Shown here: one piece after another, positions 1 to 64,000 of the stretch | How positions within the stretch are numbered: the stretch's first letter is position 1 | Layout: each line of letters starts with the position of its first letter | Assembly (NCBI GenBank): GCA_014860745.1 | Contig: JACZJC010000003.1 | Location: 54,681 to 118,680, forward strand | Length of the DNA: 64,000 nucleotides | Source: Anaerolineales bacterium | GTDB taxonomy: Bacteria > Chloroflexota > Anaerolineae > Anaerolineales > Villigracilaceae | Reading direction: 5' to 3' | Notes under the pieces: generated by a model | Told to the model about the DNA's origin: nothing | The model's input: the letters and a program-made list of their open reading frames with translations, nothing else | Database searches by the model: none | Translations under genes and position numbers: made by a program

Positions 1-2
1 AA

Positions 3-515
3 AAAACGCTCGGATTACTGGTCGGCTTTGCCGGTGTGCTGGTGCTGATGAGCAAAGACCTGCTCGCCAGCGAGCACGGCTCTGTGATTGGGCAATTCGC
101 AGTGATCCTCGCCGCGCTTTTCTATGCGGGGAGCGCGGTCGGCATCCGGAAATATTCCCAGCACATCAATAACACCATGCGCGGCGTGGGTTTTCTCGTC
201 ACATCCACCGTTCTAATGTGGCTGATTGGCCCGCTGGCGGAAAGACCCTTTGAGTTTCCCACTCTGCCCATCACCTGGGTGGCTGCGCTTTGGCTGGGCG
301 TGCTCGGTTCGGGGTTTGCCATGATCATGCTGTATTATCTGATTCATGAGATCGGCCCCACGCGCGCAACCCTGGTCACATATTTGTTCCCTGTCGGCGG
401 TGTGATTCTTGGCGTGCTCTTCCTCAAAGAACATCTTTCCTGGCAGTTGATAGCCGGCACCCTCTTGATCATCGCCAGCCTCTTCGTGGTCAATTACACA
501 AAGAAACCTGCATGA
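3..515 (+). CDS. EamA/DMT-family transporter, C-terminal part (cut by window start)
   Basis: The reading frame is open from the first bases, so the gene begins upstream of the window. The visible ~170 residues form about five hydrophobic helices and end in a short basic tail (KKPA), typical of the second half of a 10-helix EamA (drug/metabolite transporter) protein. The motif near the end, GPTRATLVTYLFPVGGVILG followed by FLKEHLSWQ, is the conserved last helical hairpin of EamA permeases. Such inner-membrane exporters move metabolites or amino acids; the substrate cannot be read from sequence. The stop overlaps the era start by 4 nt (ATGA), which implies translational coupling. Confidence 0.85.
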   Translation, partial: KTLGLLVGFAGVLVLMSKDLLASEHGSVIGQFAVILAALFYAGSAVGIRKYSQHINNTMRGVGFLVTSTVLMWLIGPLAERPFEFPTLPITWVAALWLGVLGSGFAMIMLYYLIHEIGPTRATLVTYLFPVGGVILGVLFLKEHLSWQLIAGTLLIIASLFVVNYTKKPA

Positions 516-1417
516 CCCATCGCTCCGGTTTTGTCGCCATCATCGGACGCCCCAATGTGGGCAAGTCCACCTTGCTCAATGCGCTGCTTGGGCAAAAGGT
601 CGCCGCTGTTTCACCGCGCCCGCAAACCACGCGCAAGCGTCAGCTTGGCATCCTCACCACCGAACAAGCCCAGGTTATTTTTGTAGATACGCCCGGCCTG
701 CACAACCCGCGTCATAAACTGGGCGAATTCTTAAACCAGGAAGCGCAGGAAGCCCTCGATGGTGTGGATTTGATTCTCTGGCTGGTGGATGTCTCCTCCC
801 CGCCAACAGATGAGGACATCCAGATATCTGGCATGCTCAACAAAGTCGCGCGTCGGACTCCCCGACTGCTGGTCCTGAACAAAATGGACATGCTCCACAC
901 TGACGCAGAAGGCGAATCAGCTCGCAGCGAGGAATATGCCCAATTGCTGAATCAGGCACCGGTTAAAAAAGTATCCGCAGTGAAGCGGATTGGGCTGGGA
1001 GAAATGCTCGAGACTCTGATTCAACTTCTTCCGGAGAGACCGTCTGAATATCCCGAAGAACAGATCACCGATATATACGAGCGCGAAATTGCGGGCGACT
1101 TGATCCGCGAAGCCTGCCTCATGCAATTGCGCGACGAGGTGCCTCACAGCCTGGCCGTGCGCATCGATGAATTCAAGGAACGTGAGAACGGCATGGTGTA
1201 TATCGCCGCGACGATCTTTGTGGAACGCGAATCGCAAAAGGGAATCGTCATCGGCGAGGGCGGCAGGATGATGAAATCCATCGGCAGCGCCGCGCGCAAA
1301 CAGATCGAAGAGATGGGCGGAAGAAAAGCGTTTTTGGAATTGCGAGTCAAAGTGCACAAGGATTGGCGCGACGACCCGAATGCATTGAAACAACTGGGGT
1401 ATGTGAAGAAGAAGTAG
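512..1417 (+). CDS. era: GTPase Era
   Basis: Era is an essential GTPase that binds the 3' end of 16S rRNA and assists 30S maturation. The 301-residue length fits the family. The G1 P-loop GRPNVGKST is at residues 12-20, followed by the switch region, G3 DTPGLH, G4 NKMD, and a C-terminal KH domain with the VIGEGGRMMKSIG signature around residues 246-258. The start is fixed by the ATGA overlap with the upstream transporter. The gene is the last of a plus-strand pair and is followed at once by a long AG-rich inverted repeat, then the convergent YitT gene. Nothing unusual in the motifs. Confidence 0.97.
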   Translation: MTHRSGFVAIIGRPNVGKSTLLNALLGQKVAAVSPRPQTTRKRQLGILTTEQAQVIFVDTPGLHNPRHKLGEFLNQEAQEALDGVDLILWLVDVSSPPTDEDIQISGMLNKVARRTPRLLVLNKMDMLHTDAEGESARSEEYAQLLNQAPVKKVSAVKRIGLGEMLETLIQLLPERPSEYPEEQITDIYEREIAGDLIREACLMQLRDEVPHSLAVRIDEFKERENGMVYIAATIFVERESQKGIVIGEGGRMMKSIGSAARKQIEEMGGRKAFLELRVKVHKDWRDDPNALKQLGYVKKK

Positions 1418-1423
1418 CCACCA

Positions 1424-1472
1424 TCTTTCCTCTTTCCTCTTTCATCGTGAATGAAAGAGGAAAGAGGAAAGA
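1424..1472. terminator. 22-bp perfect inverted repeat between convergent genes
   Basis: A perfect 22-bp inverted repeat (1424-1445 and 1451-1472, 5-nt loop) made almost only of AG/CT steps lies between era and the convergent yitT. It would form a stable hairpin on either strand and probably ends both transcripts, though it lacks a classical GC stem plus T-tract. Confidence 0.5.
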
Positions 1473-1476
1473 AAAT

Positions 1477-2361
1477 TTACCGACCCTTCCAGGGCTTGAA
1501 CCCTTCCCCAAACGCCTCGTGCGCGGTTCCAATAACCATAAAGGCTTCAGGGTCGCTTTCATGCACGATGGCTTTCAGCGAAGCCACTTCAGCGCGGGAG
1601 ACCACACAATACAAAACGGGGCGGGAATTACCGGTGTATGCGCCCCTGCCCTCAAGATAGGTGACACCGCGCGCCAGTTCTTCGATGACCCGGTTGGAGA
1701 CATCATCCGCGCGTGCCGTCATGATCATCGCCGTGCGGACGGTGCCGCCGCCTTCCAGCACCGTCTCGGAAACAAGGCCGCTGACATATAACGTGATCAT
1801 CGCATACAGAGCCAGCTTCCACCCGAATACAAACCCAGCCGAAAGAATGACAGCCGTATCCACAATGAGGTAACTTTGAGTCATCGGAACACCGCGCCAG
1901 CGGTTGAGGATGCGCGCAAGGATATCCGAGCCGCCGCTTGTGCCGCGCGCGCGATAGACCAATCCATAACCAATGCCGCTGATGATCGCGCCGTACAATG
2001 CGCTGAGAAAAATATCGCCCTGCAGATCGTTGATCAGAATTTGGGAATAGGAAACGAAGGCGGGAATCTTCAAAAGCAGGTCAGTGAGCAGGGAGTAGGT
2101 AATGATGGCAACTGCCGTACGCATTGCAAATTTGGATCCGCCGAGGAAACGCCATCCCAGCAGGAAGAGTGGGATGTTGCCGATCAACACCATCAAACCA
2201 ATCGGCCAGCCGGTGAAATGATTGATCAACTGGGAGATGCCGCTTACCCCCCCCGAAGCCAGGTTCGCAGGGATGAAGAACAAGCGCAAACTCACCGCCT
2301 GAATCAGGCTGGAGAGGATGATCAATAAATAATCTCGAATCGTTGGCCAGTATTTTTTCAT
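1477..2361 (-). CDS. YitT family membrane protein (DUF161 + DUF2179)
   Basis: A 294-residue protein with five or six hydrophobic helices in the first ~190 residues, including the conserved VYRARGTSGGSDILARIL stretch of YitT (DUF161) proteins, followed by a soluble DUF2179 domain ending in the usual FMVIGTAHEAFGEGFKPW. YitT proteins are inner-membrane proteins of unknown function, possibly transporters, and the DUF2179 domain is related to ligand-binding folds. Convergent with era; no operon partner. Confidence 0.9.
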   Translation of the reverse strand: MKKYWPTIRDYLLIILSSLIQAVSLRLFFIPANLASGGVSGISQLINHFTGWPIGLMVLIGNIPLFLLGWRFLGGSKFAMRTAVAIITYSLLTDLLLKIPAFVSYSQILINDLQGDIFLSALYGAIISGIGYGLVYRARGTSGGSDILARILNRWRGVPMTQSYLIVDTAVILSAGFVFGWKLALYAMITLYVSGLVSETVLEGGGTVRTAMIMTARADDVSNRVIEELARGVTYLEGRGAYTGNSRPVLYCVVSRAEVASLKAIVHESDPEAFMVIGTAHEAFGEGFKPWKGR

Positions 2362-2466
2362 TCGTTTTCCTTTTGTAAAATTCGATTCATTATAGCCGAA
2401 GCCTCTTTCTCCTTTCTCCTCCTTTTCACGATTCGTCCCTCATTTTCCATCCCCCCCTTCCTTTGG

Positions 2467-2472
2467 TACAAT
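2467..2472 (+). promoter_or_regulatory. -10 box close to start codon (leaderless-type promoter)
   Basis: TACAAT with only 8 nt to the ATG at 2481 and no Shine-Dalgarno sequence between. Transcription would begin at or next to the start codon. Confidence 0.5.
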
Positions 2473-2480
2473 CACGCCCT

Positions 2481-3491
2481 ATGAAAATGAAAAACTGGCA
2501 AGTTTGGCTTGGGGTGCTGATCAGCGTCTTTTTTATCTGGCTGGCCCTGCGCGGCCTTCATTTGGAAGATTTCTGGAACGCGGTACAAAAAGCGGATTAC
2601 ATCTGGCTCGTGCCCGGCATCGGCGTCTACTTCATCGCCGTGTGGATTCGCGCCTGGCGCTGGCATTACCTGCTGGGTCCCATCAAGAAGATTCCCACCA
2701 AAACCATGTTCCCCGTCACCGCCATCGGATACATGGGTAACAATATCTATCCCGCCCGCGCGGGCGAGGTGCTGCGCGCCGTGATCTTGAAAAGGAAGGA
2801 AGGCGTGTCCGTCTCCGCTTCACTGGCCACCATCATCGTGGAGCGGATTTTCGACGGTGTGGTGATGCTTTCTTTTGTTTTCGTAAATTTACCCGAGTTG
2901 GCAAAACTCACAGGCGCGTCGGGGTTCGTCGGCAACATTCAACAAGCAGCGATCATTGGCACAGGCGTCTTTCTCGGCGCGCTGGTCATTTTTTTGCTGG
3001 CGGCCATGTTCCCGCAAGTCACGGCGAAGACCGGGCTGTGGCTGGTCGAACGCATGACTCCCAAACGCCTGCACACGAAGATCGTCACCATCATGAACAA
3101 ATTTCTGGATGGACTCGCTTCGCTGCGCTCCCCCTTTAACGTGTTGATGGTCTTCTTTACTTCGGTCATCATCTGGCTGTTGGAGACAGGCAAATACTGG
3201 TTCGTGATGCACGCCTTCGATTTCAACGTCTCATTCTTTGCATTGATGCTGATGAACGGCATTGTCAACCTCGCCACCACCATCCCATCCGCGCCGGGCT
3301 ATATCGGCACCTTCGACGCCCCGGGCATCGCCGTGCTCACAGCCTACGGCGTGGACCAGGCCACGGCGGCAGGATATACAATCACGCTGCATGTGGCGCT
3401 CTGGCTTCCGATCACATTGCTCGGTGCGTATTTTCTGACGCGCGAGGGCATCAAGTGGAGCGATTCATTAAGGGAAGAAACCGCAGAATAG
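2481..3491 (+). CDS. UPF0104 / lysylphosphatidylglycerol synthase transmembrane family protein
   Basis: About 336 residues, with eight or so transmembrane helices and the family motifs RAWRWHYLLGP, NNIYPARAGEVLRA and the late IPSAPGYIGTFDAPGI. This is the flippase-like membrane domain seen in MprF and in stand-alone UPF0104 proteins. Without the GNAT-like synthase domain it is unlikely to aminoacylate lipids; lipid or glycolipid translocation is the usual guess. The ATG at 2481 was chosen over an in-frame TTG at 2463 because that TTG overlaps the -10 element TACAAT and would give six atypical residues. Confidence 0.85.
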   Translation: MKMKNWQVWLGVLISVFFIWLALRGLHLEDFWNAVQKADYIWLVPGIGVYFIAVWIRAWRWHYLLGPIKKIPTKTMFPVTAIGYMGNNIYPARAGEVLRAVILKRKEGVSVSASLATIIVERIFDGVVMLSFVFVNLPELAKLTGASGFVGNIQQAAIIGTGVFLGALVIFLLAAMFPQVTAKTGLWLVERMTPKRLHTKIVTIMNKFLDGLASLRSPFNVLMVFFTSVIIWLLETGKYWFVMHAFDFNVSFFALMLMNGIVNLATTIPSAPGYIGTFDAPGIAVLTAYGVDQATAAGYTITLHVALWLPITLLGAYFLTREGIKWSDSLREETAE

Positions 3492-3641
3492 ACCCATCTC
3501 TCCTCACCCGCTTGGAGTTATACTTACAAAATGCCGCACAAGTATGCAACCTTGAATTTTGATTGCAGCTGACAAAACAATTTAAGAAATTTACTTGTCA
3601 ATGCGGCAAGCGGTAAGACATCGTGAACGAGGCGTTTTATC

Positions 3642-4304
3642 ATGAACCCAACCAGCAACCCCAAAAAAGAAAAGCTGCGAATCCTCATTGCGGACGATGT
3701 TCAGGAAACGAGGCGCAATACCCGCCTGATGATCGCCGAAATCGAGAATGTGGAAGTCGTGGCGATAGCATCGAACGGGAAGCAGGCGGTGGAGATGACG
3801 AAGGAACAACGCCCGGATATCGTCATCCTGGATATCAACATGCCGGAGATGGATGGGCTGACCGCGTTCAAACACATTGTCCAGGCGTATCCCGGCACAG
3901 GATGTATTCTCATCTCCGGAGAAAAAAGCCCGGTAACAGAGAGTGAAGCCAATGCCATCGGCATTCATGAATATCTGGTCAAGCCCTTTATCATTGAAGA
4001 ACTGGAAGAGGCGATCCGGCATGTCAGTGAAAGCTTGGGTGAAACCCGCAGGGAAATGGCACAGTCGTATCAAGGGAATAGATCCATTTCGGTTTCGCTC
4101 GAACAGACAGCCAATGAATATTTGAAGGAAGGCCGCACGGACGAGCAGGCCACCCTAATCTTTGAGCAGCTTGCGGAAAACCCGCAATGCGATGCGCGCT
4201 GGCTGGAAGCACTTGCCATGATCTATGCCGTACAGCAGGAATGGGGAAAACTCAAGTCCATCTCGGTGAGGCTTGAGCAAAAGAAAAATAACGAAAACAA
4301 GTAA
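3642..4304 (+). CDS. Response regulator with receiver domain and helical C-terminus
   Basis: Residues ~12-130 form a canonical CheY-like receiver: acidic pair D18-D19, phosphoacceptor D64 in LDINMPEMDG, and the conserved Lys in YLVKPF. The remaining ~85 residues are helical, with TPR-like spacing (NEYLKEGRTDEQATLIFEQL), and contain no recognisable DNA-binding or enzymatic output. It may act by protein-protein contact. No histidine kinase is adjacent; the nearest are at 15-17 kb. The FAD oxidoreductase follows 30 nt downstream and may be co-transcribed. Confidence 0.9.
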   Translation: MNPTSNPKKEKLRILIADDVQETRRNTRLMIAEIENVEVVAIASNGKQAVEMTKEQRPDIVILDINMPEMDGLTAFKHIVQAYPGTGCILISGEKSPVTESEANAIGIHEYLVKPFIIEELEEAIRHVSESLGETRREMAQSYQGNRSISVSLEQTANEYLKEGRTDEQATLIFEQLAENPQCDARWLEALAMIYAVQQEWGKLKSISVRLEQKKNNENK

Positions 4305-4334
4305 GCGGGTTTTCATTCGAAAATTTGGAGTGTT

Positions 4335-5615
4335 ATGAAGATAGCGATCATTGGAGCAGGGTTTGGCGGCATGGCCGCGGCATGGGATTTGAAAAAGGCG
4401 GGGCACGATGTAACCATTTTTGAGTCGGCAGATTATGTGGGCGGGCTGGCAAGCGGTTTCAAGGAACCCCATTGGGATTGGTCGGTGGAGAAGTTCTATC
4501 ACCACTGGTTTCAATCGGACGGCGAAATGCTGGGGCTGATCCGCGAGTTGGGATTGGAAGACAAGGTCATCTTTCCGCGCCCTTACACGGTGATGCTGCA
4601 CAATGGGAAGTGGCATCCGTTCGATTCGATCCTGCACGCGCTTCTTTTTCCCGGACTTGGGTTTGGTCTGAACAAAATCCGCTTTGGCTTTGTCGGACTC
4701 TTTCTGCGCCTGACGAAGAACTGGCGCGGGTTGGAAAAGGTCACCGCCCACGAGTGGATGATGAAATATGCGGGCAGGCAAGTCTACGAGCAGATGTGGC
4801 AGCCGCTCCTCATCGGCAAATTCGCTTCGTATTACAAAGATGTCAACATGGCGTGGCTGTGGGCACGGATGCACGCGCGGACGACTCGTCTCGGCACGTT
4901 CGAAGGCGGCTTTCAAAAATTTGCGGATGTATTTGCGGAAAAATTACGAGAAATGGGAGTCGGGATTCGGCTGGGGGCGGGTATCAAATCCATTAATCAG
5001 GATCAGGCATCCCGAAGCTTGAGCGTGGATGGTGAATCCTTCGACAAGGTTTTAGTCACCACATCGCCGAATCTGATGGCGAAGTTATGTCCCGAACTTC
5101 CTGAAAATTATTTGAAGGGACTTTTGGAATTGAAATCGATGGGCGCGGTGGTGATGACGCTTTCGCTCAAGCATCAACTCTCGAAGGAAAAGTATTACTG
5201 GTTCAACGTGCCGAAGGAGGAAGGCTATCCCTTCCTCGCATTGGTGGAGCACACGAATTTTGTTTCGAGCGAACATTTCGGCGGCGACCATATCGTGTAC
5301 GCGGGCGATTATTTGGAAGTGGGTCATGAATATTTTTCTTTGACCGATGAACATTTGCTCGAACGATTTATTCCCGCTTTTCAAAAGTTCAATCCCGAAT
5401 TTTCGCGCGAGTGGATTAAGAAGATCTGGGTGCACAAAACCAATTACGCCCAGCCCGTGCCGCTGGTGGGACATTCGAAGAACATCCCCGCCATTCAAAC
5501 GCCCATCGAAGGGTTGTATTTCGCTTCAATGAGCCAGGTCTACCCCTGGGACCGCGGCACGAATTTCGCGGTGGAAATTGGAAGACGTGCGGCGAGGATG
5601 ATGGTAAAAGATTAA
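4335..5615 (+). CDS. FAD-dependent oxidoreductase (protoporphyrinogen oxidase / amine oxidase type)
   Basis: A 426-residue flavoprotein starting with a dinucleotide-binding fold (IIGAGFGGMAAAWDLKKAGHDVTIFE, residues 4-29) and the GGLASG motif; the C-terminal FAD-contacting segment is YFASMSQVYPWDRGTNFAVEIGRRAA. The overall pattern, including the early KFYHHWF motif, matches the NAD(P)/FAD proteins near UDP-galactopyranose mutase and phytoene-desaturase-like enzymes that often sit in cell-surface polysaccharide loci. The substrate cannot be predicted. It has no glycan genes around it here. Confidence 0.85.
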   Translation: MKIAIIGAGFGGMAAAWDLKKAGHDVTIFESADYVGGLASGFKEPHWDWSVEKFYHHWFQSDGEMLGLIRELGLEDKVIFPRPYTVMLHNGKWHPFDSILHALLFPGLGFGLNKIRFGFVGLFLRLTKNWRGLEKVTAHEWMMKYAGRQVYEQMWQPLLIGKFASYYKDVNMAWLWARMHARTTRLGTFEGGFQKFADVFAEKLREMGVGIRLGAGIKSINQDQASRSLSVDGESFDKVLVTTSPNLMAKLCPELPENYLKGLLELKSMGAVVMTLSLKHQLSKEKYYWFNVPKEEGYPFLALVEHTNFVSSEHFGGDHIVYAGDYLEVGHEYFSLTDEHLLERFIPAFQKFNPEFSREWIKKIWVHKTNYAQPVPLVGHSKNIPAIQTPIEGLYFASMSQVYPWDRGTNFAVEIGRRAARMMVKD

Positions 5616-5682
5616 ATTTTTTTCGTACAAAGAGGTAAAATGAGGAAAGTCGTCAACACCTATTCCTCAACAGGAGGGAAAT

Positions 5683-6561
5683 ATGCCAAAAGTAGATGAT
5701 GTTGGTCATAGCGATTCAACAGTACCAAAAATAGAGGTTCTGTCGAATATCTTTGATATGCATTTTATGATTACTCAGGCGGTCATAAAGAAATATCCAT
5801 CGTATAAGCGAAAATATCGATATGTTGATATGACCTCTGGGAAGGGTCATGTTCCATATTCTGACATTGTTTCAAAAGTGAATAAAGTTCATACACTAGA
5901 ATGGTCTGGAAAAAGCTTGATACATGAAGGGAAATTATTGGGAAGCCCTTTAGTTTTTCTTACTGTTGCAGAATCGGAAAAGGTAAAAATTCCCTACCGA
6001 GCTGATTTCATTGAAACCAACAATGATAATTTTCAGGAATTAAAGGATGCAGTAAAAACCCGTTTTATCTTAAACAGTTGGACAGAAATTAATACCAAAG
6101 CCTTCTTACATCAAAAGGATTATGAACAAGCTATTCCTGAATTATTCACTTCTCGCGATGATAAGGAACTTGGGTTGTTTTTTATTGACCCATCTGGAAA
6201 CAAGCCAAACTTGGAAACTCTCAAGTTTATAGCAAAAACAAGACCGAAAATGGAGTTGTTGCTATATATTTCAGCTACAAACATTAAACGCGAGTTTGGA
6301 TACACAAAGAAATATCTTTCAGATTATATGAAGGAAATCGGGAAAGAATATTGGTTAATCAAGAAACCCATCAAGGGCGATAAGTTTCAATGGACGTTTT
6401 TACTTGGGAGCAATTCAGATATTTTCAAAGACTATAGAAAGATAGACTTCTTGCGACTTGATTCTGATGACGCACAAAAGTTTTTTCCGAAATTAGAGCT
6501 TAGCACAAGGCAAAGACAAGATATGTTTCAGCTAAAATTTCCCGATATGGATGAAAAATAA
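5683..6561 (+). CDS. tcmP: Three-Cys-motif partner protein TcmP-like
   Basis: A 292-residue protein resembling the TcmP family, whose members are encoded beside a three-cysteine Gp37/Gp68 (DUF5131) protein, as here. [12 protein letters not shown] (residues ~47-58) lies where the family has the glycine-rich loop of a Rossmann-like, methyltransferase-type fold (usually YIDLFAGPG), and [12 protein letters not shown] resembles a methyltransferase motif IV region. Clearly more AT-rich than the flanking genes, suggesting acquisition. RBS GGAGGG lies about 8 nt before the ATG. The two genes are 57 nt apart. Biochemical function is unknown. Confidence 0.7.
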
Positions 6562-6618
6562 AACAAAAGTTCTATTTTAGTGATAAAATCGAATTGTCTC
6601 TATTTCTCGGAGGAGAAA

Positions 6619-7344
6619 ATGGCTCAGTCTCGAATCGAGTGGACCGAATCGACATGGAATCCGCTCACAGGCTGTAACAAGATCAGCCCTGGCTGTAAAC
6701 ACTGCTACGCAGAGCGCATGGCAAAACGTCTTCACGCCATGGGACAGCCGAACTATGCTAACGGCTTCAAATTAACCATGCATCCGCAGGCGCTCGAAAA
6801 GCCTTTGGAATGGAAAACCCCACAGGTTATCTTCGTCAATTCCATGAGCGACTTGTTCCACAAGGATGTGCCGCTGGAATTCGTCCAAAGCGTGTTCGAT
6901 GTGATGAAGCGCGCTCATTGGCATCAATTTCAGGTCTTAACCAAACGCTCCGAGCGGTTGATGGAACTCAGTCCGCAATTGGAATGGACAGACAATATCT
7001 GGATGGGTGTCAGCGTCGAAAATGCTGATTACACGTTCCGAATTGACCACCTGCGAAAAACGGGCGCGAAAATAAAGTTTTTATCGGTCGAGCCGCTTTT
7101 GGGTCCCATTCCCAGGATGAATTTGAAGGGAATCAACTGGGTTATTGTCGGCGGCGAATCGGGTCCTGGGGCGCGTCCGCTCGAAAGAGAATGGGTTGTC
7201 GATATAAAGAATCAATGTATCAGAGCAAAAGTTCCCTTCTTCTTCAAGCAATGGGGCGGCGTACAAAAGAAGAAAGCGGGCAGGTTACTCGATGGTAGAA
7301 CCTGGGACCAAATGCCAAAGAAAATAGATCTGGCAAGAGCATGA
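6619..7344 (+). CDS. DUF5131 (phage Gp37/Gp68) three-Cys-motif protein
   Basis: A 241-residue protein with [14 protein letters not shown] at the start and the three-cysteine motif C19-x6-C26-x2-C29 followed by YAERMAKR, characteristic of the DUF5131 family, thought to bind an iron-sulfur cluster in a radical-SAM-like way. Other family motifs are [27 protein letters not shown] and [11 protein letters not shown]. The start at 6619 follows a strong GGAGGAG; the longer frame from 6580 would include that RBS. Downstream partner of the TcmP-like gene. The domain name comes from phages, but no phage genes are nearby. Confidence 0.88.
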
Positions 7345-7379
7345 ATAAAAAGAAGGCGGATTACCGCCTTCTTTTTATT
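7344..7379. terminator. Bidirectional rho-independent terminator
   Basis: Perfect 16-bp stem (7344-7359 and 7364-7379) with a 4-nt loop, an A-tract on the left and a T-tract on the right. It lies between the convergent DUF5131 and GNAT genes and can serve both. Confidence 0.9.
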
Positions 7380-7406
7380 CCACGGCGTTATATTATATTG
7401 GACATT

Positions 7407-8306
7407 CTACAAAAAAAACTCAGGCGTAAAGTTCAGGTAATTCTCGAATTTTCCGAACGGAACATTGCTCATCAAAATAGCCGAGAATGAATCGATCTGG
7501 TATTTGCGTTCGATGAAATACTCGATCGCCTTCCTGTTGACAAGCGGCACAGAAGCCCCAAACTCTCCGTCCTGCTTCGCCATCAGGCTTTCGGCGTGGG
7601 CCAGCACGGCGGGAAAATCATTTTCATCCAGCACGGCAAACGGCCCGTGGTTCGCGCCGACGTACCCATAACCGACGATCTCACTTCCACGTTTGTAAAC
7701 GAATCCGTCGCGCATGCTGGCAATCCATTTATGGATGCTTTCGCGCGCATGGCCAACAAGTTCGCGGTCGATGCGGTGGATGGATTCAAGATGGATATTC
7801 AAATCCAGCGGTTCGATTCCAAGGTCGGTCGGCAGTGTCACTTTTTCGGCCTTGCGATAAAAATACTTGAACAGAAAACGTCCGCGCATGCCCATCTTCA
7901 TGTAACGATGAAGAGCACGTTCATCCAGCGTGGCAATGATGGTGCGATAGCGCGCGCCGTTGTCTGCAAACGCGCGGGATAACAATCCGCTTCCGATCCC
8001 CGCCGACTGCTGGTCCGGGGATACGAAGAACTCGGTCAACTCCTGAAGCCCGTCGTGTTCGATGGTCCGCGCATAACCGAGGATCTCCCCGTCATTTTCC
8101 GCCACCCAAAATTGAGAGGCATCCTTTGCCAAAAAATCGAACATCGGCTTGCGTTTTTCCCAGATCGATGCGAGCATTTCAGGGTCGTTCCCGCCTGAGA
8201 TCGCCTGCACATTCATCCGCTCGCTGTAATCCATGATGGATTTGAGGAAGACCTTGAACACCGGTAAAGAGTCTTCCGCTGTTCCAACGCGATAGGTGAT
8301 TGTCAT
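7407..8306 (-). CDS. GNAT family N-acetyltransferase
   Basis: A 299-residue protein whose first half contains the GNAT fold: the acetyl-CoA motif QQSAGIGSGLL (around residue 97) is preceded by the strand LTEFFVSP. The second half (YGYVGANHGPFAVL and the ending region) looks like a second, more diverged GNAT-like lobe, as in two-domain acetyltransferases. The substrate is not predictable. The ATG at 8306 is the only reasonable start. Single gene between a convergent terminator and the NBR1 gene. Confidence 0.85.
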   Translation of the reverse strand: MTITYRVGTAEDSLPVFKVFLKSIMDYSERMNVQAISGGNDPEMLASIWEKRKPMFDFLAKDASQFWVAENDGEILGYARTIEHDGLQELTEFFVSPDQQSAGIGSGLLSRAFADNGARYRTIIATLDERALHRYMKMGMRGRFLFKYFYRKAEKVTLPTDLGIEPLDLNIHLESIHRIDRELVGHARESIHKWIASMRDGFVYKRGSEIVGYGYVGANHGPFAVLDENDFPAVLAHAESLMAKQDGEFGASVPLVNRKAIEYFIERKYQIDSFSAILMSNVPFGKFENYLNFTPEFFL

Positions 8307-8369
8307 TATTAAAATCCTTTCCGGTCATAGATAAGCCATTATAGCATTTGAAGTAATCCATAAAAAAAG

Positions 8370-8403
8370 GCCTCCCAAGTTGACATAAGTCAACTTGGGA
8401 GGC
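8370..8403 (-). terminator. Rho-independent terminator of the NBR1-domain gene
   Basis: 15-bp perfect stem (8370-8384 and 8389-8403), loop of 4, followed on the minus strand by a run of seven T. It sits 17 nt after the stop of the gene at 8421-9377. Confidence 0.9.
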
Positions 8404-8420
8404 TTCATCGTCTGCGGTGT

Positions 8421-9377
8421 TTATTGTCCCTTGCCGTGCGAATACGGGCTCCAATTGCAGAGGTTGATGAAGGGAGTGGTCAACCCGCCTTCTACAGTAA
8501 AGGACTTCATCAGGCCGCTATCGTAAGTGTATGCGCCTTCCAGGTTGTAATTCGGCGCCCAGGCATAGGCGTAGTATCTGCCGGCCGGCAACAGGACAGT
8601 GTAAATATTTTCATTCTCCGCGATGGCGAATTGAATTCGCTCGCCTGTCACCGCGTTTTCAAAGTACAGCGTCATGGGCGGGTTGAACTCGCTGGGGTAA
8701 CATAGATTACCGCCCACTGTACCATGAGGCAACGGGTCCGCGAGTTTCGTCACGTTGATGTCCACATAAAAAGCCTTGTTGGCGGCATCTCCCGTCCCGA
8801 ACAAAGTACCCGAGGGGTTGCGCAGCATCCAATAGCTGAAGTAATGACCGGACTTATCGGGTGCAGTGAGCGTGATGGCTATATCCACCGTCTGGCCGGG
8901 CAGGACTGCGCCGGGCAAACGGACTGCCGTTGTGCCGCCCATTTGTGTGCCGCTGCTAAAGACAAGCATGTAATCGGTTGTCCACGTGCAGGTGCCGCGG
9001 TTTTTCAGCCTCCAGATTTTTGTGAAAGTTTCGCCGGCAACGAGGTTCGCGCCGTCGGGAATGGTCACATCTTTTACGAAGGCTACCCAGTCACAATAGG
9101 AAACAGCGGTGGCCGGAACCGATGTGGAGGTAGGCAAAGGCGTATTGGTCGCCGGAGCAACTGTCAGCGTGGGCGGAGGCGGAGTCTGCGTCGGCGCGTT
9201 AAGAGTCAATGCAAATGTCGTCTGCGTGACCATTGCCTGCACCGTGGCCTGCGGGTCCGCCTGCGGCCGGCTGGATTGAAAGATGGGCATGGCCAGGACG
9301 CTGATGGGAATCAATGCGAGTATTCCCAGCGCCAGAATGCCAAAAATTATAAGGATTGTATTGGTATTTGGTTTCAT
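8421..9377 (-). CDS. Membrane-anchored or secreted protein with NBR1 Ig-like domain
   Basis: 318 residues: an N-terminal hydrophobic segment (residues ~7-31) acts as signal peptide or anchor, a Thr/Pro-rich linker follows to ~90, then an Ig-like domain of the NBR1 (FW) type at ~92-210 with the conserved TFTKIWRLKNRGTCTW, the GQTVDIAITLTAP strand and a GHYFSYWML core. The last ~100 residues form a separate beta-rich, unassigned domain (VGGNLCYPSEF onward) with an aromatic YYAYAWAPNYN stretch. In Anaerolineae such NBR1 modules occur in extracytoplasmic proteins; the ligand is unknown. A clear RBS (AGAGGAAAA) precedes the ATG. Confidence 0.8.
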   Translation of the reverse strand: MKPNTNTILIIFGILALGILALIPISVLAMPIFQSSRPQADPQATVQAMVTQTTFALTLNAPTQTPPPPTLTVAPATNTPLPTSTSVPATAVSYCDWVAFVKDVTIPDGANLVAGETFTKIWRLKNRGTCTWTTDYMLVFSSGTQMGGTTAVRLPGAVLPGQTVDIAITLTAPDKSGHYFSYWMLRNPSGTLFGTGDAANKAFYVDINVTKLADPLPHGTVGGNLCYPSEFNPPMTLYFENAVTGERIQFAIAENENIYTVLLPAGRYYAYAWAPNYNLEGAYTYDSGLMKSFTVEGGLTTPFINLCNWSPYSHGKGQ

Positions 9378-9508
9378 TTTTCCTCTTTTTTATAAGCAGG
9401 TATTAAACGAAACCATCTTCGATAAAGTTCCCGATTTTAGGGTTTTAAAAATAGGATGAATTTCCTATTATGATTCCCTCCGACACACTTATTCCCTCTA
9501 TTTCGGGA

Positions 9509-9550
9509 AAAATAAAATGCAGCGGGTATCCATCCGCTGCATTTTATTTT
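9509..9550 (-). terminator. Terminator of the TIR-membrane gene
   Basis: 17-bp perfect stem (9509-9525 and 9534-9550), 8-nt loop, A/T-rich flanks on both sides. It begins 23 nt after the stop codon at 9574. Confidence 0.9.
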
Positions 9551-9573
9551 CAGTACAAAGAGGCGCTGCGGGG

Positions 9574-10596
9574 TTACTTCGGCTTATCGGCCCACAGCCA
9601 GGCCAGTAAAAATACTTCGGAGGCTTTGGCGTAATACCCGATCGCGCTGGTTGTGCCGGCCACAAACTGTTTGTTGCCCATGACCGCCCACAAAACAATG
9701 GTCAACAGGGTATACCCCACCAGTCCCCACCAGACCATCTTATGCCGCTGCTGGAAGAATGGGATCGGCAGGAAGTAGGCCCCCAGAAGGCCAAGATACC
9801 CAAAACCGTTTAATGTGAATCCAATATCGGGGAAGAGTATTATATGAAAGTAAGCAGCGATCAGACAAAAAAGAATAATCCCATAGTGTTTAATATTGAG
9901 ATTCCTAGGGTATGTTCCAGTCAACTCTGGTAAATATACGCTTCCTTCTCTTCTCCAATTCGGTCGCTCTACATGTTTCAGAGGAGCACTAATTGGCTCG
10001 ATCTTCACACCTAAACCTATTTGCTTTTCCGCGATGAGTTCCTCTTTCATAGGTACAGGAATATTCAAAGCTTGATTTATTCTCTTGTTAGATGTCTTAA
10101 TTTGCTGTGTTGTTAAGGGAATGTTCTTCACGGGAAAGGCGGGCATTTTTAAGTAACGCTCTGCCAAACGCACTAACCCTTCATCTATATATTCATAATA
10201 GATTGGGCACGCATTGTAGCGCGATAAATTCGCCAGCGTGCCAGTCATATAACCTGCGACATCACTAAAGTTGAAATCATCCATCATTACAGGCACAATA
10301 TTGCGCTCTTTTTCGATTGCAAACTCAATCTCGCGGCGCAACCAGTCATTGTGATTTGGTTTACCATCCTCATATACACAGCGGCGTAGAGTCTCTGGGG
10401 TAAGGAGTATGACAAAATGTGTTCTCGCTGCGATGTTGGCAAGAATTGCATTTTCAAAGTCACCGCTATCAATGCTGGTAATGTCATAAAAAACATCAAA
10501 TTTGCGCGAACGCAAGAAGTCAAAGACCATTTTGGCTACATACTTGCTGATGCTACGCCGGTAACTAATGAATACTGTTTTTTCTGGTGCGATCAC
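9574..10596 (-). CDS. TIR-domain protein fused to a four-helix membrane module
   Basis: 340 residues. Residues ~6-130 are a TIR domain: VFISYRRS opening strand, DVFYDITSIDSGDFENAIL (BB-loop region), FVILLTPETL, and DWLRREIEFAI with E89 at the position of the catalytic glutamate of NAD-cleaving TIR proteins. A ~100-residue linker follows. Residues 232-340 contain four hydrophobic helices and are about 80% identical to the whole stand-alone protein at 11070-11402, the match starting almost exactly at that protein's start codon. The TIR part is AT-rich, the membrane part is not. GTG start with RBS-like AGAGGA upstream. Possible membrane-tethered NADase or signalling protein; enzymatic activity is inferred only. 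Confidence 0.85.
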   Translation of the reverse strand: MIAPEKTVFISYRRSISKYVAKMVFDFLRSRKFDVFYDITSIDSGDFENAILANIAARTHFVILLTPETLRRCVYEDGKPNHNDWLRREIEFAIEKERNIVPVMMDDFNFSDVAGYMTGTLANLSRYNACPIYYEYIDEGLVRLAERYLKMPAFPVKNIPLTTQQIKTSNKRINQALNIPVPMKEELIAEKQIGLGVKIEPISAPLKHVERPNWRREGSVYLPELTGTYPRNLNIKHYGIILFCLIAAYFHIILFPDIGFTLNGFGYLGLLGAYFLPIPFFQQRHKMVWWGLVGYTLLTIVLWAVMGNKQFVAGTTSAIGYYAKASEVFLLAWLWADKPK

Positions 10597-10639
10597 AAGC
10601 TCATCCTCTTATATCTACACTCTTATTTCAGTCGGTGAC

Positions 10640-10962
10640 TTAAAATGCTTTTTTCTAAATTTCTTTTATTATAACGTAGACTAAATAACAAGCTTGCATT
10701 TTTTGACAGCACGATTTTCAACCACCTATTATTACTTTTCAACCTAATAAACTTTCGTTTATTGTTCATGCCTTTCTAGATGGAGAAAAATCGCACAAGT
10801 TAATTTTGATATTGACTTCCGATTGAGTACCTGAAAAGGTCAAAATCAGTTCCGCATTTGGAAAATGCACTTACTATACATGGATGTTGTTCATATAGAC
10901 ACATGAGGTGGATCACCTTCGTAAATTTGCATCGATGCGAGGATTGGCACGCACAAGTGAGT
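10640..10962. other. AT-rich non-coding stretch
   Basis: Between the TIR-membrane gene and the terminator of its stand-alone paralogue. No ORF with a credible start or similarity is seen; strongly AT-rich like the TIR half. Probably promoter region plus acquired flank. Confidence 0.5.
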
Positions 10963-10994
10963 AAAAAAAGAAGGCGATACGCCTTCTTTTTTAC
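10963..10994 (-). terminator. Terminator of the stand-alone membrane protein
   Basis: A-tract, GC stem AAGGCG/CGCCTT with 3-nt loop (10977-10979), then a T-tract on both strands; 75 nt downstream of the gene at 11070-11402. Core sequence closely resembles the terminator at 7344-7379. Confidence 0.85.
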
Positions 10995-11069
10995 CTTTGC
11001 GAGTCTAATTATTAGACTTTATCCGAAATAATTTTTGGTCATTATCTATATCTTTAAAAATCAAAAAGA

Positions 11070-11402
11070 CTACTTTGGTTTATCTGCCCACAGGAAGGCC
11101 AGCAGAAAGATTTCAGCGGCTTTGGCGTAGTAGCCAATCGCACTGGGTGTGCCTATAATAAATTCCCTTTCACCTAAGATCGCCCATAAAACAATGGTCA
11201 GCAGGGTGTAGCCCACCAATCCCCACCAGACCATCTTATGCCGCTGCTGGAAGAAGGGAATCGGCAGAAAATATGCGCCCAACAGGCCGAGATACCCCAA
11301 TCCGTTCAACGTAAATCCAATATCGGGGAAGAGGACAACATGGAAATAGGCGGCCAGCAGGGCTCCCAGAATGATGCCGTAGTGCTTAAGACTCAGTTTC
11401 AT
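11070..11402 (-). CDS. Small four-helix membrane protein, paralogue of the TIR fusion's C-terminus
   Basis: 110 residues with four hydrophobic segments, separated by FQQRHKMVWW and ending WADKPK. Its full length matches residues 232-340 of the TIR fusion protein, with about 20 differences, mostly conservative and concentrated in one loop. The start at 11402 follows a clear AAGGAG; an in-frame start at 11432 would swallow that RBS. I do not recognise the family. The duplication suggests that one copy was fused to a TIR gene while this one kept the original form. Confidence 0.75.
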   Translation of the reverse strand: MKLSLKHYGIILGALLAAYFHVVLFPDIGFTLNGLGYLGLLGAYFLPIPFFQQRHKMVWWGLVGYTLLTIVLWAILGEREFIIGTPSAIGYYAKAAEIFLLAFLWADKPK

Positions 11403-11603
11403 GATCTTTTCTCCTTGTTTGTGGTCAGACAAAATACTTTGAATATAGACAGCATATGGGGCTTGCTATCTTACGAGCGAGCATGTTCTGGATGCACAGG
11501 TTCCATTCGTTAACAAAAGCTGCAAGTACGAGTACAATACGAATTGTCTTATTTTCCCCGCCGCAGTTCGGCGGGTACCCTTACCTAAACTGGCCTGAAC
11601 AAG

Positions 11604-12218
11604 ATGAAAAAACAAATGTCCAATGCTCGAGGATCGTCAATCCACCTCTTTTCAGGGATTGTAAAAGAAAATCATGGAAAAATGGCAAGCCTTGGGTTGC
11701 AGATGGAAAGACTTAAGGAGAAACTCACAAGAACAAAAGGGGAAGATGAATCAAATCTGCTTGAACAGGAAATTAATTCACTTCAGGATGACCTGGCGAA
11801 ATCCTCCTCGATTGTCATTGTATTTTCAGCCATGGCTATCGAGGCATATATATATGATTACGCCGCCCGCCATTTTGGTGACAACTTTGTCAAAGATAAT
11901 TTGGATAAACTCGACACAATAAGCAAATGGATCGTTATTCCAAAACTGATCACTGGCAGGGATTTACCCCGTCAACAGAAATGGTTTGAACTTTTGAAAA
12001 ATTTGATCAAAGCAAGAAACTTAATTATCCACTATAAAACATCCGATGGACCAACAGCCTCCACAGATTTAAAACAATACCTGAAAAAAGTGGATGCCAA
12101 GTCAAAGTTTTTTCACGAAACAGCCAGACAATCCATTGGTCTGCTTGGCATACTTGCTGATAAAATTGCGGAAATAGACCCCGAGGAAACTCCATGGGTT
12201 CAATCATATCTAACCTAA
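11604..12218 (+). CDS. Alpha-helical HEPN-like protein
   Basis: 204 residues, predicted entirely helical, with a charged coiled-coil-like N-terminus (residues ~25-65), a hydrophobic core helix (IVIVFSAMAIEAYIYDYAA) and the sequence KARNLIIHYK giving R138-x4-H143. An R(N)-x-x-x-H motif in a four-helix protein is the active-site signature of HEPN ribonucleases, and AMAIEAYIYD is the usual helix preceding it in RiboL-PSP/MAE-type HEPN families. Fold assignment is tentative. Weak RBS; the start could also be the ATG at 11616. Ends 27 nt before ssb, but ssb has its own strong RBS. Confidence 0.55.
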   Translation: MKKQMSNARGSSIHLFSGIVKENHGKMASLGLQMERLKEKLTRTKGEDESNLLEQEINSLQDDLAKSSSIVIVFSAMAIEAYIYDYAARHFGDNFVKDNLDKLDTISKWIVIPKLITGRDLPRQQKWFELLKNLIKARNLIIHYKTSDGPTASTDLKQYLKKVDAKSKFFHETARQSIGLLGILADKIAEIDPEETPWVQSYLT

Positions 12219-12245
12219 ATCCATACACATACACCCGGAGGAAAA

Positions 12246-12677
12246 ATGAGCTATCAAAAAATCATCATCACTGGCAATTTGGGACGCGATCCCGAAATGC
12301 GCTATACCCCGTCTGGCCAGGCCGTCACCAGCTTTTCTGTTGCCGTCAATGAATCGTACACCAATGCAAACGGCGAGAAAATAAAGAAAACCATTTGGTT
12401 CCGCGTGACCGCCTGGGGGAAACAAGCCGAGATCTGCAACCAATATCTCAAGAAAGGCCAGCAGGTCCTCGTGGATGGCCGCATGAGCGCCGACCCAACC
12501 ACCGGCGGCCCAAAGATCTGGACAAAACAGGATGGCACCGCCGGGTCATCCTTTGAAGTCACAGCCTCCACCGTGCGATTCCTCTCCTCGCGTGGAGAAG
12601 GCGAAGCAGGCCCCGCGGCCGGTGGCGGCGGCATGGAGATGGCCGAACTTCCCCCGGAAGACGACATCCCTTTCTAG
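12246..12677 (+). CDS. ssb: Single-stranded DNA-binding protein
   Basis: 143 residues with the OB-fold motifs ITGNLGRDPEMRYTPSGQAV, FRVTAWGKQAEICNQYLKKG and VDGRMSADP. The C-terminus ends in acidic PPEDDIPF, the partner-recruiting tail of bacterial SSB. The ATG follows GGAGGAAAA. It binds ssDNA in replication and repair. It heads a plus-strand run that continues with DUF3467 and translin, but a 13-bp hairpin separates it from them. Confidence 0.97.
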   Translation: MSYQKIIITGNLGRDPEMRYTPSGQAVTSFSVAVNESYTNANGEKIKKTIWFRVTAWGKQAEICNQYLKKGQQVLVDGRMSADPTTGGPKIWTKQDGTAGSSFEVTASTVRFLSSRGEGEAGPAAGGGGMEMAELPPEDDIPF

Positions 12678-12690
12678 CAGCATCCAAATG

Positions 12691-12733
12691 AAACAGGTCT
12701 AACACTGCCGCAACGGGCTGGTTAGACCTGTTT
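12691..12733 (+). terminator. Hairpin after ssb
   Basis: 13-bp perfect stem (12691-12703 and 12721-12733) with a 17-nt loop, only a short T-run after it. Likely a weak or partial terminator between ssb and the DUF3467 gene. Confidence 0.6.
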
Positions 12734-12765
12734 GCGCACCAGGTTATGTCAGTCAGGAAAAACTT

Positions 12766-13101
12766 ATGACCACACCCCAAACACCACCCAAACCCACCGG
12801 CCCGATCCTTGAGCTACCTGCCGACCTTGAGCTCGTCTATGCCAACCTTGCGCGCATCGCCCACTCCCCTTCCGACATCGTTATCGATTTTGCCCATCTC
12901 CTGCCGGGCGAGCCGCACGCAAAGATCCGCTCGCGTGTGGTGATGACCCCGCTCAGCGCAAAACTTTTGGTGCGTGCGCTCACAGAAAATATCGCGCGCT
13001 ACGAAGCCGCATTCGGAGAGATCAACATTCCCAGCAACACAACGCTGGCGGATAATCTCTTCCGTCCATTTCAACAGCCGCCGGAACCGCCCAAAGAGTA
13101 A
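12766..13101 (+). CDS. DUF3467 domain protein
   Basis: 111 residues. The segment from ~22 to 90 matches DUF3467: VYANLARIAHSPSDIVIDFAHLLPGE, then RVVMTPLSAKLLVRALTENIARYEAAFGEI. The family is small, cytosolic and uncharacterised. The translin gene begins 6 nt after its stop, so the two are almost certainly co-transcribed. Confidence 0.85.
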   Translation: MTTPQTPPKPTGPILELPADLELVYANLARIAHSPSDIVIDFAHLLPGEPHAKIRSRVVMTPLSAKLLVRALTENIARYEAAFGEINIPSNTTLADNLFRPFQQPPEPPKE

Positions 13102-13107
13102 AATGGT

Positions 13108-13779
13108 ATGAACAAACTTGAGAAGATCGCCGAACAAATTCGAAAAAATTTCGATGCTCGCACCGCCGCGCGGGATAATGCCCTCTCCCAGGCGCGCCAA
13201 CTCACACGCGCCTGCTCCCTTGCCATCCGCGCCGTCCACCGCGATGAAACGGACACGATGAACACCCATTTGCAGGAAGCCCGTCAACTTGCGGATACGC
13301 TCCGCGATTCTCTGGCATCCTACCCTGACCTTTTTTACGCTGGATACACCCAGGATGCGCTCAAAGAATTCGTGGAAGCGAACGTCACCTGCGCCTTGAT
13401 ACGGAACGAACCGCTTCAGACTCCCGAAGAGCTGGTCGTTGAACCTGCAACATATCTCAACGGCCTGGCAGAGGTGATCGGCGAATTACGCCGGCGGGTC
13501 ATGGATATTCTGCGGCACGGATATTCACCGGAAGTGGAACGATTGCTCGGCTACATGGATGAGATCTACTCCATCATGGTCACCATGGATTATCCCGATG
13601 CGATCACGAACGGCCTGCGCCGCCAGACCGATCTGGCACGCGGCATCATCGAAAAGACCCGCGGAGACATCACCTTCAGCCTGCGGGGCGAGCACCTCGA
13701 ACAGGCCATCGGGAAGTTGATCGTCGAGTTAAACGGCGGGCAGGCCGGAACGCAGAAAAGAAGCGAAAAGGATTCATAA
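13108..13779 (+). CDS. Translin family protein
   Basis: 223 residues, all helical. FDARTAARDNALSQARQLTR and EFVEANVTCALI, then PATYLNGLAEVIGELRRR and the late LLGYMDEIYSIMVTMDYPDAI and LRRQTDLARGIIEKT correspond to the translin signature regions. Eukaryotic translin-TRAX (C3PO) binds and cleaves RNA; prokaryotic homologues are known mainly in archaea and some bacteria and act as RNA/DNA-binding oligomers. Whether this copy keeps the acidic catalytic residues of TRAX cannot be judged by eye. Located 6 nt after DUF3467 and 3 nt before the next membrane-protein gene, so part of one operon. Confidence 0.8.
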   Translation: MNKLEKIAEQIRKNFDARTAARDNALSQARQLTRACSLAIRAVHRDETDTMNTHLQEARQLADTLRDSLASYPDLFYAGYTQDALKEFVEANVTCALIRNEPLQTPEELVVEPATYLNGLAEVIGELRRRVMDILRHGYSPEVERLLGYMDEIYSIMVTMDYPDAITNGLRRQTDLARGIIEKTRGDITFSLRGEHLEQAIGKLIVELNGGQAGTQKRSEKDS

Positions 13780-13782
13780 TCC

Positions 13783-14400
13783 ATGGCAAAAGGCGGACGC
13801 CGCTATCCTCTTGTCATCTACACCCACATGCTCAATCGCTGGTATCCGGCGTTGCTTGCCCTTGGCGTTTCTTTGCTAGGTTTGGCATGGGGAATTTACA
13901 GCCGCAATTATGAGCAGTGGCGCTGGCTGGTAATCGCGAGCCTTGGCGGCCTGAATATTTTTTTGGGACTGCTCTTGATCATCTTTCGAAAAGGCGCATA
14001 TGTTCAGCCATTCAGCGACCACGTGCGGCTGGCAACCCCGTTCCTGCGCTTGAATATTTCATACAAAAGATTGCGGCGCGCCACCTCGGCAAATATGGGC
14101 TCGCTCTTCCCGCCGAAAAGTGTTTCAAAATGGCAGGCTGAAATTATCGAGCCAATCGCAAGAATGACCGTGATCGTACTTGAATTGAACGCATTTCCAA
14201 TGTCGCAATCATCGCTGCGGCTTTTCCTTTCCCCGCTTTTTTTCAAGGACAAAACCCCGCATTTTGTGATCCTCGTCAACGACTGGATGCGCTTTAGCAT
14301 GGAGCTTGAAAGTATGCGGAGCGGGTCGATGCCAAGAACCACCATACAGAAAAAACGCGACTCTTCCATCCTTTCACGCCTGCCCAACAAAAACAAATGA
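13783..14400 (+). CDS. Membrane-anchored protein of unknown function
   Basis: 205 residues. Two transmembrane helices lie at ~20-42 and ~47-68 after a short basic N-terminus; the rest (VQPFSDHVRLATPFLRLNISYKRL onward) is a soluble, beta-rich domain reminiscent of bacterial PH-like domains, ending in a Lys-rich tail. I cannot assign a family. Its stop overlaps the next start by 4 nt, placing it in the translin operon. Confidence 0.65.
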   Translation: MAKGGRRYPLVIYTHMLNRWYPALLALGVSLLGLAWGIYSRNYEQWRWLVIASLGGLNIFLGLLLIIFRKGAYVQPFSDHVRLATPFLRLNISYKRLRRATSANMGSLFPPKSVSKWQAEIIEPIARMTVIVLELNAFPMSQSSLRLFLSPLFFKDKTPHFVILVNDWMRFSMELESMRSGSMPRTTIQKKRDSSILSRLPNKNK

Positions 14401-14813
14401 ATATTTATTTTGCATGTTCCATCACCGGTGGACGTGAACTCGAAGCCGTCTATCAGCAGATCGTTGCCGCGCTCACTGCGGATGGGCATGAAATTCCCAC
14501 CTCGCATCTGGCTGAAACAGAAGTGGTGGAAAACGAGCGTATGCTTCCCCCCCAATATGTGTATGAGCGCGACGTTGATTGGATCAAAAATTGCGATATT
14601 CTGGTCGCGGAAGTCAGTGTGCCTTCACATGGGGTGGGGTATGAGATCGGTCTTGCCCTGATTATCGGCAAACCGGTTCTATGCATTTTTCAAGAAGAAA
14701 GAAAGGTTTCCAAAATGATCTCTGGGAATCCGAATCCAATGTTGGTCTTAAAAAGTTATTCCACCCTGGAAGAGGCACTTTCAATTGCAAGGAACTTTTT
14801 GAAGAAAATATAA
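14397..14813 (+). CDS. Nucleoside 2-deoxyribosyltransferase / deoxynucleotide N-glycosidase (DNPH1-like)
   Basis: 138 residues. The opening IYFACSITGGRE matches the nucleotide-binding start of DNPH1/Rcl-type enzymes, and AEVSVPSHGVGYEIGLAL carries the catalytic glutamate (E83) of the N-deoxyribosyltransferase superfamily. Such enzymes cleave or swap the base of 2'-deoxynucleosides or their 5'-monophosphates, so a role in nucleotide clean-up is likely. Last gene of the operon that begins with DUF3467 and translin; overlaps the previous gene by 4 nt. Confidence 0.85.
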   Translation: MNIYFACSITGGRELEAVYQQIVAALTADGHEIPTSHLAETEVVENERMLPPQYVYERDVDWIKNCDILVAEVSVPSHGVGYEIGLALIIGKPVLCIFQEERKVSKMISGNPNPMLVLKSYSTLEEALSIARNFLKKI

Positions 14814-14818
14814 ATACT

Positions 14819-14834
14819 TGTGAATATTATCACA
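14819..14834. promoter_or_regulatory. CRP/FNR-type palindrome
   Basis: TGTGA-N6-TCACA, a perfect match to the CRP-family half-site consensus, immediately after the DNPH1-like gene. No start codon of a plus-strand gene follows within 2.9 kb; a TAATAT box and a strong hairpin (14949-14976) do. Confidence 0.5.
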
Positions 14835-14948
14835 TTCAATCAGTGACATTTGACGATAGCTGAAACAGGCGCAATGGTTTAATATAGATGTGGAGACGGA
14901 ACCAAGACACCTCCAACGTACTCCTCCCTGTCTCCTCCTTTGGCGAAA

Positions 14949-14976
14949 GTTGCCGCCGGGTTTTCCCGGCGGCAAC
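14949..14976 (+). terminator. Strong hairpin with T-rich tail
   Basis: 12-bp perfect GC-rich stem (14949-14960 and 14965-14976), TTTT loop, followed on the plus strand by ATTTTTATTT. It can end plus-strand transcripts from the translin operon or a short RNA started near 14880; on the minus strand no T-run follows. Confidence 0.8.
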
Positions 14977-15011
14977 ATTTTTATTTCAGGTCTCTGAATC
15001 GAACAATCCGC

Positions 15012-16460
15012 TTATTCCTGTGCAGGGAGAAGGACAACAAAAGTGGAGCCTTTCCCAAGGGTCGATTCCACCCAAACCCGCCCCTGATGACTATCGACGA
15101 TCGATTTGACGATTGCCAGACCCAGCCCGGAACCCTTCACCCCATCGGGCGCATTGGTAGCCCGGTAGAATTTTTCGAACACGCGGTTGTGTTCCTCCGA
15201 TTTGATGCCTGGGCCATTATCCTCCACATGGAGAACGATCTGGTTGTCCTGCATGGCAATGCGGATGCAAATCTCCCCTTCGTTCGGCGTGTATTTGATG
15301 GCATTACCCACAAGATTATCCAGCATCTGGCGGATGCGGATCGGGTTCGCGCGAAGCGGCTGTACATTCGGGGAAATATCAGTCGTAAGTTTGATAAGTT
15401 TGGTCTTTATCTGGGTGTCGAACATATCCAGCGTGTATTTCAGCACGCCTTCCAATTGAATCACTTCACGGCGGGTATCGAACCCGGCTTCGAGGCGCCC
15501 CAGGTCAAGCAGGTCGTTGATCAGGGTGGTAATATGCTGAACGCTTCCCTGCAGGCGGTGCAAAAAGTCGTGCTGGGTTTGGTTCAACGGCCCTGTGCGT
15601 TCGACGAGTTCCGTGTAGCCGAGAATGGCGGTCAGGGGAGAGCGCAGGTCATGCGAAACGGTATGGATGAAGTCGCTTTTCAAGCGGTCCAATTCCTTCA
15701 GATAGGAAATATCCTGCATGGTTACCGCCGCGCCGATCCTGGGAATGGGCGTGTATTGGGCATTGAACACACGCCCGTCATCGAAATTGATCTCGTGATA
15801 TTTCATCGGGCCTTCCCCCGAACGCGACAACAAAGCCCTCAAATCGGCGTTCGCAATTACATCGCCCAGCGGCCTGCCTGTAAAAACCCCCTCCCCCAGG
15901 TTGAAAATATCACGAATCGATTGATTGAGCAGCAAAACCTTCTGGTGTTCATCCATCACGATCACGCCGTCCTGAATATTGGAGATGATCGCTTCAAGCT
16001 TGACCCGTTCCGCTTCTGAGATTTTAGCCTTTTCGGCCAGTGAGGAAGTGGTACGCCTCACTTCGCGGCGCAGCCAGTCACCCAGCCTTCTTGCATGGGC
16101 AAGGCTTCTTTGGACTTCGTCCACGATATCCGACATTTGAAGAGGAGGATACAAATAGCCGCTCAAGCCATGCTTCAATACCAACTTGGAATTTCCCGTC
16201 GTATCCTTTTCGGCGTAATAAATGATCGGCAGGGTGGGGAATCGTTCGAGCATTTCGCCCGAAATAATAAACCCGTCCTGGTCTGCGAACATTTCGCCGA
16301 TGATCATCAATGCAGGGATGGCCTCCTGCACGGATTTATCCAACCCGGCGCGGTCATGGGCAACCGCCACGCCATAGCCGGCGGCCTGAAGCGCCCGCTG
16401 CATTAAATCCAAAATTGGGGAGGGGGGGAGAGCTAGTAGAATTAAATCTTGTTTTGGCAT
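15012..16460 (-). CDS. Sensor histidine kinase with degenerate receiver and PAS domain
   Basis: 482 residues. Residues ~5-115 have a receiver-like fold, but the phosphoacceptor position in ALMIIGEMFADQDGF is Gly, not Asp. A coiled-coil linker (~125-160) leads to a PAS domain (~155-250), then HisKA with H270 in FIHTVSHDLRSP and a HATPase_c domain with N box NLVGNAIKYTPNEG, DNGPGI and GSGLGLAIVKSI. No transmembrane segments, so a cytosolic sensor. Follows the GAF gene by 20 nt in the same operon. The N-terminal domain is probably a structural or protein-interaction receiver. Confidence 0.93.
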   Translation of the reverse strand: MPKQDLILLALPPSPILDLMQRALQAAGYGVAVAHDRAGLDKSVQEAIPALMIIGEMFADQDGFIISGEMLERFPTLPIIYYAEKDTTGNSKLVLKHGLSGYLYPPLQMSDIVDEVQRSLAHARRLGDWLRREVRRTTSSLAEKAKISEAERVKLEAIISNIQDGVIVMDEHQKVLLLNQSIRDIFNLGEGVFTGRPLGDVIANADLRALLSRSGEGPMKYHEINFDDGRVFNAQYTPIPRIGAAVTMQDISYLKELDRLKSDFIHTVSHDLRSPLTAILGYTELVERTGPLNQTQHDFLHRLQGSVQHITTLINDLLDLGRLEAGFDTRREVIQLEGVLKYTLDMFDTQIKTKLIKLTTDISPNVQPLRANPIRIRQMLDNLVGNAIKYTPNEGEICIRIAMQDNQIVLHVEDNGPGIKSEEHNRVFEKFYRATNAPDGVKGSGLGLAIVKSIVDSHQGRVWVESTLGKGSTFVVLLPAQE

Positions 16461-16480
16461 GAGATCGACGGGGCCTGGTT

Positions 16481-17632
16481 TTATTTTGTTGGAACCACTG
16501 TCTTTTCAGAGGAACGTAACAGACGCTGCAACGCAGTTTGAACAGATTCTAGCGCTTTCCTCTGTTCGGGATTCAACGCACCGGGCATTTCCGTCAAAAC
16601 AAGATTTAGTGGATAGGTGGCCGCCTGCACCTCACCCTGGATCGCTTCGCGCATCGATTCGAGCGCGGCATGGCGGTGCTTTTCACCCGCGCGCGCCGAT
16701 TCTGCCGTCTGCTCCAGGGCGCGGAATAATCGCGCATTCACCAGTGAAATGGAAGCGAATCCAGCCATGGCTTCGAGCATGGTTTGGGCATCGCGTGAAA
16801 ATTCGCGGTCACTCTTGCGGACCACGATCAATAGACCGATGACTTCATTTTGAATTTGGATCGGGATGACTCCCACCGACTTCCCCAACACCGCCAATTT
16901 AAACTTCTGCATGGGTGAGCCGTTCATCAGCAGGGTTTCACCGGAGAGGGCCACCAGCGAGCTGATGCCATCGTCCATCGGCTGGTTCATTTTTCTTGCC
17001 CAGGCTTCGGGAAGATTGCGCTGGGCGCGCAGCAGGTATGCTTTGCTTTTTTCCTCGCGCAGCATCAGCCAGCACATATCCGCTTCGGCCAATTGCATGG
17101 CGCTTTCGAGAATACGGTCGAATAAGACACGCTGGTCGGTGATGGAAACAACGGCTTTTGCAATGGAGAGAATATTTGTCAGATCGCGCAGCCGGCGCTG
17201 TAATTCCTCGTTGGCAGTCTTCAGCTGACGGTCCAACTTTTGCCGTTCGCGGGCTTCCTGAGTTTGGCGCAGGGAGCGTTCCACGATCGATACCACTTCG
17301 GTATCGCGCACGGGCCAAAACATCACATCTGCCGCGCCGAGCCGGAAGGCTTGGATGGTATCGCCTTCCTGTCCTTTTTCTGCAATAATGATGAGGGGTG
17401 ATTTCACCCCCTGGGAATTTAATGCTGCGATCAGGTCTTTTCCGCTCAGGCCGGGTAAATTCAAATTGGCGAGGATCAGGTCCGGGGGAGTCTGAACCGC
17501 GCGTTTGAGCGCAGAGGCCGCATCCCCCATCACCGTCACCTGATAGCCAAGAGGCTTGAGCGACTGTCTCCCGATCAAATCCGCAATGTCTGGATCACTT
17601 TCAACGATGAGTATATGTTCCCCGGATGCCAT
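16481..17632 (-). CDS. Degenerate receiver plus GAF domain protein
   Basis: 383 residues from the ATG at 17632; a longer frame to 17881 would run through the divergent promoter and into the opposite gene. Residues ~4-120 are receiver-like, with Asn replacing the phosphoacceptor Asp (DLILANLNLPGLSG). A coiled coil with RERQKLDRQLKTANEELQRR leads to a GAF domain (~175-320) and a C-terminal helical region resembling a dimerisation helix but without an H-box, so no kinase activity is expected. First gene of a two-gene operon with the histidine kinase. Confidence 0.85.
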   Translation of the reverse strand: MASGEHILIVESDPDIADLIGRQSLKPLGYQVTVMGDAASALKRAVQTPPDLILANLNLPGLSGKDLIAALNSQGVKSPLIIIAEKGQEGDTIQAFRLGAADVMFWPVRDTEVVSIVERSLRQTQEARERQKLDRQLKTANEELQRRLRDLTNILSIAKAVVSITDQRVLFDRILESAMQLAEADMCWLMLREEKSKAYLLRAQRNLPEAWARKMNQPMDDGISSLVALSGETLLMNGSPMQKFKLAVLGKSVGVIPIQIQNEVIGLLIVVRKSDREFSRDAQTMLEAMAGFASISLVNARLFRALEQTAESARAGEKHRHAALESMREAIQGEVQAATYPLNLVLTEMPGALNPEQRKALESVQTALQRLLRSSEKTVVPTK

Positions 17633-17758
17633 GGGTGGTGTTTTCCTTGGCGGGATTCTATCACCTTTTCGAGTACAATTTTGCCAATAAATATCTGGAA
17701 TTTTTCGACAATGTTGTAATTTGGCACATTGAAGAATTCCCTCCTCCTTCATGGGATG

Positions 17759-17764
17759 TATACT
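17759..17764 (+). promoter_or_regulatory. -10 box close to start codon (leaderless-type promoter)
   Basis: TATACT, 9 nt before the ATG at 17774; no Shine-Dalgarno sequence in between. Confidence 0.5.
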
Positions 17765-17773
17765 TGACCCAAG

Positions 17774-19975
17774 ATGGAACACCAGCCTTTTATTCCAGGA
17801 TTCAAACCTGCGGACTCGGGGCCGCTCTCCCGCTTCCTGCCCCCGCTTGAAGAGGGTGTCATCTCGGCCTGGCTCTCGCATCTTAACCGACCTTCGGCCT
17901 GGCTGCTCGACCCATTCGGATTCTCCCCGAGGCTGGCGCTGGAAGCCGCGCGGAGCGGATATCGCGTGCTGGTGACGGCGAACAATCCGGTCACGCGCTT
18001 TCTGCTGGAGACCTTTGCCAACCCGCCGCCGGAATCAGAATTCATCGCCGCGCTCGCGGACCTGGGCGCCGTCAAAAAAGGGGAGGAAAGACTCGCGGGT
18101 CTTTTTCAATCTTTGTATTTCACCACATGCGAAAAATGCAGCCAGCAAATTCAGGCACAATCCTTTTTATGGCGCAGGGGGGAAGATGTCCCTTATTCAC
18201 GTTTATATGAATGTCCGCATTGCGGGGATTCGGGTGAACATCCCGCCACGGAGGAGGACAAAGAACATGCAAAAAGAATCGCCGCCACAGACGGCCTGCA
18301 CCGTTCGCGCGCATTCGAACGCGTGGTCTCTCTCAAAGACGAAGACCGCAATTATGCCGAAGAGGCCATCGAGCATTATTTACCCCGTCCGCTGTATGTG
18401 CTGACGACGATCATCAACCGTTTCGATAATTTGAATTTATCGCCCGAACGAAAACGCGCGTTGACGGCGCTTACCCTGCTGGCATGCGACGCAGGCAATA
18501 CCCTTTGGGCGCATCCATCGGAAAGGCCGAGGCCGAAGCAGTTGAGCACGCCGGGTCAATTCCGCGAGAATAATTTGTGGATGATGCTGGAGCGGGGAGT
18601 CAGCTTGTTTGCTGAATCAGGCTCACCCGTCCCGTTTGAAGCATGGCCGAAAAAGATTCCTGAGAGCGGCGGCATCTGCATCTACGAAGGCCGCCTGAAA
18701 GACCTGGCGCATGAAGTCAAAAGGGAGATTCCCATTGCGGCGGTCATCGGTTCGGTGCCGCGCCCAAACCAGGCGTTTTGGACGTTCTCTGCGTTGTGGG
18801 CGGGCTGGCTGTGGGGCAAAGATGCCGTGGAACCGTATAAAACCGCGTTGCGGCGCAGGCGATATGACTGGGCGTGGAATGCGACCGCTTTGTTCGCGAT
18901 CTTCAGCCATTTGAATGAATTGCTCGCGGATGATGTGCCGATGTTCGGGTTGATCCCCGAACCCGAACCTGCGTTTATGACTTCGGCGCTGACCGCTGCG
19001 CACGCCGCAGGATTTGAATTAACAAGCGTGGCGCTGCGCACGGAACACGACCCCGCGCAAGTGAATTGGAAAAGCGGACAAAAGAAAACGCCGGCTGCGG
19101 CGGATGTAGAAGTTGTGCGAAAAGCCATGTTTGAATTTTTATCAGCGCGGGGCGAACCTGCCGGATATATTTATTTGCACCTTGCGGGGTTGATCGCGTG
19201 CGCGGAAATTAATGTATTAAAACAACCCGGGCATGAATTCGACGAAGCGTTGCGAAAAACCCAGAGCCTGTTCGAATCCGCGTTGAAGGATGATGCGAAA
19301 TTCGTCCATTATTCGACGGGAGAGAATATCGATACGGGGATGTGGGGCGTCGAGACCGCCATGCAGGAGGAGTCCCTTTCAGACCGCGTGGAGATGGCCG
19401 TGGTTACCTATTTGCAAAAGAATCCAGACGCCATCTTTTTGGAAGTGGAGGAGGATCTGTATCCGCGGTTTCCCGGGCTGCTGACTCCGTCCAAGGGGTT
19501 GATCTACGCAATGTTGAATTCGTATGCCGAAAAGAGCGGCGCGGGCTGGAAACTGCGCGAAGAAGATGTGGCTTCAACCCGGCGTGAGGAAATGAAAAAT
19601 ATTTTCATCCTGCTCGAAAAGATCGGGAAAAGGCTTGAATACCAAACCTCCCTCGATGACAAAATATTGACCTGGAAGGAAAACGGGCGGGCGGTAAAAA
19701 AATTCCATGTGCTGGCTTCGGCGTTGGTCAACCGCGCGCTGGAACATGCGGACGAACAGACCGCCATCGTCATCCCCGGCGGGCGCGCGGCGCTGGCCGC
19801 CTACAAACAGGACCGCGACCCGTCTCTCAAAGAGCGATTGAAGAAACATCGGCTCATCAAATATCGTTTGCTGCGATCCCTGCTCGAGCTCCCGATCCTG
19901 ACGCGCGAGTCGTTCGAAGAGCAAATTGCCAGCGACCCCGTTGAAAAATCCACAGGCCAGATGATGATGTTTTAA
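17774..19975 (+). CDS. DNA-methylase-like protein with zinc ribbon and degenerate motifs
   Basis: 733 residues. LLDPFGFSPRLALEAARSGYRVLVTANNP (~43-71) has the layout of methyltransferase motif I (DPFAGSG plus an acidic second strand), but the Gly-Ser-Gly loop is altered. A four-Cys zinc ribbon follows at ~118-155 (CEKC...CPHC). Where DUF1156-type adenine methylases have DPPY, this protein has SVPRPNQAFWTFSALWAGWLW. The C-terminal ~250 residues are helical and unassigned. I infer a non-catalytic relative of a DNA adenine methylase. Not accompanied by a restriction enzyme. Divergent from the receiver-GAF operon. Confidence 0.6.
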   Translation: MEHQPFIPGFKPADSGPLSRFLPPLEEGVISAWLSHLNRPSAWLLDPFGFSPRLALEAARSGYRVLVTANNPVTRFLLETFANPPPESEFIAALADLGAVKKGEERLAGLFQSLYFTTCEKCSQQIQAQSFLWRRGEDVPYSRLYECPHCGDSGEHPATEEDKEHAKRIAATDGLHRSRAFERVVSLKDEDRNYAEEAIEHYLPRPLYVLTTIINRFDNLNLSPERKRALTALTLLACDAGNTLWAHPSERPRPKQLSTPGQFRENNLWMMLERGVSLFAESGSPVPFEAWPKKIPESGGICIYEGRLKDLAHEVKREIPIAAVIGSVPRPNQAFWTFSALWAGWLWGKDAVEPYKTALRRRRYDWAWNATALFAIFSHLNELLADDVPMFGLIPEPEPAFMTSALTAAHAAGFELTSVALRTEHDPAQVNWKSGQKKTPAAADVEVVRKAMFEFLSARGEPAGYIYLHLAGLIACAEINVLKQPGHEFDEALRKTQSLFESALKDDAKFVHYSTGENIDTGMWGVETAMQEESLSDRVEMAVVTYLQKNPDAIFLEVEEDLYPRFPGLLTPSKGLIYAMLNSYAEKSGAGWKLREEDVASTRREEMKNIFILLEKIGKRLEYQTSLDDKILTWKENGRAVKKFHVLASALVNRALEHADEQTAIVIPGGRAALAAYKQDRDPSLKERLKKHRLIKYRLLRSLLELPILTRESFEEQIASDPVEKSTGQMMMF

Positions 19976-19996
19976 ATCCAACCACAGACCATTTCC

Positions 19997-21025
19997 ATGA
20001 AAAATAAAATTCTGATTCCATTCCTTCTTCTTATTCTTTTGTCTTCCTGCATATCGGTGCAAATGGAAGATGCAAAAACGCCAACGCCCTCGAACTTCAT
20101 CACGGCCACACTCGCGCCAACAAAGGCTGGTTTTGTTCCCTCCACTTTAACCCCCACTCCTGAAATTACGACGACACCAACGCTTGCCATCACCATTCCC
20201 GCAAATTGCACGAACACCGCTGTCCTCCTGCGGGATGTGACCATTCAGGATAATACACAGGTGAAAGCGGGTGAAAAATTCACCAAGACCTGGGAATTCC
20301 AAAACACTGGCACCTGCCCATGGATCGGATATGTTCTCAAATTTGCAGCCGGCGACCAAATGAACGCGCCTCTCTCCGCGCCGATAACTGATACGCTTCC
20401 GAAGGAGAAGGTGCAGGTCTCAGTGGAGTTGACCGCGCCATCGGCAAACGGTTCCTATACCGGCTACTTCACATTGAACAACACGGCGGGAAACGATGTT
20501 TTCATCGGGACGGAAAAAACTTTTTGGGTGAAGATCGTGGTGGGCAGCAGCACAATCATCGCCTCTCCTTCCGGCACAAACCCCACGCAGTCGGGAGGCA
20601 CAATCTCTGGCGGCAATACAAATTGCGCCTACAGCCAGAATGCCGGGTATGTTAATCAGATCGCATCCATGATCAATGCAGAGCGCGCGAATGCTGGTTT
20701 GTCATCCTTGAATATCAATTCACAACTTGCCGCCGCCGCGCAGAGTCACGCCGCGGATATGGCCTGTAATAACCGCATCAGTCACACAGGCTCGAACGGT
20801 TCATCTGCTTATTCGCGCGTGCTAGCTGCCGGGTATTCCGGTTCATTCTCGGAGGAGATTATCTACGGCGGAGGTGGTCCGCAGGCGGCAATGAGCTGGT
20901 GGATGAACGACCAAATCCACCGCGATGCGATTCTGAACCCGAACACCACAGAAATGGGTGTTGGATACGCCTACTTTTCAAACGGCTCGTATGGGGATTA
21001 TATTGTGGTGGATTTTGGAAGATAA
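19997..21025 (+). CDS. Lipoprotein with NBR1 Ig-like domain and CAP/SCP domain
   Basis: 342 residues. The signal peptide ends in a lipobox (LSSC, Cys ~18), followed by a Thr/Pro-rich linker, an NBR1-type Ig-like domain (~72-178, KFTKTWEFQNTGTCPW and KVQVSVELTAPSANGSYTGYFTL) and a CAP (SCP/PR-1) domain (~214-342) with MINAERANAGLSSL, AAAAQSHAADMACNN, SWWMNDQIHRDAIL and MGVGYAYF. The CAP His and Glu residues appear present (HAAD, SEEII, IHRD). The protein is surface-exposed; CAP domains in bacteria bind lipids or act in the envelope, with unproven activity. Second NBR1 protein in the window. Confidence 0.88.
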   Translation: MKNKILIPFLLLILLSSCISVQMEDAKTPTPSNFITATLAPTKAGFVPSTLTPTPEITTTPTLAITIPANCTNTAVLLRDVTIQDNTQVKAGEKFTKTWEFQNTGTCPWIGYVLKFAAGDQMNAPLSAPITDTLPKEKVQVSVELTAPSANGSYTGYFTLNNTAGNDVFIGTEKTFWVKIVVGSSTIIASPSGTNPTQSGGTISGGNTNCAYSQNAGYVNQIASMINAERANAGLSSLNINSQLAAAAQSHAADMACNNRISHTGSNGSSAYSRVLAAGYSGSFSEEIIYGGGGPQAAMSWWMNDQIHRDAILNPNTTEMGVGYAYFSNGSYGDYIVVDFGR

Positions 21026-21033
21026 TAAAAGAA

Positions 21034-21055
21034 GGGCGACTACATGTAGTCGCCC
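21034..21055. repeat. Palindromic repeat and probable shared terminator
   Basis: Perfect 22-nt palindrome (GGGCGACTACA and its complement) between the convergent CAP and thioredoxin genes. A near-identical palindrome with the same following CCTGCT lies inside leuS at 32802-32821, so this is a dispersed repeat, here used as an intergenic hairpin. Confidence 0.7.
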
Positions 21056-21072
21056 CTGCTGCGTAAGATGAA

Positions 21073-21651
21073 TTAATTACCCAGTGCCCATTTTTGCAGG
21101 AAAGCCATAAACACTTCAGGGACATACGAATCCGCGCCGTCTTCAAGATCAACGGTATTTTGGGAATGCAGGAAAGTCCCATCGCTCTCTAAAATATAAA
21201 TGTGCGGATAGCCCGCCGCTTCCGGGAACTGAGAAAGGAATTCCTCGTTCGCATTTTCTTCACTGACATTTATTTTCACAAGCACATAATATTCAACGCG
21301 AGCCTGCAAAACATCAGGATGAGTTTTATAAAACTCGTCCATGTATTTGCACCAGATGCACCAGTCCCCGCCAAGCTCGAGCATGATTCTTTTGTTCTCT
21401 TTTTGCGCGATGACAATCGCCTGCGCCAGGTCATCCGCCGGGTCGCGGACCGGGTCGTAAAAATCCACCAATGCAGAGTTTTGGAGTTCCGGTAGTTGAG
21501 CAGCCTCCTGGGTCGGGGTTTCCGTACTTTTGGGTATTGAAGTTGGGGCTTCCGTCGCGATTGCCTGAACAGGTTCCACAGGATTTGCAATCCCGGAACA
21601 AGCCAATGTCAGGGCAACCAGCAGGGAAAGGAAATAACCGAGTCGAAGCAT
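21073..21651 (-). CDS. Thioredoxin-fold lipoprotein
   Basis: 192 residues. Signal peptide with lipobox LTLAC (Cys ~18), a Pro/Thr/Glu-rich linker, then a thioredoxin-like domain from ~75. The active site is CIWC in MLELGGDWCIWCKYMDEF, similar to thioredoxin-like/DUF255-type proteins, with a cis-Pro region AAGYPHIYILESDG. It is exported and probably reduces or protects thiols outside the membrane. Confidence 0.88.
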   Translation of the reverse strand: MLRLGYFLSLLVALTLACSGIANPVEPVQAIATEAPTSIPKSTETPTQEAAQLPELQNSALVDFYDPVRDPADDLAQAIVIAQKENKRIMLELGGDWCIWCKYMDEFYKTHPDVLQARVEYYVLVKINVSEENANEEFLSQFPEAAGYPHIYILESDGTFLHSQNTVDLEDGADSYVPEVFMAFLQKWALGN

Positions 21652-21792
21652 CGTATCCTCCTAATGAGATAAAAAGATGTAGCAACCCCATTTTACCGCG
21701 ACGGGCACGCAGGATCAGGCCGCAGTCAGTGGGCGTAGTGATGGATAAAGTGTAAAACAGGCGGGACGGGGGAAAAGTTGCAAGAAAAAATA

Positions 21793-21892
21793 ATGTCATT
21801 GCGAGGGCGGTGTTTTTCCGCCCGAAGCAATCTCTTCGCAGTGTTGAGATTGCTTCGCCGCCAAAGTGCAAGAGGGCGGCTCGCAATGACAT
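21793..21892. repeat. Dispersed 100-bp palindromic repeat, copy 1
   Basis: Outer inverted repeat ATGTCATTGCGAG (21793-21805) with its exact complement at 21880-21892, and inner inverted repeat CGAAGCAATCTC (21823-21834) with its complement at 21846-21857. A diverged second copy is at 57690-57801. MITE/REP-like in organisation; lies 15 nt beyond the stop of the 693-aa gene and may act as its terminator. Confidence 0.85.
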
Positions 21893-21907
21893 ATGCAATT
21901 AATAAAT

Positions 21908-23989
21908 TTACTTCAAAATGATCTTATTCCAATCCATCAACACCTTCATGTGTTCCAATGGAACCTGTCCTTCGGGAGCGTAGCCGACGAAGGAGCGGTT
22001 GTAATTATCTTCGTCGCCATCCGAGAGATTCCAGCGCAAGCTGTTGCGAAAGACGCCGAGGCAGGAAGTACCGCGGAAGTCATCGGGCAGGGAAGTTTCA
22101 AAGGTGTACACATACGTACCGTCGGCGGTGTCTGTCACTTCGATGACAGTCGCTTCATGGATCCAGCGCAGCCACTGGTTTTGCGTCACCTTCTTTTTCT
22201 CCGCATCCAACATGCTGCGCGTGCGGGTCATGCCGCCGCCTTTATATTCCCACGGCACAGCAGGTGGCGGCGCATTCTTTCCACCTTTGGGCTGCTGGCG
22301 TTTTCCAAGGAATTCGGCAGGCACCAATCCCACTCCCTTCGAATCCTGAGTCGGTTTGGGAATCTGCCACTGACTCGGCTCGCTGTTGACATAGCGCAGC
22401 CAAAAGATGCTGGCGCCCTGAGTGTAATGTTCCGCACCCGTGGCGTGGATGAAATATGCGCCTGGCGCTTTCTCGGCAGCGAGTTTGACATAACGCGCAG
22501 CATTATCAGTCAACCCACCGGGCGGGAGATGCCCGCGGATATGCTGCACATGTTCAGCCGTTTCGTTGCAAACCGCGCGCGTGACGATAACTTCATGCGT
22601 CCGTCCATGCTCGGGACGCCACATACCGATGTTATCCGAAGCCCACTTGCTGAAGATCGGATAGAGTTTCGTGTCTGCAAAGCGCATCTTATCCTCTTCA
22701 GGGGTGAAGGTCTCCCAACCCGCATCAGTAACGTGATTGACTCGCAGCGAAGTGAGCATGACGATCATCTTCCATGCCCAGGCTGGGAGTTGACTCTTCA
22801 TCGCCTCCAACTTCGCCAGGGCCTGCTCGGTCGTCATGGACATGAACTCATACCGGGCCTCTTCTTCCGCCAACGCGGCGAGACCAGCGCGCTTGGTTTT
22901 TGGCCCATTGGCTTTGACTCCCTGCATGTGCATGGCGACTTTGTCTTTCCAGGCTTTTTCTGTCGCTTTGGCAAGCGCAGGTTTATTCGGGTTTGCACCT
23001 TCGTATTGGGCAATCTTCTCCGCGCACTTCGCGGCCACATCCGCATCGCTGAGCGCGGCCTGCTCCTTCTTTACTTCTTCCACACGCAAACGGACGAGCA
23101 AGTCTTTCGGGTCTGCCCATGAGCCATGCGCAGACTTGTAGCGCATCCCTGAGAAATGGACGATCATGTATTGCAGCCAAAGCGGGAAGCGTTTAGGTTC
23201 CTTCTCGAAGCGCGCGCGAATTTCCGCCAGCAATTGATACTGATTCTTGCTTTCAAGGGTCCTGGCATACTGCTCCACCTTCAAACGGACAATATCCTTG
23301 ACCGTGACAGGCACTTTCGGAGCGTATTTAACAAGGAATTCGCTTTCAGTGGTCTTGTAGTTCGGGTCGGCTTTGGTGAGTTTATACCACTCCAGTTTGG
23401 GGCCTTCGAGCATGTTATAGGTCTCTTCGAACTGGCGTAATTTTTCCATCTCTTCCAGCACCATAGGCAGCGCGGATTCTTTCTTGAGCTTGAATTCAGC
23501 CTCCACCTTTGGGCGGTTGGGATGCTCCGGCAGCATCCCGTCGAGCTGGCGCTGCAAGTAACGAATGCGGTCATTCAGAAAACCGAGTTGTGTCTTGAAC
23601 GACTCAATACGGCTCAGGATGAAGGCTCGTTCACCGCGAATATCCTTGGGCCAGGAAGCGACGAAGAGAGCGTGATTCTTCTGGATGAGCGCCATCGCCT
23701 CTTCTTCGATGGGTTTGTACTTGATGAAATATCCCTTCACATCGGGGAGCATGAAATAATTACGCAGGCTTGAATAAGTTTTGAAGTCCGTGATGCGCGC
23801 ATTTTCCATTCCCTTCTCATACTCCTGCACATCCGCCTGGAGCGTGGAGATATCCTTGTTTTTATATTCCACCCACAGATCCGCTTCCTTGTAATAGATG
23901 AGGAAATCGCGGAGTTTGGTCTCGCGCATCGGGTAGATGGTCTTGCGTAAAAATTCGTTTTGCCATTGGAAATTCAACGTCCCTGCCAT
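21908..23989 (-). CDS. Large protein of unknown function (693 aa)
   Basis: I do not recognise this protein. It has no signal peptide and no transmembrane segment. The N-terminal half is highly charged and probably coiled-coil (repeated Lys/Glu/Gln helices, residues ~40-380). Distinctive stretches are WLQYMIVHFSGMRYKSAHGS, AWAWKMIVMLTSLRVNHVTD and RGHLPPGGLTDNAARYV. A tract TVIEVTDTADGTYVYTFET near the C-terminus is beta-rich. Start at 23989 follows AGGAGCAG. It stands alone, between a dispersed repeat and an inverted repeat. Ordinary base composition argues against very recent import. Confidence 0.75.
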   Translation of the reverse strand: MAGTLNFQWQNEFLRKTIYPMRETKLRDFLIYYKEADLWVEYKNKDISTLQADVQEYEKGMENARITDFKTYSSLRNYFMLPDVKGYFIKYKPIEEEAMALIQKNHALFVASWPKDIRGERAFILSRIESFKTQLGFLNDRIRYLQRQLDGMLPEHPNRPKVEAEFKLKKESALPMVLEEMEKLRQFEETYNMLEGPKLEWYKLTKADPNYKTTESEFLVKYAPKVPVTVKDIVRLKVEQYARTLESKNQYQLLAEIRARFEKEPKRFPLWLQYMIVHFSGMRYKSAHGSWADPKDLLVRLRVEEVKKEQAALSDADVAAKCAEKIAQYEGANPNKPALAKATEKAWKDKVAMHMQGVKANGPKTKRAGLAALAEEEARYEFMSMTTEQALAKLEAMKSQLPAWAWKMIVMLTSLRVNHVTDAGWETFTPEEDKMRFADTKLYPIFSKWASDNIGMWRPEHGRTHEVIVTRAVCNETAEHVQHIRGHLPPGGLTDNAARYVKLAAEKAPGAYFIHATGAEHYTQGASIFWLRYVNSEPSQWQIPKPTQDSKGVGLVPAEFLGKRQQPKGGKNAPPPAVPWEYKGGGMTRTRSMLDAEKKKVTQNQWLRWIHEATVIEVTDTADGTYVYTFETSLPDDFRGTSCLGVFRNSLRWNLSDGDEDNYNRSFVGYAPEGQVPLEHMKVLMDWNKIILK

Positions 23990-24055
23990 GATCTGCTCCT
24001 TGTGCCAACATGTTGGAGTGTCTGCTCAATTTTATTCGATTCCGAAAGGTTTTTA

Positions 24056-24135
24056 TACACGGATTACACGGAAATTTCACGGAAAATCTTTAAAAAAAAT
24101 CCGTCTTATCCCGTGCAGTCCGTCGAATCCGTGTA
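24056..24135. repeat. CCGTGTA/TACACGG inverted repeat region
   Basis: TACACGGATT (24056-24065) and its exact complement (24126-24135) flank several further ACGGA/TCCGT half units. It lies between the end of phhA (minus) and the promoter of the 693-aa gene, and would fold into a long hairpin that could end phhA transcription. Confidence 0.6.
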
Positions 24136-24149
24136 CAAAAAAGTCAAAC

Positions 24150-25163
24150 TTATGCCCGCTGCGCAATCGGCTTCAGGTACGAATCGAGAATCGCATCCAT
24201 CTCAGCCAGCGACTCGCAGACAAAAAGCATCGGGTTGAAGGCATAGACAGTTTTCGGAATGCGCGCGATCGTCTCCACATTGAATGGGACCAGGATCACC
24301 TCGCCGCCAAAAATTCCCTCACGGGCGATACCCAGGCTTTCGTACATCGAATTAACGACATTCCAACCCTGTGATTCCGATGACATCTGTCCCTTATGGT
24401 GAAGCGCATTCACTCCGTCGATGATGCGATACAGGCTGTTCTTGCTGGCATGGAACTGATTCTGCAGCTGGTCAAATGCATTCCTGGTATAGTCGATCAC
24501 ATTGTCGCGCCCGAGGCGGTAAAACTCCATGATCGTGCGCGTGAGTTCCTTGCGTCCGGAAATGATCCCCGCCCCAAAAACTTTGAAGCGGTTATCTTCC
24601 ACCACCAAACCAAACTCGGTGCTGTACCAGGCCAGCCGCTTGATCACTTCCCGCTCCTCGGTAGTGGCTTTCAGATAAGCAGGCGCAAACTTATCCTCGA
24701 TGCGCGCATAGAATTCCTGGGTCAAAAACGGCAGATGTCCGAAAATATCGTGGAACATGTCAGGCTCGGGCGTAAATTCCATCTGGTCGCGCGTGCGGAG
24801 ATAATCGGTGATCAGGAAAATGCGCTGCGCAAATTTTTTATACCAGTCGTCCGCCAATGTGTACCGCACCACCGTCCGCTCGATGCGCCAGCCCGTGCGG
24901 GGAGTGATGTGCTCGATGAGATGTTTAACCGTGGGGATGCGCTGCGGGTCCAACTGCAATAATTCCAACCCGCTTCGATATTCGCTGCAGAGATGTTCCA
25001 GCAAATACGGCTGGTGAATCCCTTCAAACAGGTCCGCCCAAATGGCGTGCTGGTCCTCCGAAAAAACAATCTCCTGGTTTTCACTGGAATATTCACGGGA
25101 TGGATCAACCTGCTGCGCGGCAATATCTCCCGTATAGTTCGGTACATTTTGATTCACAGACAT
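24150..25163 (-). CDS. phhA: Phenylalanine 4-hydroxylase
   Basis: Aromatic amino-acid hydroxylase, converting Phe to Tyr with O2 and a reduced pterin. From the ATG at 25163 (RBS-like GAAAGGCG) the protein has 337 residues. The iron site is complete: H138 and H143 in MFHDIFGHLPFL, E183 in YSTEFGL. The pterin-binding region and GIISGRKELTR segment are typical of the bacterial monomeric type. A longer frame to 25220 is possible but adds basic, poorly conserved residues. Divergent from the SDR-folB-folK genes, which can supply or recycle its pterin cofactor. Confidence 0.93.
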   Translation of the reverse strand: MSVNQNVPNYTGDIAAQQVDPSREYSSENQEIVFSEDQHAIWADLFEGIHQPYLLEHLCSEYRSGLELLQLDPQRIPTVKHLIEHITPRTGWRIERTVVRYTLADDWYKKFAQRIFLITDYLRTRDQMEFTPEPDMFHDIFGHLPFLTQEFYARIEDKFAPAYLKATTEEREVIKRLAWYSTEFGLVVEDNRFKVFGAGIISGRKELTRTIMEFYRLGRDNVIDYTRNAFDQLQNQFHASKNSLYRIIDGVNALHHKGQMSSESQGWNVVNSMYESLGIAREGIFGGEVILVPFNVETIARIPKTVYAFNPMLFVCESLAEMDAILDSYLKPIAQRA

Positions 25164-25294
25164 TTTTGCGCCTTTCTTGAATATTTTTTGGAGAACACGG
25201 AACATCGGCACGATCTGCAATGAAGCAAATGGATATTATCACCACCAAAATGAGCCGTCAAGAATAAGAGTAACTTGGTCAAAATTGATGATGA

Positions 25295-25300
25295 TACAAT
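25295..25300 (+). promoter_or_regulatory. -10 box close to start codon (leaderless-type promoter)
   Basis: TACAAT 9 nt before the ATG at 25310, no Shine-Dalgarno sequence between them. Confidence 0.5.
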
Positions 25301-25309
25301 CGAATTCAA

Positions 25310-26101
25310 ATGACCAACCTGAACGGGAAAACCATTCTCATCACCGGAGCCGCCCGCCGTCTGGGGCGTTTGTTCGCCCTTGCCTGCGCCCGCAGCGGGG
25401 CGGATATCATCATCCACCACAGCCATTCGGATGAAGAGGCAAAACAAGTGAAGGATGAGATCGAATCTCTCGGACGAATCGCCCACATCCTCGCCTCAAA
25501 CTTCGGGACGCCTGATTCCGCTGCGAGACTCATTTCCCAGGCAAATGACATTTCCCCGCTCTACGCATTGGTGAACAGCGCCGCCATCTTTGAAAACCTT
25601 TCCTTTCAAACCACCTCCCTCGAAGATTGGAACCGCCACCTCAACATCAACCTGACTGCGCCGTTTTTACTCAGCCAGGAATTTGCAAACCATTTGCTCG
25701 CTCCCGCCGCCGTCCCTGGCGGCGAGGATAGCAGCAAGAGTGACTCGGTGATTAAAGGCCGCATCGTCAACATATTGGATTGGCGTGCCTTGCGCCCCGG
25801 CGCGGACCACTTCCCTTATACTGTCAGCAAAGCCGCCCTCGCCGCAATGACCAGATCGCTGGCTGTGGCATTGGCCCCGCGCATCTCCGTCAATGGGCTG
25901 GCGCTGGGCGCGATCCTCCCGCCGTCAGATACGAATCCAGCGGACAACCCGTCGGTTAGTGAAAAAATCATAGAAAACGTACCAGCCAGACGGTGGAGTG
26001 AGGCGGGTGAAGTCGAAGAGGCGCTGCTTTTTTTACTAACCGGCCCTGCATATATTACCGGCGAAATCATCCATGTGGATGGCGGAAGACATTTGATTTA
26101 A
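25310..26101 (+). CDS. SDR oxidoreductase, pteridine-reductase / FolM-like
   Basis: 263 residues, short-chain dehydrogenase fold. ITGAARRLGR (residues 10-19) with Arg-Arg in the cofactor loop and HHSHSDEEA favour NADPH and match pteridine reductases and FolM; the usual NSAA, the catalytic Tyr/Lys pair (PYTVSKAAL) and GEIIHVDGG are present. The residue 13 before the Tyr is embedded in NILDWRALRPG, where classical SDRs have Ser; Asp there is typical of FolM/PTR1-type reductases. Context with phhA, folB, folK and folE supports dihydropterin reduction. 54 nt before folB. Confidence 0.82.
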   Translation: MTNLNGKTILITGAARRLGRLFALACARSGADIIIHHSHSDEEAKQVKDEIESLGRIAHILASNFGTPDSAARLISQANDISPLYALVNSAAIFENLSFQTTSLEDWNRHLNINLTAPFLLSQEFANHLLAPAAVPGGEDSSKSDSVIKGRIVNILDWRALRPGADHFPYTVSKAALAAMTRSLAVALAPRISVNGLALGAILPPSDTNPADNPSVSEKIIENVPARRWSEAGEVEEALLFLLTGPAYITGEIIHVDGGRHLI

Positions 26102-26155
26102 TCCGTACCGCAAGATTTATCGTGCAACATAAATATTGCGGTACAAGGAGAACTC

Positions 26156-26512
26156 ATGGACAAAACTTTCATCAAAGATTTGCTCGTGCGCGGCATTATC
26201 GGAGTCAATGATTGGGAGCGCAAGAAGCCGCAGGATATTTTGATCAATGTGACGGTGTTTTCGGATGCCTCCCGCGCTGGCGAGAGCGACGATATCAAGG
26301 ACTGTGTGGATTACAGCGCACTTGCAAAAAAGATTCAGGCGCATGCTGAAACTGCCGCGCGGCTGACGGTGGAAGCGCTGGCAAATGATCTGGTTAATAT
26401 TTGTCTGGAACAAGCCGGTGTGCGCAAAGCCATTGTGCGGGTGGAAAAGCCCGGGGCGGTGCGGTTTGCAAAATCGGTCGGCGTGGAAATCGAACGCAAG
26501 CGAGATGAGTGA
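26156..26512 (+). CDS. folB: Dihydroneopterin aldolase (FolB/FolX family)
   Basis: 118 residues, full length for the family. FIKDLLVRGIIGVNDWERKKPQ contains the substrate-binding GI-G--DWER motif, and the end has VEKPGAVRFAKSVGVEIER with the conserved Lys-Pro pair. It cleaves dihydroneopterin to 6-hydroxymethyl-dihydropterin and glycolaldehyde, or epimerises dihydroneopterin phosphate if of FolX type. It precedes folK with an 8-nt overlap, which favours the folate-pathway FolB role. RBS AAGGAG at 26144-26149. Confidence 0.92.
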   Translation: MDKTFIKDLLVRGIIGVNDWERKKPQDILINVTVFSDASRAGESDDIKDCVDYSALAKKIQAHAETAARLTVEALANDLVNICLEQAGVRKAIVRVEKPGAVRFAKSVGVEIERKRDE

Positions 26513-26996
26513 CCTGCATCGCGCCTGCCTCAGCCTCGGCTCGAATATTGGAGCGGAAAAAAACCTCCCGAAAGCAGTTGAATTGCTGCGAGAGGTTGGG
26601 GAGGTTGTTTCGATTTCCAGCGTTTGGGAGTCGAAGTCTGTTGGGTTCGATGGCCCCAACTTTTTGAATGCCTGCGCGGTATTCCTCACCCCGCTTCAAC
26701 CCGATGAGTTCAAGGAAAAAATCATCCGTCCCATCGAAGCAAACCTCGGGCGCATCCGCAGTTCCGAAAAGAATGCCCCGCGCACGATCGACATCGACAT
26801 TGTGTTATTCGATAAACATCCGCTCAATACGGATTTTTGGGAATATGCCTTTGTCACCGTGCCGCTGGCGGAATTGATCCCCGATTTCGAACATCCTGTT
26901 CGGCGGGAAAAATTATCCGAAGTTGCCGGGCAGTTACAAGGTCAGGTATGGATCGTGAAACGGGAGGATGTGGTTCTTTCATCCCGAATCGATTGA
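26505..26996 (+). CDS. folK: 6-hydroxymethyl-7,8-dihydropterin pyrophosphokinase
   Basis: 163 residues from the ATG at 26505, overlapping folB by 8 nt. CLSLGSNIGAEKNLPKAVELL at the start, YRTLDID-type box as RTIDIDIVLF, and FVTVPLAELIPDFEHP near the end are HPPK signatures. It transfers pyrophosphate from ATP to 6-hydroxymethyl-dihydropterin for folate synthesis. folP and folC are not in this window. Confidence 0.94.
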   Translation: MSDLHRACLSLGSNIGAEKNLPKAVELLREVGEVVSISSVWESKSVGFDGPNFLNACAVFLTPLQPDEFKEKIIRPIEANLGRIRSSEKNAPRTIDIDIVLFDKHPLNTDFWEYAFVTVPLAELIPDFEHPVRREKLSEVAGQLQGQVWIVKREDVVLSSRID

Positions 26997-27026
26997 AGAG
27001 TCTCGGTCCCCGGCCGTTCATCAATG

Positions 27027-27662
27027 TCAAATTTTAAGCGGACCCGCGCCGCGTGAGATGTTATCCAAAAATTCCTCGCGGGTGGCGATCTTGGTCCGGA
27101 AAGTTCCCAGCATGGTGGAGGTGGTCATGCGCGCGTCATGTTTACGGACGCCGCGCATCATCGAGCAGAGATGAAGGGCTTCGACCACCACAGCCACACC
27201 CTGCGGTTTGAGCAGGTTGTTGATGAAATCGGCGATCTGGCGGGTCATGCGTTCCTGCACCTGCAGGCGGCGGGCGTATAAATCGACCACGCGGGGGATC
27301 TTCGAAAGACCGATCACCTGTCCGCGCGGAATGTAGGCAACGTGAGCGCGCCCCATGAAGGGAAGCATATGATGTTCACAAAGGCTGTAGAACTCGATAT
27401 CGCGCACGATCACCATATCGTCATAGGTGACGTTGAAGATTGCGCCATTGACGATCTTCTCCGGGTCTGTGCGATACCCGCTCAATAATTCCGGATACAT
27501 GCGGGCGACCCGTTTGGGCGTGTTCACCAGTCCCTCCCGCTGCGGATCCTCCCCGAATGCCCGCAGCATGGACGCTATCGCAGTTTCTATTGCATTTGTA
27601 TCGATGTCACTTTCGAAGAATTCCCGCCCGTTCATATCGTCGTTATAGTCGCTGTTTTCCAT
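27027..27662 (-). CDS. folE: GTP cyclohydrolase I
   Basis: First enzyme of pterin/folate synthesis, GTP to dihydroneopterin triphosphate. The zinc and active-site residues are in [13 protein letters not shown] and [35 protein letters not shown] is also conserved. From the ATG at 27662 (GGAG five nt upstream) it has 211 residues. An in-frame ATG at 27686, preceded by TAAAAT ten nt before it, is an alternative leaderless start. Convergent with folK, so the four pterin genes form two facing units. Confidence 0.93.
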
Positions 27663-27720
27663 TTTTTCTCCAAACGCTGGAATCATGATCTCTCCGATTT
27701 TAGCTGATTTATGAAATAAC

Positions 27721-27752
27721 AAAAACCTCCGAAAGGCCTGAAACCTTCAGAG
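27721..27752 (-). terminator. Minus-strand hairpin with T-run upstream of folE
   Basis: Imperfect stem CCTCCGAAAGG/CCTTCAGAGG followed on the minus strand by TTTTTG. It lies upstream of the folE start, not downstream of any annotated minus-strand gene, so it ends a leader or an unannotated short RNA. Confidence 0.6.
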
Positions 27753-27840
27753 GCATCCGTTATCCGGGTAAAGGAATACGGATAGCCGCAACTGTTTTTC
27801 CACAAAATCCCAGCGAAGATATTCAATTTGCAATTGAAGG

Positions 27841-27962
27841 TATGCACGCAAACCATTTCAGGTAGTTTGCTCCCTGCGCCGTCCCCGGCGCAGGATTCCC
27901 TCGCAAAACGCCGCCGGGGACGGCGGCTTGAGCGTTAGCCGCTGACAACCTTTGCGTGCACA
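27841..27962. mobile_element. 122-bp MITE-like element with target duplication
   Basis: The element is bounded by 12-bp terminal inverted repeats (27841-27852 and 27951-27962, one mismatch, core TGCACGCAAA) and flanked by an exact 10-bp direct repeat CAATTGAAGG (27831-27840 and 27963-27972). The interior folds into two GC-rich hairpins. No transposase is encoded, so it would have moved in trans. Confidence 0.8.
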
Positions 27963-28038
27963 CAATTGAAGGATCGGCCACCATATCCAGCCGCCAAAAG
28001 GTAAAATAAAGGAAAACCCCCAAGAATGGAATTTAATA

Positions 28039-28491
28039 ATGGCTGAAAATAAGATAAGTTATATGAAAAGCAGCACGTTTGGCGCAGGCCTGGGGCTTGT
28101 GTTTGGCACAATCGTGGGGGCAATTACCGGTTCACTGAGCATGAGTTGGGAGGGGATCCTGTTTTGCATGGCTGCGGGCGGAATCCTCGGCCTGCTGACA
28201 GGCACACTAACGGGAGCCATCACGGTTTGGACAACGGGAAGCACAGGCGGGGTTAGCACAGGCGCTTATACAGGCATGCTGTTTGGCGCATTGCTCGGCG
28301 GTGTGCTGGGAATTTTCATCCCTGATTCATTCCGCACCAGCGTTGCCGCGCTGGGAATATTGATCCTCAAGGTGTTGACCCAGGGGCGATTCGAAACCGC
28401 CGTCCTGCTCAGTTTTCTCGTTTCGCTGGTCGGCACCATCGTCGGCGCATGGACCGGTGGACGAAACTTAAAACCGCGCGGCCAAAAATAA
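28039..28491 (+). CDS. Glycine-zipper membrane protein of unknown function
   Basis: 150 residues with four or five hydrophobic segments rich in small residues (AGLGLVFGTIVGAITGS, GGILGLLTGTLTGAIT, GMLFGALLGGVLGIF), a glycine-zipper pattern that allows tight helix packing. Ends in a basic soluble tail. No family assigned. The next gene starts 5 nt after its stop, so the two are co-transcribed. Confidence 0.7.
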   Translation: MAENKISYMKSSTFGAGLGLVFGTIVGAITGSLSMSWEGILFCMAAGGILGLLTGTLTGAITVWTTGSTGGVSTGAYTGMLFGALLGGVLGIFIPDSFRTSVAALGILILKVLTQGRFETAVLLSFLVSLVGTIVGAWTGGRNLKPRGQK

Positions 28492-28495
28492 ACCC

Positions 28496-29008
28496 ATGCT
28501 CAAACCCCTGCGTCATCTCCTGGCCATTCTTTTGCTCCCTTTTATGGTAGTGATCGTCATGCCCATGTGGCTGTTCAACTCATTCGCAAATATAGACACC
28601 CGCTGGGCAGGGAGTTCATCCCTGATGTGGACCGGACTCATCGCAGGCGCATTGTTTGTGTGGATCGGGCTGATGCTGTTCGTGCTGTGCGTGAATCTCT
28701 TCGCACTTTTCGGCCAGGGGACGCTTGCCCCGTGGGATCCCACCCAGAAACTTGTTATCAGCGGCCCATACCGACACGTCCGCAATCCGATGATCAGCGC
28801 CGTGGCGATGATGCTGATCGGGCAGTCCTTATTTTGGGGATCGTGGGTCATCGGTCTTTGGGCGGGGATATTCATCCTGATCAACCATGTCTATTTTATA
28901 TTTTCGGAAGAACCCGGGTTGGAAAAACGCTTTGGCGAAAGCTATCTAATGTACAAAGCGAATGTCCCGCGTTGGATACCGCGGCTCAAACCGTGGATGG
29001 GAAAATAA
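28496..29008 (+). CDS. Isoprenylcysteine methyltransferase (ICMT/PEMT) family membrane protein
   Basis: 170 residues, four or five transmembrane segments. The C-terminal half has the SAM-binding signature of the family: GPYRHVRNPMISA and FSEEPGLEKRFGESYLMYKANVPRWIPR. Bacterial members methylate small lipophilic or thiol substrates of mostly unknown identity. Paired with the glycine-zipper protein upstream. Confidence 0.87.
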   Translation: MLKPLRHLLAILLLPFMVVIVMPMWLFNSFANIDTRWAGSSSLMWTGLIAGALFVWIGLMLFVLCVNLFALFGQGTLAPWDPTQKLVISGPYRHVRNPMISAVAMMLIGQSLFWGSWVIGLWAGIFILINHVYFIFSEEPGLEKRFGESYLMYKANVPRWIPRLKPWMGK

Positions 29009-29054
29009 TACGCAGGGTCGACCCACCCACAAAAAGCAAATCATTTCCTGCTTT

Positions 29055-30116
29055 CTATCTTCCCCACCTCGGCTGCCAGTCTGAAATTGGGTTGTTTGTT
29101 ATATTAATCGCGCCTGTACCGTCAGGGTGGATGACGTAAATTTCGTTGTTCCCATCCCGAAAGGAGGTGAAGGCGATCCAATTCCCATCCGGAGACCAGC
29201 TTGGGCCCAGGTTATCCCCGCCGTTCGTGAGCTGCACCAGATTTGTCCCATCCACATTAATCACATAGATATTATGATCGCCGGCCGGGCCCGCATAAAA
29301 GGCAAGCCTCGTTCCATCCGGCGACCAGGAACTGCGCCCGCCCATATCCTTAAGATCCGTCACCTGGCGGATATTCGACCCATCCGCGTTCATCACAAAT
29401 AACTGCCGCTTTCCCGCACGCGAAGAGGCAAAGGCGATCATCGAACCGTCTGGCGACCAGGTGGGGTCGATATCATCAGAGGAAGTGATGGCATGCGGGT
29501 TGGACCCGTCGGGTTTCATCACCCAAAGCCCGTTGCCATTATTCGTAAAGACGATCCAATCGCCGTTGGGGGAAAGCTCCGGCGCATACAAACTGCCGAT
29601 GCCCCGCGTAAGCCGTTTGACATCCTTGCCGTTGATATTGATCGAATGGATTTCGAACTGCCCGCCGCGGCGCGAGGAGAAATAAACGGTTTGCCCATCC
29701 GGAGAAAGGGATGGATAATAAGCCGTCGCTTCCGCCTCCGTGACCTGCCTGCGCTCCGAACCATCGGCATTTATCAGGCAAATCTGGTCGATCTGTTTGA
29801 CATAACAAGTGAAGACGATCCTGCCGATCAAAGGCGCATCACCCCCGAAGCTGGGAACTGGGGATGGGATCAATGTGGGCGGAATCCCAGCCTCGAGAGT
29901 TGACAGCAATGTGGGCGTGGGGAAATCCAATGTCAAAGCAGGAGGCGTTTCAAAGGGCAGGCCGGCTAGCGGGGTCGGGTTGGAAGCGCGGCCACGTGGA
30001 TTAACCCAAATGGAATAGAACACGACCGTCAAAACGCAGATTCCCAGCACGCCGAGGACGATCCCGCCGAGGAGAATTTTATCGAATGTAGTCAGAAGTT
30101 TACGCGGAGCGGACAT
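29055..30116 (-). CDS. Membrane-anchored TolB-like beta-propeller protein
   Basis: 353 residues. One transmembrane helix at ~15-38, a Pro/Thr-rich extracytoplasmic linker, then PD40/WD40-like repeats, each with the SPDG hairpin (YPSLSPDGQTVYF, YAPELSPNGDWIVF, PTWSPDGSMIAF, SSWSPDGTRLAF, GPSWSPDGNWIAF), giving a six-bladed propeller. Interaction or ligand-binding role outside the cell. The ATG at 30116 is preceded by TAAAAT with a 7-nt gap; the TTG two codons upstream is less likely. Confidence 0.88.
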   Translation of the reverse strand: MSAPRKLLTTFDKILLGGIVLGVLGICVLTVVFYSIWVNPRGRASNPTPLAGLPFETPPALTLDFPTPTLLSTLEAGIPPTLIPSPVPSFGGDAPLIGRIVFTCYVKQIDQICLINADGSERRQVTEAEATAYYPSLSPDGQTVYFSSRRGGQFEIHSININGKDVKRLTRGIGSLYAPELSPNGDWIVFTNNGNGLWVMKPDGSNPHAITSSDDIDPTWSPDGSMIAFASSRAGKRQLFVMNADGSNIRQVTDLKDMGGRSSWSPDGTRLAFYAGPAGDHNIYVINVDGTNLVQLTNGGDNLGPSWSPDGNWIAFTSFRDGNNEIYVIHPDGTGAINITNNPISDWQPRWGR

Positions 30117-30123
30117 GCTCAAT

Positions 30124-30129
30124 ATTTTA
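30124..30129 (-). promoter_or_regulatory. -10 box close to start codon (leaderless-type promoter)
   Basis: TAAAAT on the minus strand, 7 nt before the ATG at 30116. Confidence 0.45.
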
Positions 30130-30185
30130 TTCGAATATCGGCCTTTAATCTAAAACTCTTTGCCGGCAGGGAATACTTGCATCCC

Positions 30186-31238
30186 TTAATAAATTCCAAG
30201 CATCACCTGCTTCCAGAGGAAGCCTGCGTAGATCTGCCAGAAGGTATTTTCAGGCAATCCATTGGGAATTAAAAGACTCTCCATCGGGCTGGGCGGCGTT
30301 AGCGAGCTGGCGATCAGGTTCGGGTCAATCGGCATATTTGTCTGGGAATTCGAAGAAATCCCCACCTTGAACAAGGACGAGTACGGGATCACCCAGGTAT
30401 ACGGCCCAACGGAAATATTATCCACAAAAATATCGGGGACGATGATAATGATCTTCTTGTTGTAGACGGGGTCGAGGATCCAGCTGCAATCGTTCGCATG
30501 GATCATGGCAATGGGATAGGTCAGATATCCATACACCGGCTCAAAGGCAGAGTTGATCGGCTGGGCGAGAACATGGTCATCGTGCAGTGGAGGCGCCGCT
30601 ACATCCTCCGCATTCATGATGACCATCTTTTGAATCGGTATCAGGATCTTGTGCGGGGTTGTATTGATATTATTGTTGGCGGTTGTAATGACCGTAACAT
30701 AGAATATTAATTCCTCACGCGCAGCAACGACATCCAGGGCGGGTTGGGGATTTGAAACGGCATATCCGTTTCTCGAAACCTCGCTGTTGAAGATAGCCTG
30801 GATCAACTGCGGACTGATGAACGTAACCACGATCTGCGCCTCGTTCGAATCATCCAACTTTATCGTCTGCACGTCGGACCAGTTCTTTGTCTCATTGACG
30901 AGCGCCCATAGGGAGGAAGTAGTGTCAACCGGTACTGCAAGAGGGAGTCCTTGTATTGGTGTTCCCTGCAATAAGGCAAGCGCCTGCTCGGCTGATAATC
31001 CAGCAGCCACACCTGAGGCTCCGTTTGGCGCTCCTACGCTGGGTGTCAATAACACCGATACCGATGCTTCTCTATAAATATTCACGTTGGGCGCTTGCGG
31101 TGTACAAATGACCGGCTTGGACGGGTCGTCATCAGGTGACTTCCCACACCCGGAAATACCCGCCTCAAAAAGGAAAATCAGAATCATCCCCAAAAAGAGC
31201 CCCCCTTTCGATTGAAAAAGCAAAAAACCCCTCTTCAT
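30186..31238 (-). CDS. Lipoprotein of unknown function
   Basis: 350 residues. The signal peptide ends in GISGC (Cys ~31) followed by an Asp/Ser-rich stretch, so it is a lipoprotein. The body is beta-rich, with alternating hydrophobic strands (EAQIVVTFISPQLIQAIF, ELIFYVTVITTANNN) and no motif I recognise. RBS AAGGAAGGTGG precedes the ATG. The ~200 nt upstream contain no gene, only the leuS terminator. Confidence 0.75.
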   Translation of the reverse strand: MKRGFLLFQSKGGLFLGMILIFLFEAGISGCGKSPDDDPSKPVICTPQAPNVNIYREASVSVLLTPSVGAPNGASGVAAGLSAEQALALLQGTPIQGLPLAVPVDTTSSLWALVNETKNWSDVQTIKLDDSNEAQIVVTFISPQLIQAIFNSEVSRNGYAVSNPQPALDVVAAREELIFYVTVITTANNNINTTPHKILIPIQKMVIMNAEDVAAPPLHDDHVLAQPINSAFEPVYGYLTYPIAMIHANDCSWILDPVYNKKIIIIVPDIFVDNISVGPYTWVIPYSSLFKVGISSNSQTNMPIDPNLIASSLTPPSPMESLLIPNGLPENTFWQIYAGFLWKQVMLGIY

Positions 31239-31384
31239 AAGCCCACCTTCCTTTGATGTATTTCAGTATCGAGGTTTTTGGATATACAAAAACCAACCTT
31301 ATATATATGTCATTAGAAATTGTACGACTGAAATTGTAAATTGATAAGTGTTTATTCAGAAAAATCATGCAGACAATTAAACGG

Positions 31385-31421
31385 AAAAGCCCCGTCCGGT
31401 CATGGAACCATCAGGGGCTTT
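31385..31421 (-). terminator. leuS terminator
   Basis: Stem AAAGCCCC/GGGGCTTT (8 bp plus flanking pairs), T-run on the minus strand; 25 nt after the leuS stop. Confidence 0.8.
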
Positions 31422-31445
31422 ATCTCAATTATTTTTTCACCTTCT

Positions 31446-34322
31446 TTACACCACAATACTCACCAAGCGCCCTTTCGCTATGATGACCTTTCTCGGCTCT
31501 TTGCCTTCCAGATATTTCTGGACAGTCTCCGAAGTCAGCGCGGCGGACTTGATCTCCTCCTCGCCCGCATCCGCAGAGACCGTGATTCGGTCGCGCACCT
31601 TGCCGTTGATCTGGACGGGAATTTCGATCACGTCTTCTTTCGCAGCGGATTCATCGAATTCAGGCCACAACTGCTGATGGATCGAATATGGCCTGCCCAA
31701 ATGATTCGTCCATAGTTCTTCGGCGATGTGCGGCGTGACAGGAGCCATCATCTTCAAGTAAAACTCTTGTGCTTCCTTCCACTCATCACTTCCAACAGCG
31801 CCAGCCTCCCGCGCTTTGTACATTTCATTCATCAACTCCATCAACGCAGAGATGATCGTATTGAACTCGAAGTTCTCGAAGTCGCGCGTCACCTTGCGCA
31901 GGGTCTGATGGACTCGTCGCCGCAGATTCTTTTTCGTTTCTTCTGAAGCAGGCGCAGGGAAGGGCGAAGCGGAATCCGTAAACAACGTCCACACGCGGCG
32001 AATCCAGCGCGCAGTCCCCTCGATGCCCTGCGAGTCCCACGGCGCGCCCATCTCCCAACGCGCAAAGAACATCAGATACGCGCGCACAGTGTCTGCGCCG
32101 TATTTGTTCACCAGCATGTCGGGCGCAACGACGTTCCCTTTGCTCTTGGACATCTTGCTGTTGTCTTCCGCCAGCACCATGCCCTGGTTGCGAAGCTGCA
32201 TCATCGGCTCGTTGCCTTCGGTAATGCCCAAATCGCGCAATGCCTTGTGGAAGAAGCGCGTGTAGAGCAGGTGCATGGTGGCATGTTCGATGCCGCCTGT
32301 GTACGTGTCAACGGGCATCCAATAATTGTATTCGGCCTCATCGAACGGACCCTTGTCATACTTCGGCGACAGATAACGCAGGTGATACCATGACGAGCAC
32401 ATAAACGTATCCATCGTGTCCGTTTCACGCGTGGCGGGCTCGCCGCACACAGGGCAGGTGGTATTTTTCCACGTCGGGTGCAGTTTCAACGGGCTTTCGC
32501 CGGTCGGTTTCCATTCCACGTCTTCGGGTAAAGTCACCGGCAATTGATCGTCGGGCACCGGATTCCATCCATGCACATCGCAATGGATCATCGGGATCGG
32601 CGCGCCCCAATACCGCTGGCGGCTGATCAACCAATCGCGATAACGATAGTTTACCGATTCTTTTCCAATGCCCTGTGCTTCCAGCCAATCGAGCACTTTT
32701 GCAATGCCGGGATTCTTTCTTCCCTTTTCGGTGTTGACTTTCGTGCCGTTGAACAACCCCGAGTTGACCATGACTCCTTCGCCGATGTATGCGGCTTGTA
32801 AGGGCGACTCATGAGTCGCCCCTGCTTCGCCCTCGGGCTTGATCACTTCGACGATGGGCAGGTCGTACTTTTTGGCGAATGCGAAATCGCGTTCATCGTG
32901 CGCAGGGACGGCCATGATCGCACCCGTGCCGTAGGACATCATCACATAGTCTGCGATCCAGATCGGAATGCGCGCCTGATTGACGGGGTTAATGGCGTAT
33001 GCACCTGTGAACACGCCCGTCTTTTCCTTGTCCACGGCTTCGCGCTCGATATCGGATTGACGCGCGGCTTGCATTTTATAGTCTTCGACAGCCTGCTTTT
33101 GTTCGGGCGTGGTGACCTTGTCCACCAGCGGATGCTCGGGCGCAAAAACCATGAAGGTCGCGCCCCATAACGTGTCGGGACGGGTGGTGAATATCCCGAT
33201 GTCATCACCGGCTTCCGTTTTGAAAATTACCGATGCGCCTTCACTTCGTCCGATCCAATTCGTTTGCAGAACCTTCACGCGCTCGGGCCAGTCTATTTCA
33301 TCGAAACGCAGCAGTTCATCGGCATAGTTCGTGGCTTTGAAGAACCACTGGTCCAAAGCTTTTTTGATCACAGGCGTGCCGCATCGTTCGCAGACGCGGT
33401 TCTCACCCCAGACCTGCTCGCGCGCCAGCGTGGTATTGCAGTTCGGGCAAAAATCCACGGGCGACATTTTGCGATACGCCAGACCCGCCTTGTACAACTG
33501 GATGAAGAACCATTCGGTCCACTTGTAATAGGATGGCTCGGCAGATACAGCTTCTCGTTCCCAATCGAACATTGTGCCCATCGATCTCATCTGTTTACGC
33601 ATCCGTTCGATGTTCGCGAACGTGCGTTTCATCGGATGGATGCCGTCCTTGATGGCGGCATTCTCCGCATTCAGGCCGAACGCGTCGAAGCCCATCGGGA
33701 ACAGGACGTTGTACCCTTTCATACGCATGTAGCGTGCCCGCGAATCGGGCGGGATCATCGAAAACCAGTGACCGATGTGCAGGTCGCCGCTCGGGTATGG
33801 CAGCATGGTCAGCGCGTAGTGCTTGGGTTTGGACTCGTCAATGACCGAGCGGTACAACCTGTCTGCTTCCCATTTTTCCTGCCACTTCTTTTCCATCATT
33901 TGCGGCTGGTAGGATTTATCCTGGCGGGCAGAAGCAGACTCGGCAGCCTTCTTTGTTTTGACGGGCATGATCGCTTTTGGCTTATCAATCACAGGCACAA
34001 CCGCCTTCTGTTTCTTTTCTGCAACGACCACAGCCATCTGCTTTGCGGGTCCGATCGCCATCGTAGTCTTCTCCGCTTTTGGAGATGCTTTCGTGGTTTT
34101 AGGAGCAGCTTTCTTTACAGGGGTTTTCTTTGCAACAGGCTTCTTCACCTTCGCAGAGGTTTTCGCCTTAACTTTTTTAACAGCTGCCATTACCGCTGCC
34201 TTCTTGGCAGAAGGCTTCGCCTTCACAATGGTCTTTACTTTTTTAGCAACAGTCTTTTTCACTACGGCTTTCTTCGCAATGGTTTTCTTTTTTACATCTT
34301 TTTTCTTTTTCGCTTCAGCCAT
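31446..34322 (-). CDS. leuS: Leucyl-tRNA synthetase with Lys/Ala-rich N-terminal tail
   Basis: 958 residues. Residues 1-~137 are a low-complexity tail, about 31% Lys with Ala, Thr and Val, like histone H1 or bacterial Hc1-type tails. The synthetase proper begins at YQPQMMEKKWQEKWE; HIGH is H182-H185 in YPSGDLHIGHW, the zinc/CP1 editing region follows (CPNCN, CPVCG) and the KMSKS loop is in EDNSKMSKSKGN. A palindromic repeat is inserted in frame at 32802-32821 (GEAGATHESPLQ). The start has a proper RBS (GAGGTAAG, 4 nt), so the tail is probably translated. Transcribed behind a T-box leader. Confidence 0.96.
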   Translation of the reverse strand: MAEAKKKKDVKKKTIAKKAVVKKTVAKKVKTIVKAKPSAKKAAVMAAVKKVKAKTSAKVKKPVAKKTPVKKAAPKTTKASPKAEKTTMAIGPAKQMAVVVAEKKQKAVVPVIDKPKAIMPVKTKKAAESASARQDKSYQPQMMEKKWQEKWEADRLYRSVIDESKPKHYALTMLPYPSGDLHIGHWFSMIPPDSRARYMRMKGYNVLFPMGFDAFGLNAENAAIKDGIHPMKRTFANIERMRKQMRSMGTMFDWEREAVSAEPSYYKWTEWFFIQLYKAGLAYRKMSPVDFCPNCNTTLAREQVWGENRVCERCGTPVIKKALDQWFFKATNYADELLRFDEIDWPERVKVLQTNWIGRSEGASVIFKTEAGDDIGIFTTRPDTLWGATFMVFAPEHPLVDKVTTPEQKQAVEDYKMQAARQSDIEREAVDKEKTGVFTGAYAINPVNQARIPIWIADYVMMSYGTGAIMAVPAHDERDFAFAKKYDLPIVEVIKPEGEAGATHESPLQAAYIGEGVMVNSGLFNGTKVNTEKGRKNPGIAKVLDWLEAQGIGKESVNYRYRDWLISRQRYWGAPIPMIHCDVHGWNPVPDDQLPVTLPEDVEWKPTGESPLKLHPTWKNTTCPVCGEPATRETDTMDTFMCSSWYHLRYLSPKYDKGPFDEAEYNYWMPVDTYTGGIEHATMHLLYTRFFHKALRDLGITEGNEPMMQLRNQGMVLAEDNSKMSKSKGNVVAPDMLVNKYGADTVRAYLMFFARWEMGAPWDSQGIEGTARWIRRVWTLFTDSASPFPAPASEETKKNLRRRVHQTLRKVTRDFENFEFNTIISALMELMNEMYKAREAGAVGSDEWKEAQEFYLKMMAPVTPHIAEELWTNHLGRPYSIHQQLWPEFDESAAKEDVIEIPVQINGKVRDRITVSADAGEEEIKSAALTSETVQKYLEGKEPRKVIIAKGRLVSIVV
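32802..32821. repeat. Palindromic repeat inside leuS
   Basis: Perfect 20-nt palindrome GGGCGACTCA plus complement, followed by CCTGCTTCG; same unit as 21034-21055. In frame in leuS it encodes ATHESPL in a loop where LeuRS normally runs straight from VIKP to AAYIGEG. Confidence 0.7.
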
Positions 34323-34384
34323 TCTTACCTCATGAAATAAGTATCAGATTTCGAGTACCAGGCGCCAGATATGGGCTGGCTCCG

Positions 34385-34486
34385 TTATTTCCAACACAGT
34401 TGATGGAGCAGAAGGCCTGCAAGCCTGTCCTGAGCAAGGTCGAAGGGCAATGGTCCCTGCTTCCAAGAGATTTTTACATTGTGCAT
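34385..34486 (-). CDS. Short ORF between T-box and leuS
   Basis: 33 codons with a near-perfect RBS (GAAAGGAGG, 5 nt spacing), ending 62 nt before leuS. The peptide ends LAGLLLHQLCWK with four Leu within nine residues, which could act as a leucine-sensing leader peptide. However its middle (PFDLAQDRLAG) is encoded by a common dispersed palindromic repeat, so the Leu content may be accidental. Confidence 0.35.
   Translation of the reverse strand: MHNVKISWKQGPLPFDLAQDRLAGLLLHQLCWK
34423..34446. repeat. Dispersed CCTGAGCAAGGTCGAAGG-type repeat
   Basis: The sequence CCTGTCCTGAGCAAGGTC followed by GAAGGG matches a short palindromic repeat common in environmental bacterial genomes; here it lies in the leuS leader, inside the short ORF. 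Confidence 0.5.
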
Positions 34487-34589
34487 GCGTGCCTCCTTTC
34501 TGTATTTGACCACTGACGATAGACGACTGACCATAAAACCTTTTTCCGTGGCCTGTTGTCCACGGTCCGCCGTCTGCACTTAAACAAAA

Positions 34590-34885
34590 AACTCTTCATC
34601 CACAACAGGGACGAAGAGCATTCTCCGCGGTACCACCCAGTTTACGTTCAAACAACGAACGTCACTTTGTCGCTGTAACGGGCTTGCCCGTGGATGACTA
34701 CTATGTGGTTCACCATCCAAGTCTCTCTTGCGAGGGGCAAGGCGAGTTCGGTCTTCTTGTCCTTTTTAGGGGATGATAGTGCCCCGTGGACACTGGTGTT
34801 GGGATTCCACCTCACTCTACCCCTGCGGGGCAAATGTCCCAACTCGCTGACGGGTTGACCTACTACTCCTGCCGTGACTATTTAG
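34590..34885 (-). promoter_or_regulatory. T-box leader of leuS
   Basis: On the minus strand, the T-box core TGGGTGGTACCGCGG (34625-34639) is followed by a rho-independent terminator (stem CTCTTC/GAAGAG at 34592-34618, then a T-run). Upstream are the paired elements expected of stem I, with the AGTGAGGTGGAATCCC region near 34800-34815. It should bind uncharged tRNA-Leu and allow read-through to leuS when leucine is scarce. A CUA triplet lies in the 3' side of stem I, compatible with a leucine specifier, but I cannot place the specifier loop with certainty. Confidence 0.88.
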
Positions 34886-34949
34886 CTATTAGCTTTTTGC
34901 TGTTAGCGGTGCTTTTTCTAATTGCTAAAAGCAAACCGCTAAATGCTAG

Positions 34950-35022
34950 TGGACCCAGAGGGATTCGAACCCTCGACCTTCTCAATGCCATTGAGACGCG
35001 CTCCCAACTGCGCTATGGGCCC
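34950..35022 (-). tRNA. tRNA-Ala (anticodon GGC)
   Basis: 73 nt, complete cloverleaf: acceptor GGGCCCA paired with TGGGTCC-type 3' strand, D arm AGCGCAGTTGGGAGCGC, anticodon stem TCTCA/TGAGA with loop ATGGCAT giving GGC, T arm GAGGGTTCGAATCCCTC. No encoded CCA; discriminator A as expected for alanine. Confidence 0.95.
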
Positions 35023-35048
35023 ATATTTACTTTTATCTGCCTTACTAG

Positions 35049-35121
35049 TGGACCTGAGGGGATTCGAACCCCTGACCTCCTCAGTGCGATTGAGGCGCGC
35101 TCCCAACTGCGCTACAGGCCC
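35049..35121 (-). tRNA. tRNA-Ala (anticodon CGC)
   Basis: 73 nt, cloverleaf with anticodon stem CCTCA/TGAGG and loop ATCGCAC giving CGC, T arm CAGGGGTTCGAATCCCCT. Very similar to the neighbouring tRNA-Ala(GGC), 26 nt away, so a tandem duplication with anticodon divergence; probably one transcript. Confidence 0.95.
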
Positions 35122-35204
35122 GATTTCAAGGCGAAGCGTATTCTACCTGAGGCATTTCGGAATGTCAATGAAGCAGGGTGAAATATTTGCAATGCACGCC
35201 GCGG

Positions 35205-36464
35205 TTATTCCTGCGCTGTCTGTAACAACACCTTGAAGGTGGAGCCTTGTTTCTCACCCCTGGACTCCGCCCAGATCTTTCCTCCCTGCGCTTCGATCAA
35301 CCCTTTGGCAATCGTGAGTCCGATTCCCAACCCGCCGTAATGGCGTGTGTTCGGCGGCTCGATCTGGTAGAACTCCTCGAAGATCTTTTGTAATTTATCA
35401 ATGGGAATCCCAATGCCCTGATCCTGCACCCACGCCATCACCTGGTTTTCCTGGCGGAGAGCGCCAATGGTGATCTTGCTCCCTTCCGGCGAAAAACGAA
35501 TGGCGTTATTGAGCAGGTTGACGAATGCCAGGGTCGTTTTTTCGGGATCTGCGGTCACAAAGATGGGATCCTCCTGAAAGTCGAGGACCAATTCCATGTC
35601 ACGCCGCGCGGCGAAGTATTTGATCTCATCCAGGGCAAAGTTCAACAAATCCTGAATCGAGATCTTCACCGGCCGCATTTCCATTTCATCGGATTGAAGC
35701 AGGGTCAGGTTGTTCATCTGGTCGAGGAGCGAACGCATTTGCGCCGCCGCCCCCAGCACCTGGTTGGCATGCTCAGAAGATTCCCCCCTGGCCGCATCCT
35801 GCAAGAAGGTGGCATACCCAATGATGATACCCAGCGGAGTACGCAATTCGTGGGATGCCAGGGCAAGGAAATTGCTCTTGATCTGATTGGTTACCTTTAC
35901 CTTTTCCAGCGCTTGTTGGGTGGCTCGCAGAAGGCGCGCATTGTTGATCGCAATTGCAGCATGCGCCGCAGTGACCGAAAGGATCGCCACATCCCCGTCG
36001 GTGAAACTGCCCTCGCGTTTATTTACCGCCTCCAACACGCCCATGGTGCGGTCCTTGATGAGCATGGGCACGCCAAGCAGGGTGTTAATTTTGAATTTGA
36101 TGTGGTCCGAAACCAGCGAATAATGACGTGGGTCCTGTTCGGCGTTGTTCAGGACGAGCGGCTGGTTCGTGCGGAAGATCGTGCCCGCCAGGCTGTTATC
36201 GATGGGCACGGGAATTTCAGCCAGCTGCGCCGGGTCGGAGCCGGTGGCAGCTGCAAAGTACAGGCGTGGATTCTTTTCATCATACAAAAGGATCGATGCC
36301 GCTTCGCATTCCAACAGTTCGGTGGCGGTGGCGGTGATCAGCTGGAGCAGTTCATCGAGATCGAGCGTCGAATTCAAGGTGACGCTTAACTCCACCAGGC
36401 GCAGGAGCGACTTCTGGCGTCCCTCAAGGTTTTTGAGTTGTCCGGTTTTAGATGGGGCAGGCAT
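35205..36464 (-). CDS. Cytosolic GAF-domain sensor histidine kinase
   Basis: About 419 residues from the ATG at 36464. A GAF domain spans ~20-185 (LDELLQLITATATELLECEAASILLYD, NTLLGVPMLIKDRTMGVLEAVNK), then a coiled-coil linker, HisKA with the H-box FLALASHELRTPLG, and HATPase_c with NLLNNAIRFSPEGS, DQGIGIP and GGLGIGLTIAKGL. No membrane helices. The chosen ATG is preceded by TACACT with a 6-nt gap; the 14-residue-longer frame is less likely. Adjacent to tRNA-Ala(CGC); no partner regulator. Confidence 0.93.
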   Translation of the reverse strand: MPAPSKTGQLKNLEGRQKSLLRLVELSVTLNSTLDLDELLQLITATATELLECEAASILLYDEKNPRLYFAAATGSDPAQLAEIPVPIDNSLAGTIFRTNQPLVLNNAEQDPRHYSLVSDHIKFKINTLLGVPMLIKDRTMGVLEAVNKREGSFTDGDVAILSVTAAHAAIAINNARLLRATQQALEKVKVTNQIKSNFLALASHELRTPLGIIIGYATFLQDAARGESSEHANQVLGAAAQMRSLLDQMNNLTLLQSDEMEMRPVKISIQDLLNFALDEIKYFAARRDMELVLDFQEDPIFVTADPEKTTLAFVNLLNNAIRFSPEGSKITIGALRQENQVMAWVQDQGIGIPIDKLQKIFEEFYQIEPPNTRHYGGLGIGLTIAKGLIEAQGGKIWAESRGEKQGSTFKVLLQTAQE

Positions 36465-36470
36465 AGGCAA

Positions 36471-36476
36471 AGTGTA
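36471..36476 (-). promoter_or_regulatory. -10 box close to start codon (leaderless-type promoter)
   Basis: TACACT on the minus strand, 6 nt before the ATG at 36464. Confidence 0.45.
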
Positions 36477-36641
36477 CAGTGATTTAGCGCCGAATTCAAG
36501 CCCCAAGAGTCCGAGAAACGGGTGGTTTCATTTGGGTTTGTTTCATTATCAGTTGCTTATCTTTTTGCCTTCACTTCCCCTAGGTCCTGCAATTCAAGCA
36601 GTTTGATCATTCAAAATATGGGCAAAGCATAAAAAAATAAA

Positions 36642-36664
36642 AAGCCTTCGGAGACCGAAGGCTT
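36642..36664 (-). terminator. Terminator of the secreted 197-aa protein
   Basis: 10-bp perfect stem (36642-36651 and 36655-36664), 3-nt loop, followed on the minus strand by an almost pure T-run; 26 nt after the stop. Confidence 0.9.
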
Positions 36665-36689
36665 CACTTTGTGAGGGCGTGGAAATTTA

Positions 36690-37283
36690 TTACTCAGTCC
36701 AATGATCGTTAAGACCAAGACCGGGCGCATTTACTTTGACTTGCAGGCCGTGATACCCACCAACAGGATCGTTGTAAACCTCCTGAATGATTTCGTATTG
36801 GCCCCACAGGGAACCGCCCGGTCCAACCCACACGATCTTGACGAAGTAGGTGTAGTGAGCATCCTGCGTGCCGTCTCCGTCCGAGTCATATTCGCCGATA
36901 ACGTGATTGGTCTCCCACCCTTGGCTGATGCCAGCTGAGCCGCGATCCAACTTGCCATCGCCAGTGCAGTCCTTATTAGACAGCCAATCCTCGGACCATT
37001 TCATCGTCAGCATATCGTCCACATAGTCGCCAGTGGAACCCCAGTATGTTCCATCCAGGTTGCGGTCAACGCTATCGTAAGTGCCATTGAACATGTGCGC
37101 CTGATAGTTGTATCCAAACTGGTCATACCCTAACACCAGCGGATTCCCGGCGCTATCCATCAGGGTTCCATCCTTAATCGTGACGCAGGCGGGATCAAGG
37201 GAGTTGGGCTGCGCCTGAGCAATGGTGGTTGAGAAAGCCAAAATCAATAACACGACAAACAGAGTGAATAGTTTCTTTTTCAT
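36690..37283 (-). CDS. Secreted protein of unknown function
   Basis: 197 residues with a clear Sec signal peptide cleaved after AQAQ (~25). The mature part is acidic and aromatic with many Asp/Gly/Tyr: GYDQFGYNYQAHMFNGTYDS, DRNLDGTYWG, CTGDGKLDRG and EYDSDGDGTQD, the last three resembling calcium-binding DxDxDG loops. Strong RBS AAGGAG. No family recognised; probably an extracellular Ca-stabilised protein. Confidence 0.8.
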   Translation of the reverse strand: MKKKLFTLFVVLLILAFSTTIAQAQPNSLDPACVTIKDGTLMDSAGNPLVLGYDQFGYNYQAHMFNGTYDSVDRNLDGTYWGSTGDYVDDMLTMKWSEDWLSNKDCTGDGKLDRGSAGISQGWETNHVIGEYDSDGDGTQDAHYTYFVKIVWVGPGGSLWGQYEIIQEVYNDPVGGYHGLQVKVNAPGLGLNDHWTE

Positions 37284-37689
37284 TTTTTTCTCCTTTTCTT
37301 AATGGTTTGAAAAAATAGACTCGACAGAATCAGTGGAAGTGTTTCACCTCCTTTCATTCCAACTGGAAACAAATAACCGGCCACAAAGGCCGGTTTCGCT
37401 ATTGGCTCCCTGATAACCTGTAAGCGTCCAAGATAAGTTATCAGATCATCGCTGCCTGAATTTCACGTACAAGTAGTGAAAAGAAATATTATCCCCTGAC
37501 ACCTCCCCGGCGAATTTTCATATAACGTCCCTACCTAAATAGCATAGCAAAAACAGGGAGAAAATACAACTGGGCAATTGTTGCATGTTTATTGCAATTC
37601 CCGGATACATTTTGTGGAAGTGCCATTCTTCCACTTGACCATCCCCCCCTCCCGTCCTACAATTCAACTGTCTGACAAATCAAAATGAG
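37284..37689. other. Long intergenic region between divergent genes
   Basis: Contains a hairpin AACCGGCC/GGCCGGTT (37375-37395) and, on the minus strand, a perfect AAAGGAGGTGA anti-16S match (37344-37354) with no good ORF behind it. The rest (37400-37690) is AT-rich without a gene I can support; presumably the promoters of both flanking genes. Confidence 0.5.
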
Positions 37690-37797
37690 GGTGCGTCGCA
37701 CCTGACTCGATGCGATATTCCAACCCGTAGCATCTACTCGTTTAAGAAGCATAGTCCACCCGTGAGGTCCCCATTCGGGGATGATATGCGACGCACT
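37690..37797 (+). promoter_or_regulatory. Structured 5' leader of the glyA-gcvT fusion gene
   Basis: GTGCGTCGCA near 37692 is exactly complementary to TGCGACGCAC at 37788-37797, closing a ~105-nt region containing two local hairpins (GATGC/GCATC and TCCCC/GGGGA). The closed-stem, multi-hairpin form just upstream of the RBS suggests a cis-regulatory RNA. It does not match the glycine, THF or SAM-I consensus that I know. Confidence 0.45.
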
Positions 37798-37822
37798 ACC
37801 ATATCCATTAAGGAGACTTACA

Positions 37823-40800
37823 ATGCCCGATTTTCTATTCCGCGGTTCGCTTGAAAAACTCGACGCGGATGTTTACAAGCTGACCCAGCTCGAAGCGGAG
37901 CGGCAGTATCGAAAGTTGATCCTGATCGCGTCCGAGTCCACCGCGCCGATGGCAGTCCGCGAGGCGCTGGCTTCCGCATTCCAAAATATCTATGCGGAAG
38001 GCTATCCCGATGAAGATACGCGTGTGATGGATGACGAGGACATTCTCGATTATCCCGCCCGCCTCGGCAATTACCGCCGCAACAGTGACCCGCGCTATTA
38101 CAAGGGCGTGGAGTACGCGGATACGGTCGAAGCACTCGCCCGCCGCCGCGCCGCGCAGACCTTCTCCGCCAACGGATATTCTGCCGACCAGATCTTCGTC
38201 AACGTGCAGGCGTTATCGGGTGCGGCCGCCAACAACGCGGTCTATCATGCGTTGATCAACCTCGGCGATACTGTGATGGGACTCAATCTCCTGCACGGCG
38301 GACATCTCTCCCATGGCTCGTCCGTCAATCGCAGTGGAAAATATTACAAGGCCGTGCATTACACCATCGACCAGAACGAAAAAATTGACTATGACGCCGT
38401 GCGCGCATTGGCACTGGAAAACAAACCCAAGCTGATGATCGCTGGCTATTCATCTTATTCATGGGTTCCAGATTGGAAGAAATTCCGTGAGATCGCGGAC
38501 GAAGTCGGCGCGTATTTCCTCGCGGACATTTCACACATCGGCGGTTTGGTGGCGGCGGGCGTTGTGCCTTCCCCCATCGGATACGCTCATGTGGTCATGT
38601 CTACCACGCATAAATCGATTGACGGCCCGCGCGGTGCAGTCTTGATGACAACGGATGCGGCGATTGCGAAGAAGATTGACAAAGCCGTCTTCCCTGGCGA
38701 ACAGGGCGGCCCGCATGTGAACGTGTTCGCGGCTCTTTCCTTAACCTTCAAGTTGACTCAGACCAGGCAGTTTAAACAACTCCAGGCACAGACTCTCAAA
38801 AATGCAAAAGCCATGGCGGACCAGTTCACCAAGCGCGGACTGCGCGTCCCGTTTGGCGGCACGGATACCCACCTCGTCAATGTCGATTGCACCAGCATTG
38901 TCGGTGAGGACGGAACCAAATTGAGCGGTGACCAAGCCTCGCGCATTTTGGATATCGTGGGTGTGGTGGTAAATCGCAACACCATTCCCGGTGACAAGAA
39001 TTCGATGGACCCGAGCGGCATTCGTCTCGGCACGCCGTGGATCACTCAGCGCGGATTTGACGAGAAGAAGACTCGCGAACTCGCCAACATCATGGCAGAT
39101 GTGTTGTTGGCATGTGCGCCATATTCGGTGGACACGGTCAAGAAAGGCAAACAACGCCGCGCAAAGTTGGATTTCAACGTGTTGAACGAAGCCAAGTTGA
39201 AGATTCGAAAATTAGCAACCTCCGCAGGCATTGACTTCAAGCCGACCAAGAATGGCTATCCTCATTTCTATTACATCGATGACAAAGCCACCACAGGCGT
39301 GTACGAATTGAGCGGACAGCGCATTCGTCAGGTGTTGGATTTTGCGGTGTCTTCTGACCTTTCTGCCTTGAAGAAGGGAAAATCGCAAGAAACGTTCATT
39401 GCAACGCCAAAGGGAGGGGCGCGCGGCACTTTGGCCAAAGTGGACGATACGACCTATCACTTACAGGTTCCTGCAGCGAAAGCGGGCATGGTCGGTACAT
39501 GGCTGCGTGACCTGTCTGATGGGTATGTTTCGTTCAAGCTTGATGGCGAGAAGGATTTCTCGGCGGCGCGCATGCCCGGCCCGTTCGTTGTGACGGAGAT
39601 CAAGAAGAAGCTCAAAGCGGTGGCCGGGAAACCTGTCAGCCAGAGTAAACCCTGGTTCATCGGCGACCTGCCCAAGGTCAGCGCTGAACCGCATCGCATC
39701 GTCTCGAAAGATGTCTTGCCGCCTTTCGTCTGGAATGAATCTGAGGGCGAGTTGAAGAAGACGGCGTTGAATCAAACCCATCGTGATCTGGGCGGCAGAA
39801 TGGTCCCCTTTGCGGGTTGGGAAATGCCTGTGCAGTACACGGGGATTTTCGAGGAGCACCTTGCCACGCGCAATGCGGCGGGGCTGTTCGATGTTTCGCA
39901 CATGGGCGTGTACGATGTGCGCGGCGCGGATGCGGCTTCGTTCCTCGATACGGTCTGCGGCAACGACTGCGGCGGACTGCTGCCGGGCGAGTCTTTGTAT
40001 TCGCATTTCCTCACGCCCGATGCGGACGTGATCGACGACACGCTCGTCTATCGCCGCGGCTGGGACAATTATCTCGTGGTCGTGAACGCGTCTAACGATG
40101 ACAAGGACCGCACGTGGCTCGAAAGTGTGCGCGATGGCAAAGTGAAGATCGATAACACGCGTCCCTTCGCGCGGACGTATGGATATAACGCCGAGATCCG
40201 CAACCTGCGTGACCCGAAAGCTGGTTCTGCCATGCGGGTGGATATTGCCCTGCAAGGTCCCAAGAGCCGCGACACGTTGCTGGCGATGGGCGTGGACGAT
40301 GCGACCCGCGCGCGCATTATGAAGTTGAAGAGAACTGAGTTGTGCGATGCGGTGGTTGGTGGATTCGATTTGATTGTGTCTCGCACAGGCTACACAGGCG
40401 AGAAGCTGGCTTTTGAATTATTCGTCCACCCCGAACGCGCCGTTGACTTCTGGCTGGCGGTGATGAAAGCGGGTGAGCAGTTTGGTGTCAAGCCGATCGG
40501 CTTGGGCGCACGCGACTCGCTCCGCACAGAAGCAGGCTTGCCATTGTATGGTCACGAAATGGGACTTGGCTCTGGCAAATTTAAAGGCAGAGATTTAGGC
40601 GTAGCTGAAGGCGGATTTGGTTCCTACGTCAAAACCTACAAGCCGTGGTTCATCGGTCGGGACGATTACGTGGCACGTGAGAAAGAACGCAAAGGCGGCG
40701 TCATCCGCTTCACCTTCGATGACCAGCGCGTGCGCATGGCGCACAACGGCGACCCCGTGGTCAACGCCAATGGCGAGCGCATTGGTTTCGTCACCTCCTG

Positions 40801-40951
40801 CGCGATTGATGGACAGCGCTTCATTACAGGTCAGGCGTTCTTGGAATTTGCGTACATGAAGGAAGGCACGCCGATCTTTATTCATCAAGGCGGCGTGATG
40901 GAACGTCCCGCCACAGCGGCGAAGGTGGTGAGTCGGTTTGCGAAGTTGTAG
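37823..40951 (+). CDS. glyA-gcvT: Serine hydroxymethyltransferase fused to glycine cleavage T protein
   Basis: 1042 residues from the ATG at 37823 (RBS AAGGAG). Residues 1-~440 are SHMT with the PLP lysine K264 in STTHKSIDGPRGA and the GGHLSHG loop. Residues ~440-640 are an extra region containing a KPWFIG motif. Residues ~643-1042 are aminomethyltransferase GcvT: LNQTHRDLGGRMVPFAGWEMP, AGLFDVSHMGV, LALQGPKS-type DIALQGPKS, SRTGYTGE and a second KPWFIGRDDYV. SHMT makes 5,10-methylene-THF from serine; GcvT makes the same product from the aminomethyl group held by GcvH. No gcvH, gcvP or lpd is in the window. Confidence 0.95.
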   Translation: MPDFLFRGSLEKLDADVYKLTQLEAERQYRKLILIASESTAPMAVREALASAFQNIYAEGYPDEDTRVMDDEDILDYPARLGNYRRNSDPRYYKGVEYADTVEALARRRAAQTFSANGYSADQIFVNVQALSGAAANNAVYHALINLGDTVMGLNLLHGGHLSHGSSVNRSGKYYKAVHYTIDQNEKIDYDAVRALALENKPKLMIAGYSSYSWVPDWKKFREIADEVGAYFLADISHIGGLVAAGVVPSPIGYAHVVMSTTHKSIDGPRGAVLMTTDAAIAKKIDKAVFPGEQGGPHVNVFAALSLTFKLTQTRQFKQLQAQTLKNAKAMADQFTKRGLRVPFGGTDTHLVNVDCTSIVGEDGTKLSGDQASRILDIVGVVVNRNTIPGDKNSMDPSGIRLGTPWITQRGFDEKKTRELANIMADVLLACAPYSVDTVKKGKQRRAKLDFNVLNEAKLKIRKLATSAGIDFKPTKNGYPHFYYIDDKATTGVYELSGQRIRQVLDFAVSSDLSALKKGKSQETFIATPKGGARGTLAKVDDTTYHLQVPAAKAGMVGTWLRDLSDGYVSFKLDGEKDFSAARMPGPFVVTEIKKKLKAVAGKPVSQSKPWFIGDLPKVSAEPHRIVSKDVLPPFVWNESEGELKKTALNQTHRDLGGRMVPFAGWEMPVQYTGIFEEHLATRNAAGLFDVSHMGVYDVRGADAASFLDTVCGNDCGGLLPGESLYSHFLTPDADVIDDTLVYRRGWDNYLVVVNASNDDKDRTWLESVRDGKVKIDNTRPFARTYGYNAEIRNLRDPKAGSAMRVDIALQGPKSRDTLLAMGVDDATRARIMKLKRTELCDAVVGGFDLIVSRTGYTGEKLAFELFVHPERAVDFWLAVMKAGEQFGVKPIGLGARDSLRTEAGLPLYGHEMGLGSGKFKGRDLGVAEGGFGSYVKTYKPWFIGRDDYVAREKERKGGVIRFTFDDQRVRMAHNGDPVVNANGERIGFVTSCAIDGQRFITGQAFLEFAYMKEGTPIFIHQGGVMERPATAAKVVSRFAKL
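40898..40951 (+). repeat. Direct repeat A: native 3' end of glyA-gcvT
   Basis: The last 54 nt of the gene, together with the following AG-rich tract and terminator, recur downstream at 41975-42014 and 42430-42483. See the findings for interpretation as integration or duplication scars. Confidence 0.85.
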
Positions 40952-41001
40952 GAAGTAGGGAGAGGAAAGTGGGGAGTGGAAAGAGGAAAGAAGAAAGATG
41001 G

Positions 41002-41036
41002 GACGGCCTAGGGAGGGCAGGCCGTCTCTTTTTTTT
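41002..41036 (+). terminator. Terminator of the glyA-gcvT gene
   Basis: 8-bp stem GACGGCCT/AGGCCGTC (41002-41009 and 41019-41026) followed by TCTTTTTTTT. Confidence 0.9.
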
Positions 41037-41050
41037 GGCAGCGCAAAGAG

Positions 41051-41056
41051 TATAAT
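41051..41056 (+). promoter_or_regulatory. -10 box close to start codon (leaderless-type promoter)
   Basis: Consensus TATAAT, 6 nt before the ATG at 41063, the clearest case in the window; no Shine-Dalgarno possible in the gap. Confidence 0.65.
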
Positions 41057-41062
41057 TACAAC

Positions 41063-41845
41063 ATGAAGAAAACCATTGTGGGCGAGAATTGGTATTTCGT
41101 TGATGAAACAAGTGATCCTGTTTTTTATGATGCGCGGGGAAATCTGATTGTTGGAGCAGAAGGTTGTTCCTTAATTCTTGGAATCGGTTTTGTCGAAACA
41201 GATCAACCAGCCATCATTCGTCAGGCCATTGCAGATTTACACCAACAAGTGACCAGCGATAAATATTTACAATCCATTCCATCGATTTCCAAAACAAACC
41301 GTGCTTTTCATGCAAAAGACGATGCTCCTGAAGTGCGTTACCTCGTTTATCAAGCACTTTCCAAGTTGAACTTCAAGGCGCAATTTGTAATTGCCCGAAA
41401 AATTGAACGGGTTTTTCGGAATTCCTTCGATGCCAGAGAGACCAAATTTTACGATCATTTGGTCAGCCAATTGTTTACGAATGTATTACACCGCCATGCT
41501 AAGAACCATGTGTACTTTGCACAACGAGGTTCCAAAACTCGGCAGGCAAATTTAGAAATGGCAATTAATAATGGAGTTGCAAAATTTGAGTCGCGCTGGA
41601 CGACTAAAGTGGAAACGCAAACAAATGTAATTCCTCAGACTCCAGTTGGCGAGCCATGCCTGCAAGTGATCGATTATATGAATTGGGCAGTGTATCGGGC
41701 GTTTATCAGGCGGGAAATGCGCTATTTCGATTTTATTGCTGATAAGGTTAGCTTTTTAGTGGACTTGTACGACATGCAAAATTACCCCAAAAATTGGTAT
41801 TCCCGAGAAAATCCTTTTGACATCAAAAAAGTCAGCCCCCTGTAG
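41063..41845 (+). CDS. DUF3800 domain protein
   Basis: 260 residues. WYFVDETSDPVFYD at the start carries the conserved Asp-Glu pair of DUF3800, and LQVIDYMNWAVYRAFIRREMRYFDFI near the end is the family's C-terminal signature (usually ADY). DUF3800 proteins have an RNase H-like fold and are frequent in genomic islands; nuclease activity is assumed, not shown. First cargo gene between two copies of the gcvT 3' end. Confidence 0.8.
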   Translation: MKKTIVGENWYFVDETSDPVFYDARGNLIVGAEGCSLILGIGFVETDQPAIIRQAIADLHQQVTSDKYLQSIPSISKTNRAFHAKDDAPEVRYLVYQALSKLNFKAQFVIARKIERVFRNSFDARETKFYDHLVSQLFTNVLHRHAKNHVYFAQRGSKTRQANLEMAINNGVAKFESRWTTKVETQTNVIPQTPVGEPCLQVIDYMNWAVYRAFIRREMRYFDFIADKVSFLVDLYDMQNYPKNWYSRENPFDIKKVSPL

Positions 41846-41974
41846 GCTAGGCTCGTATACCGAGCGCATGGCTTGGAGCCAGCTTTTACCTACAGGCGAC
41901 CGACTAATATACTAATATTGTATACTTTTTTCTTAAAAAGTCAATTCAATATTATGAGAGTTTCATGACAATCG

Positions 41975-42014
41975 CACGGCAGCGAAGGTGGTGAGTCGGT
42001 TTGCGAAGTTGTAG
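41975..42014 (+). repeat. Direct repeat B: duplicated gcvT 3' end
   Basis: 40 nt matching the last 40 nt of the fusion gene with very few differences, including its TAG stop, followed by a hairpin (42037-42071, AAATGGGA/TCCCATTT) in the position of the native terminator. Confidence 0.85.
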
Positions 42015-42036
42015 TGCTGGGTAAATAGTAATTGGT

Positions 42037-42071
42037 AAATGGGATGGCGAAGGATGGTCGCTGTCCCATTT
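42037..42071 (+). terminator. Hairpin of repeat unit B
   Basis: AAATGGGA/TCCCATTT stem followed by GTTTTG; counterpart of the terminator after repeat A. Confidence 0.55.
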
Positions 42072-42175
42072 GTTTTGAGTGGAGTGGAAAGTGGTTGTAT
42101 AATCATCCAAACATAAGCGGGAAACAAGGTTCTGTATAACAAAAACGGGGCAGGCCCATATTCAAGAAGGAAAAC

Positions 42176-42430
42176 ATGATGACAAATCAAGATGAACGGC
42201 AGCAACTGGAGCAGGAACAGGAAGAGAAACGAAAACTGCGGCAGCAGGAACGGCAGCAGTTGGAGCAGCAGCACCAACAGAAACAAAAACCACAGAAAGA
42301 TGAACAACAGCTTTTGGAGTTGGAGCAGGAACAGAAGCGGAAAGTGCGGCAGCAGGAACAGTTGCAATTAGAGTTGGAACAGGCAGAGAAGCGAAAATTA
42401 CGGCAGCAGGAAGAGCAGCAGAAAAAATAA
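42176..42430 (+). CDS. Small Gln/Glu/Lys-rich coiled-coil protein
   Basis: 84 residues, over two thirds Gln, Glu, Lys, Arg and Leu. Four imperfect repeats of the type LEQEQEEKRKLRQQ give leucines at heptad-like spacing, so a continuous charged coiled coil is expected. RBS AAGAAGGAAA and a TATAAT box at ~42096 support expression. Second cargo between gcvT-end copies B and C; its stop overlaps the first base of repeat C. The hydrophobic frame on the opposite strand is a by-product of the repeats. Confidence 0.55.
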   Translation: MMTNQDERQQLEQEQEEKRKLRQQERQQLEQQHQQKQKPQKDEQQLLELEQEQKRKVRQQEQLQLELEQAEKRKLRQQEEQQKK

Positions 42431-42483
42431 TGGATCGTCCCGCCACGGCGGCGAAGGTGATGAGTCAGTTCGCGAAGTTGTAG
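42430..42483 (+). repeat. Direct repeat C: duplicated gcvT 3' end
   Basis: 54 nt matching 40898-40951 with about five mismatches, including ATGGA-CGTCCCGCCAC and the stop codon, then GAATTAGTGAATGGAAAGTGG and a GATGGG/CCCATC hairpin (42515-42544) like that after A. Confidence 0.85.
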
Positions 42484-42553
42484 GAATTAGTGAATGGAAA
42501 GTGGAAAGAAGAAAGATGGGTAGTCTGTGGGGAGGCCGCCCATCTTATTATCG

Positions 42554-42928
42554 TCATGACTTTTCAAAACGAAAAAATCTTTCCATCGGATCGAATACTT
42601 TCCATCCTTTTGATGATTCTAGCTCAACAAGCTCTATAAACTCTCTTATAGTCCGTTTAGTAGAATCGTTTGGGAGTTCCTCGGTTATTTCAATCCCGTT
42701 GAATTCGTGAAATGAAATGTCGTCACCTAACGGAAATTCTTCAAAAAAGAGCTCTTGCAATTCAATCTGTTTAGCTATGAAAAATAATTTTTGAATGAAA
42801 GTCTTTTCCAAACTATCTTTTATCTCAACTAAAGAAAGATACTCAGGGTTTGAGAAAACAACATTTCCGAAAATCTTATAATTACCTGCGTCTCGGTATA
42901 AATAATTAAATTTGATGTTTTGGGGCAT
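42554..42928 (-). CDS. Hypothetical protein
   Basis: 124 residues, acidic, no signal or membrane segment. Alternating beta (NVVFSNPEYLSLVEI) and helix (KRTIREFIELVELESSKG). AT-rich compared with the chromosome outside the island. No family recognised. It ends its unit behind the HNH nuclease gene with a 16-nt gap, so the two are probably co-transcribed and may cooperate. Confidence 0.6.
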   Translation of the reverse strand: MPQNIKFNYLYRDAGNYKIFGNVVFSNPEYLSLVEIKDSLEKTFIQKLFFIAKQIELQELFFEEFPLGDDISFHEFNGIEITEELPNDSTKRTIREFIELVELESSKGWKVFDPMERFFRFEKS

Positions 42929-42944
42929 TAGAGCTCTCCATATA

Positions 42945-43706
42945 TTACGAAATAAAAATATTCTCGTTGTGGTATTTCAAGAAGTCTGGGTTGGGCTTAA
43001 ATCTACTAGGCAGAGTTATTTCTGCGCCGTCATAATTTACTAAAAACATCTTCAAGGCATTATTGTCAGACTCAGGTTTTAACTTCGGGGAAATCTTTAG
43101 ACGATAATCCGGAGTGATAGTTATCAGGCCTCTATCAAATGCACGATCGTGAATTGCGTTCAAACACAAACCATTCCGAGGATTAACACGATTGGCAATG
43201 TCAATTGCCCAAGGAATAATGTGGCTGGCATTTAACAGTTCAACTACCTCAAGAGAAGTTACGCAACATTTATTATTATAGGCTGCAAGAACTGTTGCTC
43301 GGAAAAAGCTTTGATTAACCCTAACTCGGACTCTTGTTTCTCGTTCTTTACCTTCAACAATTTTCTCAATATCTTCGAATGTCTCTTCTATTTCCTTGCC
43401 CGTAATTTCCGCTAATAATTTTTCACTCTCAAAAGCAAGTCTTTCCCAATCGGCGCTAAACTCATTCCATACTCCGATTTCTTCCTTGCTCCCATGTGTT
43501 GCACCTGAAATATTTCGCTTTTGCAAGGTTGGGTCAAGTCGAGCAAAATTAGCAAGTTTCCAAGATAAGGCTGATGGCGTACGTCCAAGTGAATTGGCGA
43601 GAGAAATTATTTGTGGGTTACGAATGTGAATCTTACCAAATGGGATTTTGCAATATAAATTGAAGGCAACGATTAATTCTTCTCTTGACCAATTTCGTTT
43701 TGTCAT
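42945..43706 (-). CDS. HNH endonuclease
   Basis: 253 residues. The C-terminal part has the HNH core: CCVTSLEVVELLNASHIIPW, then NPRNGLCLNAIHDRAFDRGLI, with the conserved His-Ile-Ile-Pro-Trp, Asn and His. The N-terminal ~70 residues (SREELIVAFNLYCKIPFGKIH, SLGRTPSALSWKLANFARLD) form a helical domain usual in restriction-type HNH proteins of islands. It cuts DNA; specificity unknown. No adjacent methyltransferase is present. Confidence 0.88.
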   Translation of the reverse strand: MTKRNWSREELIVAFNLYCKIPFGKIHIRNPQIISLANSLGRTPSALSWKLANFARLDPTLQKRNISGATHGSKEEIGVWNEFSADWERLAFESEKLLAEITGKEIEETFEDIEKIVEGKERETRVRVRVNQSFFRATVLAAYNNKCCVTSLEVVELLNASHIIPWAIDIANRVNPRNGLCLNAIHDRAFDRGLITITPDYRLKISPKLKPESDNNALKMFLVNYDGAEITLPSRFKPNPDFLKYHNENIFIS

Positions 43707-43775
43707 ATTAACCCTTTGCTCTTAGAGACAACATGTATATATTTTACAACTAAAGTCAAATTATTTTGCAAATAG

Positions 43776-43982
43776 ATGCGGGTATTAAGAGAGGCCCCAA
43801 AAATTGAAGGAAAACATATACTCACTTTGCAATCAGGCATTACTGTAACTCAACTGGCGAAAATGGAAACTTCAAAGGTGATCTTAATCGTTCCAGAGTC
43901 TCTTCACAAAGAATACCCAACCGAGAAGAGGCCAATTTCTATTCAAAAATTTCTTGATGACTTGAAAAAAGTCTATGTCTGA
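43776..43982 (+). CDS. Fragment resembling the C-terminus of a type II restriction endonuclease
   Basis: 68 residues: HILTLQSGITVTQLAKMETS, VILIVPESLHKEYP and ISIQKFLDDLKKVY. This order of motifs is like the C-terminal end of EcoRII-like type II enzymes, where the catalytic core lies further upstream and is missing here. Overlaps the vsr pseudogene by 8 nt, a typical arrangement of restriction-modification plus vsr loci. I read it as a relic; family assignment is from memory of the motif, moderate at best. Confidence 0.4.
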   Translation: MRVLREAPKIEGKHILTLQSGITVTQLAKMETSKVILIVPESLHKEYPTEKRPISIQKFLDDLKKVYV

Positions 43983-44385
43983 TGTTCTGACCCCCGAACA
44001 AAGAAAATATAATATGTCGAGAATCCGTTACAAGGATACTCGACCTGAAATGATTGTGCGCTCATTAGTTCATAGAATGGGATTTAGATACAAGTTACAT
44101 AATTCTGTGCTTCCGGGAAAACCCGATTTAGTTTTTAAACGGCACAATAAAATTATTTTTGTTCATGGCTGTTTTTAGCATATGCACAAATGCAAATACG
44201 GAAGAGTTAAGCCTAAAACAAATGCTGAATTTTGGGAAAATAAAAGATTAAGCAATGTTGTACGAGACAGGAAAATCATCAGAGAATTAAAAAGAAATGG
44301 TTGGCAAGTCTTGATAGTGTGGGAATGTTGGATCAGGGATATTTCTTTTCTGAAGAAAAAAATATCAGCATTTTTGATTGAATAG
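43975..44385 (+). pseudogene. vsr: vsr, very-short-patch-repair endonuclease, amber-interrupted
   Basis: Two pieces in one frame match Vsr: residues 1-67 (LTPEQRKYNMSRIRYKDTRPEM, catalytic D51 in GKPDLVF, HGCF) and, after one TAG at 44176-44178, HMHKCKYGRVKPKTNAEFWENKRLSN to the end. The stop replaces Trp-68 (HGCFW), a TGG-to-TAG single-base change, in an otherwise intact gene of normal length. Vsr nicks next to T:G mismatches left by deamination of 5-methylcytosine. Its restriction neighbour is only a fragment and no cytosine methylase is present, so it has probably lost its purpose. Confidence 0.88.
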
Positions 44386-44587
44386 TTATAGAGAACGCCC
44401 ACGTTATTAGGGAGGATAGACCTCACCCTGATTGAGTCCGCTTTTAAGCTGGGTAATTTGCCCCTTTGCGCAGAACCCTGTGGGCTCCTAAAAGGAGAGG
44501 CATTTTGTTTCTGCTATAAGTCGGTGCGGACTAAAGTCCTTCATCGGTTCGTGGAAGTCGGCTGCGCCGACTCAGCGAAGGCTGTGG
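44386..44587. other. Non-coding junction at the end of the island
   Basis: About 200 nt with several short palindromes (for example AGTCGGCTGCGCCGACT, 44557-44573) and no ORF. It separates the vsr relic from the VapBC-type pair. Confidence 0.5.
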
Positions 44588-44621
44588 TAAAATGCTAAGC
44601 AAATAAGCACTTTTGCTTAGC
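44588..44621 (+). promoter_or_regulatory. Promoter and operator palindrome of the toxin-antitoxin pair
   Basis: A TAAAAT -10 box (44588-44593) abuts a 10-bp perfect inverted repeat GCTAAGCAAA/TTTGCTTAGC (44594-44603, 44612-44621), directly followed by the RBS AAGGAG. Position and symmetry fit autorepression by the AbrB-type antitoxin. Confidence 0.6.
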
Positions 44622-44631
44622 AAGGAGATTT

Positions 44632-44886
44632 ATGACCACAACCACTGTCAAAGTCAGTTCGAAATATCAGATCGCTGTCCCACAAATGGCACGCAAGAAA
44701 CTAAACATCAAACAAGGGGATCTTCTGCTTGTGGATGTACAAGACGGCGTGATCGTTTTGATCCCACAGCCCAAACGCCATGCCGATTATCTACAAGGTC
44801 TGCATGGTGATATTTGGAAAGGCGTGGATGTCGAAAAATACCTCAACGGGGAGCGTGACGCATGGACGAGTTCAGCAAGCGATTAG
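44632..44886 (+). CDS. AbrB/MazE-type antitoxin (VapB-like)
   Basis: 84 residues. The swapped-hairpin DNA-binding domain occupies residues ~4-50 (VKVSSKYQIAVPQMARKKLNIKQGDLLLV). The C-terminal ~30 residues are acidic and probably wrap the toxin. Overlaps the PIN gene by 25 nt, so strictly coupled. Preceded by a palindromic operator. Confidence 0.88.
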   Translation: MTTTTVKVSSKYQIAVPQMARKKLNIKQGDLLLVDVQDGVIVLIPQPKRHADYLQGLHGDIWKGVDVEKYLNGERDAWTSSASD

Positions 44887-45314
44887 CAAAAGCAAAAGTC
44901 ATTGGACTGGATACGTCCATTTTTATTTATTTCCTTGAAAATAACGAACGGTACGGGCCATTGGCTCAGGTCACCATCAACGGTATTGAAAAAGGAAAGT
45001 GGCAGGGGGTAACATCCACGATCACGCTAATGGAGATCACTGTCCGCCCGTGGCAGTTGGGGCGCGAATTAGCAGCGCGGGAATATGAAGCTGTTTTGGT
45101 GCATTTTCCAAACTTATCCATTGTGGATGTGGATCGAAATGTTGCGCGTGCAGCAGCTCAATTGCGTGCCAAGTACAACGTCGCTCCACCTGATGCATTG
45201 CAGGTGGCTGCAAGTCTCAACTTTGGTGCAAAGGCATTTTTGACAAACGATAAAAGATTATCCAGATTGCAGGAGTTGATCGACATTCTTGTGCTCGATG
45301 ATTTTGTGGAATAA
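44862..45314 (+). CDS. PIN-domain ribonuclease toxin (VapC-like)
   Basis: 150 residues. PIN acidic residues are present: D17 in GLDTSIFIYFLE, the Glu in LMEITVRP, Asp in PPDALQVAASL and the Asp in FLTNDKRL. VapC toxins cleave tRNA or rRNA. Full length. Together with the antitoxin it forms a complete type II toxin-antitoxin module at the island border. Confidence 0.92.
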   Translation: MDEFSKRLAKAKVIGLDTSIFIYFLENNERYGPLAQVTINGIEKGKWQGVTSTITLMEITVRPWQLGRELAAREYEAVLVHFPNLSIVDVDRNVARAAAQLRAKYNVAPPDALQVAASLNFGAKAFLTNDKRLSRLQELIDILVLDDFVE

Positions 45315-45448
45315 AAACCGTCGACGTTGATCGATCAAGATAATTTTTGAGCTGGGCGATTGTCCACCCCGCTTATGATAGCAATTGACAGTAAGATGTT
45401 GTATGATGAAACTGTCCCTGTGGCAAATATTTCAACATGGAGAACATC

Positions 45449-46210
45449 ATGAACAAAGACACACTGCGTCAACTGGCCAATGCGCTATCCGTCCTGCTCG
45501 CGCTGACCGTCAATGTCCTCGCCAGTACCCTGCCGCTTAATGGACAGAACACAGGCGAGATATCAGACCGCTTTCAAGTCTACTTTGTCCCTGCGGGATA
45601 CGTCTTCGCCATTTGGGGCATCATCTACATCGGCTGGATCGCTTTCAGCATTTATCAATTCCGACCTGCACAAAAGGAAAGTCCGCGGCTGCGCAATCTC
45701 GGATATTTATTTGCCTTGAGCGGCATCTTCAACGCGGCCTGGCTTTTCTGCTGGCATTACAACCTGTTCGGTTTGAGTGTGCTTGTCATGCTCACCCTGC
45801 TCGGCCTGCTCATCGCCAGTTATCTCAAACTCAACACCGGGCGCACGCCTGTAAGCGCCGCTGAAAAATGGAGCGTGGATATTCCTTTCAGCGTCTACCT
45901 CGGCTGGATCTCCGTCGCCACCGTTGCCAATGTCACCAGCTATCTTTACTTTATCAACTGGACTGGATTCGGGATCGCACCGCAAGTTTGGGCAGTCATC
46001 ATGCTCGTCATCGCAAGCGTGCTCGCCCTGGCTATGACGGTCACCCGCAGCGACAGCGGCTACGCCTTCGTGTTGGTCTGGTCCTTCGCTGGCATCGCTC
46101 AAAAGCAGGCCGATACGGCACTGGTGGCGAATAGCGCCTGGGTCGCAACAGTCTTCGTGCTTGGGCTGGCAATCTACAGCATCATTCAACGCCGCCGCCT
46201 GACGGCATAA
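45449..46210 (+). CDS. TspO/MBR-related tryptophan-rich membrane protein
   Basis: 253 residues from the ATG at 45449 (GGAG 7 nt upstream). Seven or so helices; FVPAGYVFAIWGIIYIGWIAF and AAWLFCWHYNLFG match the first helices and the WxxxF pattern of TspO-like proteins, and SVYLGWISVATVANVTSYLY the later ones. It is longer than classical five-helix TspO (~155), so it belongs to the extended bacterial group. TspO proteins bind tetrapyrroles; ligand here unknown. Confidence 0.8.
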   Translation: MNKDTLRQLANALSVLLALTVNVLASTLPLNGQNTGEISDRFQVYFVPAGYVFAIWGIIYIGWIAFSIYQFRPAQKESPRLRNLGYLFALSGIFNAAWLFCWHYNLFGLSVLVMLTLLGLLIASYLKLNTGRTPVSAAEKWSVDIPFSVYLGWISVATVANVTSYLYFINWTGFGIAPQVWAVIMLVIASVLALAMTVTRSDSGYAFVLVWSFAGIAQKQADTALVANSAWVATVFVLGLAIYSIIQRRRLTA

Positions 46211-46492
46211 TCGAAGAAAAAACAGGGGTGGGAGACCACATACCAATTGAGACCGCTTTTGAGGTAGGCGCAGGTGGTTTTCCACCTCTCAGAACCAGTC
46301 TCCCGCTGAAATCGACGGCCATATATGGGGGGTATGGCTTCTCCACCCTTCCCTCGCCATTCCTTCGACTCTCCTTCGACGCTCCTTCGACAAAATCACC
46401 TCAACCCTGCAACTGTCCACCTGCCAGATATGGGGTCATCCGCCGCAGGGGGATGAAACTCCGCAAGTCTATTTCCACTCAGCTCTGGCGGG
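46211..46492. other. Intergenic stretch with a short tandem repeat
   Basis: Convergent intergenic region. Contains three tandem 11-nt units TCCTTCGACTC/GC (46361-46391). No gene seen. Confidence 0.6.
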
Positions 46493-47305
46493 TCAGGTCG
46501 CTTTTCGTCTTCGGCTTTCCATCCTCCCATAAAAGACGAGGATCGCAAGCAGCATGGTCCCTGTGAGGGCAGTGTACCAATTGAATATGCCCGTGATAAA
46601 TTCCGCAGGGTTCATGGCGGCGGCAACGAAGATCAGGCTGTAGGCGATGAAGATGCCCTCGAGCATGGCGCGCCAGGCCGTCCAGCGCGGGTCGAGGGAA
46701 AGCATCCATGCGCCTGTGCCGATCACGGAAAGCCAGCCGCACAACACCCGCGCGGTCAGCGGGGTCAAGGTCCACGGCCAGATAGTGATGAGCAGAGTCG
46801 GGTAGAGAAAGCCGATCGAAACAAAGAGCAGGATAACGGTCCCCAGGATGCGGGTGACAAGCCGCGCCGAGGTTGAGACGACCGCGTCCGACTCTTCGGG
46901 TTCATTTGAATCGGTGCGCCGATTGTAGATCCAAAGGGCGGGGATCAAAAACGGGGCGGCAATATAAAGGAGTAGCCAGGTAACAAAGGGGAGCGTGCCC
47001 AGCGAGAAACGCTCCCAATGCAGGAGGGTGGCGATCAGCATGGCGGCCGCGAATACGGTGATGGCGGGGAACACGGCGCTCACGCGATGCCAGCGTTTGC
47101 CGATGGCCGCATAAGACAAGGTCCATGCGCCGCCGAGGTATGCCGCGCCGATAAACATCGCTGACATATGCGGTTTGATGGCCCATGCGAACAGCTCGCC
47201 GCTGCGGTCGGGCAGAAAAAATAAAATTCCAAACGCGAGCACCAAAAACGGGACAACCACTCTCGCAGTCATGCGGGTCAATGGCAGGATCGAATCTTTC
47301 TTCAT
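46493..47305 (-). CDS. Multi-pass membrane protein of unknown function
   Basis: 270 residues from the ATG at 47305 (AAAGGA upstream). Seven or eight hydrophobic helices arranged as two halves, the second starting after a charged loop (NRRTDSNEPEESDAV). IWPWTLTPLTARVLCGWLS recalls the IWPWEDGRYSYLFVGSIL and FPWALNPDSSVVFGCIFIGD segments of the neighbouring gene at 47549, suggesting a related family with an internal repeat. Function unknown. Confidence 0.7.
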   Translation of the reverse strand: MKKDSILPLTRMTARVVVPFLVLAFGILFFLPDRSGELFAWAIKPHMSAMFIGAAYLGGAWTLSYAAIGKRWHRVSAVFPAITVFAAAMLIATLLHWERFSLGTLPFVTWLLLYIAAPFLIPALWIYNRRTDSNEPEESDAVVSTSARLVTRILGTVILLFVSIGFLYPTLLITIWPWTLTPLTARVLCGWLSVIGTGAWMLSLDPRWTAWRAMLEGIFIAYSLIFVAAAMNPAEFITGIFNWYTALTGTMLLAILVFYGRMESRRRKAT

Positions 47306-47326
47306 GGATACATCCTTTCGCACATC

Positions 47327-47433
47327 TAATTAATACTCACCTTACGCGGAACGTCCCGAAGGTTCCCGTAAATCAAGTCTGTTTGTAATCTAAACCTTCG
47401 GGACGGTGCGTAGCATCAGTAATTAATACTCAC
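47327..47433. repeat. Hairpin element between 14-bp direct repeats
   Basis: TAATTAATACTCAC occurs exactly at 47327-47340 and 47420-47433. Between them lies a 79-bp segment with inverted repeat CGTCCCGAAGGTT/AACCTTCGGGACG (13 bp). Structure suggests a small inserted palindromic element with target duplication in the shared promoter region of two divergent genes. Confidence 0.6.
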
Positions 47434-47548
47434 AGCATTATTGGTACACGCAGTATAACAAATTGAATGTCGAAGAGGTTTCATCCACCCGACGCACAAC
47501 CCACATCAAGGGGTTGTTATTTGAAATCATGATATAAGGCAGATAAAC

Positions 47549-48313
47549 TTGAAAACTCTACGTGGTCTCACCTTCCTCGGTGGTCTGGTCGTTCTTCTCT
47601 TTGCATTTGGCTTCATCTATCGGCTTCCCTTTGCCGCCGCCATCTGGCCCTGGGAGGATGGCCGCTACTCCTACCTTTTCGTCGGCTCCATCCTCGCCGC
47701 CGTCAGCGCCGCCATGCTGTGGGTCGGCTGGTCGGGCGAATTCGGCGCACTGCCGGCAGGCTCGCTCAACATCTTCGTTATCGCGCTCACCACTTCCATT
47801 TACTTTTTCAAACTCGCCTCCCAGGGCCGCAGCGATATGACTCTCTTTGGCATACTCGCCGCAATATCAGCCCTGGCCAGCCTCGCCGCATTCTTCTGGA
47901 GTTTGAAGATTCCACTTAAAGAGACTCGTCCCATGCCCAAGCCTGTCAAAATCTCGTTTGGGATATTCATCGCTTCTCTCTTCGCTGCGGGCGGGGCACT
48001 GATTCTGGGAGCACCCATCTTCCCCTGGGCATTGAACCCCGATTCATCCGTTGTCTTTGGCTGCATCTTCATCGGCGATGCCTTCTACTTCCTTTATGGC
48101 ATGTTCCGTCCCAACTGGCATAACGCCCTCGGTCAACTGCTCAGCTTCCTTGCTTACGACCTTGTGCTCATTGTCCCTTTCGTGGGTCTTCTCGATACCA
48201 TCGAACCAGGCCGCTTCATCAATCTGGTTGTTTATACGGCGGTCCTCATCTACAGCGGCGGGCTGGCGGTGTACTACCTGTTCATCGATCCGCAAACCCG
48301 TTTTGGTGCGTGA
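47549..48313 (+). CDS. Multi-pass membrane protein of unknown function
   Basis: 254 residues, about eight helices. The start is a TTG at 47549, with AAGG 9 nt upstream; no ATG or GTG is available before the first helix. Two IWPW/FPWALNP-like segments, each before a helix, imply an internal duplication and relation to the divergent neighbour at 46493-47305. Perhaps the pair arose by duplication. No known family. Confidence 0.7.
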   Translation: MKTLRGLTFLGGLVVLLFAFGFIYRLPFAAAIWPWEDGRYSYLFVGSILAAVSAAMLWVGWSGEFGALPAGSLNIFVIALTTSIYFFKLASQGRSDMTLFGILAAISALASLAAFFWSLKIPLKETRPMPKPVKISFGIFIASLFAAGGALILGAPIFPWALNPDSSVVFGCIFIGDAFYFLYGMFRPNWHNALGQLLSFLAYDLVLIVPFVGLLDTIEPGRFINLVVYTAVLIYSGGLAVYYLFIDPQTRFGA

Positions 48314-48432
48314 CATCTCCATAAATTGGAATCGATGACTTTTGTCACTTGCCCTCCATTTTTGATTCCCATACGATGATGGTGATAGATTGTCGTCAAA
48401 GGAGTTTTTCAAACAAGGAGACGGGAGGGCAC

Positions 48433-49569
48433 ATGGCGCGAAAAAAGATATACCATCCGGGGGAAAAATCAACCATATCAGGTCAGTACAACATCGTGGA
48501 TAAATTTGGAAAATCCATCGGCGTGGAACGGGGCGTCAACGCCGGGGAAAGATTCCCGCCCCCCGAGAAAGGCGGGCAGGGATACATCCTTGCCGATGCT
48601 ACGAAAACAAGAGCGGAGAACAGGCAGAAGGCGGATCGGCGAAAAAAACTCACAGGGGAATTCCTGGCGGGCAATGCAAAAGGGCCGTTCGACGAAAATA
48701 TCATCCTCTCATGGATGACCATCATCGCGGTGCTCAAATCCGTGCTGTCCATTGGCGTGGGTGTTTTCTTCCTGTATACCGGGGTGGTCTACATAAAACT
48801 GTTGATCGAAATGACCCTGAAAATGAAACTGTTCGATGCAGCCCTGCCCGCCATGAGCACCATGTACGATACCTTCGGCGGCTCGAACATGAGCACGCAG
48901 ATGATCGCGATCCTGCTGACCTCGCTTTCCATCCTCAGCATTCTGATTATCGTGCTTACCCCGGCCTTTTTGTTGATCGTCGGTTTCCAATTGCTCACCA
49001 AGGAAGTCTTCGAAAAGGAAATGGACAAGACCGGGAATCTGATCCTCCGCCTGCGGTCCGGGCTGGGGAAGGTCAAGCCGATCGAGGAAATGATCAACAG
49101 CATTTTTGGGCGCAGCCGCTCCGCCTGGGATCTGCGGCTCTGGGCATCGAGGGTCACCTTCTTCATCGGCGTCGCAGTTTTCATTGTTGCAATCGTTCAA
49201 CTGGTGATACCGGATATCTTTGGCGGGGATAACCAGGCTGTCTTCTTCGGCGCGGGCGCGGGCGTTTCCATCTTTTCGATGGTGGTTTCCTCCTGGTTGA
49301 ACCCCGCCGAAAAACTCCAGGAAAATATCATCCAAAATGCGGATATCGAGCTGGCAACGATCAACTACGTCAAACAGGCGGAATTGATCGATGGCTGGAT
49401 GACCCGCGCCCTGCTTTCCGTAGAAAAAGACGATGACTGGAGTCCGGAGAATGAGGTGCTCGCATCGCTTGAAAAGAATACAACCATTCTCCGCACCGCT
49501 CTTGGAGATTCCGTAAAGGTGATCGACGCGACAAAAACTGCAACCGATTCGGGAACACCCGTAAAGTAA
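48433..49569 (+). CDS. Membrane protein with YjzC-like N-terminal domain
   Basis: 378 residues from the ATG at 48433 (GGGAGGG upstream); a longer frame to 48349 would include that RBS. Residues ~3-58 (KKIYHPGEKSTISGQYNIVD, NAGERFPPPEKGGQGYIL) have the PGE-SGQY and G-FPP pattern of the small YjzC family. Four hydrophobic helices follow at ~95-120, 150-185, 240-265 and 272-295, with a central amphipathic loop, and a soluble acidic C-terminal tail. Role unknown. Confidence 0.65.
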   Translation: MARKKIYHPGEKSTISGQYNIVDKFGKSIGVERGVNAGERFPPPEKGGQGYILADATKTRAENRQKADRRKKLTGEFLAGNAKGPFDENIILSWMTIIAVLKSVLSIGVGVFFLYTGVVYIKLLIEMTLKMKLFDAALPAMSTMYDTFGGSNMSTQMIAILLTSLSILSILIIVLTPAFLLIVGFQLLTKEVFEKEMDKTGNLILRLRSGLGKVKPIEEMINSIFGRSRSAWDLRLWASRVTFFIGVAVFIVAIVQLVIPDIFGGDNQAVFFGAGAGVSIFSMVVSSWLNPAEKLQENIIQNADIELATINYVKQAELIDGWMTRALLSVEKDDDWSPENEVLASLEKNTTILRTALGDSVKVIDATKTATDSGTPVK

Positions 49570-49605
49570 GAGTTCAACAGGCTGAAGATTTTCGTCTGAA
49601 TATAA

Positions 49606-49636
49606 ACCCGCCGCGAATTATTATTTCGCGGCGGGT
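49606..49636 (+). terminator. Terminator-like hairpin
   Basis: 12-bp perfect stem (49606-49617 and 49625-49636) 36 nt after the stop of the preceding gene; A/T-rich loop, weak T-tract. Confidence 0.7.
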
Positions 49637-49639
49637 CTG

Positions 49640-49950
49640 AATCATGTGGTGCTGGTTGTCCGTGTAATCCTGCGGCTCGCCACAACCTCGTCAGCCTGGG
49701 CAAATACGGGCTATCAAATCCTGAACAAGCCTCGCGGACCGGATCACTTTGGTCTTTATTCGATTTCTTTTCGCCGGGCGATTAAAAAGGTTCCGCCGCC
49801 AGCTAACATGGGGGGGACATGCTAGGCCTGGCGGCGGTAGACACCTAAATACCAGTAAAGGGGAGGGCAGGTGTCAATGGAGATAATATACACCTGATTA
49901 GTCAGTATTACATTAAAATTAAATAAGAAACTGGAGATGAATGGTCTGAA
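49640..49950. other. Intergenic region with a GC-rich inverted repeat
   Basis: No gene seen. Contains an imperfect hairpin around 49791-49845 (CCGCCGCCAG/CTGGCGGCGG with CATG near the loop) of repeat-like appearance and an AT-rich end. Confidence 0.5.
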
Positions 49951-50415
49951 TTAGCCCTTATCGCGGAAGACTCTCAACCACTCTTCCACTTCCTGTTTCG
50001 AAAGCACTTTTTCTGCATTGTTCGGTTTGAGAGCGGATTGCATGGCTTCCTTTGCCAATTTTACAAATTCCTCCGATGAAATGAATTGAGCCTGGCTGGC
50101 ACGCGCCGCGCCCTGCACTTCATGGTCCGAGGAAACTACCACCCAATTCTTTGCAGATTTTCCCATCTTGTTCAAACGAGCGCGGATGGCGTTGTCGGCG
50201 GTCTGCCCAAGGCGGATGAAATGTGCTCGGACAGTGCCCAGGCTGCGGGTCCCGGCTGAGCCGGCGGGTGCGCCGTCAAAATAAACTTCCACCTGCTGGC
50301 GTCTGAGCCGCGCGAATTCCTGCAAAAGGGTCACAAGCTCCAGCTCATCATCCATTGAATCCAGGCGCAGGCCGAATTTGGGAATCAGGTTGTGTCCGTC
50401 GATGAGGTAGGGCAT
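49951..50415 (-). CDS. NYN-domain (YacP-like) nuclease
   Basis: 154 residues from the ATG at 50415. YLIDGHNLIPKFGL with the first catalytic Asp, VEVYFDGAPAG with the second, and WVVVSSDHEVQGAARASQAQFISSEEFVKL with the third are the PIN/NYN core of YacP (Rae1) family. Rae1 of Bacillus cleaves mRNA in the ribosomal A site. The C-terminal extension (KVLSKQEVEEWLRVF) fits the family. Start chosen because TACAAT lies 6 nt before it; the longer frame reaches into the OsmC terminator. Confidence 0.87.
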   Translation of the reverse strand: MPYLIDGHNLIPKFGLRLDSMDDELELVTLLQEFARLRRQQVEVYFDGAPAGSAGTRSLGTVRAHFIRLGQTADNAIRARLNKMGKSAKNWVVVSSDHEVQGAARASQAQFISSEEFVKLAKEAMQSALKPNNAEKVLSKQEVEEWLRVFRDKG

Positions 50416-50421
50416 CCCGCG

Positions 50422-50427
50422 ATTGTA
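50422..50427 (-). promoter_or_regulatory. -10 box close to start codon (leaderless-type promoter)
   Basis: TACAAT on the minus strand, 6 nt before the ATG at 50415, directly following the osmC-family terminator. Confidence 0.55.
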
Positions 50428-50437
50428 CTTTAAAAAA

Positions 50438-50463
50438 ACAAGTGACAGCTGCCTGTCACTTGT
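50438..50463 (-). terminator. Terminator of the OsmC-family gene
   Basis: 11-bp perfect stem ACAAGTGACAG/CTGTCACTTGT, 4-nt loop, seven T on the minus strand. Confidence 0.9.
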
Positions 50464-50468
50464 TGGGG

Positions 50469-50858
50469 CTACGCGGCTTCCGTTACAACGGTTTTCACCT
50501 CGAAAAGCGGCGGATGCTCCAGCGTCTTTTTTACTTTGCACAATTCCGCGGAACGCACCAGCGCTTCATAATACTGAGAAGGAAACGCGGGCGGCACTTG
50601 AATATCGAGGTCGATCTTTTCGATCATGCCCTGCATGTTCGCGTGGTTGCGTTGAATGATGCGAATGCCCTCGGTGGGCAAATTGCGCTGGCGGCAAAAA
50701 CCGAGCACGTAAATCCCCGCGCAGGTTCCCACAGATGCCAGGAACACCTCAAACGGCATGGGCGCGGAATCGGCGGGCGGCTGGTCGGTTTGGACCGTGT
50801 GGCCGCGAAAACTCGCATCCACTTTCAACCCGCCCGGAAAATCAATGATCATATCCAT
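50469..50858 (-). CDS. OsmC family protein
   Basis: 129 residues from the ATG at 50858 (GGAGGC RBS); the 36-residue-longer frame is not supported. MPFEVFLASVGTCAGIYVLGFCRQRNLP carries the two cysteines of OsmC/Ohr-type peroxidases, and TVQTDQPP and the C-terminal SAELCKVKKTLEHPP are typical of the YhfA-like subgroup with a third Cys. Such proteins reduce organic peroxides or are of unknown function. Confidence 0.9.
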   Translation of the reverse strand: MDMIIDFPGGLKVDASFRGHTVQTDQPPADSAPMPFEVFLASVGTCAGIYVLGFCRQRNLPTEGIRIIQRNHANMQGMIEKIDLDIQVPPAFPSQYYEALVRSAELCKVKKTLEHPPLFEVKTVVTEAA

Positions 50859-51082
50859 GATGAAGCCTCCAAAGGTAGTGAATTGTATGTCATATATTTG
50901 TGACGCAGTATACAACAGGAATATTACTCCCTTTTTCGGCAAAATTCGTAGAAAAAGTGCCGGCAAAACCGCCAGCCAATGAAGATGTAAATAATACCCA
51001 CGGCTACATATTGTTCTTTTTCAAAAGCGCAATTTGTGACCGCGATGGGTATAATCAACGTACCAATCATAAGGAGTAAACA

Positions 51083-51442
51083 ATGCCAGAAAAAAAATCT
51101 TCCAACATCATGGTCCCCCAGCAGGGTGGCGTGGTCCGCAATGTGATCAACCAGCTCAAACTCATCTTTCGCCTCATGGGCGACAAGCGTGTAAACTTCT
51201 TTGCCAAGCTTATTCCCGTTGGCGCGTTCATCTATCTCATCATTCCCATCGATGCGATCACCTTTCCCGTCATTGGCGTGGTGGATGATGCCGCGCTGCT
51301 CTGGCTTGGCTCCTATATCTTCACTGAATTGTGCCCGCCGGAAGTTGTGGCAGAGCATATGAAAGCGCTGGCCGGCAACATGAATCCCGGTGACTCTCAG
51401 GATGAAGTGGTGGATGCGGAAACCACAGATGTAAAAGAATAA
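51083..51442 (+). CDS. DUF1232 (YkvA-like) membrane protein
   Basis: 119 residues. IPVGAFIYLIIPIDAITFPVIGVVDDAALLWLG is the conserved hydrophobic hairpin of DUF1232 proteins with PiDaIP-like and DD motifs. Acidic C-terminal tail. TATAAT at ~51049-51054 and AAGGAG give a regular promoter and RBS. Function unknown. The sugar dehydrogenase starts 10 nt after its stop. Confidence 0.85.
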   Translation: MPEKKSSNIMVPQQGGVVRNVINQLKLIFRLMGDKRVNFFAKLIPVGAFIYLIIPIDAITFPVIGVVDDAALLWLGSYIFTELCPPEVVAEHMKALAGNMNPGDSQDEVVDAETTDVKE

Positions 51443-51452
51443 TGACTATTAG

Positions 51453-52649
51453 ATGAGACGACTCTTGATCTTATTGACTCTGCCAATCCTCGCCTGTGGA
51501 GGGCTGGTAGAGTCCATTCCTCCAACCATCACGCCGCCTCCCCCGCCTACAGTTGTTCCGTCCACCCAAACCGAAACCTCCCCGACAGAGACCTCCGTTC
51601 CGGTTTCCCTCACATTCCCCGACCCAAATAATTATGCATGGCGTCTCGTCGCCAGCGGACTGACCCGCCCCGTCGACTTGCAATCTGCATTCGATGGGTC
51701 AGGCAGACTATTCATCATTGAAAAATACGGCGTCATTCGCGTGTACGAAAATGGGCAATTGCGAAATGAGCCGTTCCTGGATATCGCCGACCGGGTCGAT
51801 GACCGCAGCAACGAAATGGGACTGCTCGGCCTCGCCTTCCATCCCAACCATGAATCGAATGGATATTTCTTTGTCAACTACACTGGGGAAGGCGGCGATA
51901 CCCGCATTTCCCGTTTCCAAGCCAATGGGGATTTTGCCGGCTCAAACAGTGAAACCGTCCTTCTCGTCATTGAACAACCCTTCCCCAACCACAACGGCGG
52001 TGCACTAGCCTTTGGGCCGGATGGTTATCTATACGCCGGCCTGGGAGATGGCGGTCTCGCCGGCGACCCGCACAAAAATGGACAGAACACCAGCAGCCTG
52101 CTCGGCAAAATCCTGCGCATTGACGTGAATAACGGAGACCCCTACACCATCCCTGCCGATAACCCCTTTGGCAATGAGGTCTGGGCCTATGGGCTTCGCA
52201 ACCCCTGGCGTATCTCCTTCGACAGAGTCACCGGCGACTTGTGGATTGGAGATGTGGGCCAGGGCGACTGGGAGGAGATCGATTATCTCCCTGCCGGTTC
52301 GCCCGGGGGAGCAAATTTCGGCTGGAGCATAATGGAAGGCAATCACGGCTATGACGGCAACCCGCAGCCCGGGCTGATTTTGCCTGCGGCGGAATACAAC
52401 CACAACGAAGGTTGTTCGGTCACCGGCGGATATGTCTACCGCGGGGCAATGCCGGAATGGGACGGCATCTATCTCTATGGTGATTATTGTTCGGGCATTA
52501 TCTGGGGGTTGATCCTCTCCAATGGCAGCTGGCAGACCCAACGTTTATTCGAAGCGGACGGTTCGATTACATCCTTCGGACAGGACGAGTCCGGTGAAAT
52601 CTATCTCACCACCGATAACGGCAATGTTTATCAACTTGCAAATAAATAA
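51453..52649 (+). CDS. PQQ-dependent sugar (glucose/sorbosone) dehydrogenase-like lipoprotein
   Basis: 398 residues. Lipobox ILAC at ~12-15, a Pro/Thr linker, then the six-bladed propeller of soluble glucose dehydrogenases: ARP-DLQ region as TRPVDLQSAF, MGLLGLAFHPNH, NHNGGALAFGPDGYLYAGLGDGG, WAYGLRNPWRISFD, GDVGQGDWEEIDYL, NFGWSIMEG and YGDYCSGIIWGL. The catalytic His in PNHNGG and calcium/PQQ-contacting residues appear present. It oxidises sugars outside the membrane; no PQQ synthesis genes in the window. Confidence 0.9.
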   Translation: MRRLLILLTLPILACGGLVESIPPTITPPPPPTVVPSTQTETSPTETSVPVSLTFPDPNNYAWRLVASGLTRPVDLQSAFDGSGRLFIIEKYGVIRVYENGQLRNEPFLDIADRVDDRSNEMGLLGLAFHPNHESNGYFFVNYTGEGGDTRISRFQANGDFAGSNSETVLLVIEQPFPNHNGGALAFGPDGYLYAGLGDGGLAGDPHKNGQNTSSLLGKILRIDVNNGDPYTIPADNPFGNEVWAYGLRNPWRISFDRVTGDLWIGDVGQGDWEEIDYLPAGSPGGANFGWSIMEGNHGYDGNPQPGLILPAAEYNHNEGCSVTGGYVYRGAMPEWDGIYLYGDYCSGIIWGLILSNGSWQTQRLFEADGSITSFGQDESGEIYLTTDNGNVYQLANK

Positions 52650-52694
52650 AGACATATCACATCGGATATAGGTGCTTTGTCATACGAGTTTGTG

Positions 52695-52720
52695 ACGCCT
52701 GTCACTGGCAAGACAGGCGT
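52695..52720 (+). terminator. Terminator of the sugar dehydrogenase gene
   Basis: 8-bp stem ACGCCTGT/ACAGGCGT with a 10-nt loop, then TTTTCTTTT. Confidence 0.9.
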
Positions 52721-52759
52721 TTTTCTTTTAAACTACGAATATCAGAGTAGGAGGCCGAT

Positions 52760-52978
52760 ATGGCAGAGAAGATTTGGCAAACCGAAAAGATCAAACATTG
52801 TGAGCATGTTGGGCACGAAGTTTCGATTGAGAACGAAGTGGTTTACCCCGCCGAACATCTGCCAGACCAGCCGCCGCGAATTTTGGCCCACCGTTGTTCC
52901 AATGCTCTTGAATGCAACATGATAGAACAGGCCGCCTGTGCCCTGTGTGGAACCAATCCTGATATTGACCCTGTGTAA
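52760..52978 (+). CDS. Small Cys-rich protein, probably zinc-binding
   Basis: 72 residues, strong RBS (TAGGAGGCC). Six Cys and several His: KHCEHVGHEV, HRCSNALECNMIEQAACALCG. The spacing suggests one or two metal sites. No signal peptide. No family recognised. Followed by its own terminator, so an independent small gene. Confidence 0.65.
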   Translation: MAEKIWQTEKIKHCEHVGHEVSIENEVVYPAEHLPDQPPRILAHRCSNALECNMIEQAACALCGTNPDIDPV

Positions 52979-52980
52979 TT

Positions 52981-52999
52981 GAGCAACCAAAAGTTGCTC
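52981..52999 (+). terminator. Terminator of the small Cys-rich gene
   Basis: 7-bp perfect stem GAGCAAC/GTTGCTC, 5-nt loop, starting just after the stop codon; short T-run. Confidence 0.7.
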
Positions 53000-53039
53000 T
53001 TCCAAACTCTCTCCTCCCTCTGAGTTGGTCTATTGGCTG

Positions 53040-53059
53040 CACCGCGTGAGAACGCGGTG
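53040..53059 (-). terminator. Terminator-like hairpin after tupC
   Basis: 8-bp stem CACCGCGT/ACGCGGTG with GAGA loop, 22 nt beyond the tupC stop. Confidence 0.5.
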
Positions 53060-53080
53060 TATGCCGTTTAATGGCCTGTG

Positions 53081-53791
53081 TTACAACTCCTTCAAAAACG
53101 CCCTCACACTTTTATCCACCGGCTTTCCCTTGATCTGTTTTGGCTTCCCAACCTGTTTCAATTCGCCATCGATGATCACAGCCACACGATCACCGAATTG
53201 CGCAGCTTCCTTCAAATTATGCGTGACAAAGATCGTCGTGCGATGATCCTGCGCCAAAACTTTAGACAAGTCTTTCAGCAGCTGCGAACGCGTTTGCGGA
53301 TCGACAGCAGAAAACGGTTCATCCATCAATAGCAATTCGGGATCGAGGACAAACGCCCTCGCCAGACTCACTCGCTGCGCCTCGCCGCCTGAAAGTTGGC
53401 CTGCCCGGCGGTTAAGTAGAGAATCCACACCCATGGCTTTGCTCCACTTAAAAACCTGCTCCCGGGCAGCCTCCTTTTTTACACCGCGAAACTTCAATCC
53501 TAATCCAATATTATCTTTTACCGACATATCCATCAGCAGCGGGTCCTGGAAGACAAACGCGATTTTGCGACGGTATTCAAGCTCGTCCCATTCCTTAAGC
53601 GGCTTCTCGTGGAATCGAACTTCGCCGCGCACAGGCTTGAGCAGATCTGCCAGCGTCAGCAGAAATGTACTTTTTCCCGCACCATTCGGGCCGACCACGG
53701 CAAGAGTCTCGCCTTTTTTAATGGTGAGAGATTCAATCTTGAGGGAGTCCCGCCCATTGCGCTGGACAAGTAAATTTTTAATCGAGATCAT
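53081..53791 (-). CDS. tupC: Tungstate-type ABC transporter ATPase
   Basis: 236 residues. Walker A GPNGAGKST (36-44), Q-loop FQDPLLMD, signature LSGGEAQRVSLARA, Walker B LLLMDEPFSAVD, H-loop FVTHN. The subgroup assignment to tungstate/molybdate uptake comes from the operon: a TupB-like permease overlapping by 4 nt and two TupA-type binding proteins. It powers import of the oxyanion. Confidence 0.9.
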   Translation of the reverse strand: MISIKNLLVQRNGRDSLKIESLTIKKGETLAVVGPNGAGKSTFLLTLADLLKPVRGEVRFHEKPLKEWDELEYRRKIAFVFQDPLLMDMSVKDNIGLGLKFRGVKKEAAREQVFKWSKAMGVDSLLNRRAGQLSGGEAQRVSLARAFVLDPELLLMDEPFSAVDPQTRSQLLKDLSKVLAQDHRTTIFVTHNLKEAAQFGDRVAVIIDGELKQVGKPKQIKGKPVDKSVRAFLKEL

Positions 53792-54429
53792 TTTCTTGCT
53801 CCCCGCTGCTGGATCGTTGTCAATGCCAGGTTGATGAGATAGGTCAATATCAACAAAAGCGCGGAAAGTGCCAGCGCCTTCTCAAACTCGCCTTTGGATG
53901 TTTCCAACACAATGGCGGTTGTGAGCACACGTGTCTGTCCGCGGATATTTCCACCCACCATCATCGAGGCGCCCACTTCAGAAATCACCGAGCCGAAGCC
54001 CGCCATCAAAGCCGCCAAAAGGGGCAGACGCGCCTCCCGCCACAAGTGCCAGATCATTTGTGGACGTGAAGCGCCAAGCCCCAAAAGCTGCTGCTGTAAG
54101 CGCGGGTCCAGTGCTTCCAACGCGGCGGCAGTCAACCCCATTACCACCGGCGCGGAGATGATGGTCTGCGCGATGATAATAGCCCAGGGAGTGTAAATTA
54201 ATTTCAAACTGCCAAGCGGACCGCTGCGCCACAAAGTCATCGCCACGACAAGACCGACGACTACGGGCGGTAAAGCCATGCCAGTATTGACAATACTCAA
54301 CAGAAATGAACGTCCGCGAAAATTACCGAGCGCCAGCCAGGTGCCAAATGGCAGACCAATGAACAGGCTGATCAGCGTGGCAATCGCAGAGACTTGCAAA
54401 GAGAGGGTGGTGATTTCTAATATTTCCAT
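53788..54429 (-). CDS. tupB: Tungstate-type ABC transporter permease
   Basis: 213 residues with five or six transmembrane helices and the permease EAA loop as LEALDPRLQQQLLGLGASRPQMIWHLW. GMALPPVVVGLVVAMTLWRSGPLG is typical of TupB permeases, which are shorter than ModB relatives. Its stop overlaps the ATPase start by 4 nt; the binding protein tupA ends 14 nt upstream. Confidence 0.9.
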   Translation of the reverse strand: MEILEITTLSLQVSAIATLISLFIGLPFGTWLALGNFRGRSFLLSIVNTGMALPPVVVGLVVAMTLWRSGPLGSLKLIYTPWAIIIAQTIISAPVVMGLTAAALEALDPRLQQQLLGLGASRPQMIWHLWREARLPLLAALMAGFGSVISEVGASMMVGGNIRGQTRVLTTAIVLETSKGEFEKALALSALLLILTYLINLALTTIQQRGARK

Positions 54430-54442
54430 TTAGCTGTGAACC

Positions 54443-55252
54443 TTACCGAATCGCATCGGGAAAAAATAACGGCTGGCCGTATTCCTGCACTCCAAACTCA
54501 CGAATGATATCCTGTCCTTCGGAGGAGGTGATGAATTCTGCGAAGGCTTGTGCGCCTTCAATATTGACCTGCGGCCACTTATCCGGATTCACTGTGATGA
54601 CGTGATAGACATTCAGAAGAATAGGGTCATTTTCAAAAAGAATTGCCAGGTCCAAATTTGATTTGTAGGCGAGAAAAGTTCCCCGATCCGTGATGGCATA
54701 GCCTTGTTTTTCAGAGGCGATGTTAAGCGTTGCGCCCTGTCCCTGGCCTGTTTCGATATACCAACTATGACTCACAGGGTCAAGACCCGCACTTTTCCAA
54801 ATGGCCAGCTCTTTCACATGCGTTCCGGATTCATCAGCACGCGAGACAAATGTTGAGGCGGAGGAAAAAATCGCCTCCAAAGAGTCAACGGCTGTCGGCT
54901 GGGCGCGAAGCGAGGCGGGATCTGAATCCGGGCCAACGATGACAAAGTCATTGTGCATGACAGGGCGGCGATCGATGCCAAATCCATTTTCCATGAACCG
55001 CATTTCTGCATCCGGCGAATGCAGCAAGATAACATCTGCATTACCTTCTTCGGCGATCTTCAAAGCCTGCCCCGAGCCCGTCGCGATCAAGCTGACTTGA
55101 ATTCCAGTTTGTTCTGTGAATGCAGGCAGAAGCACATCCAGCAAACCCGAATCCTGTGTGGAGGTCGTTGAAACCAGCAAAATACTTTTGGAGGGCGCAG
55201 ACGTTGAGCAGGCAGTCAGAAAAAGTAAAACAATAAAAAATATTTTTTTCAT
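54443..55252 (-). CDS. tupA: Tungstate-binding lipoprotein, copy 1
   Basis: 269 residues. Lipobox LTAC near residue 15. LVSTTSTQDSGLLDVLLPAF is the TupA signature (TTTSTxDSGLLD binds the oxyanion), then DVILLHSPDAE, MHNDFVIVGPDSDP, FVSRADESGTHVKELAIWK and WYIETGQGQGATLNIASEK. Full length. Encoded between a second TupA paralogue and tupB. Confidence 0.93.
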   Translation of the reverse strand: MKKIFFIVLLFLTACSTSAPSKSILLVSTTSTQDSGLLDVLLPAFTEQTGIQVSLIATGSGQALKIAEEGNADVILLHSPDAEMRFMENGFGIDRRPVMHNDFVIVGPDSDPASLRAQPTAVDSLEAIFSSASTFVSRADESGTHVKELAIWKSAGLDPVSHSWYIETGQGQGATLNIASEKQGYAITDRGTFLAYKSNLDLAILFENDPILLNVYHVITVNPDKWPQVNIEGAQAFAEFITSSEGQDIIREFGVQEYGQPLFFPDAIR

Positions 55253-55264
55253 TCATCTCCGAAA

Positions 55265-55299
55265 AACTGGGGCGACTTCACCTGCAAGCCGCCCCAGTT
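55265..55299 (-). terminator. Intercistronic hairpin between the two tupA genes
   Basis: 10-bp stem AACTGGGGCG/CGCCCCAGTT; on the minus strand it is followed by a T-run (GTTTTT). It would partly stop transcription after the first binding protein, giving more of it than of the downstream transporter. Confidence 0.65.
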
Positions 55300-55310
55300 A
55301 TCACGTTGAA

Positions 55311-56240
55311 TTATAAGCCCAAGTCTGCGTCCGTCTTGTCCGCATCGGGGTAAAAAAGTGGCTGCCCGAATTCATCCACGCCGAATTCTCCAATGAAGGC
55401 TTGTGTATCGGCATTGATCATGAAGTTGGCAAAGGCAAGCGCGCCTTCGTAATTGACGGCTGGACACTTCTCTGCATTGACAGTGATGACATGATACACG
55501 TTCAACAAACTGTTATCACCTTCCACCAGAATCTCGAGTTGGTAATTATCCTTGTTGGCAAGATAGGTGGCGCGGTCTGTGAGAATGTATGCAGCCTTTT
55601 CGGAAGCAACGGTCATCGAAGCGCCCATGCCCTGACCTGTCTCGATGTACCAGGCCTGACCGGCGGGATCCAATTCAGCAGACTTCCACAAAGCCAGTTC
55701 CTTTTTATGCGTACCGGAGTCGTCGCCACGCGTAATGAACTGCGCACCCGCATCGTAAATCGCTTTGAAGGCATCCTTCGTAGAGGTCATTCCTTCGATG
55801 GCGGCAGGGTCCGTAGCCGGGCCAACAATGATGAAATCATTGTGCATGACGAGGAAACGATCGGTGCCGTTGCCGGCTTCCATGAATGCGACTTCGGAAG
55901 CCGGGGCATGGACGAGCAGCACATCGGCATTGCCTTCTTCGCCCATTTTCATCGCTTCACCGGAACCAACCGCCACAGTCTGGACTGTGTAGCCTGATTC
56001 TGCTTCGAAGAGCGGAATCAACACATCAAGCAGACCCGAATCCTGCGTGGAGGTGGTGGTGGCAAGAATGATGTTCGGGTTGGCCGGCGCGACAACAGGC
56101 GCCTCGGTTGGAGCTTCAGTGGCAACAGGCGCTTCAGTTGCCGGGGCAGTTGTCGGTGTGGCTGATGCGCCGCAAGCCGTCACCGCAATGGAGAGGACGA
56201 GCAGAAGAGTCAAAAGAATATTACGAGAAGTGTGTTTCAT
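55311..56240 (-). CDS. tupA: Tungstate-binding lipoprotein, copy 2
   Basis: 309 residues. Lipobox VTAC near residue 23, then an Ala/Pro/Thr/Glu-rich linker (~40 residues) missing in copy 1. LATTTSTQDSGLLDVLIPLF matches the oxyanion-binding signature; VLLVHAPASE, MHNDFIIVGP, DDSGTHKKELALWK and WYIETGQGMGASMT follow copy 1 closely. First gene of the transport operon. The longer linker suggests that it reaches further from the membrane, with the same ligand class. Confidence 0.92.
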   Translation of the reverse strand: MKHTSRNILLTLLLVLSIAVTACGASATPTTAPATEAPVATEAPTEAPVVAPANPNIILATTTSTQDSGLLDVLIPLFEAESGYTVQTVAVGSGEAMKMGEEGNADVLLVHAPASEVAFMEAGNGTDRFLVMHNDFIIVGPATDPAAIEGMTSTKDAFKAIYDAGAQFITRGDDSGTHKKELALWKSAELDPAGQAWYIETGQGMGASMTVASEKAAYILTDRATYLANKDNYQLEILVEGDNSLLNVYHVITVNAEKCPAVNYEGALAFANFMINADTQAFIGEFGVDEFGQPLFYPDADKTDADLGL

Positions 56241-56318
56241 ACAACTATCCTTGAGTTTAGATTTGTAAAGTTCGACCGTGAAGGCATCGAACGAATTACC
56301 AATTCATTCGATTTTCAA

Positions 56319-56334
56319 TTAAGGAAATACTTAT
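56319..56334. promoter_or_regulatory. Operator palindrome upstream of the tup operon
   Basis: TTAAG-GAAATA-CTTAT, inside a larger inverted repeat (CGATTTTCAA/TTGAAAATCG). The same motif lies before the regulator gene at 57352-57367. Confidence 0.65.
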
Positions 56335-56365
56335 TTGAAAATCGAAAATAAAAAACCTTCATCCT

Positions 56366-57340
56366 TTACAAGGCAACCTGCTCCCCGCTGTGCGCGGTGT
56401 TGTAGCCTGTCAAGGAACTGAGCAAATTACGAAAATCCGCGGTTTGAATGTAATCGAGTATTGGGTTGAGATTTTGCTCTTGCTCGCGCGGAAGGACGAG
56501 GTCGTAGCGTTCTTCGAAAAGCGGAATGAAGTCGAGTCCGTGTTGATGAGCAGCAGCCTGCAAGCCAAGAGATGCATCCGCCCTGCCTGTTTCGATCAAG
56601 GAGGCGGCTTCACTATGGGTCTTGACCGTTTTTTCGTAACCAGTGATCTTTTCAGCGGGTATCTTGAGCCTGTGCAGTTCGGCATCCAGCCACAGGCGCG
56701 TGCCGGAACCGGGATTGCGATTCACAAAGCGAACATTCGGCTGCGCGATATCTTCCATTTTCTTAATTCGTCTGGGGTTACCCTTCGCAAGGATCAATCC
56801 CTGAGTTCGGTAGGCCAGCGTGACGATCTCCACGTCCCGATCGGGAAACAAATGTTTGACGAAGGGTGTGTTGTACTCGCCGCTTTCATCCAAAAGATGC
56901 GAGCCTGAAATCTGACAAAGTCCCTGACGAAGATAAACCAGCCCGTCCAATGAGCCAACCGGCAGGCTGAGCAGGTTGACATGCTTTAAAAGATGTTCCG
57001 CCGCGCCTTCGAGAGCGATGTCGTGGCTTCCCGAAAAAATAACAGAGGGTTTTCTGCTTTTCGGCAAAACAATTTCCTGCAATAGCAGGGCATCGGCTTT
57101 GGCGCGGTAAAATTTTTCAGTGACCTTGCCCGTGCGGCGGGTTTCGCTGACTTCGATCAAATCCGCAGATTCAAGCGCAAGGATATGATGCCGCACCCAG
57201 GCAGGAGACTGCTTCAAGGTCCGCGCGAGCTGCGTGAGCGTTGCGGGGGCTGCCATTAACAGACGCAAAATATCCATGCGGCGGGAATCCGCAAGCAGTT
57301 TGATCTTTTCAAAAGATTGAATGGATTGAACGGTTTTCAT
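56366..57340 (-). CDS. One-component regulator: ArsR-type HTH plus periplasmic-binding-like domain
   Basis: 324 residues. N-terminal winged helix (~10-90: SRRMDILRLLMAAPATLTQLARTLKQSPAWVRHHILALE), then a PBP-like domain (~105-320) with FSGSHDIALEGAAEHL, LILAKGNPRRIKKMEDIAQP, FVNRNPGSGTRLWLD and GRADASLGLQAAAHQ, like the domain in molybdate-responsive regulators. It likely senses intracellular tungstate or molybdate and controls the tup genes directly downstream and itself. Cytosolic, no signal peptide. Confidence 0.88.
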   Translation of the reverse strand: MKTVQSIQSFEKIKLLADSRRMDILRLLMAAPATLTQLARTLKQSPAWVRHHILALESADLIEVSETRRTGKVTEKFYRAKADALLLQEIVLPKSRKPSVIFSGSHDIALEGAAEHLLKHVNLLSLPVGSLDGLVYLRQGLCQISGSHLLDESGEYNTPFVKHLFPDRDVEIVTLAYRTQGLILAKGNPRRIKKMEDIAQPNVRFVNRNPGSGTRLWLDAELHRLKIPAEKITGYEKTVKTHSEAASLIETGRADASLGLQAAAHQHGLDFIPLFEERYDLVLPREQEQNLNPILDYIQTADFRNLLSSLTGYNTAHSGEQVAL

Positions 57341-57351
57341 TCAGATTTCGA

Positions 57352-57367
57352 TTAAGGAAAATCTTAT
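57352..57367. promoter_or_regulatory. Operator palindrome upstream of the tup regulator
   Basis: TTAAG-GAAAAT-CTTAT, 11 nt before the regulator ATG; same symmetric motif as 56319-56334. Confidence 0.65.
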
Positions 57368-57414
57368 CCCAGAGTCTAAATGCGAATCCACTCCGAGTCA
57401 AGCTCAATTTCCAT

Positions 57415-57443
57415 TTGACACACTCCCCTGCCCATGTTATAAA
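57415..57443 (+). promoter_or_regulatory. Sigma70-type promoter of the SAM-I riboswitch
   Basis: TTGACA (57415-57420), 17-bp spacer, TATAAA (57438-57443). The riboswitch starts about 27 nt after the -10 box. Confidence 0.8.
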
Positions 57444-57469
57444 ACGCAGACAATTAATTTTCTGCTGTA

Positions 57470-57680
57470 CTCATCCAGAGAGGCGGAGGGACCGACCCTT
57501 TGAAGCCTCGGCAACCGATGTAGTCAGATAGTTTGTTAGTCAAATAGTTTCATGATCAAATGACCGTTTAACTACGCGACCAAAAGACTAAGTGACTAAT
57601 TACGGTGCCAACTTCGGCAGGTGAAAACCTGATAGATGAGAGATGATGTGTGTTCACGTCGCCTCTCAAACTGAGAGGCG
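57470..57680 (+). promoter_or_regulatory. SAM-I (S-box) riboswitch with terminator
   Basis: Core elements in order: CTCATCCAGAGAGGCGGAGG, GACCGACCCTTTGAAGCCTC, GGCAACCG, an expanded variable hairpin, GGTGCCAACTTCGGCAGGT, and GATAGATGAG closing P1 with the 5' CTCATC. A 9-bp terminator (57660-57668 and 57672-57680) with TTTTTT follows. SAM binding should end transcription. The nearest methionine gene, metH, is ~960 nt downstream, behind a repeat and two small genes. Confidence 0.93.
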
Positions 57681-57689
57681 TTTTTTAAT

Positions 57690-57801
57690 ATGTCATTGCG
57701 AGTGCGCCAGCCCGAAGCAATCCCCACGTATAAGGAGATTGCTCACCGCATTGCGTACGGCGCAAGTGTCGCCCGCGAAAAACGCTCGCTCGCAACGACA
57801 T
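57690..57801. repeat. Dispersed palindromic repeat, copy 2
   Basis: Outer ends ATGTCATTGCGAG (57690-57702) and CTCGCAACGACAT (57789-57801, one mismatch from perfect), inner CGAAGCAATC/GAGATTGCT; same unit as 21793-21892 but with a longer, diverged centre. It begins immediately after the riboswitch T-run and ends on the first possible ATG of the next gene. Confidence 0.8.
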
Positions 57802-57814
57802 GGAGAGTTCAAAA

Positions 57815-58153
57815 ATGGAAATCGGCGAAACAATTTACGTCACCACCCGCGAGGAATTCCGTGAGTGGCTCGAAAAGAATCATAAAATACGCAAAGAGAT
57901 CTGGCTGATTCAGTATAAGAAGGTCACCAGGAAACCATCCATCCCATATGTGGATGCGGTTGAAGAGGCGATTTGCTTTGGCTGGATCGACGGCTTCGAA
58001 AAAGGCATGGACGGCGACCGTTATGCCACACGTTTTACGCGCCGCAGACCGAAGTCAAATTGGACGGATACGAATATTGAACGTGCGTGGAAAATGATCG
58101 AAGAAGGCAAAATGACTGAAGCGGGTCGAGCGACTTTGCCGAAGGGCGTCTAA
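57815..58153 (+). CDS. YdeI/OmpD-associated-type protein
   Basis: About 112 residues. FREWLEKNHKIRKEIWLIQYKK, IPYVDAVEEAICFGWIDG and RYATRFTRRRPKSNWT are the family signature (YdeI/OmpD-associated). Function is unclear; a role in small-peptide or bacteriocin tolerance has been suggested for relatives. An ATG at 57800 is in frame but lies in the repeat end; the ATG at 57815 is preferred. The gene is shorter than two-domain relatives (~190). Confidence 0.85.
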   Translation: MEIGETIYVTTREEFREWLEKNHKIRKEIWLIQYKKVTRKPSIPYVDAVEEAICFGWIDGFEKGMDGDRYATRFTRRRPKSNWTDTNIERAWKMIEEGKMTEAGRATLPKGV

Positions 58154-58161
58154 GGTAAATA

Positions 58162-58584
58162 ATGAATTGTCCCGAATGCGGCGCGGCTGACGATTTATGC
58201 AAGTCGCGCTTCGATGAATTTCTTGCCCTGGAATTTTCTGATATGGGGTACGGCGCGGTGCATAATCTGACCGTCGCCACGTACATGCTCCAGCACTCCA
58301 GCAAGTTGACTCGCGAAGGCTGGCTCCACGAGCGAAATTTATTGAAGGAGTTTCTGATTGATAATAAACCGCCTGCTTTTATCAGAAAGCAAAACAAAGA
58401 TATCGTTGACAGCGGCAAACGGAAATTCAAGATCAAATCCAGAGACGGATTACCTGTTATAAATAAATCCACGTGGACGAAGACGATTCTCGATGTCCGC
58501 ACGGAGAGTGCGGAAGTTTATTGCGCGGATGTGACCGTATGGGCGAGGTCCGTGCTGGAAGATGCAGAGACGATTAAGATATAA
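58162..58584 (+). CDS. DUF5946 family protein
   Basis: 140 residues. MNCPECGAADDLCKSRFDEFLALEF has a Cys motif for metal binding and the DUF5946 opening; VHNLTVATYMLQHSSKLT supplies the conserved His and LQHSS-like segment. Function unknown. It starts 8 nt after the previous stop; both may be transcribed with metH behind the SAM-I leader. Confidence 0.8.
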   Translation: MNCPECGAADDLCKSRFDEFLALEFSDMGYGAVHNLTVATYMLQHSSKLTREGWLHERNLLKEFLIDNKPPAFIRKQNKDIVDSGKRKFKIKSRDGLPVINKSTWTKTILDVRTESAEVYCADVTVWARSVLEDAETIKI

Positions 58585-58647
58585 GCCTTATCTTTTCAAA
58601 CGATTCCATTTATCTATAGTAAAAACAACGAAGGAAAAAATAAATCA

Positions 58648-61600
58648 ATGACACAACGCAAATACACAAACCGCCGCTACCTCGACGCCCTCGAAAAGAA
58701 AGTCCTTGTCTTCGATGGCGCGATGGGAACGAGCCTGCAACTGCAAAACCTGACCGCCGAGCATTTTGGCGGCGAACAATACAATGGATGTAACGACTAC
58801 CTCGTCATCTCGTATCCTGAAGCTGTAGAAAAAGTCCACCGTTCGTTTCTTGAGGTCGGCGTGGATGTGCTCGAAACGGACACCTTCCGCTCCAACCGTT
58901 TGACGATGGCGGAATATGGTTTGCAGGATCGTATCATTGAGATCAATAAAGCGGCGGCGAGTTTGGCAAGAAGGCTGGCTGACGAATATTCGATACTCGA
59001 TATTCGGTCTTCGAATAACGAATCTCGAATATCGAATACCGATTCCCGAATATCGCATCCCCGTTTCGTCGCTGGCTCCATCGGACCATCGGGCAAACTT
59101 CCCTCCACGAATGACCCCGAACTTTCCAATGTCAAATATGATGAACTCATTGATACCTTCCGCGAGCAAGCTGTCGGATTAATCCAAGGCGGCGTGGATC
59201 TTCTGCTCATCGAAACTTCGCAGGACATTCTCGAAGTTAAAGCCGCCATCACGGGCATTCATAAAGCCTTCGATGAGACTCAGCAATATTTGCCGATCCA
59301 GGCTCAGGTCACGCTCGATACGACCGGCCGCATGCTGCTCGGCACCGACATCAACGCATCCCTTACCATCCTCGAAGGTATGGGCATCGATGTCATCGGC
59401 CTCAATTGTTCCACTGGCCCCGAACACATGCGCGAGCCCATTCGCTTCCTCGGCGAAAATTCCACACTGCCCGTTTCGTGCATTCCAAACGCTGGCCTTC
59501 CATTGAATGTTGATGGGCAAGCTGTGTATCCGCTTGAGCCTGAACCCTACGCAAATGACATGTATGAATTTGTAACCAAGCACAACATTTCAGTTGTGGG
59601 CGGATGTTGTGGGACGACTCCTGCTCATCTTAAATTACTTGTTGACAAACTGAATCATCATCCACATCCCAAGCGACCGCTTCACTCTACGCCTCAGCTT
59701 GCCTCTGCCATGTCAGCGATTGCCATGCGACAGGAACCCGCCCCAACCTTGCTCGGTGAAAGATGTAATGCGCAAGGCTCACGCAAATTCAAGCGATTGC
59801 TGCTCGAAGAAGATTACGACGGCATCCTCGATATCGCGCGGGAACAGGTTGCGGGCGGCGCACATGCGTTGGATATTTCCGTAGCTGTCACCGAACGTGC
59901 AGACGAAGGTGAGCAGATGCGCAAGGTCATCAAGAAACTGCAAATGGGCGTGGATGTTCCGCTCGTGATCGACACCACCGAAGTGGATGTGCTCGAGATC
60001 GCGTTACAAACCGCACCTGGACGTTGTCTCATCAACTCTACACATCTTGAGTCTGGTCGAGGTAAAGCGGATAAGATCTTTGGGCTTGCGAAAAAATACA
60101 ATGCCGCTGTGATCGTCTTGACAATTGATGAAGATGGTATGGCAAAGACGGCGCAAAAAAAATATGAAGTTGCAAAACGGATTTACGATATCGCGCTCAA
60201 CGATCATGGGCTGAAGCCTGAAGATTTAGTATACGACACGCTCACCTTCACCCTCGCCACGGGCGATGCGGAATTTGTGGATTCCGCCAAGGAAACCATC
60301 GAAGGCATCCGCCTCATCAAACAGAATCTACCTGGCGTGATGACGTCACTTGGCGTAAGCAATCTATCCTTCGGCCTTGCCCCGCAAGCTCGCCCGCCAT
60401 TGAACTCGGTCATGCTGTATTACTGCGTACAAGCAGGCTTGGACATGGCCATCGTCAACGCCGCGCACGTGATGCCGTATGCTGAGATCGGCACAGAAGA
60501 ACGCAATCTCTGCGAAGATTTAATTTTCAATCGCTGCGAAGACGCTTTACAACGCTTCATCGAACATTTTGAAACCGTCACCGTTTCAACTGAGTCCACA
60601 GTTGCTGATCCCACCGAAGGCATGACTCCTGAGCAGCGCCTGCACTGGAAGATTTTGCACCGCGTCAAGGAAGGCGTCGAAGCGGATATTGATGAGATAA
60701 TCAACCGCGAACCAACTGGCGGGCGTTCTGCTCGCCATGAAGTCGCCGTCCACACTCTTAACACTGTTCTCCTCCCTGCCATGAAAGAAGTGGGGGACAA
60801 GTTCGGCGCGGGTGAATTGATCCTGCCCTTCGTGCTGCAATCAGCTGAAACCATGAAGAAGACCGTTTCCCATCTTGAGAATTATCTCGAAAAAGTGGAA
60901 GGCGTTACCAAGGGAACCGTTGTGATTGCCACCGTCTATGGCGATGTGCATGACATCGGCAAAAATCTCGTCAAGACCATTCTCGCCAACAACGGCTATA
61001 CCGTGGTTGACCTTGGCAAGCAAGTCCCTGCAGAAACGATCATCACCCGTGCCGTCGAAGAGAAGGCCACCGCAATTGGTCTTTCTGCGTTGCTGGTATC
61101 CACCTCCAAGCAGATGCCGCTCATCGTCAACGAAATGCACCGCCGCGGACACAAGATTCCGATCCTGATTGGTGGCGCGGCCATCAACCGTCGCTTTGGC
61201 CGCCGAATCCTTTTCGCTGAGGATGGCAACGCCTACGAGCCTGGCGTCTTCTATTGTAAGGACGCCTTCGAAGGCCTCGACACAATGGACTCGTTGATCG
61301 ACCCCAACCGTAAACCTGCCATGCTTGAACAACTCCGCAAAGATGCGGATATGGAAATGGGACGCGCCTCGCAGACTCCCGAACATCGCAAGACCGAAGG
61401 TACCCGCTCGAGCATTGTCCCTGCACCAATTGCCTTGCCCACAAAGTTGGGTCAACGCATTGTAAAAGACATGCCGTTGGAGATGGTTCTCAAACACCTC
61501 AACATCAATGAACTGTATCGCCTCTCCTGGGGTGCGAAGAACACCCACGGTGCGGAATGGGAAAAGATGAAGAAAGACTTCGACGCCCGCCTCGCCAGGA

Positions 61601-62229
61601 TGACCAAGGAAGCACTGAAAGATGGTTGGCTCAAGCCGCAAGCCGTGTATGGCTACTTCGCCTGTCAGGCCGATGGTGATGACCTCATCATCTATTCTCC
61701 TCTCCCTCAGGGAGAGGGGGTAGGGGTGAGGGAAGAGATCGCACGCTTCCACTTCCCGCGCCAGCCTTACGATGATCATCTCGCGCTTTCTGATTACTAT
61801 GCCACTGTTGAGTCAGGTCAAATGGATGTAGTTGCTTTGCAGGTTGTCACCGTTGGCCTCGAAGCCACCGAAAAATTTGAAAAGATTCAGGCTGCCAATG
61901 ACTACACCGAAGCCTACTTTACCCACGGCCTCGCCGTCCAAACTGCCGAAGCGACAGCCAATTACCTGCATGAACATATCCGCCGCGAGTTAGGTCTGAG
62001 CGAAGAACAAGGCAAGCGCTATTCCTGGGGCTACCCCGCCATCCCTGAATTGGAAGATCACTTTAAAGTCTTCCAGCTATTGTCTGGCGCGGAGACCGAG
62101 CTTGGCATGAGTCTCGCTACCTCGGGCCAGCTCATCCCCGAGCAATCCACCGCTGCGATTATTGTCCACCATGCACAGGCGAAGTATTACAGCGTCGGTG
62201 AAAGTCGTGTGGAACAATTAATGAAGTAG
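58648..62229 (+). CDS. metH: Cobalamin-dependent methionine synthase
   Basis: 1193 residues, all four modules. Homocysteine/zinc domain (1-~340): FDGAMGTSLQ, zinc ligands C254, C320, C321. Pterin domain (~360-630): GERCNAQGSRKFKRLL, ALDISVA. B12 domain (~650-900): B12 axial ligand H768 in GDVHDIGKNLV, IGLSALLV, GGAAINR. Activation domain (~960-1193): HFPRQ, RRELGLSEEQGKRYSWGYPA. It methylates homocysteine from methyl-THF. Two repeat-derived insertions are in frame: ~residues 115-135 and ~1018-1030. Expression may depend on the SAM-I riboswitch upstream. Confidence 0.97.
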   Translation: MTQRKYTNRRYLDALEKKVLVFDGAMGTSLQLQNLTAEHFGGEQYNGCNDYLVISYPEAVEKVHRSFLEVGVDVLETDTFRSNRLTMAEYGLQDRIIEINKAAASLARRLADEYSILDIRSSNNESRISNTDSRISHPRFVAGSIGPSGKLPSTNDPELSNVKYDELIDTFREQAVGLIQGGVDLLLIETSQDILEVKAAITGIHKAFDETQQYLPIQAQVTLDTTGRMLLGTDINASLTILEGMGIDVIGLNCSTGPEHMREPIRFLGENSTLPVSCIPNAGLPLNVDGQAVYPLEPEPYANDMYEFVTKHNISVVGGCCGTTPAHLKLLVDKLNHHPHPKRPLHSTPQLASAMSAIAMRQEPAPTLLGERCNAQGSRKFKRLLLEEDYDGILDIAREQVAGGAHALDISVAVTERADEGEQMRKVIKKLQMGVDVPLVIDTTEVDVLEIALQTAPGRCLINSTHLESGRGKADKIFGLAKKYNAAVIVLTIDEDGMAKTAQKKYEVAKRIYDIALNDHGLKPEDLVYDTLTFTLATGDAEFVDSAKETIEGIRLIKQNLPGVMTSLGVSNLSFGLAPQARPPLNSVMLYYCVQAGLDMAIVNAAHVMPYAEIGTEERNLCEDLIFNRCEDALQRFIEHFETVTVSTESTVADPTEGMTPEQRLHWKILHRVKEGVEADIDEIINREPTGGRSARHEVAVHTLNTVLLPAMKEVGDKFGAGELILPFVLQSAETMKKTVSHLENYLEKVEGVTKGTVVIATVYGDVHDIGKNLVKTILANNGYTVVDLGKQVPAETIITRAVEEKATAIGLSALLVSTSKQMPLIVNEMHRRGHKIPILIGGAAINRRFGRRILFAEDGNAYEPGVFYCKDAFEGLDTMDSLIDPNRKPAMLEQLRKDADMEMGRASQTPEHRKTEGTRSSIVPAPIALPTKLGQRIVKDMPLEMVLKHLNINELYRLSWGAKNTHGAEWEKMKKDFDARLARMTKEALKDGWLKPQAVYGYFACQADGDDLIIYSPLPQGEGVGVREEIARFHFPRQPYDDHLALSDYYATVESGQMDVVALQVVTVGLEATEKFEKIQAANDYTEAYFTHGLAVQTAEATANYLHEHIRRELGLSEEQGKRYSWGYPAIPELEDHFKVFQLLSGAETELGMSLATSGQLIPEQSTAAIIVHHAQAKYYSVGESRVEQLMK
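58980..59060. repeat. AT-rich palindromic repeat inside metH
   Basis: Repeated CGAATA/TATTCG half units (for example ATATTCG, CGAATCTCGAATATCG) encode SSNNESRISNTDSRIS between the helix ending ARRLADE and FVAGSIGP, a place where E. coli MetH has only a short linker. Translated in frame. Confidence 0.75.
61697..61735. repeat. CTCTCCCTCAGGGAGAG repeat inside metH
   Basis: The palindrome CTCTCCCTCAGGGAGAG and the following GGGGTAGGGGTGAGGG form a widespread intergenic repeat. Here it is in frame and encodes SPLPQGEGVGVR in the activation domain, between DDLIIY and ARFHFPRQ. Confidence 0.85.
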
Positions 62230-62238
62230 GATTCGGTC

Positions 62239-63789
62239 ATGAAAATTGAATTCAACCTGCCACGTGTTGCGCTGCTTTTTGTGATGGTTGTCGCATTGAT
62301 TATAGGATATTTCATTGCCCCGGATTATGGGATCAGTTGGGATGAGTTGGGTATTTATCGCTACTCGAGCCAAATGCTTGCCGCGTATCCATTTATCCTT
62401 CACCCCCAGGATTTTGAAGCAAAAGTCTCCGACCCTCTCTTGTATCTTTATGGACCGGCGCACTTCATGGCCTCGACGGTTTTTTCCCGTTTCATACTTA
62501 CCTTTCAAACATCGTGGTCGTTCTTTACAGCGTATCACTTCTTTTATTTTGTAACCTTTTTGTTTGGCGTTCTTGCGCTCTACTTCCTTTCAATCCGCTG
62601 GATGAGTGAATGGGCTGCATTTGGCGTGGCAGTTTTATTCGCTACCCAGCCGCTCTTTTGGGGAAATGCATTTATTAATCCAAAAGATACACCATTCATG
62701 ACATTTTTCATCGCCAGTGTTTATTTCGGATTTCAAATGCTGGATGACTCTTCAAGTTCAAGATGGTGGAAAACTTTTCTTGCCGGAGTTGTATTGGGCA
62801 TCACAACCTCAGTCCGCTCGCTGGGGCCGATGGCGGGCGCGCTTGTAATCCTGTATGGATTATGGAAATCTCCTCGGAAAACACTAACTCTTGCTCCGCT
62901 TTACGTCCTTGTCGCAATGGCAGTCGCATACCTCAGTTGGCCTTATTTGTGGAGCGCGCCTGTCAGCCATTTTATGGAGACGCTGCAAACGATGTCTAAA
63001 TTCCCGAATACAGGGGAGACTCTTTTCAACGGGAATTTGTACCCAGCGGATCAATTGCCGTTAACCTATTTTCCTACATTCATCGCTTTGCAATTAACAG
63101 AACCGATGCTGGCGTTGATTGTGATTGGAACTGTGATTTCCACCTGGCTTTTCGTCAAAGCACAAGACAGGGAGCCTGTTTTGCTGTTCGTGGCATGGTT
63201 TTTATTGCCAGCTCTTTATATCGGCTCATCTGGCAGCACACTGTATGATAATGCCCGTCAACTTATATTTCTCCTGCCTCCGCTTTTGATCTTCGCAGGT
63301 GTCGGTCTGGATGTGCTTCTAAAGTATATTAAAACTCCCGTACTCCGGGCAGTGCTGATGCTGGTCATGGTATTACCTGGCTTATATGCAAATATCCAGC
63401 TTCACCCATATCAATTTGTTTATTTCAACAGCCTGACGGGCGGCGTGGGCGGCGCGTTTCGAAAGTTTGACCTGGACTATACAGGGACATCTTTCATGGA
63501 AGCACAGGAATATCTCAATGCAAATGCGGAACCTGGAGTACAGATCGTCGTTGTAGGCCCACGGCACATCGCCCGCGCATATGCTCGCGAAGATCTGAAA
63601 AATAGCTTCATTGGAACGCAAGACTCTCTCAATCCCGATGGCCTTGATTATTATTATGTCCTCTTTTTAACGCGCACGAATGCAGACCTGAACCGCTGTA
63701 TGGATGGCGAAATTGTGTATACGGTCGAACGTGACGGCGGGGTACTAGCCTATATTAAAAAGATAACTTCAAAACAAGAGTGCTGGTAA
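62239..63789 (+). CDS. GT39-like (ArnT/PMT type) membrane glycosyltransferase
   Basis: 516 residues, 10 or more transmembrane helices. The first outer loop has the acidic motif YGISWDELGIYRYS typical of dolichol/polyprenyl-phosphate-sugar glycosyltransferases; FINPKDTPFM resembles a second catalytic loop. The soluble C-terminal part (QEYLNANAEPGVQIVVVGPRH) is extracytoplasmic. It would glycosylate lipids or proteins outside the membrane. Starts 9 nt after metH. Confidence 0.82.
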   Translation: MKIEFNLPRVALLFVMVVALIIGYFIAPDYGISWDELGIYRYSSQMLAAYPFILHPQDFEAKVSDPLLYLYGPAHFMASTVFSRFILTFQTSWSFFTAYHFFYFVTFLFGVLALYFLSIRWMSEWAAFGVAVLFATQPLFWGNAFINPKDTPFMTFFIASVYFGFQMLDDSSSSRWWKTFLAGVVLGITTSVRSLGPMAGALVILYGLWKSPRKTLTLAPLYVLVAMAVAYLSWPYLWSAPVSHFMETLQTMSKFPNTGETLFNGNLYPADQLPLTYFPTFIALQLTEPMLALIVIGTVISTWLFVKAQDREPVLLFVAWFLLPALYIGSSGSTLYDNARQLIFLLPPLLIFAGVGLDVLLKYIKTPVLRAVLMLVMVLPGLYANIQLHPYQFVYFNSLTGGVGGAFRKFDLDYTGTSFMEAQEYLNANAEPGVQIVVVGPRHIARAYAREDLKNSFIGTQDSLNPDGLDYYYVLFLTRTNADLNRCMDGEIVYTVERDGGVLAYIKKITSKQECW

Positions 63790-63792
63790 GAT
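63787..63792 (+). promoter_or_regulatory. -10-like box before the last gene
   Basis: TAAGAT, 6 nt before the ATG at 63799; overlaps the stop codon of the previous gene. Confidence 0.3.
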
Positions 63793-63798
63793 ACCCGT

Positions 63799-64000
63799 AT
63801 GAAAAAACAACTTCGCTTCGCTCTTACTTCCTGGGTCGTCATTACTTTTCTTGTTGTTGCACAACTCATTGCCGTTTATCTTCGCAACGGTGTGGATGGT
63901 CTCAACCTATTCATCCAGCAATGGCCTTTATCCAATCTCGTTGTGACCATGGCCGCGACAACGCTCACCTGGCTTTTGCTTGGCATGCTGCTTTATTTAT
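63799..64000 (+). CDS. Membrane protein, N-terminal part (cut by window end)
   Basis: 67 codons are visible: MKKQLRFALTSWVVITFLVV (first helix), an outer loop LRNGVDGLNLFIQQWP, and a second helix (VVTMAATTLTWLLLGML). The layout resembles the N-terminus of sulfatase/phosphoglycerol-transferase membrane proteins, but too little is present to name it. 9 nt after the glycosyltransferase stop. Confidence 0.6.
   Translation, partial: MKKQLRFALTSWVVITFLVVAQLIAVYLRNGVDGLNLFIQQWPLSNLVVTMAATTLTWLLLGMLLYL

Follow-up and report, generated by a model that had tools for sequence, protein, structure and literature searches.

Minimal mobile elements are whole-gene cassettes, lacking a recombinase, that lie beside a conserved gene and differ between genomes. 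Integron cassette arrays are series of small ORF cassettes in which a short repeat follows the ORF and the enzyme is not in the cassette, while the SCC units of staphylococci are much larger and have ccr genes and terminal inverted repeats. A staphylococcal region bounded by orfX that is without ccr genes has been described (PMC3637587). On Acinetobacter plasmids, dif modules are small, often carry toxin-antitoxin genes, lie between inversely oriented Xer sites, and are moved by the host recombinase (PMC13141974). Literature searches on gcvT together with integration site and genomic island returned no report, and those on Anaerolineae together with defense system hotspot listed nothing relevant, these absences being limited to these searches.

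The locus compared here with these systems lies in the 64,000 nucleotide stretch of Anaerolineales DNA that was analysed (the window), from a genome (G000) assembled as 4.32 Mb in 82 contigs. Its nearest named relatives by gcvT are Chloroflexi derived from metagenomes, many of them labelled Anaerolineales or Anaerolineae. The 3' end of a glyA-gcvT fusion gene, referred to below as gcvT, is present there in three copies, each called an END, with cargo genes between them:

37781..40951, + strand: glyA-gcvT fusion gene (SHMT plus aminomethyltransferase), 1056 aa, the host gene of the copied end (ORF; Pfam SHMT 3e-122, GCV_T 7e-79)
40898..40951, + strand: END A, the last 54 nt of gcvT, native (sequence comparison)
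41000..41028, + strand: GGGACGGC-type terminator hairpin 3' of END A (hairpin scan; fold)
41051..41056, + strand: TATAAT, -10-like, 6 nt upstream of the cargo 1 ATG (sequence; related motif GYTGTATAAT in other modules)
41063..41845, + strand: cargo 1, DUF3800-type protein, 260 aa (ORF; PADLOC DUF3800_VII 3e-27; homologue in the same place in genome G044, locus L145)
41838..41898, + strand: conserved imperfect hairpin at and behind the cargo 1 stop, a possible structured RNA (identity to G044; fold z -3.7)
41975..42014, + strand: END B, the last 40 nt of gcvT, copied (profile of native ends, E 5e-11)
42036..42072, + strand: terminator hairpin 3' of END B (fold of 41975-42075, z -3.8; hairpin scan 42041-42067)
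42094..42103, + strand: GTTGTATAAT promoter-like motif (in the 75 loci, 15 such motifs 3' of gcvT, 13 of them no more than 260 nt behind an END)
42176..42430, + strand: cargo 2, coiled-coil ORF rich in Q/E/K/R, 84 aa, its stop codon overlapping END C (ORF; comparable ORFs in other species at this site)
42430..42483, + strand: END C, the last 54 nt of gcvT, copied (profile of native ends, E 6e-11)
42513..42546, + strand: terminator hairpin 3' of END C (fold)

The sequence-only reading had reported that the last 40–54 nt of gcvT recur at 41975-42014 and 42430-42483, and both copies were indeed found, with the stop codon kept in each; END B is identical to END A at 38 of 40 positions and END C at 49 of 54. 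A hairpin or AG-rich tract had also been reported behind each copy: folding or scanning places a hairpin after A, B, and C, and the AG tract is found again behind END C (2 matches vs 0.01 expected). Over the whole 4.32 Mb assembly, the strong matches to the gene end are A, B, and C only (E 9e-22 for C and 4e-11 for B), the other 18 matches listed being in spacer or short, at E 1e-4 or weaker.

The coiled-coil gene said to lie between B and C is present as the ORF at 42176-42430, with its stop overlapping END C, and has no family match. The naming of the gene between A and B as DUF3800 agrees with the PADLOC match but is not backed by Pfam, in which neither cargo 1 nor cargo 2 has a family above cut-off. 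The 100 nt behind the cargo 1 stop are 96% identical to G044, as against 83% in the coding part, and the conserved hairpin there is present in 10 of 152 genomes. An Rfam search of 37000-46000 gave no match. Beyond the array, 42554-45314 contains, among others, an HNH protein, EcoRII-C and Vsr pieces, and a MazE-PIN pair.

Regions 3' of gcvT were collected from 57 genomes of the genus, 47 of which had a match, and then from 152 genomes of the family, 76 of which had one; this after merging of duplicates gave 75 loci and 665 kb of downstream sequence that were scanned with a profile of the native ends. At E<0.01 there are 24 extra ENDs in 18 of the 75 loci, which belong to three genera (13 loci in the genus of the window, four in a second, and one in a third), and the best reversed-sequence decoy has E 0.37. 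All 24 are on the strand of gcvT, with the farthest ending 2141 nt away, and there are two or three copies in five of the loci and one in the rest. A further copy at E 0.086 in a fourth genus (G074) is outside this count, and a deletion-bearing END in G027 is visible by alignment alone. The remaining 57 loci have no extra END at this threshold, and several of these hold cargo without an END found behind it; since many loci stop at contig ends, 18 of 75 is a lower bound.

Within the stretches compared, such repetition appears largely particular to this gene. ORFs open for 150 codons or more were taken from 66 fetched stretches, some of which overlap and all of which were selected for gcvT. When each of the 1103 ORF ends was matched against the 3 kb that follow it, 17 repeats of 30/40 or better came up, 15 of them belonging to gcvT, from 13 different genomes. 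On a gcvT tree of 52 rows, 14 of them scored as copy-bearing by a stricter scan, the presence of copies is unclustered (13 changes vs a shuffled mean of 12.6). One exact IUPAC pattern for the END has 0 matches in viral contigs, and window positions 40880-42560 have no match among plasmids and phages.

Other species hold other cargo at the same joint, as the comparison of gcvT 3' junctions proposed in the sequence-only reading has brought out. A DUF3800 gene precedes an END copy in G000 and G044; AbiEi-AbiEii in G006 and G033, and inverted in G109; MNT-HEPN in G004, G037, G042, G101, and G074, with MNT alone in G019; and a coiled coil in G000, G033, G010, G008, G047, G104, G037, and G100. From our reading of the sequences, there are also BrnT-BrnA in G103, PIN-like and ASCH-like proteins in G028, and a membrane protein in G055. 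No gene can be clearly recognised ahead of the first END of G104. The order of the cassettes changes as well. AbiE is in first place in G006 and in second place in G033, with homology of 81% that spans an END, AbiE, and the following END with its hairpin, and its left neighbour is gcvT in one of these genomes and the coiled coil in the other. The coiled coil is first in G033, G010, and G008, and second in G000 and G037, and the F17-F18 pair is first in G028 and G016 and second in G004. In G109 (locus L026), AbiE is on the minus strand and the END orientation is unchanged.

Pfam, run on 102 of the 182 first-zone ORFs, found 90 families, including HEPN, nucleotidyltransferase, AbiE, PIN, reverse transcriptase, and restriction-modification, alongside non-defence families such as PPK2, TspO, and TPR. 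An ISL3 transposase is present in two, and no integrase or resolvase family in two or more. The commonest PADLOC families in the first zone are AbiE and PDC-S09/M05A. Such comparisons support the reading of these units as portable cassettes that would have been inserted repeatedly at one gene end. The cargo may be kept for defence, and would often bring its own promoter and terminator.

A gap-free change-point test places the loss of match between the copies and gcvT at -68 to -16, with gaps in most of the copies whose match ends below -40. None of 23 copies matches gcvT beyond -68; of the native genes, 68 of 75 follow the consensus for 126 nt or more of the 130 compared. The left edge is not constant, with values of -68, about -57, about -50, and about -42, and falls between -40 and -68 in most copies. 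The stop codons of the coiled coil in G000, HEPN in G037, and BrnA in G103 fall on the same END base, -53, on the TGA or TAA of GTRATGG in gcvT, with the last base 53 nt before the end of the copy. A stop base common to three unrelated cargo genes is more suggestive of a fixed joint than of unconstrained homologous exchange. The F20 cassette of G019 and G055 is 97% identical between these genomes, and the next block 86%, which would be a recent transfer; its left edge is in the hairpin, and the END and spacer differ. Of the 15 occurrences of the motif GYTGTATAAT, which is present in MNT, coiled-coil, and DUF3800 cassettes, 13 follow an END at a distance of no more than 260 nt, although windows of this kind are about 4% of the sequence. 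The association of the GGGACGGC hairpin with copies is not significant (12/17 vs 20/47, P 0.09). From these edge and motif data, the repeated joint consists of the END, a spacer, often a hairpin, and often a promoter-like motif.

The differences between the ENDs are mostly synonymous. In the 16 gap-free copies, 60 codons differ from the resident end, 43 of them synonymously, so that 28% change the amino acid. Simulated random change gives 74–81% on average, with 0 of 2000 runs per setting as low as 28%, and pairs of native ends give 18%. For all 25 copies, G074 included, aligned by registering the 3' end and leaving gaps unmended, 67 of 122 differences are synonymous and 55 (45%) change the amino acid, again with 0 of 2000 runs as low. 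The synonymous excess indicates that much of the divergence of the copies arose while both ends were coding, which speaks against a tandem duplication followed by decay. On this sequence evidence, the copies diverged largely as working gene ends rather than as decaying tandem duplicates, although some have since decayed.

A cassette bringing the end of another lineage predicts such an excess. However, five of the 16 copies (G044, G042, G037, and both of G000), two of them tied, have the end of their own genome as the closest of 75, with a median rank of 3 over the 16, and this resemblance is not predicted by a foreign donor. Donors would therefore be close kin, or the ends would be partly homogenised. 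Mosaic-looking ends are present in G037, G042, and G101. In keeping with an old end displaced downstream, the distal END and spacer of G044 match the native sequence of its sister G028 at 110 of 129 positions, as against 102 of 148 for the proximal. The distal END of G028 has the GGGTTGG form that is native in G005 and G044, while the gene of G028 now has another form. Two observations count against the polarity expected of a displaced end: the distal spacer of G028 has no clear match to that of G005, and in G042 it is the proximal and not the distal spacer that matches sister G007. Among the MNT-HEPN genomes, the proximal ends show no visible sorting by cargo.

The serial insertion of elements that bring a replacement gene end, as the sequence-only reading had it, is supported by the other cargo, the changed cassette order, and the mostly synonymous differences. 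As to how this happens, we give an even chance to the cassettes, single or serial behind gcvT, having been inserted one at a time by homologous recombination within the shared gene end. Donor DNA from relatives, coming in by transformation or another route, would hold END, hairpin, promoter, cargo, and END, and this fragment, with an END flanking the cargo on both sides, would recombine with the single resident END. Wherever the crossover fell inside the END, gcvT would stay intact and the cargo would be followed by an additional END; the incoming cassette would give gcvT a working replacement end, and the old end would be shifted downstream. Since a homology arm comes with each cassette, cassettes could be added to the array, lost from it, or exchanged without an enzyme encoded by the array. 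Homologous recombination is favoured because no new enzyme is required and because the mosaic ends, the lack of a linked recombinase, and the confinement to gcvT agree with it, as does the hairpin edge of the recent transfer between G019 and G055. Against it, an END of 40–68 nt is short for RecA.

The absence of an integrase, pointed out from the sequence alone, holds true of the neighbourhood as far as the contigs reach. In 17 of 19 cassette genomes there is no tyrosine recombinase (PF00589) on the gcvT contig, and in the other two the nearest is 225 kb (G109) and 1.36 Mb (G047) away; the contigs of G100, G006, G033, and G004 measure no more than 4.8 to 20 kb, so that a linked recombinase might have escaped notice in these genomes. 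The nearest serine recombinase (PF00239) to gcvT in 57 genomes is a fragment 20 kb away in G042. Among the matches listed, and as far as contigs reach, no recombinase gene is linked to an array. The integron integrase model TIGR02249 is over cut-off in 34 of the 57 genomes of the genus, the window genome being below it, and matches share the contig of gcvT in G005 and G041 only, more than 1.6 Mb away. A scan of 10 stretches around TIGR02249 matches found no attC, but had no positive control and is therefore silent on attC.

A site-specific recombinase encoded elsewhere might instead recognise the gcvT 3' end and insert and excise recombinase-less cassettes, as an integron integrase or Xer does in trans, a tentative alternative to homologous recombination. 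In its favour are the 15 of 17 ORF-end repeats that are those of gcvT among 1103 ORF ends, the one orientation of all 24 copies, the upper limit on END length, the stops of three cargo families on one END base, and the inversion of AbiE in G109 with END orientation kept. Of the 152 genomes, 139 have an Xer-like tyrosine recombinase, 137 of them as a single match, and this enzyme could serve. Against it are the varied left edges, with one recent edge in the hairpin and not in the END, an END in which no inverted core of the Xer or attC kind is seen by eye, and the lack of a linked recombinase among those matches. If a recombinase elsewhere does act here, the gcvT 3' end would be the attachment site of an undescribed integron-like system that shuffles defence cassettes, each insertion renewing the host gene, which is possible rather than probable; and it is conceivable, with similar reserve, that the host gene's coding end would be the only mobility signal of the cassettes. 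A trans-acting or new mechanism, suggested in the sequence-only reading, is thus no more than possible: the varied left edges, the hairpin edge, and the mosaic-looking ends also fit ordinary homologous recombination.

In G071 an ectopic END (L167 5119-5178) lies beside an Xer-like gene (NCBIfam XerD E 5e-25, below its cut-off). This gene was rejected as the missing recombinase link, as 139 of the 152 genomes have such a gene and the fragment begins within a HEPN gene end, and the END is read as an array piece split off by rearrangement.

It is improbable that selection on transcription accounts for the arrangement, with cargo arriving by various routes and being kept only with a terminator, and the gcvT end and terminator being copied as ready-made 3' untranslated regions. 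There is a hairpin after each END in the window and cargo stops often abut an END, but in G109 the END lies 5' of the inverted AbiE operon, where it cannot act as a terminator for that operon, no hairpin could be made out by eye after the distal END of G010, and the synonymous excess needs a coding history. Simple tandem duplication of the gcvT end with local decay is very improbable: it is in keeping with the five of 16 copies ranked closest, or tied closest, to their own end and the median rank of 3, but not with the synonymous excess or with cargo that differs between the ends, and tandem duplication without variable cargo was not seen in the relatives. An assembly artefact of metagenome-derived genomes can be dismissed almost completely since, although most of the genomes are fragmented, the arrangement is also present in the one-contig 4.40 Mb genome G047 and recurs in many assemblies.

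If cassettes do insert by homologous recombination within the shared gene end, defence genes could build up at a single chromosomal site in the absence of mobility genes, by a route that is simple and open to testing and in which a piece of the host gene is the ticket of the cassette. The repeated gene end could serve as a sequence tag in seeking hidden cassette arrays at other genes and in other phyla.

Of the described systems, an integrase-borne island at a gene's 3' end is similar in that the gene-end direct repeat is on both sides of the gcvT cargo, but the integrase gene inside such an element was not found at gcvT. The dif modules of Acinetobacter plasmids resemble the cassettes in being small and often toxin-antitoxin modules, moved in their case by a host recombinase in trans; their Xer sites are inversely oriented around the module, whereas all 24 ENDs at gcvT are direct. 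SCC elements, too, are inserted one after another behind a single housekeeping gene, at the 3' end of orfX/rlmH, in some cases without recombinase genes, but the cassettes here are about 0.3–2.1 kb, no ccr genes or terminal inverted repeats were seen, and the target is gcvT rather than rlmH. With integron cassette arrays are shared the serial small ORF cassettes, the short repeat behind the ORF, and an enzyme outside the cassette. Unlike in those arrays, the repeat at gcvT is the coding end of the host gene, a promoter-like motif and hairpin are often in the cassette, and there is no integron integrase (TIGR02249) match at gcvT. The minimal mobile element is alike in its recombinase-less whole-gene cassettes beside a conserved gene, differing between genomes, and the mosaic ends and the hairpin edge at gcvT fit its homologous recombination route, although they are no proof of it. 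In contrast to that element, the right flank at gcvT is not conserved, no protein family being shared by more than 9 of the 53 loci over the 6.5 kb that follow gcvT, and the gcvT cassettes can stack serially and carry a copy of the end of their host gene.

An imperfect, conserved hairpin is present in the window at 41838-41898, where the DUF3800-type gene ends (related stretches L229-L236), and its fold has a z of -3.7. Over the 100 nt past the stop codon of this gene, the window is 96% identical to the related genome G044, with 83% identity inside the gene. The hairpin is matched in 10 of the 152 family genomes. In G131 (L233) the match adjoins a gene that, judged by eye, resembles the same DUF3800 type; in G002 it lies shortly 3' of gcvT, where the DUF3800-type gene is absent from the gene listing. 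Possibly the hairpin is an RNA partner of DUF3800.

A DRT-type reverse transcriptase (PADLOC RT_UG19, E 3e-142) is encoded at 8334-10427 of stretch L060, the second gene downstream of the second extra copy of END, the gcvT 3' end, and a relative is found immediately 3' of gcvT in G040. In L026 (9264-11000), from G109, an AbiE operon is inverted, with gcvT on one side and END on the other; the motif AAGCRGTAAAAT precedes END there, as it also does in G006 and G033, whose AbiE cassettes are not inverted.

An array fragment is also seen at an ectopic site, distant from gcvT, in G071:C3 (L167 5060-5507). It contains the end of a HEPN gene, the gcvT END and a coiled-coil gene, and is flanked by an Xer-like recombinase gene on one side and tRNA-Val on the other.

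Downstream of the window's own array, there is a stretch rich in defence genes, followed by a TspO-like gene:

42554-45314: HNH protein, EcoRII-C piece, Vsr-type piece and MazE-PIN pair
45437: TspO-like gene, after the MazE-PIN pair

The integron integrase profile TIGR02249 scores above cut-off in 34 of the 57 genomes of the window's genus, as in this example from the profile search:

G005:C1:3989108-3990043: TIGR02249 match

One stretch, L161, carries nine copies of a 36-nt repeat, which may be attC sites.
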